Source: Chitinophaga pinensis (GTDB lineage Bacteria > Bacteroidota > Bacteroidia > Chitinophagales > Chitinophagaceae). From it: a DNA stretch of 45,928 nucleotides. Made by a program: the position numbers and the translations under genes. Under the pieces are notes generated by a model. The model worked only from the letters and a program-made list of their open reading frames with translations. It had not been told where the DNA came from and did not search any database. Shown piece after piece: positions 1 through 45,928 of the stretch (positions are counted from its first letter, which is position 1; the number at the start of each line of letters is the position of its first letter). The stretch spans positions 1-45,928 of the forward strand of contig CAMDFC010000011.1 in the NCBI GenBank assembly GCA_945897185.1, read 5' to 3'.

Positions 1-1443
1 TATTTTTATAAAAATATTCAAAACATAAGAAACCAACATAGCCACCACAATACCCAAAACATATAGTGCCATTAAGACCAAGCCCTGAATACTTAATATG
101 CCAAATAAATAATCGTTTGGAATTATCAAGGAAGCTAAAATTGTAAAAACAGGAAGCCTTGCGCTGCAACTCATAAATGGGGTTACCAGTATAGTTAATA
201 ACCTTTCTTTCTTGTTTTCAATATTTCTTGCACTCATTATTGCTGGTACAGCACATGCAAAACCACCAATCATAGGCATAATACTTTTTCCGTTTAAACC
301 AACTCTTCTCATAATTCGATCACTCAAGAAACTAATCCTTGCCATATAACCCGTGTCTTCTAAAAGAGTAATAAGTCCAAATAAAATCATGATTTGTGGA
401 ACAAAAACAACAATACCCCCAAAACCCGCTAAAACACCATTAATTAAAAGATCAGTAAACCAGCCCGGATTCATTATTCCACCTAAAAAACCGCCCAACA
501 ATCCAACACCCTTCTCAATAGCATTCATTGGATATTCTGCAGCCCAAAAAACACTTTGGAACAACAAAAACAAAACAACCCCCATAATTAAATAACCATA
601 GGTGCTGTGCAAAAAGAAACGATCTAGTTGTTCTGAATATAGTTTTCTTTTTTCTATACTGTTTTCTTCAACCGACTTCTGCATGATTATCCTAATGCGC
701 TGATAGCGCTTCTGAATATCTTCAGCTTGGATTTTTGTGTGGTTAAAGTTGTGCTTACTTTCTGTTTCTTCTATTTTCTTTTGTATTTCAACAGGCAATC
801 CGAAAAATTCATGATTAATTAAATGATGAATTGCTGAATAATTAGATAAGCTTGGTAAAATTTCTTTTACATCAAGAATTGCACCCTCTGCTAATTCTAA
901 CACAGGATAAAAATCTTGTCTGGGTGTACTGTTGTTTAATAAAAGCGCTATCGTTGATTTTAGTTGATCTACCCCTTTTCCTGATCGGGCATTAACGGCA
1001 ACAACGGGTACACCCATTTCTCTTGACAAACTATCGGTATCTACCTTTATCCCTCTTTTTTTTGCTAAATCCGTCATGGTGAGTGCCACTACAACAGGAA
1101 TTTTTAAATCAACTACTTGAGAAACATACAAGAGGTTTCGCCTTAGGTTACTGGCATCGGCGACTACAATGGCTAAATCAATTTTTTGTTCACCCTCAGG
1201 ATACATTAATTGTTTATAAGACACCCACTCATCTTCCCGCCGTGGATATAAACTATAAGTACCCGGTAAATCTAAAATTGTGCAATTTCCTCTTCCCGGA
1301 AGTAGAAAGTGACCCAGTTTTTTTTCTACGGTTACACCAGGGAAATTTCCCACACTCTGTCTCAAACCCGTCAAGAGGTTAAACAAAGAACTTTTTCCGC
1401 TGTTTGGATTTCCAGAAATTGCAATATGTGGTTGTGTACTCAA
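1..1443 (-). CDS. feoB: Ferrous iron transport protein B (FeoB), 5' part only
   Basis: GTP-dependent inner-membrane Fe(II) importer. The frame runs on the minus strand from about 1443 off the left edge, so about 481 codons are present and the C-terminus is missing. The N-terminal G domain is clear: P-loop GNPNSGKSS at about residues 10-18, G2/switch I region SVGNFPGVTVEKK, and G3 DLPGTYSL. The gate and membrane part follows with the typical stretches GGFLGGIMN, LLEDTGYMAR, GGFACAVPAIMSAR and TPFMSCSARLPV. There is no fused FeoA domain at the N-terminus. The frame is closed upstream by a stop and contains no ATG near its start, so a TTG at 1443 (reading MSTQPHIAI) or a GTG at 1458 must be used. 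A -7 element overlapping 1458 favours TTG. A separate feoA lies at 13237-13464. Confidence 0.95.
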   Translation of the reverse strand, partial: MSTQPHIAISGNPNSGKSSLFNLLTGLRQSVGNFPGVTVEKKLGHFLLPGRGNCTILDLPGTYSLYPRREDEWVSYKQLMYPEGEQKIDLAIVVADASNLRRNLLYVSQVVDLKIPVVVALTMTDLAKKRGIKVDTDSLSREMGVPVVAVNARSGKGVDQLKSTIALLLNNSTPRQDFYPVLELAEGAILDVKEILPSLSNYSAIHHLINHEFFGLPVEIQKKIEETESKHNFNHTKIQAEDIQKRYQRIRIIMQKSVEENSIEKRKLYSEQLDRFFLHSTYGYLIMGVVLFLLFQSVFWAAEYPMNAIEKGVGLLGGFLGGIMNPGWFTDLLINGVLAGFGGIVVFVPQIMILFGLITLLEDTGYMARISFLSDRIMRRVGLNGKSIMPMIGGFACAVPAIMSARNIENKKERLLTILVTPFMSCSARLPVFTILASLIIPNDYLFGILSIQGLVLMALYVLGIVVAMLVSYVLNIFIKI

Positions 1444-1457
1444 AGTATTTGAATGCA

Positions 1458-1465
1458 CAAATGTA
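1458..1465 (-). promoter_or_regulatory. Candidate -7 element for feoB (TACATTTG)
   Basis: On the minus strand this reads TACATTTG, a perfect match to the Bacteroidetes TAnnTTTG element. It lies about 14 bases before the TTG at 1443 and overlaps the alternative GTG at 1458, which therefore would probably not be transcribed. No convincing -33 TTTG is seen at the right distance. Confidence 0.4.
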
Positions 1466-1548
1466 CCGCCAAAACATAGTTAACATTTACGAAAGCAGTA
1501 AAAAGGCCATTCTTTCTTCGAAAATATCTTCATGCAATACAAGTACAC

Positions 1549-1556
1549 TAACTTTG
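1549..1556 (+). promoter_or_regulatory. Candidate -7 promoter element (TAACTTTG) for the M28 peptidase operon
   Basis: Perfect TAnnTTTG match 17 bases before the ATG at 1574. It lies downstream of an in-frame ATG at 1532, so the transcript would begin after that codon. It therefore decides in favour of 1574 as the start of the peptidase. No strong -33 partner is visible. Confidence 0.5.
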
Positions 1557-1573
1557 TAAAAAACAGCAAAAGC

Positions 1574-3214
1574 ATGTATAGGATTATTTTCTTATTTCTT
1601 TTGATTTCTCAAGGTCTGGTTGCACAAAAACTTTCAAAATCTGATAAAGCGCTTGTCGGGTATCTTAAGGCCGAGGTTACTTATTTGGCATCAGACGAAC
1701 TCAAGGGTAGAAGGGCTGGAGATTCGGGAGAAACACTGGCTTCGGTTTTTATTGCTGATAAATTTAAAGAACTCGCACTTCTTCCAAAAGGAGACAACGG
1801 CGACTATTTTCAATATTTTACCGTTAATGACGGCAAGGCCATCGCCCCAAGTACGAGACTATCTATAAATGGACTGAAACTCGATTCTGAAATCGATTTT
1901 TTTCCTTTGGCAAATTCTTTACAGGGTTCTAGCAAGGGCGAGTCTAGCCCAGATCTTCATGAAAACGGACAACCCTGGTTGGTGGACCTTGCAGAGTCTT
2001 TGGATGAAAACAAATCCAATCCGCATTTTGACATAAATAACCTAATCAACGATAAATTAAAATCTGCGAAGGATAAAGGAGCGAGCATGGTTCTCTTCTA
2101 CAACAGCACAAAAGAGGCAGACGTCCTAAAGTTTGATTCTAAAGATCGATCTGAAGCCACCCCAATTCCAGCAGCTTTTTTAACATCAAAAGGGAGAGAT
2201 AAATACATCAAAGAAAATAACGATACCTATTTTATAGATGCGAGTCTCTCTGTAGAGCCCCAAACAAGAAAGTGTAAAAATGTTGTCGGTTTTCTAGATA
2301 ATGGAGCACAATACACAGTTGTAATTGGTGCACACTATGATCACCTGGGTTTAGGAGAAGATGGTAATTCAATGATCAGGGGTGGTCAACCAGAAATTCA
2401 CAATGGTGCAGACGACAACGCCAGTGGAACAGCCTCAATGATTGAGCTGGCGTTTCAGCTCAAAGGAAACAAAGCCAAACAATACAACTACTTGTTTATT
2501 GGATTCTCTGCCGAAGAGCTGGGTCTAAATGGGTCAAAGTATTTTGTAGAAAACCCAACCATTCCTCTCAACACCGTAAACTACATGATCAACATGGATA
2601 TGGTGGGAAGAATGAATGACAGTACCAAAACCATTACAGTTGGAGGTTACGGCACCTCTCCCTCTTGGCAGAGTATGATAGCAGCAGTAAAGAAAAAGAG
2701 TTTTACAATAAAGTTTGATTCAAGCGGAACCGGACCAAGCGACCATACCTCTTTTTATAGAAAGGACATTCCTGTTCTTTTCTTCTTTACTGGCTTACAC
2801 ACAGATTACCACAAACCATCAGATGATGCAGATAAAATCAACTATGTGGGAATGTCTCAAATTGTTCGTTTTATTCAAGAAATGATCCAAAACGACAAAA
2901 CACCAAACAAATTGGTGTTTACAAAAACAAGAGAGCAACAAACATCTACCTCCACAAGGTTTAGTGTATCAATGGGTATAATGCCCGATTACTCTTATGG
3001 AGGAACAGGAGTTCGAGTTGATGGGGTATCAGACAATAGGCCAGCAAAAAAAGCAGGAATTCTTGGGGGCGATGTTGTTAAACAATTGGGGGACCATAAA
3101 ACATCTTCAGTAGAAGCATATATGCAGGCGCTATCTAAATTTAAAAAAGGAGATAAAACAACCGTTGTTGTTGTGAGGGGCGATAAAGAAATCAATTTTG
3201 AAATTGTTTTCTAA
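1574..3214 (+). CDS. Secreted M28-family zinc aminopeptidase with C-terminal PDZ domain
   Basis: Di-zinc metallopeptidase that should remove N-terminal residues from peptides outside the cytoplasm. Starting at 1574 it has 546 residues and opens with a good signal peptide (MYRIIFLFLLISQGLVAQ). M28 ligand motifs appear in order: VIGAHYDHLG (His), HNGADDNASGT (Asp), GFSAEELGLNGS (catalytic Glu and ligand Glu), NMDMVGRM (Asp) and a late His in LHTDYHKPSDD. A PA-like insert lies between the signal peptide and the catalytic part. The last 85 or so residues form a PDZ domain (GVRVDGVSDNRPAKKAGILG), probably for substrate or partner binding. An upstream ATG at 1532 would add 14 residues but lies before the predicted promoter. 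The stop overlaps the next ATG by one base, implying translational coupling. Confidence 0.92.
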   Translation: MYRIIFLFLLISQGLVAQKLSKSDKALVGYLKAEVTYLASDELKGRRAGDSGETLASVFIADKFKELALLPKGDNGDYFQYFTVNDGKAIAPSTRLSINGLKLDSEIDFFPLANSLQGSSKGESSPDLHENGQPWLVDLAESLDENKSNPHFDINNLINDKLKSAKDKGASMVLFYNSTKEADVLKFDSKDRSEATPIPAAFLTSKGRDKYIKENNDTYFIDASLSVEPQTRKCKNVVGFLDNGAQYTVVIGAHYDHLGLGEDGNSMIRGGQPEIHNGADDNASGTASMIELAFQLKGNKAKQYNYLFIGFSAEELGLNGSKYFVENPTIPLNTVNYMINMDMVGRMNDSTKTITVGGYGTSPSWQSMIAAVKKKSFTIKFDSSGTGPSDHTSFYRKDIPVLFFFTGLHTDYHKPSDDADKINYVGMSQIVRFIQEMIQNDKTPNKLVFTKTREQQTSTSTRFSVSMGIMPDYSYGGTGVRVDGVSDNRPAKKAGILGGDVVKQLGDHKTSSVEAYMQALSKFKKGDKTTVVVVRGDKEINFEIVF

Positions 3215-3648
3215 TGAAACTAAGGTTGGATGATAATAGGATGTCTGACAACTTCTTTGAAGACACAAGAATTTTAGGCATCGCGTGCACCCTAAAGAAT
3301 TATCATTTTTGTTGGCACGTTGATAGGTTATTGCAAATTGGTTTTCAAACATCGGTAGACCTACAAATACCAATGGAAAAAAACAGAAGATCCTATTCTT
3401 TCACGGTCTATGAGTATATTCACCAAATAGAACAAAAAGAACACTTTTTATACAGCAACAAACACGAAGGAGAATTTTTACTTCCAGAACTTCAACACTT
3501 TGATTTCATTTGGCTTATTCGAGACCCCTTTCACGACGAATCAGCTTTTTCAAGAATTCAATTAATGATTAAAGAAATTCCCGGAGTGCAGCTTGTTGCA
3601 GAAGTGGCCCACGATAAAATAAAATCAAAAGATAACCTTCAACGTTAA
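3214..3648 (+). CDS. IPExxxVDY family protein
   Basis: Small cytoplasmic protein of 144 residues belonging to the Bacteroidota-restricted IPExxxVDY family, whose function is unknown. The diagnostic region reads LLPELQHFDFIWLI at about residues 89-102, a variant of the (I/L)PE-x3-(V/F)D(Y/F) signature. The N-terminal ILGIACTLKNYHFCWHVDR strand is also typical. The ATG overlaps the stop of the upstream peptidase by one base. A second ATG at 3241 (MSDNFFED) would shorten the protein by nine residues and cannot be excluded. No signal peptide or membrane segment. Family assignment is from the pattern alone. Confidence 0.75.
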   Translation: MKLRLDDNRMSDNFFEDTRILGIACTLKNYHFCWHVDRLLQIGFQTSVDLQIPMEKNRRSYSFTVYEYIHQIEQKEHFLYSNKHEGEFLLPELQHFDFIWLIRDPFHDESAFSRIQLMIKEIPGVQLVAEVAHDKIKSKDNLQR

Positions 3649-3651
3649 ATT

Positions 3652-3882
3652 ATGTGGACAGAAGAAAACAATAAGTTGTATAGAAAATTTAGTTTCAAAG
3701 ATTTTTCAGAAGCGTTTGCGTTTATGACAAGAGTTGCGATTTTGTCTGAAAAAGCAGACCATCATCCAACGTGGACCAACACCTGGAGCACGGTTGAAAT
3801 ATGGCTATCTACACATGATGCAGGTAATATGGTTACCAACAAAGACAAATCACTTGCGAGTAAAATAGACGAATTAATTTAA
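3652..3882 (+). CDS. Pterin-4a-carbinolamine dehydratase
   Basis: Dehydrates 4a-hydroxytetrahydrobiopterin (PhhB/PCD type), recycling the pterin cofactor of aromatic amino acid hydroxylases. The 76-residue protein has the family core: RKFSFKDFSEAFAFMTRVA, then EKADHHPTWTNTWSTVEIWLSTHDAG, which holds the paired histidines and the P-W active-site motif, and a C-terminal KD-x3-A-x-KID helix. It is slightly shorter than many homologues but complete. It starts three bases after the IPExxxVDY gene and is probably cotranscribed with it. Its 3' end overlaps the convergent selD by four bases. No phenylalanine hydroxylase gene lies in the window. Confidence 0.9.
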   Translation: MWTEENNKLYRKFSFKDFSEAFAFMTRVAILSEKADHHPTWTNTWSTVEIWLSTHDAGNMVTNKDKSLASKIDELI

Positions 3883-4937
3883 TTTACTCTTACCGCAAAA
3901 CTTTCCGATTCGTGCATTTTACCAATTGGTGTTGTTCTATCTGAAAGACCATATTCATTCAATACAGAAACCACCTCTTCTAAGCTATCCCTACCAACAG
4001 AAATTAACAATCCACCACTGGTTTGTGGATCTGCTAAAATGTTTTTGTATAGTGATTCAAAATTGTTGTTTTCTAATTTCACCTTGTGTCCATAACTATC
4101 CCAATTTCTGTTTGTACCCCCTGGAACGGCACCCATTTCAACATATTCTATTAAACGTTTTGAGATCAAAGGAACCCGATTAAATTCAATTGTTGCCGAT
4201 AGGCCACTTCCTTCAGCCATTTCAATAAGATGACCCAACAAACCAAACCCAGTTACATCAGTCATTGCATGAACACCCACTACCGCACCCAATCTACTTC
4301 CTACTTTATTTAATTCCATCATTTGTTCTGCAGCCAATAATTTGTCGCTTTCTGTTAGTTGATGCTTTTTTTCAGCTGTTGTAAGAATACCAACACCAAT
4401 CTTTTTTGTCAACAATAAAACATCACCTTTTTTTGCTGTGTTGTTTTGTTTTAGGTTTTTAATATCCACCAATCCGTTTACGGCCAATCCAAAAATGGGT
4501 TCAGGAGAATCTATACTGTGTCCGCCCGCCAAAGGAATACCCGCTTCTAAACAAATGATTTTACTTCCTTCTATAACACGTCTTGCAACTAGGGGTGGAA
4601 GAATATTGATGGGCCACCCTAATATAGCAATTGCCAATACTGGATTTCCACCCATGGCATAAACATCGCTTATAGCATTTGCCGATGCAATTCTTCCAAA
4701 GTTATAAGGATCGTCTACAATAGGCATAAAAAAATCCGTTGTAGAAATTAATGCGGTCCCGTTTAGAAGATCATAAACAGCAGCATCGTCTTTACTGTGG
4801 TTCCCTACAAGCAAACGGTTGTTGTCTGGCATACTAAAGCTTGACTGCAGAATTTCATCCAATATCTTTGGAGATATTTTACATCCACAACCTGCGCCAT
4901 GAGAATACTGAGTGAGCTTAATATTTTCCATACTCAA
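3879..4937 (-). CDS. selD: Selenide, water dikinase (selenophosphate synthetase)
   Basis: Makes selenophosphate, the activated selenium donor, from selenide and ATP. The protein has 352 residues. The N-terminal catalytic loop HGAGCGCK places Cys17 and Lys20 where E. coli SelD has them, so this is the cysteine form with no in-frame UGA. The ATP-binding AIR-synthase fold is recognisable in DDAAVYDL, STTDFFMPIVDDPYNFGRIASANAISDVYAMGG, GGHSIDSPEP and DVTGFGLLGHL. A GGTNRNWDSYG segment and ADPQTSGGLL near the C-terminus are also characteristic. Its ATG lies inside the end of mnmH (four-base overlap), so the two are translationally coupled. No selA or selB gene is seen here, so selenophosphate most directly feeds MnmH. 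Confidence 0.97.
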   Translation of the reverse strand: MSMENIKLTQYSHGAGCGCKISPKILDEILQSSFSMPDNNRLLVGNHSKDDAAVYDLLNGTALISTTDFFMPIVDDPYNFGRIASANAISDVYAMGGNPVLAIAILGWPINILPPLVARRVIEGSKIICLEAGIPLAGGHSIDSPEPIFGLAVNGLVDIKNLKQNNTAKKGDVLLLTKKIGVGILTTAEKKHQLTESDKLLAAEQMMELNKVGSRLGAVVGVHAMTDVTGFGLLGHLIEMAEGSGLSATIEFNRVPLISKRLIEYVEMGAVPGGTNRNWDSYGHKVKLENNNFESLYKNILADPQTSGGLLISVGRDSLEEVVSVLNEYGLSDRTTPIGKMHESESFAVRVN

Positions 4938-5980
4938 AGTTTAAGCAGCAGTGCCGCATTTATTTTGTCGTCTACAATTCCAGTTTGGATATTAATCACC
5001 TCTGGTTTGGGGCTGGGCCTACTTTCAAGACCTTTGCTGTATTGTTTATCGTAATATTTTAATAAGATAGAAAAACAATCATGTATATTTTCTTGTTCTA
5101 AAAAGGCCAATGCTATTTTTGTTTCTAAACCACCCAGTCTTTTCTGGATTCTTTTTATTGCCTCTCCCAATTCAAATTTATTCAGTTTCCCATAGGTGTC
5201 AACCAAATAATTGACGCGCTGAGGGAATGGAATATCTAAAAACAAAACCCGGCAAGACCTAATGTGTTCCCACATGGGCTGAGGAATATTGACGGAGCCA
5301 ATGCGCTGACTTTCATCCTCAAGCCAAATTTCTTCTGTAGGTTTTTCTTTTTTTACTTGAAAAATAGAGACAGCCAATTTATTTTCAAACATCTCTTGAC
5401 TGGGTTGTTTTGGCAATCCAATATTTCCAAAAGCAGAACCTTTGTGTCCGGCTATTCCTTCAAGATCAACTACTGCAGCACCTTTTTCTTTTAGAGCAGA
5501 CAAAACAATTGTCTTTCCGCTTCCGGTAAACCCACCCAAGACGCGAAATTTCTCTTCATTTAAAAACTGAGCCAATACCCAATTTCTGAATGCTTTATAT
5601 CCACCAACGAGGGTATAAACTTTGAATCCATATAAATCTAATAACCAAGCAATACCAGCACTTCTCATTCCACCTCTCCAACAATGTATTAATAAAGTCT
5701 TGTTGGATGGATCTGTTTTTGCAATAAGGTCTTCTGCAAAAACAACCATGTCTTTCATTTTTGGACCAAAATATTCTAGTCCCTTTTTTATAGCAAGCTC
5801 TCTTGATTGTTGTTTATAGATGGTTCCCACAACAGCACGTTCGTCATTGTTAAATAACGGTAAATTATTTGCAGATGGAATATGAGCATGACTAAATTCT
5901 GCTTCACTTCTCACATCAATTACTGGATATGACAAAGAAAGTGTTACAAAATGCTCGACTGAAATTTTTTGTATAGCCAT
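4934..5980 (-). CDS. mnmH: tRNA 2-selenouridine synthase
   Basis: Replaces sulfur by selenium at the wobble 2-thiouridine of Lys, Glu and Gln tRNAs, using selenophosphate from SelD. The protein has 348 residues. The N-terminal rhodanese domain carries the catalytic cysteine in LIHCWRGGMRS (Cys100), with the usual DVRSEAEFSHAHIPSA start. A P-loop NTPase domain follows with GFTGSGKT at about residues 150-157 and VDLEGIAGHKGSAFG. The order and length match YbbB/SelU. The ATG follows the stop of rho by 16 bases on the same strand, and the stop overlaps selD by four bases, so rho-mnmH-selD can be one transcript. Confidence 0.95.
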   Translation of the reverse strand: MAIQKISVEHFVTLSLSYPVIDVRSEAEFSHAHIPSANNLPLFNNDERAVVGTIYKQQSRELAIKKGLEYFGPKMKDMVVFAEDLIAKTDPSNKTLLIHCWRGGMRSAGIAWLLDLYGFKVYTLVGGYKAFRNWVLAQFLNEEKFRVLGGFTGSGKTIVLSALKEKGAAVVDLEGIAGHKGSAFGNIGLPKQPSQEMFENKLAVSIFQVKKEKPTEEIWLEDESQRIGSVNIPQPMWEHIRSCRVLFLDIPFPQRVNYLVDTYGKLNKFELGEAIKRIQKRLGGLETKIALAFLEQENIHDCFSILLKYYDKQYSKGLESRPSPKPEVINIQTGIVDDKINAALLLKL

Positions 5981-5996
5981 TTCAATTCAAGAACAA

Positions 5997-7595
5997 TTAC
6001 TTGTTCATGCTTGTCAGGAATTCATTGTTGTCTCTTGTTCCTTTCATTTGCTTCATCAAAAGAGACATTGCTTCTTCGCTGTTCATATCTGCCAAATGGT
6101 TTCTAAGTACCCACATTCTTTGCAACACTTCTTTATCAAGCAATAAATCTTCTCTTCTTGTAGATGATGCAGTAAGGTCAATTGCAGGATAAATTCTTTT
6201 ATTTGCAAGTCTTCTGTCTAATACCAACTCCATATTTCCTGTACCCTTAAACTCTTCAAATATTACTTCATCCATTTTGCTTCCCGTATCTATAAGTGCG
6301 GTAGCCAATATGGTAAGTGAGCCTCCGTTTTCTATTTTTCTTGCTGCACCAAAGAATTGCTTTGGCTTTTGCATGGCATTGGCTTCAACACCTCCAGACA
6401 AAACTTTACCTGATGAAGGGGCAACCGTATTGTGCGCACGTGCAAGTCGGGTTATTGAATCTAACAATATAACAACATCGTGTCCGCACTCCACCAAACG
6501 TTTTGCTTTTTGTAAAGCAATCGTTGAAACCTTTACGTGTTTATCAGCGGGCTCATCAAAAGTTGAGGCCAATACTTCTGCGTTTACACTACGCTCCATA
6601 TCCGTAACTTCTTCCGGACGTTCATCAATCAATACAACCATCAAGTAGCATTCCGGATGATTGGTAGCAATTGCGTTCGCTACTTCTTTCAACAACATGG
6701 TTTTACCCACTTTGGGTTGCGCTACAATCAATCCTCTTTGTCCCTTACCCAGTGGAGTAAAGAGATCCATCATTCTTGTTGAGTAGTTATCTTGTTTTGT
6801 ATAGAGATTAAACTTCTCTTGAGGAAATAAAGGTGTTAAATAATCAAACGGCACACGGTCTCTCACTTCTTCGGGTAGGCGACCGTTTACGGTGTCTACT
6901 TTTAACAAAGCGAAATATTTTTCACCTTCTTTAGGTGGTCTTACGCTTCCTCTTATGGTGTCTCCCGTCTTTACACCAAACAACTTAATTTGAGACGGCG
7001 ATACATAAACATCATCTGGAGATGATAGATAGTTGTAATCACTGCTTCTCAAAAATCCGTAACCGTCCGGCATCATTTCTAATACACCTTCACCTTGAAT
7101 AGCGCCATCAAATTCTACATTAAAAACGGGTTCTTTTTTAATGTACAGTTGTTTTGCTGGTGCATCATCTAATGAAAGGTTGTTTTCGGGTTCTTGTGTA
7201 TCTTCATTATTATCAGACGCTACTACTTCATCAATATTTTGTGGTTGAGCATCTTCGCTATTCACGGTTTGTGTAACCTTCCCCTTTTTGATTAATTTTT
7301 TTTCTGGCTTTGCTAAAACAACGGGTTCTGGAATCACTTCTTCCACCGGGTCATTTTCAACAATTGCTTCTTCTGTACTATTGGCTGTAGTCGTTTTTAC
7401 AATTCTCTTCTTTTTGGCAGGTTTTTCTTCTTTTGCACCTGCTTTTGGTGCACTATTCACAACTGCTTGTTTATCAAGAATTTTATAGATTAAAGCTTGT
7501 TTTTCAAGTTTTTTAACGCCTGTAATTTTTAGTTTTTCTGCGATGTCTAGTAATTCTGGAACTAGCATGTCGTTCAGCTGTAAAATGTCGTACAT
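5997..7595 (-). CDS. rho: Transcription termination factor Rho
   Basis: Hexameric RNA-dependent ATPase that ends transcription. The 532-residue protein is about 110 residues longer than E. coli Rho. Residues 1-45 form the Rho N-terminal helical domain ([30 protein letters not shown]). A low-complexity Lys/Glu/Val-rich insertion spans about 48-155. The cold-shock-type RNA-binding domain ([20 protein letters not shown]) and the RecA-like ATPase follow, with P-loop [13 protein letters not shown], Walker B region [16 protein letters not shown] and Q-loop [21 protein letters not shown]. Such N-terminal insertions are common in Bacteroidota Rho. The leader of about 100 bases leaves room for autoregulation, but this is inference. 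Confidence 0.97.
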
Positions 7596-7704
7596 AAATT
7601 GTAATTGTTGAAATATCCCTTGGAAGGATGAAAGACGGGTTGTTGAAAATAAAAATGAAGAAAAAACTAATAAGAATTGGTGGAGATTACCCCTGATTCT
7701 TGTA

Positions 7705-7736
7705 CAATATTACGCCTTTTTCCATTTTTAAACAAA
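7705..7736 (-). promoter_or_regulatory. Candidate rho promoter (TTTG-N20-TAATATTG)
   Basis: On the minus strand TTTG (7736-7733) is followed after 20 bases by TAATATTG (7712-7705), one mismatch from TAnnTTTG. The start of transcription would lie near 7698, giving rho an untranslated leader of about 100 bases. The match is imperfect, so confidence is low. Confidence 0.35.
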
Positions 7737-7787
7737 TATTCTAACTATAGGGGCGTTCTTGAAATATGCATCTCGACCTCCTTTTAT

Positions 7788-7795
7788 TACCTTTG
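7788..7795 (+). promoter_or_regulatory. Candidate -7 element for asnS (TACCTTTG)
   Basis: Perfect TAnnTTTG match 17 bases upstream of the ATG at 7813. An in-frame TTG at 7759 lies before it and would not be transcribed from here, so the element fixes the asnS start. TATG at 7765-7768 sits at the -33 distance (19-base spacer) but is a weak match. Confidence 0.5.
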
Positions 7796-7812
7796 TACTA
7801 GAAATTAGCACT

Positions 7813-9249
7813 ATGTTCAACAAGAGAATCAAGATTAAGGAGCTTTTACTCCAACAAGCGGGTCAACAAGGCATTGTGGTTATGGGGTGGGTGAGGACTT
7901 TCAGAAACAACCAGTTTATTGCCTTAAACGACGGATCTACCAATGCCAATTTGCAAATAGTTGCTTCTTTGGGTGAATTTAATGACGAACTGTTGAAGCG
8001 CATTACCACCAGTGCAGCCCTAAAAGTTACCGGAGAGCTTGTTGAATCACAGGGGAGGGGTCAGCCGGTAGAGCTAAAAGCCACTGAAATTCAAATTTTA
8101 GGAGATTCTGATGCAGAAAAATACCCCTTACAGCCCAAGAAACACAGTCTCGAATTTTTAAGGGGAATTGCACATTTGAGGTTCAGGACCAACACATTTG
8201 GGTCGATTTTCAGAATAAGGCACTCTTTGGCGTTTGCGGTCCACCAGTTCTTTCATGAGAAGGGTTTTTTATATATGCATACCCCAATCATTACTGCCAC
8301 AGATGCGGAAGGTGCCGGTGAGATGTTTAGGGTAACCACTTTGCCTTTTGATAATCCCCCCAGGGAAGAATCTGGTGCTATCAACTTTAAAGAGGATTTT
8401 TTTGGGAGAAGCACCAATCTTACTGTGAGCGGACAGCTTGAGGGCGAATTGGGTGCTACAGCCCTTGGTGAAATTTATACTTTTGGTCCCACTTTCCGCG
8501 CCGAAAACTCCAATACCACAAGGCACCTCGCTGAATTTTGGATGATTGAGCCTGAAATGGCCTTTCATGATCTGGAAGACAACATGAACCTTGCAGAATC
8601 TTTTATAAAATATATAATCAGGTTTGCCATGGAAAACAACATGGAAGACCTTAAGTTTTTAGATCAAAGATTGAGTGAAGAAGAAAAACTACTTCCGGCT
8701 GACAAAAGAAGTGAGATGGGGTTGATTGACAAATTAAAGTTTGTGGTCGACAATAATTTTGAGCGCATCACTTATACCGAAGCCATCGATATACTACTCA
8801 ACTCTTCTGCGTATAAAAAGAAGAAATTTCAATATGAAGTAAAGTGGGGAATAGATATGCAAAGTGAACACGAACGCTATCTTGTTGAAAAGCATTTCAA
8901 AAAACCGGTTATTGTAACAAACTATCCAAAGGACATCAAAGCGTTTTATATGCGTCAGAACGATGATGGGAAAACGGTAGCTGCAATGGATATTCTGGCT
9001 CCAGGAATTGGTGAAATAGTTGGTGGCTCACAGAGAGAAGAACGATTAGATAAACTTGTTACTCGCATGAAAGACATGCATATTGCTGAAGATGAACTTT
9101 GGTGGTATTTGGATACAAGAAAGTTTGGTACTGTACCGCATGCTGGATTTGGACTTGGATTTGAAAGGATGGTTTTATTTGTAACAGGTATGACCAACAT
9201 CAGGGATGTAATAGCCTTTCCAAGAACACCTAAGTCGGCTGATTTTTAG
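7813..9249 (+). CDS. asnS: Asparaginyl-tRNA synthetase
   Basis: Class II aminoacyl-tRNA synthetase charging tRNA-Asn. With the start at 7813 it has 478 residues, the normal length. The N-terminal OB-fold anticodon-binding domain covers about residues 15-110 ([19 protein letters not shown]). The catalytic domain shows motif 1 around [29 protein letters not shown], motif 2 in [22 protein letters not shown] and motif 3 in [29 protein letters not shown]. The [13 protein letters not shown] segment is the asparaginyl rather than aspartyl form. Transcribed divergently from rho. It is followed by a hairpin that probably terminates both it and the convergent DUF3089 gene. Confidence 0.97.
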
Positions 9250-9274
9250 ACAGATTAATTTTTCTTTTCAAATT

Positions 9275-9308
9275 TTATCAAACTTAATTGATGAATTAAA
9301 TTTGATAA
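9275..9308. terminator. Bidirectional hairpin between asnS and the DUF3089 gene
   Basis: Fifteen-base arms (9275-9289 and 9294-9308) form a stem with one mismatch around the four-base loop GATG. The stem is AU-rich, and the hairpin is the only structure in the 87-base gap between two convergent genes, so a transcription-stop or mRNA 3'-end role is likely. No long U tract follows. Confidence 0.55.
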
Positions 9309-9336
9309 CTGATGTTCGTCAGCTAATTCTATGAAT

Positions 9337-10389
9337 TTAGTCTTGTTTTGCAAAATAAGCATCGATCCTTCTGGAAACATCATTTCTTACATCAACATAA
9401 AATAGGTTAATATCACCTGCATGGAAATTCTTATTTCTGTATAAAAATGAACCCGGGAATTGTGGGTGTGAAACCCAAAGCGCCGCGCCCTCTACTTGTG
9501 CGCTCTGAGTATTTCGGTATACTTTATTTAAATTATACAATACAGCTCCTTGTTGCATCTGTTTATCAGCTATTTCGGTTGTGGTCTTCCAGCTAATTGG
9601 ATTTACTACAGCTATAGTGGTATCTGTCCTTTTTACCCATCCTTCGTTATAATCGTTTCTAAAGGTTCTCCAACTCACGAAACATCCCGTGCTCTTTTCA
9701 TCACCACAAACAGGAATAGTTACATATTCGTTTTTCTTCACACCCATACCAATCAAATACCCACATACCAACTGTTTAGCTAGGGGTTTATCATCAAAGA
9801 ACTCTTTCATTAATCTTGTGGCATGTGTGGTACCCTGACTATGAGAGGCAATTATTATTGGTCTACCCCTGTTTTCATATTTGAGATAATATTCGAAAGC
9901 GCGCTTAACATCATCGTATGCTAAATAAAAGGCAGCGTATTTCGAAACACTGTCTGGCTCTGAATACATCCCTATATGTGCTTGTCTGTATCTAGGTGCG
10001 AATACCCGCGCTCTTTCATTAAAAGCAGAAGCTTGGTATAGAATGGGACTATAATCTGTTTTATAATTGATTAGCGGGTCGTCAATTTTAGCATTGGTAA
10101 CTCCATTTTCTCTTTCTCCGGTAAGTGTAGTTGGGTGTAGGAAAAAAACATCTACAGTTTTCTCCATAGGGGCCTTAATCAAAGGCTTTGGTACGGTATC
10201 AGAAGGGTCCCATTTTTCTGGATGCGCTGCCCAATATTCAAGGTTAGCATAATTGGGGATTCCGTTTTCACTTTTGAAAGCCTCGGTTCCTGTATAGCTA
10301 TTCATTTTCTTAGAACAGGATTGTCCAATAACCATTAGACCACCCAATAGGATCAAAACGCATTGCTTCCTTGTATTATTTCGATTCAT
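9337..10389 (-). CDS. DUF3089 domain lipoprotein, alpha/beta-hydrolase-like
   Basis: Predicted envelope lipoprotein of 350 residues. The N-terminus has a hydrophobic stretch (VLILLGGLMVIG) ending at a probable lipidated cysteine (GQSCSKK, Cys25). The DUF3089 family resembles alpha/beta hydrolases: VFFLHPTTL at about residues 81-89 and the nucleophile-elbow motif SHSQG with Ser184 (ASHSQGTTHATRLM). An esterase or lipase activity is suggested by the fold only, and the substrate is unknown. Its 5' end lies 44 bases from the ATG of the divergent oxygenase at 10434, and the promoter of that gene sits in the gap. Convergent with asnS. Confidence 0.85.
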   Translation of the reverse strand: MNRNNTRKQCVLILLGGLMVIGQSCSKKMNSYTGTEAFKSENGIPNYANLEYWAAHPEKWDPSDTVPKPLIKAPMEKTVDVFFLHPTTLTGERENGVTNAKIDDPLINYKTDYSPILYQASAFNERARVFAPRYRQAHIGMYSEPDSVSKYAAFYLAYDDVKRAFEYYLKYENRGRPIIIASHSQGTTHATRLMKEFFDDKPLAKQLVCGYLIGMGVKKNEYVTIPVCGDEKSTGCFVSWRTFRNDYNEGWVKRTDTTIAVVNPISWKTTTEIADKQMQQGAVLYNLNKVYRNTQSAQVEGAALWVSHPQFPGSFLYRNKNFHAGDINLFYVDVRNDVSRRIDAYFAKQD

Positions 10390-10399
10390 TTTTCAAAAT

Positions 10400-10407
10400 T
10401 ATGTTTG
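10400..10407 (+). promoter_or_regulatory. Candidate -7 element (TATGTTTG) for the oxygenase-chrA operon
   Basis: Perfect TAnnTTTG match 26 bases before the ATG at 10434 and downstream of the alternative in-frame start at 10371. It supports the shorter start of the oxygenase. No clear -33 element at 17-23 bases. Confidence 0.45.
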
Positions 10408-10433
10408 TTAATTTTACTAAACAATCTTTTATT

Positions 10434-11378
10434 ATGAATATTCCAGTTGTAGACCTATCACTCTTTGTAAAAGGAACACCAGCACAAAAAGTTCAATTTT
10501 CTGCCGATTTGGGTAAAGCTTTCGAGGAAGTTGGTTTTGTATCTGTAAAAAACCACGGGATTGACCAACTCTTGATTGATAGCTTGTATACCAACGTACA
10601 ATCATTTTTTGGATTACCCGAAAATAATAAAAGCAACTATGAGGTACCTGGTTTGGCTGGCCAAAGGGGGTATACCAGTTTTGGTAAAGAACATGCAAAA
10701 GGAAGTGATGCACCAGACCTTAAAGAGTTTTTCCAATTTGGACAAACTGTTGCTGCCGGGGAAACATCAGTAGAAAATTATCCTGACAATGTACAAGTTT
10801 CAGATGTAGCTAGTTTCAATGAAAAATTTCTTGAAGCCTATAGGGCTTTTGAAAAATCAGGCGGCGCCCTACTAAGTGCAATTGCCATCCATTTGGGGTT
10901 GGGTGAAAATTATTTTGAAGCGCATATTCATCTTGGAAATAGTATTCTTCGCGCGATTCATTATCCACCTATTTTAAATGAGCCCCAATCTGCGATTAGA
11001 GCAGAGCAACATGAAGACATCAACTTAATCACACTTTTGGTGGGGGCTTCTTCAGATGGTTTGGAAATTCTCAGTAAAGAAAATGAGTGGCTGGCTGTTA
11101 AGGCTGGTCCGGGTGAAATTGTTGTCAATGTAGGAGATATGTTGCAACGCTTAACCAACGACAGATTAAAAAGTACCACACACCGTGTAGTAAACCCTCC
11201 AAAAGAAAAGTGGCATACCTCTCGTTATTCCATACCCTTTTTCCTTCATCCAAAAAGTAACATGTCTCTTGCTTGTTTGGATTCATGTATTAGTGAACTA
11301 CAACCCAAGCAGTATGAAGACTATACAGCTGGAAAATATTTGGATGAAAGGCTCAGAGAAATTGGACTAAAAAACTAA
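10434..11378 (+). CDS. 2-oxoglutarate/Fe(II)-dependent oxygenase, isopenicillin N synthase family
   Basis: Cytoplasmic non-haem iron oxygenase of 314 residues. The N-terminal DIOX_N region (IPVVDLSLF, then [11 protein letters not shown]) is followed by the jelly-roll core with the iron triad His193-x-Asp195 ([10 protein letters not shown]) and His250 (STTHRVVNP). The RYS motif (Arg264, Ser266) is expected to bind the 2-oxoglutarate carboxylate. These features place it with the IPNS/flavone synthase/ACC oxidase-like family. The actual substrate cannot be read from the sequence. The start at 10434 gives a normal N-terminus, while 10371 would add 21 unrelated residues. The chromate-transporter gene begins two bases after its stop, implying coupled translation. 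Confidence 0.88.
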
Positions 11379-11380
11379 GT

Positions 11381-12640
11381 TTGACGCTGATAAGACATAT
11401 TCCATTTTTAAAAGCAGTATTCAATTATAGCATATCTGCTTTTGGTGGTCCACAAGGTCATCTTGGCATGATGATGAATACGTTCGTTGAAAAAAGAAAG
11501 GATGTTAGCGATAAAGAATTAATGGACATCTATGCTTTTTGTCAATTGCTTCCCGGAGCCACATCTACCCAAACCCTTACTTTAATTGGTTATAAACGTG
11601 GGGGAATCAACCTGGCGCTGCTTACTTTACTTATATGGATGGTGCCCGCAGTTATCATCATGACTGCGCTATCAATTTTCATTTCTAATTCCGATTCGGA
11701 GATTCATAAATTATTTGGTTTCATGCAACCCATGGCGCTTGGTTTTTTGGCTTTTGCTGCTCTTAAAACCAAGAAGCTTTTAAAGACCAAATTTTCAAGA
11801 ATTATTGTCCTTGTTTTTGGTGTATTCACTTTTCTCTTCTTTAAATCACCTTGGATTTTCCCAATTGTAATGGTACTTGGCTCCTTGTGTGGTTTACTGA
11901 TAAAGAATGAATCAGCACCTCAAAATCCAATCAAAAAAAGAAAATTGAATTGGATTTTATTTGTCCTTTTTGCTGGATTTTTTATCACTGCGGCATCCAT
12001 TTCTGAAACTGCGAGAAAAGAAAATTGGGAAAACCGTGCGCCATACAACCTTTTTGAAAACATGTATCGTTTTGGAAGTTTTGTATTTGGAGGAGCCGAT
12101 GTACTCATTCCAGTTATGTATGAACAGTATGTAGTAAGACCAGAAACAGAGCGCATCAAGACAAGCAACCAAAATGTAATTAAAATTAATCGCGAAGAAT
12201 TTCTTACCGGAGCTGGTATAGTAAGGGCCATTCCTGGTCCGGCTTTTTCCATCTCCTCTTTTATTGGCGCTGCTTCAATGCAAAACAAAGGAATAGTCTA
12301 TCAAATACAAGGTGCACTGATTGCTACAATAGGGATTTTTCTTCCTAGCTTTCTAATTGGTGTTTTTTTATTTCCGCTTTGGGAAAACTTACACCGGTAT
12401 AAAATTTTAGCACGATTGTTGACTGGAATGAATGCAACTGTTGTTGGCATAATGCTAGCCAGTATTGTATACTTAACCAGGGATACCATAGCGCCTTTAA
12501 GAACGGCCCCCAATAGTGATGCACTGCTTTTCTTTTCGGTAATGTCTGCAACATTTTTCATGTTGGTTTACACAAAAGTGCGTGCACCATTTATTGCAGC
12601 AGGCTGCCTTGCGCTAGGGATGATTGACTTGTTTTTTTAA
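11381..12640 (+). CDS. chrA: Chromate transporter, two-domain CHR family
   Basis: Inner-membrane transporter with two homologous CHR halves, 419 residues, about ten to twelve membrane segments. Half 1 begins with [19 protein letters not shown] and contains [21 protein letters not shown]. Half 2 has the matching [22 protein letters not shown] and [19 protein letters not shown]. Characterised members export chromate by proton exchange, but many members have no tested substrate. No ATG is available before the first membrane segment. The frame opens with TTG at 11381, two bases after the oxygenase stop, and starting at the later ATGs would remove the first FGGP motif. The stop abuts the stop of the convergent nadD with no spacer. 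Confidence 0.9.
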
Positions 12641-13210
12641 TTACTTATAATAGCCAGATCTTTCTATTTCCTCCATTACACTGTCTGGCACCATATAGCG
12701 AATTGACTTGCCCTCTCCCATCATTTTTCTAATCAGTAATGATGAAATCTCAATTATTGGCGCCTTTAATTTATTTATTTTGGCAGCCGGTATTTCCTTC
12801 ACCGGACAATGCAAACGCTCGTATACACAAATAGAATAACGTTTGATTATAAGATCTCCATTCTTCCACTTTTGGATGTTCTCTAAACTGTCGGATCCCA
12901 TGATGATACTGAACTCGTGTTCTGGATATTTCTCATCTAAATAAGCGAGTGTATCAATCGTGTAAGACGGTCGTGGTAACTTAAATTCAATATCTACAGC
13001 CGTCAACTTTGCTTCTCCCTCAATTGCAGTTTGTACCAAGTGCAACCGGTGGTATTCATTCAATAAGCTATGGTTTTGTTTGAAAGGATTTTGCGGAGAA
13101 ACCACAAACCACACTGCATCCACATCCGTATTTTGTAATACATGATTGGCAATAATTAAATGGCCGTTGTGAATGGGATTGAATGAGCCAAAATAAAGAC
13201 CAATTTTCAT
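12641..13210 (-). CDS. nadD: Nicotinate-nucleotide adenylyltransferase
   Basis: Adds AMP to nicotinate mononucleotide in NAD biosynthesis. At 189 residues it has the expected size. The nucleotidyltransferase signature GLYFGSFNPIHNGHLIIAN (with the HxGH motif) is at residues 4-22. WFVVSPQNPFK and SIIMGSDSLENIQKWKN follow, and the C-terminal ISSLLIRKMMGEGKSIRYMVPDSV is the ISSTxIR-type signature. It follows feoA by 26 bases on the same strand and is probably cotranscribed with it. Confidence 0.97.
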   Translation of the reverse strand: MKIGLYFGSFNPIHNGHLIIANHVLQNTDVDAVWFVVSPQNPFKQNHSLLNEYHRLHLVQTAIEGEAKLTAVDIEFKLPRPSYTIDTLAYLDEKYPEHEFSIIMGSDSLENIQKWKNGDLIIKRYSICVYERLHCPVKEIPAAKINKLKAPIIEISSLLIRKMMGEGKSIRYMVPDSVMEEIERSGYYK

Positions 13211-13236
13211 AAGTAATTGGAAATCAATTAAATATA

Positions 13237-13464
13237 TTAATTTTCGTCCACAATTATGGAATCTGCCTCACTAATTCTAAGGCTTACCTGATAGCCTGCA
13301 ACCATAACTGAAATAGGATCTCCGAGTGGCGCAATTTGTTCTACTGCAATTTCTTCTCCTTCTAAAAACCCCATCTCCATCAGCTTTAGCACCAACTCAT
13401 GGTCCTCCAAAGAGACAATAGTCGCTTTTTTCCCCTGTCCAATTTCAGATAGTTTTTTTCTCAT
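13237..13464 (-). CDS. feoA: FeoA family ferrous-iron transport accessory protein
   Basis: Small SH3-like protein of 75 residues that in other bacteria assists FeoB. Family features: an N-terminal LSEIGQGKKATIVSL strand, LVLKLMEMGFLEGEEIAVEQIAPLGDPISV and a C-terminal GYQVSLRISEADSIIV. An upstream in-frame ATG at 13485 overlaps the predicted -7 element, so the start is taken at 13464. Here feoA is separated from feoB (1-1443) by about 12 kb and is paired with nadD. It is transcribed divergently from ybeY. Confidence 0.93.
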   Translation of the reverse strand: MRKKLSEIGQGKKATIVSLEDHELVLKLMEMGFLEGEEIAVEQIAPLGDPISVMVAGYQVSLRISEADSIIVDEN

Positions 13465-13465
13465 G

Positions 13466-13496
13466 TTTGTATATAAGAGATGCAAAGCTAATTCTG
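13466..13496 (+). promoter_or_regulatory. Possible ybeY promoter (TTTG-N19-TAATTCTG)
   Basis: TTTG at 13466-13469 is followed after 19 bases by TAATTCTG at 13489-13496, one mismatch from TAnnTTTG. It lies 34 bases before the ATG at 13530 and overlaps the feoA -7 element on the other strand, so the two divergent promoters would compete. Single weak match. Confidence 0.3.
13483..13490 (-). promoter_or_regulatory. Candidate -7 element for feoA-nadD (TAGCTTTG)
   Basis: Perfect TAnnTTTG match on the minus strand, 18 bases before the feoA ATG at 13464. The longer start at 13485 lies within it, so it decides the start. No obvious -33 partner. Confidence 0.5.
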
Positions 13497-13529
13497 TTCA
13501 TTGGAATTCTTGTATTTTTATTCATTCAT

Positions 13530-13958
13530 ATGAAGCATGTACAACTATTTTTTCTTCAATCCATATCTCTGCTAAAAGAGAGGACAAAGCTCAAGCTGTT
13601 TTTAATTAAAACAGCTAAAAAAATGGGAAGGCCAATTCACTCGCTGAATATTATTTTCTGCTCTGATGATTACCTGCTCAGTATAAACCAACAATATTTG
13701 AATCACGACTACTTCACAGATATTATCACTTTTGATTTATCAGCAGACAAGAAGGGAGCTATTTCCGCTGAGCTTTATATTAGCTATGATCGGGTAAAAG
13801 ACAATGCCAAGCAACTGGGCAGCACAACTACAAAAGAATTGCATCGTGTCGTATTCCATGGGCTTCTTCACTTGCTTGGCTACAAAGACAAGTTAAAGAA
13901 AGACCAAATTACTATGAGGCAGATGGAGGATAAGCTCATCTCTCAGTATTTTTGCTAA
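13530..13958 (+). CDS. ybeY: Endoribonuclease YbeY / rRNA maturation factor
   Basis: Metal-dependent RNase involved in 16S rRNA 3'-end maturation and ribosome quality control. With the start at 13530 it has 142 residues, typical for the family. Motifs: INQQYLNHDYFTDIITFDLS in the centre, and the zinc-binding HRVVFHGLLHLLGYKDK. The two histidines of HGxLH are present, while the third ligand of the E. coli form (GYDH) is replaced by GYKDK. To my knowledge this is a usual Bacteroidota variation. An upstream ATG at 13467 would add a hydrophobic 21-residue stretch that overlaps the divergent promoter and is not part of the family. The stop directly abuts the next ATG. Confidence 0.92.
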   Translation: MKHVQLFFLQSISLLKERTKLKLFLIKTAKKMGRPIHSLNIIFCSDDYLLSINQQYLNHDYFTDIITFDLSADKKGAISAELYISYDRVKDNAKQLGSTTTKELHRVVFHGLLHLLGYKDKLKKDQITMRQMEDKLISQYFC

Positions 13959-14624
13959 ATGTTCCACGTGAAACACTTCCTGTTTGTATTGCTTCTTTTT
14001 CCCTTGTTGGTAAAGGGACAAGCTCAATTTAGTTTACAAGACAAAAAATTTGAGTCGACCCCTCCTGTAGACATAGGCTTGATGGAGTATATAATTTCAG
14101 AAATAAAAGGGAAAGGGTTTACGGAAGAAGAAAAACAGTTCTTTTATTGGTCTAATTATCTTCGATTACATCCTAAGGAGTTTTACAAAGGTGTGGTTGA
14201 GGTATTTATAAAAGAGTTCCCTGAGGTAAAAGGAAAGGAGGCGGAAAGTTTGAAAAAAGATTTGCTATCGATGGAAACCTTATCTCGGTACCAGTACTCT
14301 TCATTATTATCTGTGCTTGCGGTAGAGCAAGCCTCAGATTTGGCCCTTAAAGCCAATCAAATTAGTCATGTTGATTCTAAGGGAAGGGGGTTTGCTGAAA
14401 GGATGAAGTTGGGCGGTGTAACCAAATGTGCTGCCGAAAATATTTACACTGGTAAAAATGATGGTTTATTGGCCTTGCTTATGTTGTTGTTTGATCTTGG
14501 TCTAGACCAGGCGGGACACAGGAGAAATATATTAAATCCTACATTAACCCAAATGGGTCTTTCTATTCGACCCCATAAGACTGACGAAAGAATCGTACTT
14601 GTCCAAATCTTTGGTTGTAGTTAA
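13959..14624 (+). CDS. Secreted CAP-domain (SCP/PR1-like) protein
   Basis: Exported protein of 221 residues with signal peptide MFHVKHFLFVLLLFPLLVKGQAQ. The CAP fold is shown by FYWSNYLRLHPKEFYKGVV, a conserved His in NQISHVDSKG, the AENIYTG motif and GHRRNILNPTLTQMGLSI. The His and Glu set is that of prokaryotic CAP proteins, whose biochemical role is mostly unknown. The ATG directly follows the ybeY stop. A parS-like 16-mer occupies codons 1-6, so the residues FHVKH are dictated by that site, and a second copy lies 11 bases after the stop. The position between ybeY and mnmG suggests a passenger in a core-gene neighbourhood. Confidence 0.82.
   Translation: MFHVKHFLFVLLLFPLLVKGQAQFSLQDKKFESTPPVDIGLMEYIISEIKGKGFTEEEKQFFYWSNYLRLHPKEFYKGVVEVFIKEFPEVKGKEAESLKKDLLSMETLSRYQYSSLLSVLAVEQASDLALKANQISHVDSKGRGFAERMKLGGVTKCAAENIYTGKNDGLLALLMLLFDLGLDQAGHRRNILNPTLTQMGLSIRPHKTDERIVLVQIFGCS
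13960..13975. promoter_or_regulatory. parS-like ParB-binding site 1 (TGTTCCACGTGAAACA)
   Basis: A 16-base near-palindrome matching the widely conserved chromosomal parS consensus TGTTNCACGTGAAACA at every defined position. It starts at the second base of the CAP gene start codon. ParB/Spo0J nucleates at such sites near the origin to drive chromosome segregation and SMC loading. No parA or parB gene is in the window. Confidence 0.8.
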
Positions 14625-14635
14625 CCCTTATTCAA

Positions 14636-14651
14636 TGTTCCACGTGGAACA
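14636..14651. promoter_or_regulatory. parS-like ParB-binding site 2 (TGTTCCACGTGGAACA)
   Basis: A perfect 16-base palindrome differing from site 1 at one base (GGAACA for GAAACA), placed between the CAP gene and mnmG in a non-coding gap. Two such close matches 660 bases apart are most unlikely by chance in AT-rich DNA and fit the clusters of parS sites seen near bacterial origins. Confidence 0.8.
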
Positions 14652-14684
14652 TGGCTTGATTAAGTCAATCTTAAGCGCAGTGTT

Positions 14685-14716
14685 CTTGTCAGCCTCTTTT
14701 TCTTTGTTTATCTTTG
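14685..14716 (+). promoter_or_regulatory. Candidate mnmG promoter (CTTG-N20-TATCTTTG)
   Basis: A perfect TAnnTTTG element at 14709-14716 has CTTG 20 bases upstream. The ATG of mnmG begins only five bases after the element, so a start site about seven bases downstream would fall at or within the start codon. The transcript would be leaderless or nearly so. Confidence 0.45.
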
Positions 14717-14720
14717 TTTT

Positions 14721-16589
14721 ATGTTCCCAATATATGATGTAATAGTAGTAGGTGCCGGCCATGCAGGCTGTGAAGCAGCAGCTGCTGCTGCGAATATGGG
14801 AAGTAGGGTTTTATTGGTGACCATGAACTTGCAAACCATCGCCCAGATGAGTTGCAACCCCGCTATGGGAGGAATTGCCAAAGGGCAGATTGTGCGAGAA
14901 ATAGACGCTCTTGGTGGGTATTCTGGTATTGTGACAGACCAATCCATGATTCAGTTTAGGATGTTGAACAGATCTAAGGGTCCAGCCATGTGGAGTCCTA
15001 GGGCACAAAGTGATCGAATGTTGTTCTCTACCAAGTGGAGAGAAATGTTGGAGAATACGCCCAATCTTGATTTTTACCAGGATATGGTACATGGCTTAAA
15101 GGTGAAGGATGGAAGGGTAAATGGGGTAATAACGGGCATGGGAAATGAAATCAGGGCGAAGTCGGTTGTATTAACCAACGGCACATTTCTAAATGGTGTC
15201 ATTCATGTGGGAGAAAAAAGATTTGGAGGAGGAAGGATGGCTGAGCGATCGGTGGATGGAATTACTGAGCAGTTGGTGTCTTTGGGTTTTGAAAGTGACA
15301 GGTTAAAGACTGGAACACCACCAAGGATTGATGGTAGGAGTCTCGACTACAGTAAAATGGATGAGCAAAAAGGAGATGAGGAGATTACGGGCTTTAGTTA
15401 TATGGAATTTGACAGAATAAAGCCTCAACAGCAGCGCAGTTGTTGGATTGCGTATACCAATGATGTAGTACACGATACTTTGAAAACAGGTTTTGATAGA
15501 AGTCCCATGTTTACTGGAAGAATTGAGGGAACTGGACCAAGGTATTGTCCGAGTATTGAGGATAAAATCAACCGATTTGCAGATAGAGACAGGCATCAGC
15601 TTTTTGTTGAGCCTGAAGGTTGGAATACCGTGGAGATTTATTTAAATGGATTTTCAACTTCTTTGCCAGAAGATGTTCAATATCAAGCACTTACAAAAAT
15701 TCCCGGATTTGAAAATGTAAAAATGTTCAGACCGGGTTATGCTATCGAATATGATTACTTTCCACCGCATCAACTTCATTATTCGTTGGAAACCAAGCTT
15801 TTGGGAGGATTGTTTTTTGCTGGACAGATCAATGGCACCACGGGATATGAAGAAGCAGCTTGTCAGGGTTTAATGGCAGGCATGAATGCCCATAACCACG
15901 CCAATGAAAAAGAGCCCTTGGTGTTAAAAAGGAGTGAAGCGTATATAGGGGTGTTGATTGATGATTTAATTACGAAGGGAACGGATGAGCCCTATAGGAT
16001 GTTTACTTCCAGGGCGGAGTTTAGAACTTTATTGAGACAAGACAATGCAGATTTGAGGCTGACAGAAATTGGCTATAGGGTAGGTTTGGCAAAAGAAGAC
16101 CGTTACCAGCAAGTGGTGGCTAAAAAAGAAAATGTAGCAGCGATTATCAAAAAGTTTAGTGAGATTTCGGTGGAGCCTGATGACATGAATGAATTGTTTG
16201 CTGCTGTGGGTTCTTCGGCTATGCAACAAAAGCAAAAAATTGCACAATTGGTATTGAGGCCTGGCATTGGCGTAAAGCAGATGATTGAGCATACAGCGGT
16301 ATTGAAAAATGAATTTGAAAACTATACTGATCTTGAGTTAGAGCAGGCGGAGATTCAAATGAAATACGATGTATATATAGAGAAAGAAAAAGAGATGGTG
16401 GTTCGTATGGCACAAATGGAAGACCTTGAAATACCTGTTACATTTGACTTTGATCGTGTTCAGTCCATTGGCACGGAAGCAAAAGAGAAGTTAAAAAAAA
16501 TACAGCCACGCACATTGGGTCAAGCATCGCGGATTTCAGGAATCAATCCGAGTGATGTACAAATACTCATGGTTTACATGGGCAGATAA
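14721..16589 (+). CDS. mnmG: tRNA uridine-5-carboxymethylaminomethyl(34) synthesis enzyme MnmG (GidA)
   Basis: FAD-dependent subunit of the MnmE-MnmG complex that modifies wobble uridine in tRNA. The 622-residue length is standard. The N-terminal FAD motif DVIVVGAGHAGCEAAAAAANMG is at residues 6-27, followed by SCNPAMGGIAKGQIVREIDALGG. GTFLNGVIHVGEKRFGGGR, RLKTGTPPRIDGRS, FFAGQINGTTGYEEAACQGLMAG and the MnmE-contact region ending in ISGINPSDVQILMVYMG are all present. The N-terminus matches family members directly, so the ATG at 14721 is secure despite the very close promoter element. Lies beside two parS-like sites, consistent with the common location of gidA near the origin. Confidence 0.98.
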   Translation: MFPIYDVIVVGAGHAGCEAAAAAANMGSRVLLVTMNLQTIAQMSCNPAMGGIAKGQIVREIDALGGYSGIVTDQSMIQFRMLNRSKGPAMWSPRAQSDRMLFSTKWREMLENTPNLDFYQDMVHGLKVKDGRVNGVITGMGNEIRAKSVVLTNGTFLNGVIHVGEKRFGGGRMAERSVDGITEQLVSLGFESDRLKTGTPPRIDGRSLDYSKMDEQKGDEEITGFSYMEFDRIKPQQQRSCWIAYTNDVVHDTLKTGFDRSPMFTGRIEGTGPRYCPSIEDKINRFADRDRHQLFVEPEGWNTVEIYLNGFSTSLPEDVQYQALTKIPGFENVKMFRPGYAIEYDYFPPHQLHYSLETKLLGGLFFAGQINGTTGYEEAACQGLMAGMNAHNHANEKEPLVLKRSEAYIGVLIDDLITKGTDEPYRMFTSRAEFRTLLRQDNADLRLTEIGYRVGLAKEDRYQQVVAKKENVAAIIKKFSEISVEPDDMNELFAAVGSSAMQQKQKIAQLVLRPGIGVKQMIEHTAVLKNEFENYTDLELEQAEIQMKYDVYIEKEKEMVVRMAQMEDLEIPVTFDFDRVQSIGTEAKEKLKKIQPRTLGQASRISGINPSDVQILMVYMGR

Positions 16590-16609
16590 TTTACCACACT
16601 AAACCTCAT

Positions 16610-18424
16610 TTATCTGAATTCATAACCAAAGCCCATTAACTGGGTGAGTAGTGTATTTGGAGCGTCAGTAGCCGTACATCTTCCTTCTAGTTTAGGAGAT
16701 ATTGGAGAGTGTACTTTTAAATATTCTTCAATTACACTGTGAAGTGTGAAACCAAGGCGTTTAGGTTCGCTAACATTTTCAACGCGACAAATCGTTGTAT
16801 CTGGATCGCCTTCTCTTTCACAGGCAACGAAGCTGTATATTTTTTCAAGATCAAGCGGCATATCTGCAACTTTTATCCAGTTTACTCTTTTACCTGTTTC
16901 GTTGTTGATGGTAAAGTTGACTTCCATTCCTTTAAAGCGGACTACCCATCCACCAAATCTTTTTCCTGGATCTTTTGCAAATGCATTTTGCAATTCTTTT
17001 TCCATCCAATCTTTTAATTGTTTACCTGTAATTTTTCCTTTTTTTGCTTCGCTGTCAACAGGTAACATGCTCCAGAGGTAGTCGACTGTAATTTCTGCTT
17101 CACCAGTTTTTGGATCTGGAACGAGTGGCGGACAAAAACGGAAGCCGTTACTCAATGCAATATCTGGTTTGAATTTCCACATGATTGCATCTGTAATGAA
17201 ATTATCCATAGGAGTTTCAATTACATAATAGCGCATCAAAGGTGTTTTCGTTTTACCGATCACACGATTGAGTTCTTTCTTGTAGGGCTCTCTTGCTTTT
17301 TCTACTAGCCTCTTCATCTCTTCGTCTTCCTTGTATTTTCCAGGATCAACATCTAGTAATTGATAGCTATGTTCTTTCACTTCACCGTTTTCAATTACGA
17401 TATCCATTTGTGCGATGAAGGAACCAAAAGCACCCGGTTCGGTCACTTTTGTATGTACGCCTTGTATGGGTGTTCTCACCCGTTCGTGGGTATCCGCACC
17501 GAGTATATAATCTACACCCTTTACTTCTGGAAGATTGGCCAGACCTACCTGTTGTGCTAACCCCATATGCGTGAGTAAGAATACCATATCACATTGCTCA
17601 TACTCACGTAGAATCTTAATGTATTTAGCAACATTTAATTCTGGGGTGGTAAATTTTATTCCTTCGCTGTAAGCGGGGGATTGGCGTTTTGGTGTTAATG
17701 GGTCGTTGTAACCAATGAAACCAAGTTTTACACCTCCGATGTGTTTTACAAAATAAGGAGGAAAAATAAGATCTCCATTGGGTTCATCTTTGGTATTGTG
17801 GTACATGTTTGCACATACTTTAACACCATCGTATGCAAACATGTCTTTCATCATCATCTCCTTGCCATATACTACTTCCCAGTTTCCAGGCAGCATAATA
17901 TCGTATCCAATGTTATTCATTAATGGAACGATTGCTTTTCCTTCACTCATTGCCGCAACGCCACCACCTTGGAAACAATCACCGCCATCTATTACAAGTG
18001 AATTAGATTTGTTTTGGTTACGGAGGGTGTTGATCATTGTTTTCATTGTGGCAAAACCACCACGTTTTTTGAAAACATTTTTGCCATTTTCCAAAAAGAA
18101 TTCATCGTGGATATGTAATTGAGAATGAATATCAGCTGTGTGTAGTAAGGTTATTTTTGTTGCTTTCCCATCGCGAACTGCTTTATTTTTTTCCATTGAG
18201 GCTGCTTTGTATGCAGCGTCTTCATTGTTGAGTGCAGCAGCAGCCATAGGGGTGCTGATTAAACCCCCGCCAATTCCTAAGCCAAGACCAAGACGGCTTG
18301 ATCGTTTTAAAAAATCTCTTCTGCTGTTTTCCGAAAGTTGAACATGCATTTCTTTTTCTGCTTTGCTGATGGCTGCTGATTGACAGCCCGAGCATCCGCA
18401 ATTATTGATGTGGTTGGATGGCAT
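16610..18424 (-). CDS. Tat-exported SoxB-like thiosulfohydrolase / 5'-nucleotidase superfamily protein
   Basis: Metallophosphoesterase-type hydrolase of 604 residues, last gene of the sulfur operon. The twin-arginine signal SRRDFLKRSSRLGLGLGIGGG (Arg35, Arg36) sends it out folded. Metal-site motifs are HTADIHSQ (Asp98, His100), IDGGDCFQGG (Asp149), PGNWEVVYG (Asn181, Trp182), LTHMG (His286) and GADTHER (Asp311, His313). Classic 5'-nucleotidases have GNHEF and GGHTH. SoxB has Trp where nucleotidases have the catalytic His, as here. The C-terminal 5'-nucleotidase domain (LSNGFRFCPPL, ITVDYLWSMLPVD) is complete. In Sox systems SoxB releases sulfate from SoxY-bound cysteine S-thiosulfonate, but no SoxYZ is nearby, so the substrate is open. 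A Cys-rich CGCSGC precedes the Tat motif. An ATG at 18349 would omit it. Confidence 0.82.
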   Translation of the reverse strand: MPSNHINNCGCSGCQSAAISKAEKEMHVQLSENSRRDFLKRSSRLGLGLGIGGGLISTPMAAAALNNEDAAYKAASMEKNKAVRDGKATKITLLHTADIHSQLHIHDEFFLENGKNVFKKRGGFATMKTMINTLRNQNKSNSLVIDGGDCFQGGGVAAMSEGKAIVPLMNNIGYDIMLPGNWEVVYGKEMMMKDMFAYDGVKVCANMYHNTKDEPNGDLIFPPYFVKHIGGVKLGFIGYNDPLTPKRQSPAYSEGIKFTTPELNVAKYIKILREYEQCDMVFLLTHMGLAQQVGLANLPEVKGVDYILGADTHERVRTPIQGVHTKVTEPGAFGSFIAQMDIVIENGEVKEHSYQLLDVDPGKYKEDEEMKRLVEKAREPYKKELNRVIGKTKTPLMRYYVIETPMDNFITDAIMWKFKPDIALSNGFRFCPPLVPDPKTGEAEITVDYLWSMLPVDSEAKKGKITGKQLKDWMEKELQNAFAKDPGKRFGGWVVRFKGMEVNFTINNETGKRVNWIKVADMPLDLEKIYSFVACEREGDPDTTICRVENVSEPKRLGFTLHSVIEEYLKVHSPISPKLEGRCTATDAPNTLLTQLMGFGYEFR

Positions 18425-18487
18425 AGTGTATTTTTTCCTGCAAAATCATATTGCAGATTTTATGTAATGGGTTATTAAGCTGGCAAC

Positions 18488-19501
18488 TTAAATTATTTTA
18501 ACCTGTTCTTTTTCTTTTGCTTCTTTTTGTTTTTTTCTTTCTTTGATGATGGGTTTAAATGGACCAAATTTGTGTTGTTGTTCAGTGAAGCCATCTGTAT
18601 ACGGACCAAAAGGGTGGTCTATAGGTTTTTTTGAAACATTGGGCCAATCCTTGCTCAAGTCTTTGGTTGGTCTGGGTCTTGAGTTAACAAAAGCGGCAAC
18701 ATCCCAAGCTTCTTCATCACTTAGGTTAGGTGCATTATGTGTAGCTTGATTTAATGGCATATTGTCTCGAACATATCCAGCGAAACGAGAAAGACGAAAT
18801 AATCCCGCTCCTGAATTATAACTGTTTGGTCCCCATAGTGGAGGATAGGTATATGATTTTCCATCTGCAGCCATGAGTCCTTCGCCATTGGCACTGTGAC
18901 AAGATTGGCATTTTGCGCTGTATACGGTATTGCCATTATCCGGACTTGCTGCACGATCAAGATAAGCGGGAGGTTGGATACCGGTTCCTTTTGGTGTACT
19001 GTCTTTTATAACGGCATGACCCACCCATTTGATGTAGGCCATCATTGCTTGCATTTCTTTGCTGTTGCTGTCGAGTGCAGTTCCATTCAAACTTCTTTCC
19101 ATGCAATCGCTAACACGTTTGTATACTGTTTCCATACCCCCGCTTCTGTCGCGAAACTTTGGATAATTAGCAGCAACTCCACCATAGTTGTTTCCCCAAG
19201 ATTTTCTTCCTCCATAAAGGTGACAGTTTTGGCAATTCATCCCGTTGGTGATGGCAGCAACGGAGCCATTGGGACCTAAATATTTTGAAGTATTGGAAAT
19301 TAATTCTTCACCATAAATAATGAGTTGACGTTCTTCACCTTGTAGTTCCCTGTCTGTAAATAAAGAGGGAGCTACCCAACTGTCTTGTATTAATTTTGGG
19401 ATTTCTTTTTTTGGTGTGTTTACCGCATCTATAATTTCACTGAATATGAGTAAGCATAAACCAGTTACGATCAAGACGATGATCCAGTTTTGTTTTTGCA
19501 T
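18488..19501 (-). CDS. TsdA-like dihaem cytochrome c (putative thiosulfate dehydrogenase)
   Basis: Exported or membrane-anchored dihaem cytochrome c of 337 residues, with an N-terminal hydrophobic segment (WIIVLIVTGLCLLIFSEII). Haem sites: CQNCH at 90-94 and CQSCH at 198-202. The region between them, GGRKSWGNNYGGVAANYPKFRDRSG cut by family comparison into its conserved parts, leads to RVSDCMERSLNG, whose Cys133 matches the unusual axial cysteine of haem 1 in TsdA. DNMPL (Met248) is the likely axial methionine of haem 2. TsdA joins two thiosulfates into tetrathionate, or runs in reverse. The C-terminal tail is Lys-rich. It lies 63 bases before the SoxB-like gene and 56 after the persulfide dioxygenase gene, supporting one sulfur operon. 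Function is inferred from motifs. Confidence 0.78.
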   Translation of the reverse strand: MQKQNWIIVLIVTGLCLLIFSEIIDAVNTPKKEIPKLIQDSWVAPSLFTDRELQGEERQLIIYGEELISNTSKYLGPNGSVAAITNGMNCQNCHLYGGRKSWGNNYGGVAANYPKFRDRSGGMETVYKRVSDCMERSLNGTALDSNSKEMQAMMAYIKWVGHAVIKDSTPKGTGIQPPAYLDRAASPDNGNTVYSAKCQSCHSANGEGLMAADGKSYTYPPLWGPNSYNSGAGLFRLSRFAGYVRDNMPLNQATHNAPNLSDEEAWDVAAFVNSRPRPTKDLSKDWPNVSKKPIDHPFGPYTDGFTEQQHKFGPFKPIIKERKKQKEAKEKEQVKII

Positions 19502-19557
19502 ATGGCTAGTTGCGTAGAATAAATATAGTTAACATTTATATTTTTCAATATATCGCT

Positions 19558-20961
19558 TTATTTGCTCTCTATTGGATTTCCCAATTCAACCCATTCGTTC
19601 ATGCTAGCAGAATAATTGAGTACGTTATTGTAGCCCTCTCTTGCAAGCAGCGAATAACCAATGGTAGCACGGTCTCCACCCTGACAGTGAATTACTACTT
19701 TTTTATCTTTGCTTACCTTATCTAAATTCTTTAATAGTGTACCAACAAAAACATGATCTGCATTTTTGATATGTCCTGACTTGTATTCAGTGGCATTTCT
19801 TAGATCAACCAATTGAACATTGGGTTCTTCGGTCACTTTTTTGAATGCATCGATATCAATCACATTTACTGTATCTAGTTTGCCACCTTCGTGTACAAAA
19901 GCATCAGTAGAAGGAACATAGCCCATGATATTGTCTAGTCCTATGCGCATAAGTTTGCGTGTAAGGTCGTCAAGTTGAGAATCATCAGCCAATAAGATGA
20001 ATTGTTCATCATAGTTCAAGTACCATCCAGCCCAGGTTGCAAATGCATTGTTGCCTTGTATATTAATGCTTCCTGGAATATATCCTTTGGCAAAATCTGT
20101 TTTCAATCGGGCGTCGAGTAGTTTAATTCCTTTGCCCATTGCTTCCACCATTTCAAGATTGGAAAGCTTTTTCAATTTTGGTACTTCAGTAAGAAGTGGA
20201 CGGTCTACCTTATTCAACTTCTTCATCATGGCGAAGTAATTTGGTGGTTCAGGTTGGTCTTCCAACAGAAATTTCACAAATCCGTTTTCATCGTTTCCAA
20301 ATCGGAATGCCCAGTTGCGTACTTTTTCATAACCAACAGTTGAGCTTGGAACTGCCCCCAATGCTTTGCCGCAGGCAGAACCAGCGCCATGACCAGGCCA
20401 TACTTGAATATAATCAGGGAGATCGCTGAACTTTTTGATTGACTTATACATTTCGTGTGCACCAGCATCCATGGATCCGGTCATTCCTGCTGCTTTTTCG
20501 AGCAGGTCGGGTCTTCCAATATCGCCTACAAAAACGAAGTCGCCAGTAAAGAACATCACTGGTTCTGGACTTGCAGGAGTATCAGTTAATAAGAAACTGA
20601 TGCTTTCGGGAGTGTGACCTGGAGTATGCAGTACATCCATCTTTAGATTACCAACCATGAAACTGGAACCGTCTTTTAAGCCGATGTGGTCAAATTCATA
20701 TTCCCAATCTTCACCACCTTCATCAGATAAATAAAGCGCTGCCCCGGTGATGGCGCTTAATTCACGGGAACCCGTGAGGAAGTCGGCATGAATATGGGTT
20801 TCAAGTACATGTGTAATTTTCATGTTGTTTTGCTTGGCAATTTCCAAGTAAGTATCCACATCTCTTTTTGGATCAATAACAGCAGCAACACCTTCTTTTT
20901 GGCAACCAATAAAATAACTGGCTTGTGCAAGTGATTTGTCGTATACGTGTTGGAAAAACAT
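19558..20961 (-). CDS. Persulfide dioxygenase-rhodanese fusion (CstB/ETHE1-like)
   Basis: Cytoplasmic enzyme of 467 residues predicted to oxidise persulfide sulfur to sulfite or thiosulfate. The N-terminal metallo-beta-lactamase fold carries the mononuclear iron motif THIHADF (His56, His58, Asp60), HTPGHTPES (His115), FTGDFVFVGDIGRPDLL (Asp141) and WPGHGAGSACGKALG (His191), the signature of ETHE1-type dioxygenases. Two rhodanese-like units follow. The first, about 265-365, has lost the catalytic cysteine loop (ILLADDSQ). The second, about 370-465, keeps CQGGDRA with Cys426. The order dioxygenase, pseudo-rhodanese, rhodanese is that of CstB. The gene starts 22 bases after the sulfite-exporter gene. 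Confidence 0.9.
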   Translation of the reverse strand: MFFQHVYDKSLAQASYFIGCQKEGVAAVIDPKRDVDTYLEIAKQNNMKITHVLETHIHADFLTGSRELSAITGAALYLSDEGGEDWEYEFDHIGLKDGSSFMVGNLKMDVLHTPGHTPESISFLLTDTPASPEPVMFFTGDFVFVGDIGRPDLLEKAAGMTGSMDAGAHEMYKSIKKFSDLPDYIQVWPGHGAGSACGKALGAVPSSTVGYEKVRNWAFRFGNDENGFVKFLLEDQPEPPNYFAMMKKLNKVDRPLLTEVPKLKKLSNLEMVEAMGKGIKLLDARLKTDFAKGYIPGSINIQGNNAFATWAGWYLNYDEQFILLADDSQLDDLTRKLMRIGLDNIMGYVPSTDAFVHEGGKLDTVNVIDIDAFKKVTEEPNVQLVDLRNATEYKSGHIKNADHVFVGTLLKNLDKVSKDKKVVIHCQGGDRATIGYSLLAREGYNNVLNYSASMNEWVELGNPIESK

Positions 20962-20983
20962 AGTCTATGATTTAGCGTGTAAA

Positions 20984-21778
20984 TTATTTAATAAAAAGTT
21001 CTTTGATGATGATATAAATTCCCATGATAAGTACAAACCATCCAAATCCTTTTTGGAGGCTGTTGGCGGATACTTTTTTACCAAGTGCATTTCCTATAAA
21101 AACACCAATAATTGCAAGTACAGTAACAGAGATCAGCAATTGCCAATCCATGGTTTGTTTTCCTAGATCACCCGTAAAACCAAACAATGATTTTGCTGCA
21201 ATAATGAGTAGCGAGGTACCAACTGCTTGTTTCATTGGAAGTTTACTAAAAATAACCAAGGCGGGAATGATAAGGAATCCTCCGCCCGCACCAACCAAAC
21301 CTGTAAACACACCAACTACAGCTCCTTCTAAAAGAATCATGGGGTAGTTGAAAACCTGTTTGCCTTCTTCGGTATTTTGTTTTTTGTTGTCCCGGATCAT
21401 GGATACAGAGGCGAACACCATCAACACTGCAAAAATCATCATCATAAGTAATGATTTTGTAACAATGAAGGCCCCCACTGTAAATACTTCAGAAGGGATG
21501 GCAGGTACTATGAATGCCCTGGTTGCATATACTGCAATAATGGAGGGTATACCAAAGATGATGGCTGTCTTTAAATTGATTTCTCCATTCTTGTATTTAG
21601 GGAAGGTGCCAACCAGGCTGGTGGAACCTACAATGAACAAAGAATAGGCTGTTGCCAAAACTGGATCAACACCAAACAGGTAAACCAATGCTGGGACTGT
21701 CAAAATAGAACCACCTCCACCAAGTAGTCCAAGTGAAAGTCCAATTAAAAGAGATGCCAAATATCCAGCGATTACCAT
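20984..21778 (-). CDS. TauE/SafE (TSUP) family sulfite/sulfur-compound exporter
   Basis: Integral membrane protein of 264 residues with about eight membrane segments. The two TSUP repeats begin with ASLLIGLSLGLLGGGGSILTVPALVYLFGVDP and GAVVGVFTGLVGAGGGFLIIPALVIF, each with the glycine-rich G-x-G-G-G core. TSUP proteins move sulfite, sulfoacetate or other organosulfur anions. Being first in an operon with a persulfide dioxygenase, sulfite export is the best guess. An earlier ATG at 21871 would add a 31-residue polar tail with no family counterpart, so 21778 is chosen. The operon faces the divergent DsrE-like gene across 145 bases. Confidence 0.9.
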   Translation of the reverse strand: MVIAGYLASLLIGLSLGLLGGGGSILTVPALVYLFGVDPVLATAYSLFIVGSTSLVGTFPKYKNGEINLKTAIIFGIPSIIAVYATRAFIVPAIPSEVFTVGAFIVTKSLLMMMIFAVLMVFASVSMIRDNKKQNTEEGKQVFNYPMILLEGAVVGVFTGLVGAGGGFLIIPALVIFSKLPMKQAVGTSLLIIAAKSLFGFTGDLGKQTMDWQLLISVTVLAIIGVFIGNALGKKVSANSLQKGFGWFVLIMGIYIIIKELFIK

Positions 21779-21923
21779 GTATTCTTTTTTGTAAGAGCAA
21801 AAATGGGTTATTTTTTCATTAAGGTATGTGATAGATGTCACCTTCCTCTTTTGTACGAAAAAATTAAGCAAATAAATTAACCAAACAATTTAATTCACTA
21901 ACTTTTGCCATAAATCAGCATTT

Positions 21924-22334
21924 ATGCGCAAACTTGTTTTACCCCTATTTTTCCTTCTTTTTGTAACAACAATTCAGGCCCAGCAGAATAAATTAAGTGT
22001 GGTTTGGGATCTTTCAAGTGCAGATACTGCAGTGCAAGGGGGTGTATTTAGACAAATCAATAATGCGCTGATCCAAAAGCCAGATTTAGAAATAGAAGTG
22101 GTTTTTCACGGACAAGCTGTTTTGTCTTTATTAAAAGAAGACAAGTCTTTTGAAGGGCGAGTTAAATCTGTGAAAGAGAAAGGGGTAACTGTGGCAGCTT
22201 GCAACAATTCTTTAAAGAGATTGAAAATTGATCCTTCACAGCTCATGCCTGAAGTTACGGTGGTACCAAGTGCTGTTGTAGAGCTTATCGTTAAGCAATC
22301 GGAAGGCTGGTCTTATTTAAAAGCGGGAGGTTAG
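21924..22334 (+). CDS. Secreted DsrE family protein
   Basis: Exported protein of 136 residues with signal peptide MRKLVLPLFFLLFVTTIQAQ. The mature part has the DsrE/DsrF-like fold: KLSVVWDLSS, LEIEVVFHGQAVLSLL, and VTVAACNNSLKRLKI with a conserved Cys93 in the position where DsrE-type proteins carry their active cysteine. It ends with VVPSAVVELIVKQSEGWSYLKAG. Cytoplasmic DsrE proteins carry sulfane sulfur as persulfides. This one would act in the periplasm. Its head-to-head arrangement with the sulfur operon suggests a shared role. A TAACTTTTG stretch at 21899-21907 is one base too long for the -7 consensus. Confidence 0.82.
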   Translation: MRKLVLPLFFLLFVTTIQAQQNKLSVVWDLSSADTAVQGGVFRQINNALIQKPDLEIEVVFHGQAVLSLLKEDKSFEGRVKSVKEKGVTVAACNNSLKRLKIDPSQLMPEVTVVPSAVVELIVKQSEGWSYLKAGG

Positions 22335-22658
22335 TTACTTGCTTTTTTTAGCGTATGTACTTGTTGGCACAGCTGAGAGATTCAAGTTCACTGACAGCGG
22401 AAAAAAGAAAAAAAATCGGGACTCAAAATCAAAGAAGGTATTCGCAGACAATTTCAACACGTTGGACAAAATTCATATCCGCTGACAGTTTGGACGTTTG
22501 AAAAAAAAGAAACAAAAGCAGAAAGATATAGAGCTGCACTTCGTTATCAGTTGACAACTCGAGGACTATAAATCAAATGACTAAAAAAAAATTGAGAGGG
22601 CGACTAACGATTTCGGGCGAAGCCCAACTACTTCAGAAGCACAAACGTTGTAAATTAT
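22335..22658. other. Non-coding stretch with decayed reading frame and hairpins
   Basis: No gene of normal quality is seen in these 324 bases. A frame without ATG is open from 22395 to 22571 (GLKIKEGIRRQFQHV near its start, ending in RYQLTTRGL), and its composition looks protein-like, so it may be the tail of a broken gene. I do not recognise it. After it come the short hairpin GGGCGAAGCCC (22614-22624), an imperfect pairing of the AACG and CGTT ends at 22604-22650, and the palindrome at 22648-22666. The layout is reminiscent of a gene-cassette or mobile-element scar, without proof. Confidence 0.4.
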
Positions 22659-22666
22659 TTACAACT
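22648..22666. repeat. 19-base inverted repeat at the aminotransferase stop codon
   Basis: GTTGTAAATTATTTACAAC pairs eight bases with eight around the loop TTA and includes the stop codon of the minus-strand aminotransferase. It may mark the mRNA 3' end. No U tract follows on the minus strand. Confidence 0.5.
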
Positions 22667-23819
22667 TGTTCATTTTAATTTGCTGTAGTCTGTGTGCGCC
22701 TTCAATGAGGGTTTCATCTTTTTTGGTGATACAAAACCTGAGTACTTTTTGGTCTTCTCCCTTGCTGTAAAATGTAGAATAGGGAATGGTAGCTACACCC
22801 ACAGTTTTGGTGAGGTGCATTGCAAGGGATAGTCCATCTTCTGAAGCAATTTTTTCGTAGGTACCCGAAACAAAATAGCCACCTTGAGCAGGAAGCAAAT
22901 CAAATCCAGAATTTTCCATCAACTTAACAAAGAGGTCTCTTTTCTTTTGCATGAAATGTTTCAGTTGCAAATAGGTTTCAGGATTTTTTAAGTGTTCAGC
23001 TATTGCAACTTGTGTAGGTGTGAAACAACAAAATGCATTGTATTGGTGAATTTTTCTAAATTCTGCCATCCATGCTTTTGGTGCTACACAGTAACCCAAT
23101 TTCCATCCCGTACAGTTGTATACTTTTCCAAATGAGAAACACACAAAACTTCTTTCAAACAGTTCGGGGTATTTTAGTGCGCTATTGTGTTCTAAGCCGT
23201 CGTATGTGAGGTGTTCGTATACCTCATCGGAAATTAAAAATATTTTGGTGTTGCGTAAGATTTCTTGCAGTTGAAGCATTTCTTCATCTGATAAAACTAC
23301 ACCAGTAGGATTATGTGGCGAGTTTATAATGATGGCTTTTGTTTTTGGAGTGATGGCAGCTTTTACTTTATTCCAATCAATTTTATAGGAGGGATATTCG
23401 AGTTGAATGATTACGGGTGTTGCTCCGCAAGAAACGATATTGGCGATATAACTATCAAATGCAGGTTCAAAAACGATCACTTCATCACCGTGGTCTAGTA
23501 TGGTTGTAAATGCAGTACAAATGGCATAGCCACCACCAGGAGTGATGGTAATGTTGTCATTTGCTGAAATTTTATTTTGATAAAGCGTTTCAATTTTATG
23601 CGCAATAGTTTCTCTAAGGGGCAAGTAACCCGCCATGGGTGCATATTGATTGTATCCGTCTCCGATAGCTTTTTTGGCGAGTTCGGCCAATGTTTCATCC
23701 ATTGGAAAGTCTGGAAAACCCTGACCCAGGTTGATGGCATTGTATTCTGATGCCAATGCACTCATCACAGTAAAAAGGCTGGTTCCTGTAGAAGGTAGTT
23801 TTGAGTTGATTGAAAGCAT
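22659..23819 (-). CDS. Class I/II PLP-dependent aminotransferase, methionine aminotransferase (YbdL) type
   Basis: Cytoplasmic aminotransferase of 386 residues. Fold type I features: NLGQGFPDFPMDETL at the N-terminus, NQYAPMAGYLPLRETIA, NSPHNPTGVVLSDEEM, LISDEVYEHLTYDG and the PLP-lysine segment SFGKVYNCTGWKLGYCVAP. CITKKDETL near the end contains the region that holds the substrate-carboxylate arginine (LRFCITK). The set matches E. coli YbdL and kynurenine aminotransferases, which prefer methionine and aromatic amino acids. The ATG overlaps the manC stop by one base, so it is translationally coupled to that gene although the pathways look unrelated. Confidence 0.9.
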   Translation of the reverse strand: MLSINSKLPSTGTSLFTVMSALASEYNAINLGQGFPDFPMDETLAELAKKAIGDGYNQYAPMAGYLPLRETIAHKIETLYQNKISANDNITITPGGGYAICTAFTTILDHGDEVIVFEPAFDSYIANIVSCGATPVIIQLEYPSYKIDWNKVKAAITPKTKAIIINSPHNPTGVVLSDEEMLQLQEILRNTKIFLISDEVYEHLTYDGLEHNSALKYPELFERSFVCFSFGKVYNCTGWKLGYCVAPKAWMAEFRKIHQYNAFCCFTPTQVAIAEHLKNPETYLQLKHFMQKKRDLFVKLMENSGFDLLPAQGGYFVSGTYEKIASEDGLSLAMHLTKTVGVATIPYSTFYSKGEDQKVLRFCITKKDETLIEGAHRLQQIKMNKL

Positions 23820-24904
23820 TAAAGATATTTTTCTCCTTTATTGCGTTTGATTTCAGCAACGTATTGTTTAATTTCTTGTTCTTTTTCTTTTTTGCAGATC
23901 AGCAACACATCTTCTGTATCTACAACAATATAATCATTCATTCCTTGTAAAAGGACGAGTTTGTTGTTGGGTACATGTACCATATTGTCTTTTGCATCAA
24001 TCACTATTACTTCGCTACCGGCTACTGCATTTCCCAAATAATCTTTTTCCATGTTTTCATAGGCAGAGTTCCATGTACCTAGATCGCTCCATCCAAAAGA
24101 TGATGGAATAATATACACGTTGTCTGCTTTTTCCATGATGGCATAATCTATTGAAATATTTGTGCATTGTGGATAGACTTTAGCAATGGCTTCTTTTTCT
24201 TTTTTTGTGTTGAAAGAGGATGAAGCAGCTTCAAATACTTCTGCAATTTCAGGAAGGTGTTTTTCGAAAGCATGAACAATGTTTTCTACTTGCCAAACAA
24301 AAATACCTGCATTCCAAAGGAAGTCGCCGCTGGCCAAAAATGTTTTGGCTATTTCAAGGGTTGGCTTCTCTGTAAAAGTTTTTACTTTGTATACATTGTC
24401 GCTTACCGGCTGTTGTTCGTATTGAATATATCCATATCCTGTATTAGGATGCGTGGGTTGCATGCCCAGTGTTATTAAAGCTTTGTGATGGTTTGTAAAG
24501 CTGAGTGATTCTAAACAAACTTTTATAAAAGCGGTTTCATCTAAAATGAGATGGTCTGCAGGGGCACAGATCAAAGTACCTTTTGGATTGATGTTTCTTA
24601 ATTTATACGAGATATAGGCTACACAGGGAGCAGTATTTTTTCTGGAAGGTTCTGCAACAATGTTTTCAACAGATAATTCTGGAAGTTGATCTCTTACAAT
24701 TTCAACGTAGTCTTCGGAGGTGACAATAAATATATTTTCTTCCGGAATAAATTTTTTAAACCTGTCGTATGTAGCTTGAATGAGTGTTCTACCCGAATTG
24801 AGGATGTCTAAGAATTGTTTTGGGTAGGAAGTGCGACTCATTGGCCAAAAACGGCTGCCAATGCCACCGGCCATAATGGCAACGTAATGGTTGTTGTTTT
24901 TCAT
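23819..24904 (-). CDS. manC: Mannose-1-phosphate guanylyltransferase
   Basis: Forms GDP-mannose from mannose 1-phosphate and GTP for surface polysaccharides. The 361-residue form contains only the nucleotidyltransferase and left-handed helix parts, without a fused isomerase. Motifs: VAIMAGGIGSRFWPMSRTSYPKQF (GTP loop), APADHLILDE, GYGYIQYE, FTEKPTLEIAKTFLASGDFLWNAGIFVW, and IDYAIMEKADNVYIIPSSFGWSDLGTWNS. The ATG at 24904 lies ten bases after the kdsD stop. An ATG at 24931 would overlap kdsD and add nine residues (MKDYYNHLA) ahead of the conserved start, so it is not used. Confidence 0.95.
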   Translation of the reverse strand: MKNNNHYVAIMAGGIGSRFWPMSRTSYPKQFLDILNSGRTLIQATYDRFKKFIPEENIFIVTSEDYVEIVRDQLPELSVENIVAEPSRKNTAPCVAYISYKLRNINPKGTLICAPADHLILDETAFIKVCLESLSFTNHHKALITLGMQPTHPNTGYGYIQYEQQPVSDNVYKVKTFTEKPTLEIAKTFLASGDFLWNAGIFVWQVENIVHAFEKHLPEIAEVFEAASSSFNTKKEKEAIAKVYPQCTNISIDYAIMEKADNVYIIPSSFGWSDLGTWNSAYENMEKDYLGNAVAGSEVIVIDAKDNMVHVPNNKLVLLQGMNDYIVVDTEDVLLICKKEKEQEIKQYVAEIKRNKGEKYL

Positions 24905-24914
24905 TGCTAGATGG

Positions 24915-25880
24915 TTATAATAATCCTTCACGAATTAGATCGTGCAGGTGAATGACGCCTACGTAATTTTTTTCTTCTGCTACCAACAATTGGGTGATGT
25001 TGTTTTTTCTCATGATGTCTAGTGCATGCACTGCAAGTGCCTCCTGATTTACTGTTTTTGGTGAAATGCCCATGATGTCTTTTGCAGTGGTTTTTTCCAA
25101 ATCAACACCTTTTTCCAACATTCTTCTTAAATCACCATCCGTTATCACCCCGGTCAGTTCTTTTTGTTCATTTAAAACCGCGGTTAGTCCCAACCTCTTT
25201 TTTGTGATTTCTACAATCACCTCTCTCAGTGTACTCATTTCATTTACCGCAGGCTTTTCGTTCAGTTTGCTCAGGTCGTTTACCCTTAGATAAAGCTTTT
25301 TACCAAGAGCGCCGCCAGGATGAAATTTTGCAAAATCGTCTGCACTAAATCCTTTGGCCTCCATGAGACAGACAGCCAAAGCATCGCCCATGGCCATTTG
25401 AGCCGTTGTGCTGGCTGTAGGTGCAAGGTTATTGGGACAAGCTTCTTGGGAAACTGTGGTGTTGAGAATGTATGATGCGCCATCAGAAAGTGAAGAAGGA
25501 ATTTTGCCTACCATGGCAATGAGTGGGTTACCAATATTTTGGATAAGGCTGACCAAGACGCGGATTTCTGGACTTTCTCCACTTTTGGAAATGATCATGA
25601 CTATATCTTCTTCACGAACCATGCCTAAATCTCCATGGATGGCATCTGCTGCATGCATAAAAATGGATGCTGTTCCTGTACTGTTTAAGGTGGCTACAAT
25701 CTTTTGACCAATAATTGCACTTTTACCAATACCACTGATGATTAGTCGCCCTTTTGTGTGAAGCAATACATTCACCACTTTCTCAAACGAATCGTTGATG
25801 AATTGACGCAATTCCAGTATAGCGTCTGCTTCTAGTGTAAGGGTGTTTTTCGCTATTTCCTGAATGGAAGTTTTCGGCAT
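24915..25880 (-). CDS. kdsD: D-arabinose-5-phosphate isomerase (KpsF/GutQ family)
   Basis: Interconverts ribulose 5-phosphate and arabinose 5-phosphate, the first step toward Kdo in lipopolysaccharide. The 321-residue protein has an N-terminal SIS domain (RLIISGIGKSAIIGQKIVATLNSTGTASIFMHAADAIHGDLG, broken here into its conserved parts: GIGKS, STG, HGDLG) and SKSGESPEI. Two CBS domains occupy the C-terminal 120 residues, with VNEMSTLREVIVEITKKRLG and KDIMGISPKTVNQEALAVHAL. It is the first gene of the kdsD-manC-aminotransferase operon and has a good promoter in the gap shared with recQ. Confidence 0.95.
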   Translation of the reverse strand: MPKTSIQEIAKNTLTLEADAILELRQFINDSFEKVVNVLLHTKGRLIISGIGKSAIIGQKIVATLNSTGTASIFMHAADAIHGDLGMVREEDIVMIISKSGESPEIRVLVSLIQNIGNPLIAMVGKIPSSLSDGASYILNTTVSQEACPNNLAPTASTTAQMAMGDALAVCLMEAKGFSADDFAKFHPGGALGKKLYLRVNDLSKLNEKPAVNEMSTLREVIVEITKKRLGLTAVLNEQKELTGVITDGDLRRMLEKGVDLEKTTAKDIMGISPKTVNQEALAVHALDIMRKNNITQLLVAEEKNYVGVIHLHDLIREGLL

Positions 25881-25916
25881 CTAGAATGGTTGTCTGTTGA
25901 TGTAAGTACAGCTTAA

Positions 25917-25946
25917 CAAAAGTACCACAATTTAGACATGTTCAAA
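25917..25946 (-). promoter_or_regulatory. kdsD operon promoter (TTTG-N18-TACTTTTG)
   Basis: On the minus strand TTTG (25946-25943) and the perfect TAnnTTTG element TACTTTTG (25924-25917) are separated by 18 bases, within the usual spacing for the Bacteroidetes primary sigma factor. The predicted leader is about 30 bases to the ATG at 25880. Confidence 0.6.
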
Positions 25947-25981
25947 CTGCATTGCCAAGTGGTTTTTTGCCCTGAATAGCT

Positions 25982-25989
25982 TAAATTTG
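25982..25989 (+). promoter_or_regulatory. Possible -7 element for recQ (TAAATTTG)
   Basis: Perfect TAnnTTTG match about 100 bases upstream of the recQ ATG at 26089. No -33 TTTG at a proper distance, so it remains a single-box match in AT-rich DNA. Confidence 0.3.
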
Positions 25990-26088
25990 TTGTTACCCTT
26001 GAATTACGTGGTCTTTTCGAAAACAATTGATTGTTTTTCCATTGCTTATTAGACCATAAAACTTAATAACATTATCCCCTGATTCCCA

Positions 26089-28347
26089 ATGCCTCCTTCA
26101 ACAACCAAAAAAACCAACAAGACCAGCAAAAAGTCAACCCAAAAATCCACATCGGCTGTTGATTTAATGTCACCATTGAAGCAAAATTTTGGTTTTGATG
26201 CATTTAGGGGAAATCAAGAAGCAATTATCAACAATGTGCTTCAAGGCAACGATACTTTTGTAATTAAGCCAACTGGTGGAGGGAAAAGCCTATGTTATCA
26301 GTTGCCTGCTCTCATCAGTGAGGGATGTGCCATCGTGGTCTCGCCATTGATTGCCTTGATGAAGAACCAGGTAGATTTAGTGAGGGGGTACAGTAGTAGG
26401 GACAATGTTGCCCATTTTTTGAATTCAACACTTACCAAAAAAGAGATCAAAGAGGTTCAAGACGACCTAAAATCTGGAAATACCAAGATCTTGTATGTGG
26501 CACCTGAAACACTAACCCGTCAAGACAACCTCGATTTTTTCAGCAATTTGACGGTTTCTTTTTTTGCTGTGGATGAGGCCCATTGTATTTCAGAATGGGG
26601 ACACGATTTTAGGCCTGAATACAGAAGGTTGAGGGAAATGATGGATCAAATTGATGAGAAAGTGCCAGTTATTGCATTAACGGCAACGGCCACTCCAAAA
26701 GTGCAAGAAGACATTTTACATAACCTGGGACTAAGAAATCCAGCTATTTATATTTCCTCGTTTAATAGGCCCAATCTCGAATATGAAATAAGGCCCAAGG
26801 TAAACAAAGAACAAACTGTAAAAGCGATTGTAAAATTCATTCATGAAAACAAGGGGAAGAGCGGCATAATTTATACCCTTAACAGAAAGACAACAGAGGA
26901 ACTGGCCGAAGTGCTCAACTTAAATGGCATCAAAGCGGGTGCATATCATGCGGGGTTAGATGGAAAGTTGAGGGCAGAGCGACAAGACCAATTTTTGTAT
27001 GAGGATACACAGGTTATTGTTGCCACTATTGCTTTTGGTATGGGTATTGACAAACCGGATATCAGGTTTGTGATTCATTACAACATTCCAAAGAGCTTAG
27101 AAAATTATTACCAAGAAACAGGAAGAGCAGGAAGAGATGGATATGAAGGAAAATGTACTCTTTATTATTCGCACAAAGACGTTTCTAAGCTCGAACATTT
27201 TCTAAGGGATAAACAACTCAGTGAAAGAGAAGTGGGAATGCAACTGATTGATGAGATGGTTGCGTTTTCGGAAACGGGACAATGTAGAAGGAAGGTGTTG
27301 ATGAATTATTTTGGCGAAAAGTACATTGAACAAAATTGTGGGAAATGTGACAACTGTGTTAATCCAAAAGAAAGAATTGAAGCCAAAGGCAATGCGCTCA
27401 AATTGTTGAAAGTAATTAAAGCTTTAGATGAACGGTTTGCAGCAGACTATGTTGTACATATTGTTATTGGTAGGCTGATTCCGCAAATCAAAATGTATAG
27501 ACATGATGAGCTTACTGATTTTGGATGCGGTAAGGATGAACCCGATTATTATTGGACATCTCTGATTAGACAACTCTTACTCGACGGTTTATTGAGCAAG
27601 GATATTACGGAGCATGGTATTCTTAAAATTACAAAGGAGGGGACAGCCTTTTTGAAAAAGCCATCTTCGTTTATGATGGTGATGAATAATATTTTTGAAG
27701 ATGCCAATGAAGACGACGAGGATACTGCCTCAGAAGGTGAAGGAACTGCAGCTGCAGATCCACGGTTGTTTGAGATGCTGAAAGAGCTTAGAAAGTATGT
27801 AGCCAAGGAAAAAAAACTACCTCCCTTTGTTATATTTCTTGAATCTTCATTGGAAGATATGGCCACACAATACCCAACATCACTTACTGAATTAGAAAAA
27901 ATAAGTGGAGTGAGTAAGGGGAAGGCCATTCGTTATGGTCAGCAATTTGTTGACCTTATTACAAAATTTGTTGAAGAAAATGACGTGGTAAAGTCCGATG
28001 ATTTTGTAATGCGTAGTGTTGTAAATAAAAGTGGAGATAAGGTTTTCATCATACAGCAAGTAGACAAAAAAGTAACGCTCGATACCATAGCCAGAAATCG
28101 AAATATCACAATGGAGCAATTGCTTGAGGCAATGGAAACCATAGTAGCGAGTGGCACAAAATTAAATTTAAATTATGCCATTGATCAAATGGTGGATGAG
28201 GATGACCAAGAAGAGATTATGGAATATTTTAAGAGCTGTGAAACCAGCAGTCTCGATATTGCACGTGAAGAGTTATCTGATTTGGATTTGGAATGGGAGC
28301 AGCTCAAGATAATGCGGATCAAATTTCTTTGTGAATACGGGATATAA
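26089..28347 (+). CDS. recQ: ATP-dependent DNA helicase RecQ
   Basis: 3'-5' DNA helicase for recombination and replication-fork repair, 752 residues, longer than E. coli RecQ. Motif 0 (FGFDAFRGNQEAIINNVL), motif I KPTGGGKSLCYQLPAL, motif II VDEAHCISEWGHDFRPEYRRL, motif III ALTATATPKVQEDI and motif VI YYQETGRAGRDGYEG are intact. The RecQ-Ct zinc site is CRRKVLMNYFGE, then CGKCDNC. A winged helix follows, and after an acidic linker (DEDTASEGEGTAAAD) an HRDC domain at about 570-640 (LFEMLKELRKYVAKEKKLPPF split by family comparison). A further C-terminal region of about 100 residues resembles the helix-turn-helix tail of Bacteroidota RecQ. The N-terminus is Lys/Thr/Ser-rich. The stop abuts the convergent response-regulator stop. 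Confidence 0.96.
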   Translation: MPPSTTKKTNKTSKKSTQKSTSAVDLMSPLKQNFGFDAFRGNQEAIINNVLQGNDTFVIKPTGGGKSLCYQLPALISEGCAIVVSPLIALMKNQVDLVRGYSSRDNVAHFLNSTLTKKEIKEVQDDLKSGNTKILYVAPETLTRQDNLDFFSNLTVSFFAVDEAHCISEWGHDFRPEYRRLREMMDQIDEKVPVIALTATATPKVQEDILHNLGLRNPAIYISSFNRPNLEYEIRPKVNKEQTVKAIVKFIHENKGKSGIIYTLNRKTTEELAEVLNLNGIKAGAYHAGLDGKLRAERQDQFLYEDTQVIVATIAFGMGIDKPDIRFVIHYNIPKSLENYYQETGRAGRDGYEGKCTLYYSHKDVSKLEHFLRDKQLSEREVGMQLIDEMVAFSETGQCRRKVLMNYFGEKYIEQNCGKCDNCVNPKERIEAKGNALKLLKVIKALDERFAADYVVHIVIGRLIPQIKMYRHDELTDFGCGKDEPDYYWTSLIRQLLLDGLLSKDITEHGILKITKEGTAFLKKPSSFMMVMNNIFEDANEDDEDTASEGEGTAAADPRLFEMLKELRKYVAKEKKLPPFVIFLESSLEDMATQYPTSLTELEKISGVSKGKAIRYGQQFVDLITKFVEENDVVKSDDFVMRSVVNKSGDKVFIIQQVDKKVTLDTIARNRNITMEQLLEAMETIVASGTKLNLNYAIDQMVDEDDQEEIMEYFKSCETSSLDIAREELSDLDLEWEQLKIMRIKFLCEYGI

Positions 28348-28980
28348 TCAGTTAATAGTTTCTCCCTGCGATTTCAAATAATTTATCAGATCAATCGGGT
28401 TTTTCCCTTCAATTTTTCTCAAGATATTTTTTCGGTGAGTGTTTACGGTATGCAAACTCAATCCAAGTGTTTTTGCGATACCATCACTGGTTTGGTTACT
28501 GCAGACCATTTTGGATATTTGTATCTCTCTTTCTGAAAGTAATTTTTTCCCCTCTTGTTCTTTTTTTTGTGGCATGTCTTTTTCTAGTGCATCAAAAAAA
28601 TGAATGGAATCAGAAAGTACAAGCTCAAATACCGTCATCATTTCTTCTGCGCCCATAGATTTTAGAAGATAGCCTCTTGCTCCCAATTCTTTTGCAGTAT
28701 TGCGAATACCAGCATCTCTGCGCATGGTGAGTAAAAAGCAAGCTGCATTGGGATTTATTTTTCTTATGTTTTCTAGTAATACCAATCCGTTTGTATTGGC
28801 CAAGTGATAATCGATTAAAATAATGTCTGGTTTGAGTTCTTCAATTTCTTTGATTGCGGTATCTGCAAATTCTGTATTACCAATGCAAGTATAGCCAGGT
28901 TGCAATCCTATAAATATTTCAATGCTTTCCAAAAAAAGCTTATGGTCATCGCAAATATAAACAGTGTATTTATTTTTCAT
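28348..28980 (-). CDS. LuxR/NarL-family response regulator
   Basis: Cytoplasmic transcription regulator of 210 residues paired with the upstream histidine kinase. The receiver domain has the acidic pocket ICDDHKLF, the phospho-acceptor Asp57 in ILIDYHLANTNG, a conserved Thr in CFLLTMRRD and the Lys in LLKSMGAEEM. The C-terminal LuxR-type helix-turn-helix reads LLSEREIQISKMVCSNQTSDGIAKTLGLSLHTVNTHRKNILRKI in its family positions (start LLSERE, recognition helix LSLHTVNTHRKN). The ATG at 28980 lies inside the end of the kinase gene (11-base overlap), so translation is coupled. The alternative upstream start would add 16 residues with no family counterpart. Targets are unknown. Confidence 0.92.
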   Translation of the reverse strand: MKNKYTVYICDDHKLFLESIEIFIGLQPGYTCIGNTEFADTAIKEIEELKPDIILIDYHLANTNGLVLLENIRKINPNAACFLLTMRRDAGIRNTAKELGARGYLLKSMGAEEMMTVFELVLSDSIHFFDALEKDMPQKKEQEGKKLLSEREIQISKMVCSNQTSDGIAKTLGLSLHTVNTHRKNILRKIEGKNPIDLINYLKSQGETIN

Positions 28981-30745
28981 AATCTTGAAATGGGAGACGA
29001 ATAGTATAATGGGTATTTCCTGGCACACTGTAAAATTCTATAGTGCCATCAAGAAATTTTACACGACTTTCAATATTATTTAATCCATGGCTTCGTATAT
29101 GGTTTTGGTTAAATCCAATTCCATTGTCGGTATAATTTATTGTATACCCTTTTTCATTTTTAATCAACTGAATAATAATCTTGTTGCATTTGGCATGCTT
29201 CACGGAATTGCTAATCAATTCAGTAATGATGCGGTAAAATTTCAATATCAATTTTGGATCAATGAAAATGGGGGGTATGTTGGTATCAAATTTGATGTTA
29301 CTGTTTTTTTCAAAAAGTTCAATTCTGGATTGAATGATGTCATCAAAACTTTTATCTTCCATCATTGGTGGAACCAGATCATCTACCACATTGTACATTT
29401 CATCAGATGACCTATCTATAATAGTAATTATTTGGTCAATATTTTGATCTAGTTCTTTATTATTCTGTTTTAGCTTGAGTGTTTGTAGTTTTATTTTTGC
29501 AGCTGCCAATAAACCGCCTAACTGGTCGTGAATGTTTCTACCAATGCGATCTCGTTCATTTTCCTGTACTGCTATAATTTTATCTGAAGTTTCTTTTTCT
29601 TTTAAAATTGCTGCATTCTTTTCAAGAATCGTATTTCTTTTTTTATCTGCTCTATATTTCACAAAACTAGATAAAGCAAAAATACCTACCGTTAAATTCT
29701 GAAAAACGGGATAAAAAAAACTATGGTAACGCTCAGTTATAACAAAATCCAGGTTTATTTGCTTTAGCAATAATTTTAATATAAAAAAGAAATATAAAAT
29801 GAAGCCGATTGTATCAAGAAAGAATATATGTTTTCTGATGAAGGGGATTAAGGACGAAATGATGAATATAATCAGAAAAATCATGATGAAATTGCTTATT
29901 TGAAGAATAGTCAACTTCAGGACAATGTCATTCATCAGTCCTGGATAGAGGAACACCACTAAAGTTCTAATCAAAAGAAAACCTAAAAATAGGGTCATTA
30001 TAAATTTTAGTTTTTTCCCAATCAAGTCTTTGTAAATGGTGTTGAGATAAAGCGTAAATAAGAGTAGGCCAAGAGATGGTGTTGCAAAAAATGTATCTAA
30101 ACGATTTTGTAACTCAATATTGTTCGGCCAGATATATTGAAAAAAAATACCCCTTTCATTTAAGGCCCATCCAGCGCTGACAAAAATAAATAGGGCTAAT
30201 ATAAAATGATTTATTTCCTTTTTATAAAATCCAAGGAATACAAAAAGAAAAAAAAGAAACAGGGATACGGTAATAAAAACACTATAAAAATAGAGGTGGA
30301 AATCACGGGTATTTTGGAAATCTTTGGGGGTAAAAAGCAAAGTATGAAATACCAGGTTTTCACCATTTCTTTCGATTTGAAATTGAATAGAGTCTGTTGA
30401 ATTTGGTTGGATACGAATGGGAAAAACAAACTCCCAAAAATATATAGCCCTTGAGTTGAACAGAAAACGATCGCCAGTTAAGTACAGGGTATCTTTTTCA
30501 TTATTTCTGACAATAATTTGGTTGATGTGGGGATTGTTGAGCTTTAGGTAATATGTTTTCTCCTCCTTAGTTTGGTTATTGAAGACAATACCAAATGTTT
30601 TGGGTTCAGTAACAAATCCATAATTTAAATACAACCCATTTTTCTGAAGAACTTCTTGTTGAACCCAAGTTATTTGATCTTCTCCCTTTGATGAAAGAAA
30701 GGCAAAAAGGAAGCTGAAAAAGATAAAAACTTTGGGACAACGCAT
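28970..30745 (-). CDS. 7TM-DISM sensor histidine kinase (HisKA_3 type)
   Basis: Membrane sensor kinase of 591 residues. A signal segment (KVFIFFSFLFAFLSSKG) is followed by an extracytoplasmic beta-rich domain of the 7TMR-DISM extracellular type (about 25-150), seven membrane helices (about 150-365), a short coiled coil, then the kinase core. The phospho-acceptor motif ENERDRIGRNIHDQLGG has its His at about 406. The ATP-binding part shows ELISNSVKHAKCNKI (N box), YTDNGIGFN (G1) and SHGLNNIESRVKFLDG (G2). DISM domains usually bind carbohydrates or similar ligands, unknown here. A TTG at 30751 is possible but lies within a TATATTTG element, so ATG 30745 is preferred. Confidence 0.9.
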   Translation of the reverse strand: MRCPKVFIFFSFLFAFLSSKGEDQITWVQQEVLQKNGLYLNYGFVTEPKTFGIVFNNQTKEEKTYYLKLNNPHINQIIVRNNEKDTLYLTGDRFLFNSRAIYFWEFVFPIRIQPNSTDSIQFQIERNGENLVFHTLLFTPKDFQNTRDFHLYFYSVFITVSLFLFFLFVFLGFYKKEINHFILALFIFVSAGWALNERGIFFQYIWPNNIELQNRLDTFFATPSLGLLLFTLYLNTIYKDLIGKKLKFIMTLFLGFLLIRTLVVFLYPGLMNDIVLKLTILQISNFIMIFLIIFIISSLIPFIRKHIFFLDTIGFILYFFFILKLLLKQINLDFVITERYHSFFYPVFQNLTVGIFALSSFVKYRADKKRNTILEKNAAILKEKETSDKIIAVQENERDRIGRNIHDQLGGLLAAAKIKLQTLKLKQNNKELDQNIDQIITIIDRSSDEMYNVVDDLVPPMMEDKSFDDIIQSRIELFEKNSNIKFDTNIPPIFIDPKLILKFYRIITELISNSVKHAKCNKIIIQLIKNEKGYTINYTDNGIGFNQNHIRSHGLNNIESRVKFLDGTIEFYSVPGNTHYTIRLPFQDYEK

Positions 30746-30968
30746 ATTCAAATATAATGTGTTAAATCATTTTTTTCTCTTTTGTGGGGTAGTTGCGACA
30801 ACCATTTTTTACTAACTTGCGGGTATGTACATTAAAAAGGTGATACAAGAACACCCAATTCATCTCGCTATAATTTATGCAGGGTTGAACTGCATGCCTG
30901 ATCATTAGCTTTTCTACTCTAGTACATCTCGTTTTTCAATTAACTTCTTGTAATTCAAAACATAAAGC

Positions 30969-32390
30969 ATGTCACTTTTTAATATTACTTCCGAAACGGG
31001 GGTACTGAAGAAATTATTGGTACATAGTCCGGATAACGGTTTAGGCAAAGTGGTCCCTTCAAAAGCGCAGGACTGGCTATTTGAAGATATTGTGCATTTA
31101 GACACCATTCGAAGAGAGGAATACGACCATTATATCAAACTCTTACTTTATTTTTTAGACCCAGAAAAAATTAAGGGGAAACTAAAAGAAATAGATGATC
31201 CTGCTGCTAACAGGGTTTTTTATCAGCCAGGGCATCAAGACTTCTATCGATCTGAACATGTTATTGAACTCCAATGGTTATTGGAGGAGGTGCTTGTAGA
31301 TGATAATTTAAGAGCGCAAATGATTGCTGCAGTTTGTGCACTTGAAGGATGTACACATGCAACACAGCAATTGTTGTGTAAGTATCTACCTGTGGAGCTG
31401 GCGAGTTGTTTGTTGTCTGGTACGGGCAATGATAAATCGGTTCTTTTTGCACCCATACCCAATTTTATTTTCACAAGAGATATTGGCATTGTGGTAAAAG
31501 ACCATTTGATATTAAACAAGCCTGCAAAAATTGCCAGACACCGTGAAACCCTGCTTGCGAGGTATATATTCTTTCATCACCCTATGTTTATTGCATATAG
31601 AAACAACATCATCGAATTAAAACAAAATAGGCCTCTTTTTCTAATGCCAGAAAATGACAATGGGAACAGAATTACTTTAGAGGGCGGAGATGTAATGATG
31701 GTTTCGCCTGAGCACTTGATAGTGGGCATTAGTGAAAGGACTTCCGCTGCTGCAGCTGCACAGCTTACTGAAATCCTATTTCAAAGGGGTTTGGTAAGCA
31801 AAGTGAGTGTTGTGAAAATTCCCGCTAAACGAGATTACATGCATATTGACACCATTTTTACACAAGTAAAAAAAGATGTTTGGGTAATGGTGGGCTTGTT
31901 TTCGGAACAGATGAGTAACCATTATAACCGTTCGGGTATTGAAAAAACACTACTGGGCGATAATGAAGACAAAGCCGAGATTGTACAATTCAATAAAGCA
32001 AATCCTGATCAACCTATACATTTCAGTAGTCTTGAGGCACTTTTACGTGATATCAGTATAAAAGATTTGGGTTGTTCAACTGTAAAAATCATTTTTTCGG
32101 GTAACAATGAATATCCTTATGCTGTGCGGGAACAGTGGACTGACTCCTGTAATCTCTTGGCCTTGAAAGAGGGTGTGGTATTGTCTTATGATAGAAACGA
32201 AAAAACAAATACTGCATTTGCCAATGCAGGATTTAAGGTGGTGAAGGTGCAAGACTTGATTGCAGATTTAGAGGGAGACCGTATAACAACAGATCAAATT
32301 CAAGATACTGTGGTTATTATGCCATCAGCAGAACTTTCCAGAGCCAGGGGAGGTTTTCATTGTATGAGTATGCCCATAAACAGAGAATAA
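30969..32390 (+). CDS. Arginine deiminase family (pentein) hydrolase
   Basis: Cytoplasmic guanidino-group-modifying enzyme of 473 residues. Active-site motifs of arginine deiminase appear in order: NFIFTRDIGIV (substrate-binding FTRD), LEGGDVMMV, MHIDTIFT with the catalytic histidine, and a C-terminal GGFHCMSMP with nucleophile Cys465. It is about 60 residues longer than bacterial ArcA proteins and has inserted helices around 40-130, so it belongs to a divergent subgroup whose substrate could be arginine or another guanidino compound. The following ctlX-like gene starts nine bases after its stop, indicating a two-gene operon. No ornithine carbamoyltransferase or carbamate kinase gene is present, so this is not a classical ADI pathway. 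Confidence 0.82.
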   Translation: MSLFNITSETGVLKKLLVHSPDNGLGKVVPSKAQDWLFEDIVHLDTIRREEYDHYIKLLLYFLDPEKIKGKLKEIDDPAANRVFYQPGHQDFYRSEHVIELQWLLEEVLVDDNLRAQMIAAVCALEGCTHATQQLLCKYLPVELASCLLSGTGNDKSVLFAPIPNFIFTRDIGIVVKDHLILNKPAKIARHRETLLARYIFFHHPMFIAYRNNIIELKQNRPLFLMPENDNGNRITLEGGDVMMVSPEHLIVGISERTSAAAAAQLTEILFQRGLVSKVSVVKIPAKRDYMHIDTIFTQVKKDVWVMVGLFSEQMSNHYNRSGIEKTLLGDNEDKAEIVQFNKANPDQPIHFSSLEALLRDISIKDLGCSTVKIIFSGNNEYPYAVREQWTDSCNLLALKEGVVLSYDRNEKTNTAFANAGFKVVKVQDLIADLEGDRITTDQIQDTVVIMPSAELSRARGGFHCMSMPINRE

Positions 32391-32399
32391 ATAAAGCAG

Positions 32400-33290
32400 A
32401 TGAAAACATTAATGATGATTGAGCCTTGCTCTTTTGGTTTTAATGAAGAGACGGCTACAAACAATTATTTTCAACGCAATGATGTAATTGTAAATGCACA
32501 AGAAAAAGCACTGACAGAATTTAATGCCTTTGTAAAAAAATTAGAAGCGCACCATATTGAGGTCTTGGTAATTAAAGACACGCCAGTACCAATGACACCA
32601 GATTCTATTTTTCCAAACAATTGGATTTCCTTGCACGAAGGAGGTTTTATGGTGCTCTACCCTATGTTTGCCAACAACCGAAGGAAGGAAAGAAAACAAA
32701 CCGTAATTGATGCTGTAAAAAACAGTATTACCATCAATGAAATAGTTGATCTCACCCACTTTGAGCAAACAGATCAATTTTTGGAAGGCACTGGTAGTAT
32801 GGTATTGGACAGAGAAAACAAAATTGCTTATGCTTGTATTTCAAAGCGAACAGACAAAGATTTGTTCAGTACATTTTGTATGAAAATGGGATATACGCCC
32901 ATGTTGTTTCATGCTGCCGATCAAAGAGGAAATGAAATTTACCATACCAATGTTTTGATGTGTATGGCAAGCGACTATGTGGTTATTTGTTTGGATACCC
33001 TTTACGAGGAAGAAGAAAAGAAACAATTGTTAGAACAGTTCAAATTAACCCACAAAGAGGTGATTGACATCAGCCAAGATCAGATGGAACATTTCTGTGG
33101 AAACATGCTTCAGGTAAAGAACAGCGCGGGGAAACCCTTTTTGGTAATGTCTACTCAGGCCTTTAATCATTTGGAATCTACTCAAATAAAAAACTTAGAA
33201 GCCCACCAGCCTATTATTCACAGTGATATTAGTACTATTGAAACTTTGGGTGGAGGAAGTACCCGTTGTATGATGGCAGAATTGGCGTAG
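32400..33290 (+). CDS. ctlX: CtlX-like citrulline/arginine pentein hydrolase
   Basis: Second pentein-fold enzyme, 296 residues, of the type called citrulline utilisation hydrolase CtlX. Motifs: PDSIFPNNWISLH near residue 65, the acidic GTGSMVLDRENKIAYACISKRTD stretch (conserved LEGTGSMV-LDR), the catalytic His in IYHTNVLMCMA, and the C-terminal nucleophile Cys290 in GGGSTRCMMAE. These fit hydrolysis of citrulline or a related ureido/guanidino compound. Its proximity to the arginine deiminase-like gene suggests sequential action on the same carbon-nitrogen skeleton. That is inference. Confidence 0.8.
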   Translation: MKTLMMIEPCSFGFNEETATNNYFQRNDVIVNAQEKALTEFNAFVKKLEAHHIEVLVIKDTPVPMTPDSIFPNNWISLHEGGFMVLYPMFANNRRKERKQTVIDAVKNSITINEIVDLTHFEQTDQFLEGTGSMVLDRENKIAYACISKRTDKDLFSTFCMKMGYTPMLFHAADQRGNEIYHTNVLMCMASDYVVICLDTLYEEEEKKQLLEQFKLTHKEVIDISQDQMEHFCGNMLQVKNSAGKPFLVMSTQAFNHLESTQIKNLEAHQPIIHSDISTIETLGGGSTRCMMAELA

Positions 33291-33357
33291 TTGAATACCT
33301 GTATCGTAGGTTCTTGTTTTTTTTCTTACATTCAAAGGATAAATAACGATTGATATT

Positions 33358-34461
33358 ATGCCATTCAAAAAATTGCATTTGTGCTCTTTGTTTTCTTTGT
33401 TGATTTTGATCATTGGACAAACTGCATTTGCACAAGAAGACCAAAAACTCATTATCATTACAACTGACGGTTTCAGGTGGCAGGAGGTATATAATGGAAT
33501 GGATGCCGCAATTGCAAGCGATAAAAAATTTAACCAGGTTGATAGTGCTGGAATTTTTACTAGTTACTGGGATTTGTCACCAGAAGCAAGGCGACAAAAA
33601 CTGCTTCCATTTTTTTGGGGGACTATAGCAAAACAAGGTCAGCTTTACGGCAACCGTAAATATGGAAATAAAATAGACAATGCCAATCCTTATTGGTTTT
33701 CTTATCCAGGTTACAGTGAAATACTCACAGGTCATGTAGATACCCTGATCAATTCCAATGAGTATCCCCCAAATCCGCATAAAACCATATTAGAATATTA
33801 TAACCAACTGCCTGCATATAAGGGAAAGGTTGCAGCATTTGCAGCATGGGATGCATTTGATCGCATCATCAATGAAAAGAGAGCGGCACTTCCGGTTATC
33901 AATGCATTTGACGATAATTCTGTGGCTTCAACTGATCCACAAATGAAATTGTTGAATGATATGGTTCGCACTTCATTCAGACCTTGGGGTAATGTAGAGT
34001 GTTTGGATGTTTTTACACACTACCAGGCTTTTACATATTTAAAAAATAAAAGACCCAAGGTGATGTATATTTCTTACGGCGAGACCGATGAGTTTGCACA
34101 TCATGGTGAGTACAAACATTATTTAAATGCTGCACACCAATTTGACCAATGGGTTGGGGATATTTGGAATTGGGTTCAATCGCAGCCAGATTATAAAAGC
34201 AAGACTACCCTGCTCATTACTACTGATCATGGTAGAGGGGATATAAAAAAAGAAGAATGGGTGGACCACGGAAGTGGAGTGCAAGATGCTTACCAAATTT
34301 GGTTTGCCGTAATGGGTCCCAAAGTAAAACCACTGGGAGAAATAAAAACAAATCAGCAGTTTTACCAAAAACAACTTGCACAGACTGCAGCAAATTTAAC
34401 TGGTCACACTTATAGCGCAGCACATGAAGTTGCACCTGCCATACCAGTCATCCGAAAATAA
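33358..34461 (+). CDS. Secreted alkaline phosphatase superfamily protein (phosphodiesterase/sulfatase-like)
   Basis: Exported hydrolase of 367 residues with signal peptide ending near QTAFAQ. The two-metal site of the superfamily is recognisable: IIITTDGFRWQEVYNG (first Asp), a nucleophile region YPGYSEILTGHVD, GETDEFAHHGEYKHYL (Asp and His), LLITTDHGRGD (Asp-His) and WVDHGSG (late His). The arrangement resembles nucleotide pyrophosphatase/type I phosphodiesterases and phosphoglycerate-mutase-like enzymes, and the substrate cannot be told. It starts 67 bases after the ctlX-like gene and may have its own promoter. It is followed after 48 bases by icmF. Confidence 0.8.
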   Translation: MPFKKLHLCSLFSLLILIIGQTAFAQEDQKLIIITTDGFRWQEVYNGMDAAIASDKKFNQVDSAGIFTSYWDLSPEARRQKLLPFFWGTIAKQGQLYGNRKYGNKIDNANPYWFSYPGYSEILTGHVDTLINSNEYPPNPHKTILEYYNQLPAYKGKVAAFAAWDAFDRIINEKRAALPVINAFDDNSVASTDPQMKLLNDMVRTSFRPWGNVECLDVFTHYQAFTYLKNKRPKVMYISYGETDEFAHHGEYKHYLNAAHQFDQWVGDIWNWVQSQPDYKSKTTLLITTDHGRGDIKKEEWVDHGSGVQDAYQIWFAVMGPKVKPLGEIKTNQQFYQKQLAQTAANLTGHTYSAAHEVAPAIPVIRK

Positions 34462-34488
34462 GTTTTGATAGGGCATACGTTCGTAACT

Positions 34489-34505
34489 TAGCAGTTCAAC
34501 TGCTA
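34489..34505. promoter_or_regulatory. Perfect 17-base inverted repeat before icmF (candidate operator)
   Basis: TAGCAGTT-C-AACTGCTA has eight-base perfect arms and ends four bases before the icmF ATG at 34510. It overlaps TAACTTAG (34484-34491), one mismatch from the -7 element. It could be a dimeric repressor site covering the promoter, or an mRNA hairpin shielding the start codon. Confidence 0.45.
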
Positions 34506-34509
34506 CTCT

Positions 34510-37500
34510 ATGTCTTATCGTTCGGTTCATAAAGTACGAATAGTTACAGCTGCCTCCTTGTTTGATGGGCATGATGCTGCCATCAACATCATGCGCAGAA
34601 TTATGCAATCGCTGGGAGCAGAAATCATACATCTAGGCCATAACAGAAGTGCGCGTGAAATTGTAGAAGCAGCAATTGAAGAAGATGCACATGGCATAGC
34701 GATAACTTCTTATCAAGGCGGACATCTTGAGTTTTTTAAATACATCAAAGATTTATTGTTAGAAAATGGGTGCGGACATATTCGGATTTTTGGTGGTGGA
34801 GGTGGAACCATCTTACCAAAGGAGATCGAAGAGTTGCACGCCTATGGCATTGATCGTATTTATTCGCCAGATGATGGAAGAAGCTTAGGTTTAGAGGGCA
34901 TGATTGAAGATGTAATTAAGCGTTGCGATTATGCCATCGATCAACCCTATTCTTCTAAAGTTGATATTAGTTGGGGAGAACAGAGAGATATACGTTCTAT
35001 TGCACGTTCTATATCATTGGCTGAACTGGGAAAACATGAAGTGAAGGATGATCTACACGCAGTTCCCGTTTTGGGGATTACTGGTACAGGGGGAGCTGGA
35101 AAATCTTCCATCACAGATGAATTGGTGAGGAGGTTTTTAGAAAACTATACAGATAAAAATATTGCAGTCATTTCTGTGGATCCTTCCAAAAAGAAAACAG
35201 GTGGTGCTTTGTTGGGGGATAGAATCAGAATGAATAGCATTTCATCGCCACGCGTTTATATGCGTTCGCTCGCAACAAGAGAAAGTGAAAAATCACTGAG
35301 TGGTGTTGCAAAAGACGCCATAGCCATTTGTAAGCAGCATCAATTTGATTTAATTATTTTGGAAAGTGCGGGTGTTGGACAAAGTGATGCATCTATCGTT
35401 GACCACTGTGATGTTAGTCTATATGTAATGACACCTGAATATGGTGCAGCATCACAATTGGAAAAAATAAACATGTTGGATTATGCAGATGTAGTGGCTT
35501 TGAATAAAGCAGATAAGCCAGGTGCTAAAGATGCATTGCATGATATAAGAAAACAATACAAAAGAAACCATGGACTTTGGGATGCATCCGATGATGACTT
35601 ACCCATACTTGCTACAGTGAGTTCTCAATTCAATGATGACGGAGTAAACAAACTTTTTTTCTTGTTAATGAAGAAGGTGTTTGGAGCGGATGTGAAAAAA
35701 CCAATTCATACATTAACTGCAATCTCCTCTGTAATTATTCCCCCATCGAGGGTTCGCTATCTTTCGGAAATTGCTGATGAAGTAAGGAAATACAACCAAC
35801 TGGTGGAAGAACAATCCACATTGGCCTCTAATTTGTATAAACTGCATGGAAGTCTCTCTCTTTTTGGAGAGGCAGATGTTGAAGTAAAAAAGCAGATAAA
35901 AGAAAAAATTAGTCTCATTGAGAAAAAGATGTTTCCCGTTTGTAAAAAGTTGATTGATGAGTGGGAAGAAACAAAAAAAAGATATGAGGCAGATTATTTA
36001 GAATACCAAGTGAGGGATAAGGTGGTGCGTAGACCATTAAAAACTATTTCATTATCTGGGACGGCCATTCCAAAAATAGCGGTACCCAAGTTTAAAGAGT
36101 GGGGAGATATTTTACATTGGAGATTACAAGAAAACTTTCCTGGCAAGTTTCCTTATACGGCATCTGTTTTTCCATTGCGTAATACGAATGAAGATCCAAC
36201 GCGTATGTTTGCCGGAGAAGGTGGTCCGGAAAGAACCAACAAAAGATTTCATTATTTATCATCGGCGCAAGACTATATACGATTATCGACTGCATTTGAC
36301 AGTGTTACTTTATACGGACAAGATCCGGATAGGCGACCAGATATTTATGGGAAAATAGGCAATAGTGGTGTAAGTATAGCTACAGTGGATGATGCAAAAA
36401 AACTCTACAGTGGTTTTGATTTATCAGACCCCAACACTTCTGTGTCTATGACCATTAACGGACCAGCTCCGATGATACTTGCTTTTTTTCTTCATGCAGC
36501 TATCGATCAAGCTTGTGAACAGTATATTACTGAACATCAGTTGTGGGATAAGGTAAAAGAGATTAGGGATAAGAGGTATGCTGATGTGACAGATGTTGAA
36601 TATAAAGATGTACAAACACCTGGTTCACTTCCTGAAGGACATAATGGTTTGGGTTTGAAACTTCTTGGACTCAGTGGTGATGAGGTATTGGATGCAAATA
36701 CGTACAATCAAATTAAAACGAAAGTACTGCAGCAGGTAAGGGGTACTGTTCAAGCAGATATTCTAAAAGAAGACCAGGCGCAAAACACTTGTATTTTCTC
36801 AACAGAGTTTGCTTTGCGTTTGATGGGAGATGTACAAGCTTATTTTATAGAAAATAAGGTTAGAAATTTTTACAGTGTTTCAATCAGTGGTTATCATATT
36901 GCAGAAGCAGGCGCCAATCCAATAACACAATTGGCATTTACTTTATCGAATGGGTTTACTTATGTAGAATATTATTTGTCGAGAGGAATGCATATTGATG
37001 ATTTTGCAGCCAACCTTTCTTTCTTTTTCAGCAATGGGATGGATCCGGAATATACTGTAATTGGTCGCGTTGCAAGAAGGATCTGGGCAAAAGTGATGAA
37101 GCACAAATACAATGCCAATAGCCGTTCACAAAAATTAAAATACCATATACAAACCAGCGGAAGAAGTTTGCATGCACAGGAAATTGATTTCAACGACATC
37201 CGCACTTCTTTGCAGGCTTTGTATGCGATTTATGATAGTTGCAATTCTTTACATACCAATGCTTATGATGAAGCCATCACCACACCAACCGAAGAAAGTG
37301 TAAGAAGAGCGATGGCGATTCAGTTGATCATCAACAAAGAGTTGGGTTCTGCAAAAACGGAAAACTTTATTCAGGGATCCTATATTATTGAGGAGTTGAC
37401 AGACCTTGTAGAAGATGCAGTGATGTTGGAGTTTGACCGACTAACAGAGCGTGGTGGAGTATTGGGTGCTATGGAACGCATGTACCAAAGAAATAGAATT

Positions 37501-37839
37501 CAGGAAGAGAGTATGCATTACGAGACTTTGAAACACAAAGGAGAAGTACCTATTATTGGAGTAAATACATTTATTGGTAAATCTGGCAGTCCCACTATAT
37601 TACCAGATAAAGTAATCAGGAGTACCGCTGAAGAAAAAGACCAACAAATTTTAAATTTACAAGCCTTCCACGAACGCAACAAACACGAAACTGTACTACA
37701 ACTTACCAAATTGAAACAAGTGGCTATTGATAATGGTAATTTATTTGAAGCGTTGATGGAGGCGGTGAAGTATTGTTCACTTGGACAAATTACTGATGCA
37801 TTGTATGAGGTAGGCGGACAATACAGGCGAAATATGTAG
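34510..37839 (+). CDS. icmF: Fused isobutyryl-CoA mutase IcmF (methylmalonyl-CoA mutase family with internal G-protein chaperone)
   Basis: Adenosylcobalamin-dependent acyl-CoA mutase of 1109 residues that interconverts isobutyryl-CoA and n-butyryl-CoA (some members also pivalyl/isovaleryl-CoA). Domain order is that of IcmF. An N-terminal B12-binding domain has the [11 protein letters not shown] DxHxxG-type loop and later GGGGGTI. A MeaI-like GTPase follows with P-loop [12 protein letters not shown] at about 194, [29 protein letters not shown] and NKAD. The substrate-binding TIM-barrel mutase domain begins at about 520 and includes [20 protein letters not shown] and [18 protein letters not shown]. 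The phenylalanine in ASVFP replaces the tyrosine typical of methylmalonyl-CoA mutase, which favours IcmF. The start lies four bases after a perfect inverted repeat. Confidence 0.93.
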
Positions 37840-37902
37840 ATACTGAAAACTAGGGGTTGCTGTTTTTAACTTATATTCGGAAGCACAACCAAAACCAACA
37901 TC

Positions 37903-39534
37903 ATGCAATTTCTCGGACCCATTGATTGGCTATTTGTCGTTTTGTATCTACTTGTAATTGGAGGAGTTTCTATTTGGAGCATTAGAAAAAGCAAGGAAAC
38001 CACATCCGATTATTTTTTGGCCAACCGGAATTTGGGTTGGTTTGTGATTGGCGCTTCTATTCTGGCTTCCAATGTAGGTTCAGAGCACATTGTTGGACTA
38101 GCAGGTTCCGCCGCGAAGTCCGGTGCTGTTTTGGGCCACTATGAATTACATTCTTATATCGTTCTCATTCTTGGTTGGGTTTTTGTGCCATTTTATATAC
38201 GCAGTTCGGTATACACCATGCCAGAGTTTTTGGAAAAGCGTTTCAATCCACAAGCAAGAAGATTACTCACTATTATTCAATTGATCAGTTATGTAATTGC
38301 AAAAGCTTCTGTAACTATTTTTGCAGGAGCGCTTGTATTCAATCAGTTTTTGGGAGTAGATTTCTGGACGGGAGCGATCATATTAGTGGTGGTTACAGGC
38401 GTTTACACCATTTTTGGAGGATTGCATGCGGTAATGTATACGGAAGCCATACAAGCAATCGTGTTGTTATCAGGTTCATTTTTATTGCTTGTATTTGGTT
38501 TGAGAGAAGTAGGAGGATGGGATAGTTTGATGCAATCTTTGCCCAAAGAAAAGCTGAATATGTTTTTGCCGTTGAGTGATCCTGAATTTCCGTGGTTGGG
38601 TATTTTGTTTGCGTCTCCTATTGTGGGGGTTTGGTATTGGTGTACCGACCAACATATTGTACAACGTTGTTTGGCAGCCAAAAATGAGCAGGAAGCAAGG
38701 CGCGGGACTATTTTTGCAGCGCTATTAAAACTTCTCCCTTTCTTTATTTTCCTTATACCAGGATTGATTGCATATACGTTAAGTGCGCAAGGGAAGATTC
38801 AATTGGATGATGCAAATGCTGCATTTCCAGTAATGGTAAAAGCAGTTATGCCAATTGGTTTGAGAGGTGTATTGGCTGGTGGATTGTTGGCTGCGTTGAT
38901 GGGTTCATTGGCTTCTGTTTATAATGCATGTTCTACTTTATACACGATTGATATTTATAAAAAATCACATCCTGATGCAACAGAAAAAGAATTGGTGAAA
39001 GTGGGCCGTATTGCAACTGGTGTTATTGTTTTGTTGGGTATGGCTTGGATTCCTATGATGGGCAAAATTGACAGTGGTTTGTATAATTATTTACAGAGTG
39101 TACAATCTTATTTGGCGCCGCCAATATCTGCAGTCTTTTTGTTGGGGGTATTTTTTAAGCGTCTTAATGCGCAGGGAGCTTATACTTCAATGGTTGCAGG
39201 TTTTATTTTAGGTATGGGCAAACTCTGTTTGCAAATCTTTAAAGATAGTTTAGCACCTTCAGGATACTTGTATCAGTTTGCAACCATGAATTTCCTTTAT
39301 TTCTGTATTTGGTTGTTCCTGTTTAGTATTGTTGTTTTTGTAACGATAAGTTTAATGACTGCTGCGCCAAGTGAAGAGAAAGTAAAGGGACTTACTTTTG
39401 CAACTACCGTTGCGGAAGACAAGGCGGCGAGCCGCGCTACCTGGAATTGGGTGGATGTGGTTCTTTCCGTATTTGTATTGGTGGTGATACTTGGTATCTT
39501 CCTTTATTTTTCACCATTGGGAATAGCCAAGTAA
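37903..39534 (+). CDS. Sodium/solute symporter (SSS family, SGLT-like)
   Basis: Sodium-driven importer of 543 residues with about 14 membrane segments. The start IDWLFVVLYLLVIGGVSIWSIRKSKETTSDYFLANRNLGWFVIGAS is recognised by its TTSDYFLANR and ASNVGSEHIVGLAG parts. VYTMPEFLEKRFNPQARRLL, VGVWYWCTDQHIVQRCLAAKNEQEARRG and AALMGSLASVYNACSTLYTIDIYKK match sodium/glucose and sodium/galactose carriers such as vSGLT. The substrate is probably a sugar or sugar-like compound, not proven. The gene stands alone, 63 bases after icmF, and ends before a strong terminator hairpin. Confidence 0.9.
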   Translation: MQFLGPIDWLFVVLYLLVIGGVSIWSIRKSKETTSDYFLANRNLGWFVIGASILASNVGSEHIVGLAGSAAKSGAVLGHYELHSYIVLILGWVFVPFYIRSSVYTMPEFLEKRFNPQARRLLTIIQLISYVIAKASVTIFAGALVFNQFLGVDFWTGAIILVVVTGVYTIFGGLHAVMYTEAIQAIVLLSGSFLLLVFGLREVGGWDSLMQSLPKEKLNMFLPLSDPEFPWLGILFASPIVGVWYWCTDQHIVQRCLAAKNEQEARRGTIFAALLKLLPFFIFLIPGLIAYTLSAQGKIQLDDANAAFPVMVKAVMPIGLRGVLAGGLLAALMGSLASVYNACSTLYTIDIYKKSHPDATEKELVKVGRIATGVIVLLGMAWIPMMGKIDSGLYNYLQSVQSYLAPPISAVFLLGVFFKRLNAQGAYTSMVAGFILGMGKLCLQIFKDSLAPSGYLYQFATMNFLYFCIWLFLFSIVVFVTISLMTAAPSEEKVKGLTFATTVAEDKAASRATWNWVDVVLSVFVLVVILGIFLYFSPLGIAK

Positions 39535-39557
39535 ATATTCAATTAACGTTGTATAAT

Positions 39558-39589
39558 AAAAAAGAGCAGTTATCAACTGCTCTTTTTTT
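39558..39589. terminator. Strong bidirectional terminator
   Basis: Stem with arms 39558-39571 and 39575-39588 (GAGCAGTT/AACTGCTC core extended by A/T pairs) and loop ATC, followed by a T run on the plus strand and, by symmetry, on the minus strand. It lies between the convergent symporter and M20 genes. Confidence 0.9.
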
Positions 39590-39601
39590 ATGAATTTCTA
39601 A

Positions 39602-41026
39602 TTAGTATTTAGGCACCGGTGGTGGTCCGTCTGGTAACATTGCTTTCCATACTTCATTGCCTTTTCTTTTCTCGAATTCCGCACGAATTTCTTTGCGTAG
39701 TGTTTCGTTTTCAAAAAGATCTACCATGGTGGTACCCAAAGATTTTGCTGCAAACAACATTCCTTTGTGCCCAATACTCATACCACCGCAAGCGACAACC
39801 ACCCAAGAATGCCAAGGAGATTTGTAGGGAGCAGTTGCAGCGTTGAGGGTAATTTCAGGAACGATATAGCTTATATCACCAACATCAGTAGAGCCACCAT
39901 CAGGATCTGGACGAGTTGTTTCCATTGGTTTTATAGCACCATTGATGCCCAGTGGTTCAGATCCATATTCTTTCATGATTTTGTTGGCAAATGCAATTTC
40001 TTCTTCTGTGTATTTGATGGGTCCAACCAATTCCATGTTTTTATGTAGCACTTTAGCACCAGTTTCATTTACCAACAGTTCATAAAGTCCGTTGTCCATA
40101 AAGAAACTTGCTTCGGTTCTGGTCATTCTAGCAGCACCTTCTGCAATCTCTTTCATTCTTTCTTCTACGGCAGCAACCCCACTTCTTTTTGAATCGCGGA
40201 TCCAGATCCATACACTGGCTTCGTCGGGAATAACGTTGGGAACATTTCCTGCATTTTTATATACATAATGAATACGAACGCTGGGTTTGATGTGTTCCCG
40301 AAGGAAGTTTATACCGACATTAAAAAGTTCTGCAGCGTCTAATGCGCTTTTGCCATTCCAGGGATCAGCAGCAGCGTGGGCGCTTTTACCTTTAAACGAA
40401 ACAGTAAAACTCACAATGGCTTGTGTGCTTTGCATATTGGCTTTGTTTTCATAATCTGGATGCCAGTCGAGGCACACATCCAAATCATTAAACACACCAT
40501 CTCTTGCCATATACACTTTACCCGCGAGGTCTTCTTCGGCAGGTGTACCGTAGAACCTAATGGTTCCTTTTAACTTTCCAGAAGCGATTAATTCTTTGAT
40601 GGAAACAGCAGCACCGAGACTAGCGGCGCCAAACATGTTATGACCGCAACCGTGACCAGCCGCTCCTTCTTTTAATGCTTCTTTAGTGGATTGTGCTTTT
40701 TGAGACAAGCCAGGCAATGCATCAAATTCGCCCAGAATACCAATGATGGGTTTACCAGATCCATATTCTGCGATGAAGGCAGTGGGAATACCCGCAATAT
40801 TTTTGGTTACTTTAAATCCTTGTTTTTCTGCATAATCGGAAAGCACTTTTGCAGATTGGTGTTCTTTCATTGCAATTTCTGCATGAGACCAAACCTGATC
40901 GCTCAAAGAAATCAGTTCATTTTCATGTTTTGCAACAGATTGGATAACTGATTGTTTGTTGACTGGTATGGATTGGGCAATACTACCCAAAGAAATAAGA
41001 AGGAATGGTATAATTAATTTCATCAT
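39602..41026 (-). CDS. Secreted M20-family amidohydrolase (AbgB-like)
   Basis: Zinc amidohydrolase of 474 residues with a signal peptide (MMKLIIPFLLISLGSIAQS). The M20/AbgB features are LSDQVWSHAEIAMKEHQSAKVL, GILGEFDALPGLSQ, EGAAGHGCGHNMFGAASLGAA (metal and general-base region), GTPAEEDLAGKVYMARDG, SAHAAADPWNGKSALDA and GGSTDVGDISYIVPEI. These match the B subunit of aminobenzoyl-glutamate hydrolase and related amidases. AbgB itself is cytoplasmic, while this protein is exported, so its substrate is likely an N-acyl amino acid or peptide outside the cell. It ends in a proline-rich PDGPPPVPKY. A GH16 remnant lies directly upstream on the same strand. Confidence 0.87.
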   Translation of the reverse strand: MMKLIIPFLLISLGSIAQSIPVNKQSVIQSVAKHENELISLSDQVWSHAEIAMKEHQSAKVLSDYAEKQGFKVTKNIAGIPTAFIAEYGSGKPIIGILGEFDALPGLSQKAQSTKEALKEGAAGHGCGHNMFGAASLGAAVSIKELIASGKLKGTIRFYGTPAEEDLAGKVYMARDGVFNDLDVCLDWHPDYENKANMQSTQAIVSFTVSFKGKSAHAAADPWNGKSALDAAELFNVGINFLREHIKPSVRIHYVYKNAGNVPNVIPDEASVWIWIRDSKRSGVAAVEERMKEIAEGAARMTRTEASFFMDNGLYELLVNETGAKVLHKNMELVGPIKYTEEEIAFANKIMKEYGSEPLGINGAIKPMETTRPDPDGGSTDVGDISYIVPEITLNAATAPYKSPWHSWVVVACGGMSIGHKGMLFAAKSLGTTMVDLFENETLRKEIRAEFEKRKGNEVWKAMLPDGPPPVPKY

Positions 41027-41045
41027 ACCATGAATATACTAATTA

Positions 41046-41347
41046 CTATTGTTTCAAAGGATAGTAACGTACGTAATCAACTTCCAATTTTATTGGGAAA
41101 ATTGCATCATCAACACCTTTTAATCCTCCCCAGTTTCCACCAACAGCGATATTAATTAAAAGATGTTGGGGTTGAATGAAAGGCCATTCTTGCCAGAGTG
41201 CTCCCTGTTTTTTAAAGACAAAAAACTCCTTGTCATCTAAAAAAACCTTTATTTAATCCAGTGTCCAATCCATACGATACACGTGAAATTGCTTTTAAAA
41301 GTGCCTAGTTCTCTAAAAGAAAAGCCTTCAAAAAATGACGGCTCGCT
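41046..41347 (-). pseudogene. Broken C-terminal remnant of a GH16 beta-glucanase/laminarinase
   Basis: On the minus strand the end of a glycoside hydrolase family 16 protein is readable over about 100 codons: SEPSFFEGFSFRELG, then FHVYRMDWTLD, IKVFLDDKEFFVFKK, LINIAVGGNWGGLKG and IFPIKLEVDYVRYYP, ending at the TAG in 41046-41048. The frame is broken by a TAA at 41253-41255 between WTLD and IKVF and by a loss of one base near 41288. The catalytic ExDxxE region and everything before it are absent, and upstream DNA shows no further match. This is a dead gene fragment, most likely left by a deletion. It lies 19 bases before the M20 gene. Confidence 0.88.
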
Positions 41348-41506
41348 TTACAGAAGGGTACAGCGCACCTGAACAGTAATCAATAGTAATGCTGCTGTAT
41401 TTTAAATATACAGTAATAGGATTAAATATAGGCAAATACTATAGTGCACATAGATACATACTATAATTAGTCAAACAAGAGGTTATAAAAGCTTTAACAG
41501 TAGTTA
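41348..41506. other. AT-rich gap with no recognisable gene
   Basis: No reading frame or family match is seen. The only structure is an inverted repeat at 41395-41413 (CTGTAT and ATACAG arms around TTTAAAT). The missing N-terminal part of the GH16 gene once probably occupied this side. Confidence 0.4.
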
Positions 41507-41537
41507 TTTGGTATTGATTTACAATAGTTTATCTTTG
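41507..41537 (+). promoter_or_regulatory. DEAD-box helicase promoter (TTTG-N19-TATCTTTG)
   Basis: TTTG at 41507-41510 and the perfect TAnnTTTG element at 41530-41537 are separated by exactly 19 bases. This is one of the two best promoters in the window. Transcription should start near 41544, leaving a leader of about 130 bases. Confidence 0.65.
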
Positions 41538-41544
41538 CGCCTCT

Positions 41545-41672
41545 TGATGTTATTGCTCTTTGTGTTTGTGCAGTTTTTCTCCCCAAATATGTTGTTGTTC
41601 TAACGTAAGGCAGATAAAGCATCGATTCCGTAGCGGTGGCCTTATCACATTTTTCATTTAATTATTACAAAA
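41545..41672 (+). other. Long 5' leader of the DEAD-box helicase mRNA
   Basis: About 130 bases lie between the predicted transcription start and the GTG. They contain TAAGGC at 41606-41611 pairing with GCCTTA at 41639-41644 around a 27-base loop that holds a smaller CCG/CGG hairpin, then an A/U-rich stretch to the start codon. Helicase leaders of this size in other bacteria take part in cold-induced or autoregulatory control. No known riboswitch is recognised here. Confidence 0.35.
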
Positions 41673-42911
41673 GTGTCATTTAAAAATTTAAGACTCATTG
41701 AGCCTATATTGAAGGCTTTGGACCAAGAAGGTTATGAAACCCCCACTCAAATTCAAGAAAAATCAATCACCCCAATTCTAGACCGCAGGGATATTTTGGG
41801 GTGTGCGCAGACTGGAACTGGAAAGACCGCAGCATTTACCATTCCTATTTTACAGCTGATGCACGAACACCGCGAGGCCAGTAGTAGCCGTGTAAGAACC
41901 ATCGATTGTTTAATACTGACTCCTACCCGTGAGTTGGCTATTCAAATTGGAGAAAGTATTGCTGCCTATGGCAGACACCTAAGTTTGAGGCACCACGTAG
42001 TATTTGGTGGTGTTTCCCAACATGGTCAGGTTAATGCCATTAGAAATGGTGTTGATATTTTGGTTGCCACGCCAGGCAGGTTATTGGATTTGATGCAACA
42101 AGGGCATATCACTTTATCCAATATCAAATTTTTTGTTTTGGACGAAGCGGATCGCATGCTCGACATGGGTTTTATCCATGATGTGAAGAAGGTGATTGCT
42201 AAACTTCCAGCCAAAAGACAATCTCTTTTCTTTTCTGCAACCATGCCCCCTGAGATCAGTCAGCTTGCAGACATGTTGTTGAAAAACCCTATTAAAGTTG
42301 AGGTTACACCCGTTTCTTCAACAGTGGAGATCATTCAGCAAGCAGTTTATCATGTAGATAAAAACGACAAACAAGATTTGTTGATTGATCTACTCAAGGA
42401 TAAATCTATTGAAACCTTGTTGGTGTTTACGCAAATGAAACATGCGGCGGATAAGCTTTCTAAGCGATTGATTGCTTCGGGTATTTCAGCTGCAGCTATT
42501 CATGGAAACAAGTCGCAGAATGCACGTCAAGCTGCCTTGGAAAATTTCAAAAATAAAAAAGTTAGGGTTCTTGTTGCAACAGATATTGCAGCGAGAGGAA
42601 TTGACATCGATCAATTGTCGCATGTACTTAATTTCGAACTACCCAATGTACCCGAGACCTATGTTCACCGTATTGGCAGGACAGGCAGGGCAGGTGCTTC
42701 TGGTATTGCTTTGTCATTTTGTAGCAGAGAAGAAAAGGCTTATTTGAAGGACATCGAAAAATTGATAAAGAAATCTATCCCAGTTACACAATGGGCTGGA
42801 AGTACTGCTGAATCAAGTTCCGAGAGAACAATGCAGCGGTCACCAAAAGTTGAAATGCGTCAGTCGTCTAGGCGAATGGCTGTTCAAAAACGAGATATTG
42901 TTTTTGGCTAG
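41673..42911 (+). CDS. DEAD-box ATP-dependent RNA helicase (RhlE-like)
   Basis: RNA-unwinding ATPase of 412 residues, used in ribosome assembly or mRNA turnover, often induced by cold. The start codon is GTG ([16 protein letters not shown]). All motifs are present: F-L-x-Q motif region [13 protein letters not shown], motif I AQTGTGKT, Ia [11 protein letters not shown], Ib [14 protein letters not shown] ([13 protein letters not shown]), [34 protein letters not shown] and [12 protein letters not shown]. The C-terminal tail of about 45 residues is basic ([12 protein letters not shown]), typical for RNA binding. The assignment to the RhlE subgroup is based on general resemblance. Confidence 0.95.
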
Positions 42912-42951
42912 AAGTATTTAATTTTTTGAAATGAACTATTGAAGAGTTTGA

Positions 42952-45246
<2,295 letters not shown>

Positions 45247-45265
45247 TCAACTAATATTATATGTG

Positions 45266-45293
45266 AAAGCCCTGAATTTTTCGGGGCTTTTTC
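45266..45293 (+). terminator. Intrinsic terminator of katG
   Basis: Stem AAAGCCC (45266-45272) with GGGCTTT (45284-45290), loop TGAATTTTTCG, followed by a T run. Begins 19 bases after the katG stop. The rest of the gap up to 45503 shows no gene. Confidence 0.88.
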
Positions 45294-45503
45294 TATTTAC
45301 GAAAATTGAATAGCGCAATGCATATTCCACTTGATATTTTGATTCAACCTTATTGATTAAGCAATAGAAAGCTGGAAAAATGCAAGATCCCAAAGAGCGC
45401 TACTGTATTTGTTCTGCAATCATGTTTTAGCTAACCTATAAATGAGGATAGAAATAACTACATTTATGGAAGTCCTAATTATATCACTTTAGAAATAACG
45501 CAT

Positions 45504-45928
45504 ATGCCTAACGCTATAAAATTCATTTTCATTGGTTTGATCCTATTCGTGAAAATCACTATCGCCCAATCAAGTAATGACGGGGTGCTTTTAGCCGAGG
45601 TAAGAGACAATCGAGAAAATGTAACCAAGCAAACCCCTGCAGTAAAGCGGAAAGACACGCCAAGTACCATATTATATGCTATTGGCGAATCTGCGTTGGG
45701 TGGTAAAATTGCTTATATTTTTCAACCCGGTGATCCTGGTTATGATTCTGCTGTACAACATGGACTAGTTGTCACGCTTACAGATGTATCCACTTCTGCT
45801 GAATGGGGATGTGCTGGAATTCTGGTTGCAGGTTCCGATGGTGCCCCTATTGGGAAAGGAAATTCAAACACATTGGATATTGTTGCGGGATGTAAGACGG
45901 ATGGTATCGCTGCAAAACTTTGTAAAGA
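45504..45928 (+). CDS. Secreted DUF1566/Lcl-like protein, 5' part only
   Basis: A frame opens with ATG at 45504 and stays open to the right edge (141 codons). The signal peptide MPNAIKFIFIGLILFVKITIA is followed by a short linker with many charged residues and then GGKIAYIFQPGDPGYDSAV and QHGLVVTLTDVSTSAEWGC. That region (GGKIAYI, QHGL, WGC, GKGNSNTLDIVAGC) is typical of the DUF1566 (Lcl C-terminal) proteins common in Bacteroidota, which are extracellular and of unknown function. The catalytic or binding role is unknown. The C-terminal WYLPS-type motif would lie beyond the window. Confidence 0.75.
   Translation, partial: MPNAIKFIFIGLILFVKITIAQSSNDGVLLAEVRDNRENVTKQTPAVKRKDTPSTILYAIGESALGGKIAYIFQPGDPGYDSAVQHGLVVTLTDVSTSAEWGCAGILVAGSDGAPIGKGNSNTLDIVAGCKTDGIAAKLCK

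Follow-up and report, generated by a model that had tools for sequence, protein, structure and literature searches.

Enzymes of the GH16 family carry a catalytic motif of the ExDxxE type, and a polysaccharide utilisation locus is a SusC/SusD pair next to enzymes. The sequence described here lies towards one end of a 45,928-nucleotide stretch of Chitinophaga pinensis DNA (the window, meaning the whole stretch analysed), where part of a GH16 gene is found next to an M20 family amidohydrolase gene. The remnant resembles the C-terminal part of the profile of this family, which has laminarinase-like members such as PDB 3iln, but it differs from the enzymes of the family in having neither the active-site region nor an open frame. 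Truncation, an internal stop and an intact syntenic orthologue in a relative are features that it shares with bacterial deletion pseudogenes, from which no notable difference was apparent. The sequence is an ordinary pseudogene, the 3′ remnant of a GH16 gene, and it makes no enzyme. The features of the region are as follows, where G008 denotes a genome of the same genus that is 99% complete.

37903 to 39534, plus strand: SSF sodium:solute symporter, sharing 85% identity with the G008 symporter situated between GH10 and GH67 genes
39602 to 41026, minus strand: M20 family amidohydrolase, intact, 474 aa, the downstream partner of GH16 (Pfam M20, NCBIfam TIGR01891 above cut-off, synteny)
41046 to 41288, minus strand: GH16 remnant, the C-terminal 80 codons plus stop codon (Pfam, G008 protein match, gap-free DNA alignment)
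41253 to 41255, minus strand: in-frame TAA stop within the remnant (codon reading)
41289 to 41305, minus strand: possible continuation of the GH16 gene after a frameshift (with one base left out, 10 of 17 match)
41306 to 41477, no strand assigned: junction linking the remnant to helicase upstream sequence, with no relative among 59 other genomes (DNA search)
41673 to 42911, plus strand: DEAD-box RNA helicase, RhlE-like, across the break (family scans; NCBIfam RhlE models match, but below their cut-offs)

A profile search of the genome with Pfam GH16 (PF00722) matched positions 41115-41303 with 30.8 bits (E 2.2e-7) against a curated cut-off of 22 bits, the match covering profile positions 106-167 of 175. 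Similarly, the G008 GH16 protein matched 41049-41303 through its residues 204-288 (of 288) at 75% identity (E 3.7e-44, an E-value for one genome), so that the survival of a GH16 C-terminus, which a sequence-only reading of this DNA had proposed, is upheld. The stop codon of the gene occupies 41046-41048 on the minus strand, and the 80 codons that precede it align without gaps to the G008 gene at the DNA level, up to 41288. The premature stop noted in the same reading was located exactly, the TAA at 41253-41255 being codon 12 of the remnant. Both the Pfam and the G008 protein searches placed two TAA codons within the matched span, the second of which falls upstream of 41288, in a part whose reading frame is uncertain. 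If one missing base is allowed near 41288, 10 of the next 17 upstream bases are identical to the intact gene, a match reached by 308 of 20000 shuffles when seven registers were tried. The frameshift that the sequence-only reading had placed near this point is accordingly plausible, though weakly supported and not secure, whereas its end for the fragment, 41347, lies too far out, since similarity ends at about 41288-41305. Indeed, DNA alignment with G008 and comparison with the GH16 proteins of relatives revealed nothing convincingly GH16-like beyond about 41305, and among the protein matches listed none convincingly extends the remnant past about 41300; the 30 frames of this comparison were taken automatically and many were wrong, making it noisy, and only true GH16 rows (e.g. 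L033, L036, L038, L039) were used.

The remnant begins at residue 204 of the orthologue, past the EIDIMEH motif, and the catalytic motif is therefore absent, as the sequence-only reading had supposed. That reading had stressed a frameshift and a stop; the stop was rightly noted and the frameshift is plausible, but the main lesion is the loss of approximately the first 200 codons (about the first 70% of the gene), active site included. The remnant is without an open reading frame bearing a start codon, and the list of open reading frames in the window contains none of 60 aa or more that covers it. The suggestion that a small functional protein is encoded here was rejected on account of this lack of a frame and of the in-frame stop.

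Comparison of the same locus in relatives, which had been advised at the outset, revealed an intact GH16 gene in G008 beside the same amidohydrolase and symporter. It encodes a protein of 288 aa (L017:5741-6607) that contains EIDIMEH, has a lipoprotein-like start as judged by eye and scores 82.1 bits against Pfam GH16. Among solved structures it comes closest to laminarinases and beta-1,3-glucanases (3iln, E 5.7e-89, residues 50-285 aligned), and the former activity of the window's gene would presumably have been on laminarin or mixed-linkage glucan. A DNA search of 59 relatives (60 genomes with its own) returned a long match to the remnant only in G008, with 75% identity over 249 bases; seven other genomes matched short parts of the remnant (29-106 bases), accompanied in G013 and G025 by a match to the helicase side. 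A single alignment between the window and G008 spans the GH16 stop, the intergenic gap and the start of M20 (336 bases, 74%, 4 gap positions), and because it runs through the gap into M20, the remnant and the G008 gene are taken to be one gene in one and the same position. G008 was the only genome in which an intact GH16 gene was found here.

Gene order in the window is symporter, M20, GH16 remnant and DEAD-box helicase, and that in G008 is GH67, SSF symporter, GH10, M20, GH16 and Exo_endo_phos. An adjacent symporter and M20 pair was found in seven genomes, including G024, whose contig stops about 0.2 kb from M20 and is uninformative on GH16; GH16 lies beside M20 in two of the seven (the window and G008), GH10 is present in two (G008 and G026), GH67 in one (G008) and Exo_endo_phos in two (G008 and G001). 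Searches across these seven found none of GH10, GH67 or Exo_endo_phos in the window genome. G026 combines symporter, GH10 and M20, and a different open reading frame lies 24 bases away from M20; G001 carries symporter, M20 and Exo_endo_phos, and its gap of 81 bases is too short to hold GH16; and in G013 and G025 other genes lie directly beyond the symporter and M20. When 92 loci were compared (G008, eleven further loci of the same genus and 80 named loci, some repeating these), GH16 adjoined M20 only in G008, a count that is a lower bound because many flanks are short; L099 has a GH16 gene more than 6 kb away. Within L017 7454-12426 of G008, genes for a GH10 xylanase, an SSF symporter and a GH67 alpha-glucuronidase stand side by side, and of these the window keeps the symporter only. 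The sequence-only reading had seen in the region a former glycan-use locus, for which the GH10 and GH67 genes of G008 offer some support; a dedicated laminarin locus is unsupported, a family scan having revealed no SusC/SusD among ten proteins from the window and G008.

Orthologue residues 1-203, which make up the catalytic part, had no match elsewhere in the window genome when this was searched with the G008 protein. An intact catalytic domain displaced by misassembly, which the sequence-only reading had named as evidence against gene loss, was thus not found, the only other GH16 genes being two paralogues, both full-length, with 52% and 44% identity to the G008 protein. Both have open frames (272 and 392 aa) with EIDIME present, and their neighbours do not resemble a glycan locus as judged by eye from lists of open reading frames. 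Since two intact GH16 genes remain, the enzyme type has not been lost from the genome.

Taken with the lesions described above, these comparisons make it very probable that the GH16 gene upstream of M20 was truncated by a deletion or rearrangement, which left the remnant abutting sequence from upstream of the helicase gene. A secreted GH16 beta-glucanase, laminarinase-like and probably a lipoprotein, would once have been encoded directly upstream of the M20 gene and on the same strand. A deletion or rearrangement in the lineage of the window would then have taken approximately the first 200 codons of the gene, including the active site, and the Exo_endo_phos neighbour would have been removed along with this 5′ part. 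The leftover sequence would have been joined to the upstream region of the DEAD-box helicase gene. Whether before or after the deletion, the gene also acquired its in-frame stop and, probably, a frameshift. We infer a single event and the order of events. Exo_endo_phos, found next after M20 in G001 and next after GH16 in G008, and the GH16 5′ part are both without a match in the window genome (G000), which fits one deletion or rearrangement as the simplest explanation.

The join could instead have been created during assembly, the contig wrongly linking the GH16 and M20 side to the helicase side of an organism in which an intact GH16 gene exists. The genome consists of 129 contigs and a chimera at 41306-41477 is conceivable, the more so as this region has no relative and as M20 and the helicase gene are on separate contigs in G013 and G025, which align with the window only from about 41478 onwards, in the region upstream of the helicase. 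A chimera would not, however, explain the stop at 41253-41255, which lies at a distance from the join where the alignment is good, and no match to the N-terminal part of GH16 or to Exo_endo_phos turned up elsewhere, the completeness of the genome being rated at 98.5%. An artefact of this kind is consequently considered improbable, and truncation of a resident gene the preferred explanation.

Some indication of when that truncation occurred is provided by the substitutions in the remnant. Over 79 codons (the stop codon being skipped) there are 41 synonymous and 19 nonsynonymous differences from G008, equating to pN 0.102 and pS 0.823. Corresponding values are pN 0.109 and pS 0.778 for the symporter (542 codons), and pN 0.073 and pS 0.792 for M20, where 228 codons were compared and the initial few fall at the break in a G008 copy that is itself damaged. 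The divergence of the remnant mostly arose while the gene was constrained. Because its substitutions still resemble those of a constrained gene, the loss was probably fairly recent, although synonymous sites are saturated and give no date, so that 'recent' is meant qualitatively. The recent loss of a beta-glucan-degrading enzyme suggested by the sequence-only reading is probably right for this gene copy, but not for the enzyme type.

In a tree of the symporter and M20, G008 groups with G026 (support of 92 for protein and 89 for DNA), and a branch with moderate to weak support (81 for protein, 54 for DNA) parts the window and G001 from the rest; two outgroup loci that have just M20 nest within the set next to G013, which leaves the root unsure. 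Should this topology be correct, the ancestor of the window and G008 had GH16, which was then lost more than once, or else the gene moved between lineages. That the window and G008 are not sisters, and are the only genomes in which GH16 was seen beside M20, would also be in keeping with the fragment having arrived as a piece, through transfer or incomplete duplication of the 3′ end of a GH16 gene, with no full gene ever present here. This is highly improbable, given that the M20 junction is the same in both genomes and aligns through the intergenic gap, and that the paralogues within the genome reach just 52% and 44% identity with the G008 protein, as against 75% for the remnant.

The M20 gene of G008 (L017 6624-7348) has itself lost residues ~21-245 and falls out of frame beyond the signal peptide, next to an intact GH16 neighbour. 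It is conceivable, if unlikely, that the two loci represent reciprocal erosion, the window having kept M20 and lost GH16 and G008 having kept GH16 and lost part of M20, as though both genes served one dispensable function that decays gene by gene.

Considered alone, the truncated GH16 gene matters little, as just another carbohydrate-enzyme gene that has decayed in a small Bacteroidota genome, and it serves as a clean example of loss where a relative still has GH16, GH10 and GH67 genes. Among the literature matches listed, and in the portions of text available, no report was found on the decay of GH16 in a comparable setting or on the helicase leader described below, which is not proof of absence. 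Just past the helicase gene, a 741-aa open frame at 43021-45246 contains two stretches that match Pfam peroxidase, and by eye this resembles a catalase-peroxidase.

Arguably of more interest than the remnant is the conserved leader of the helicase gene (41530-41672, plus strand), a candidate cis-regulatory RNA. It opens with TATCTTTG at 41530-41537, which we take to be a Bacteroidota-type promoter box, followed by approximately 135 bases that contain a hairpin at 41605-41646. In an alignment of 17 sequences, picked by similarity, all five pairs of the upper stem of the hairpin show changes on both sides. Below it are two mutually exclusive basal helices with a common 3′ strand: that preferred by the consensus fold has 7 pairs, 4 of which are invariant and 3 of which vary on one side only, and the alternative, drawn by eye, has 5 pairs with all cells paired, one pair being A-U in 9 sequences and G-C in 8. 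With the upper stem and the first basal helix taken together, 97.0% of cells are paired vs 91.6% in shuffles, and 14 cells are changed on both sides vs 3.0; with the second, the values are 98.2% vs 88.6%, and 23 vs 5.7. Further pair types were not above shuffles, the observed value being reached by 401 of 500 for the first structure and 487 of 500 for the second.

Autoregulation has been described for the helicase CrhR of Synechocystis (PMC3485376), and because of this precedent an autoregulatory role for the leader would be a reasonable guess, as would a temperature-responsive one. No Rfam match to the leader was obtained at E values up to 1. Matches to its DNA were present in 19 of 117 genomes of the family, the window's own included, and absent from the other 98; fourteen of the 18 other matches precede a helicase orthologue and the remaining four, all short, showed none. 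An RNA model running from promoter to start codon gave two matches in 247 genomes of the class, the window's own included, in a search that scored 12 candidates per genome and is thus no measure of the leader's distribution. The second of these matches is in another family, where it likewise precedes a helicase gene.
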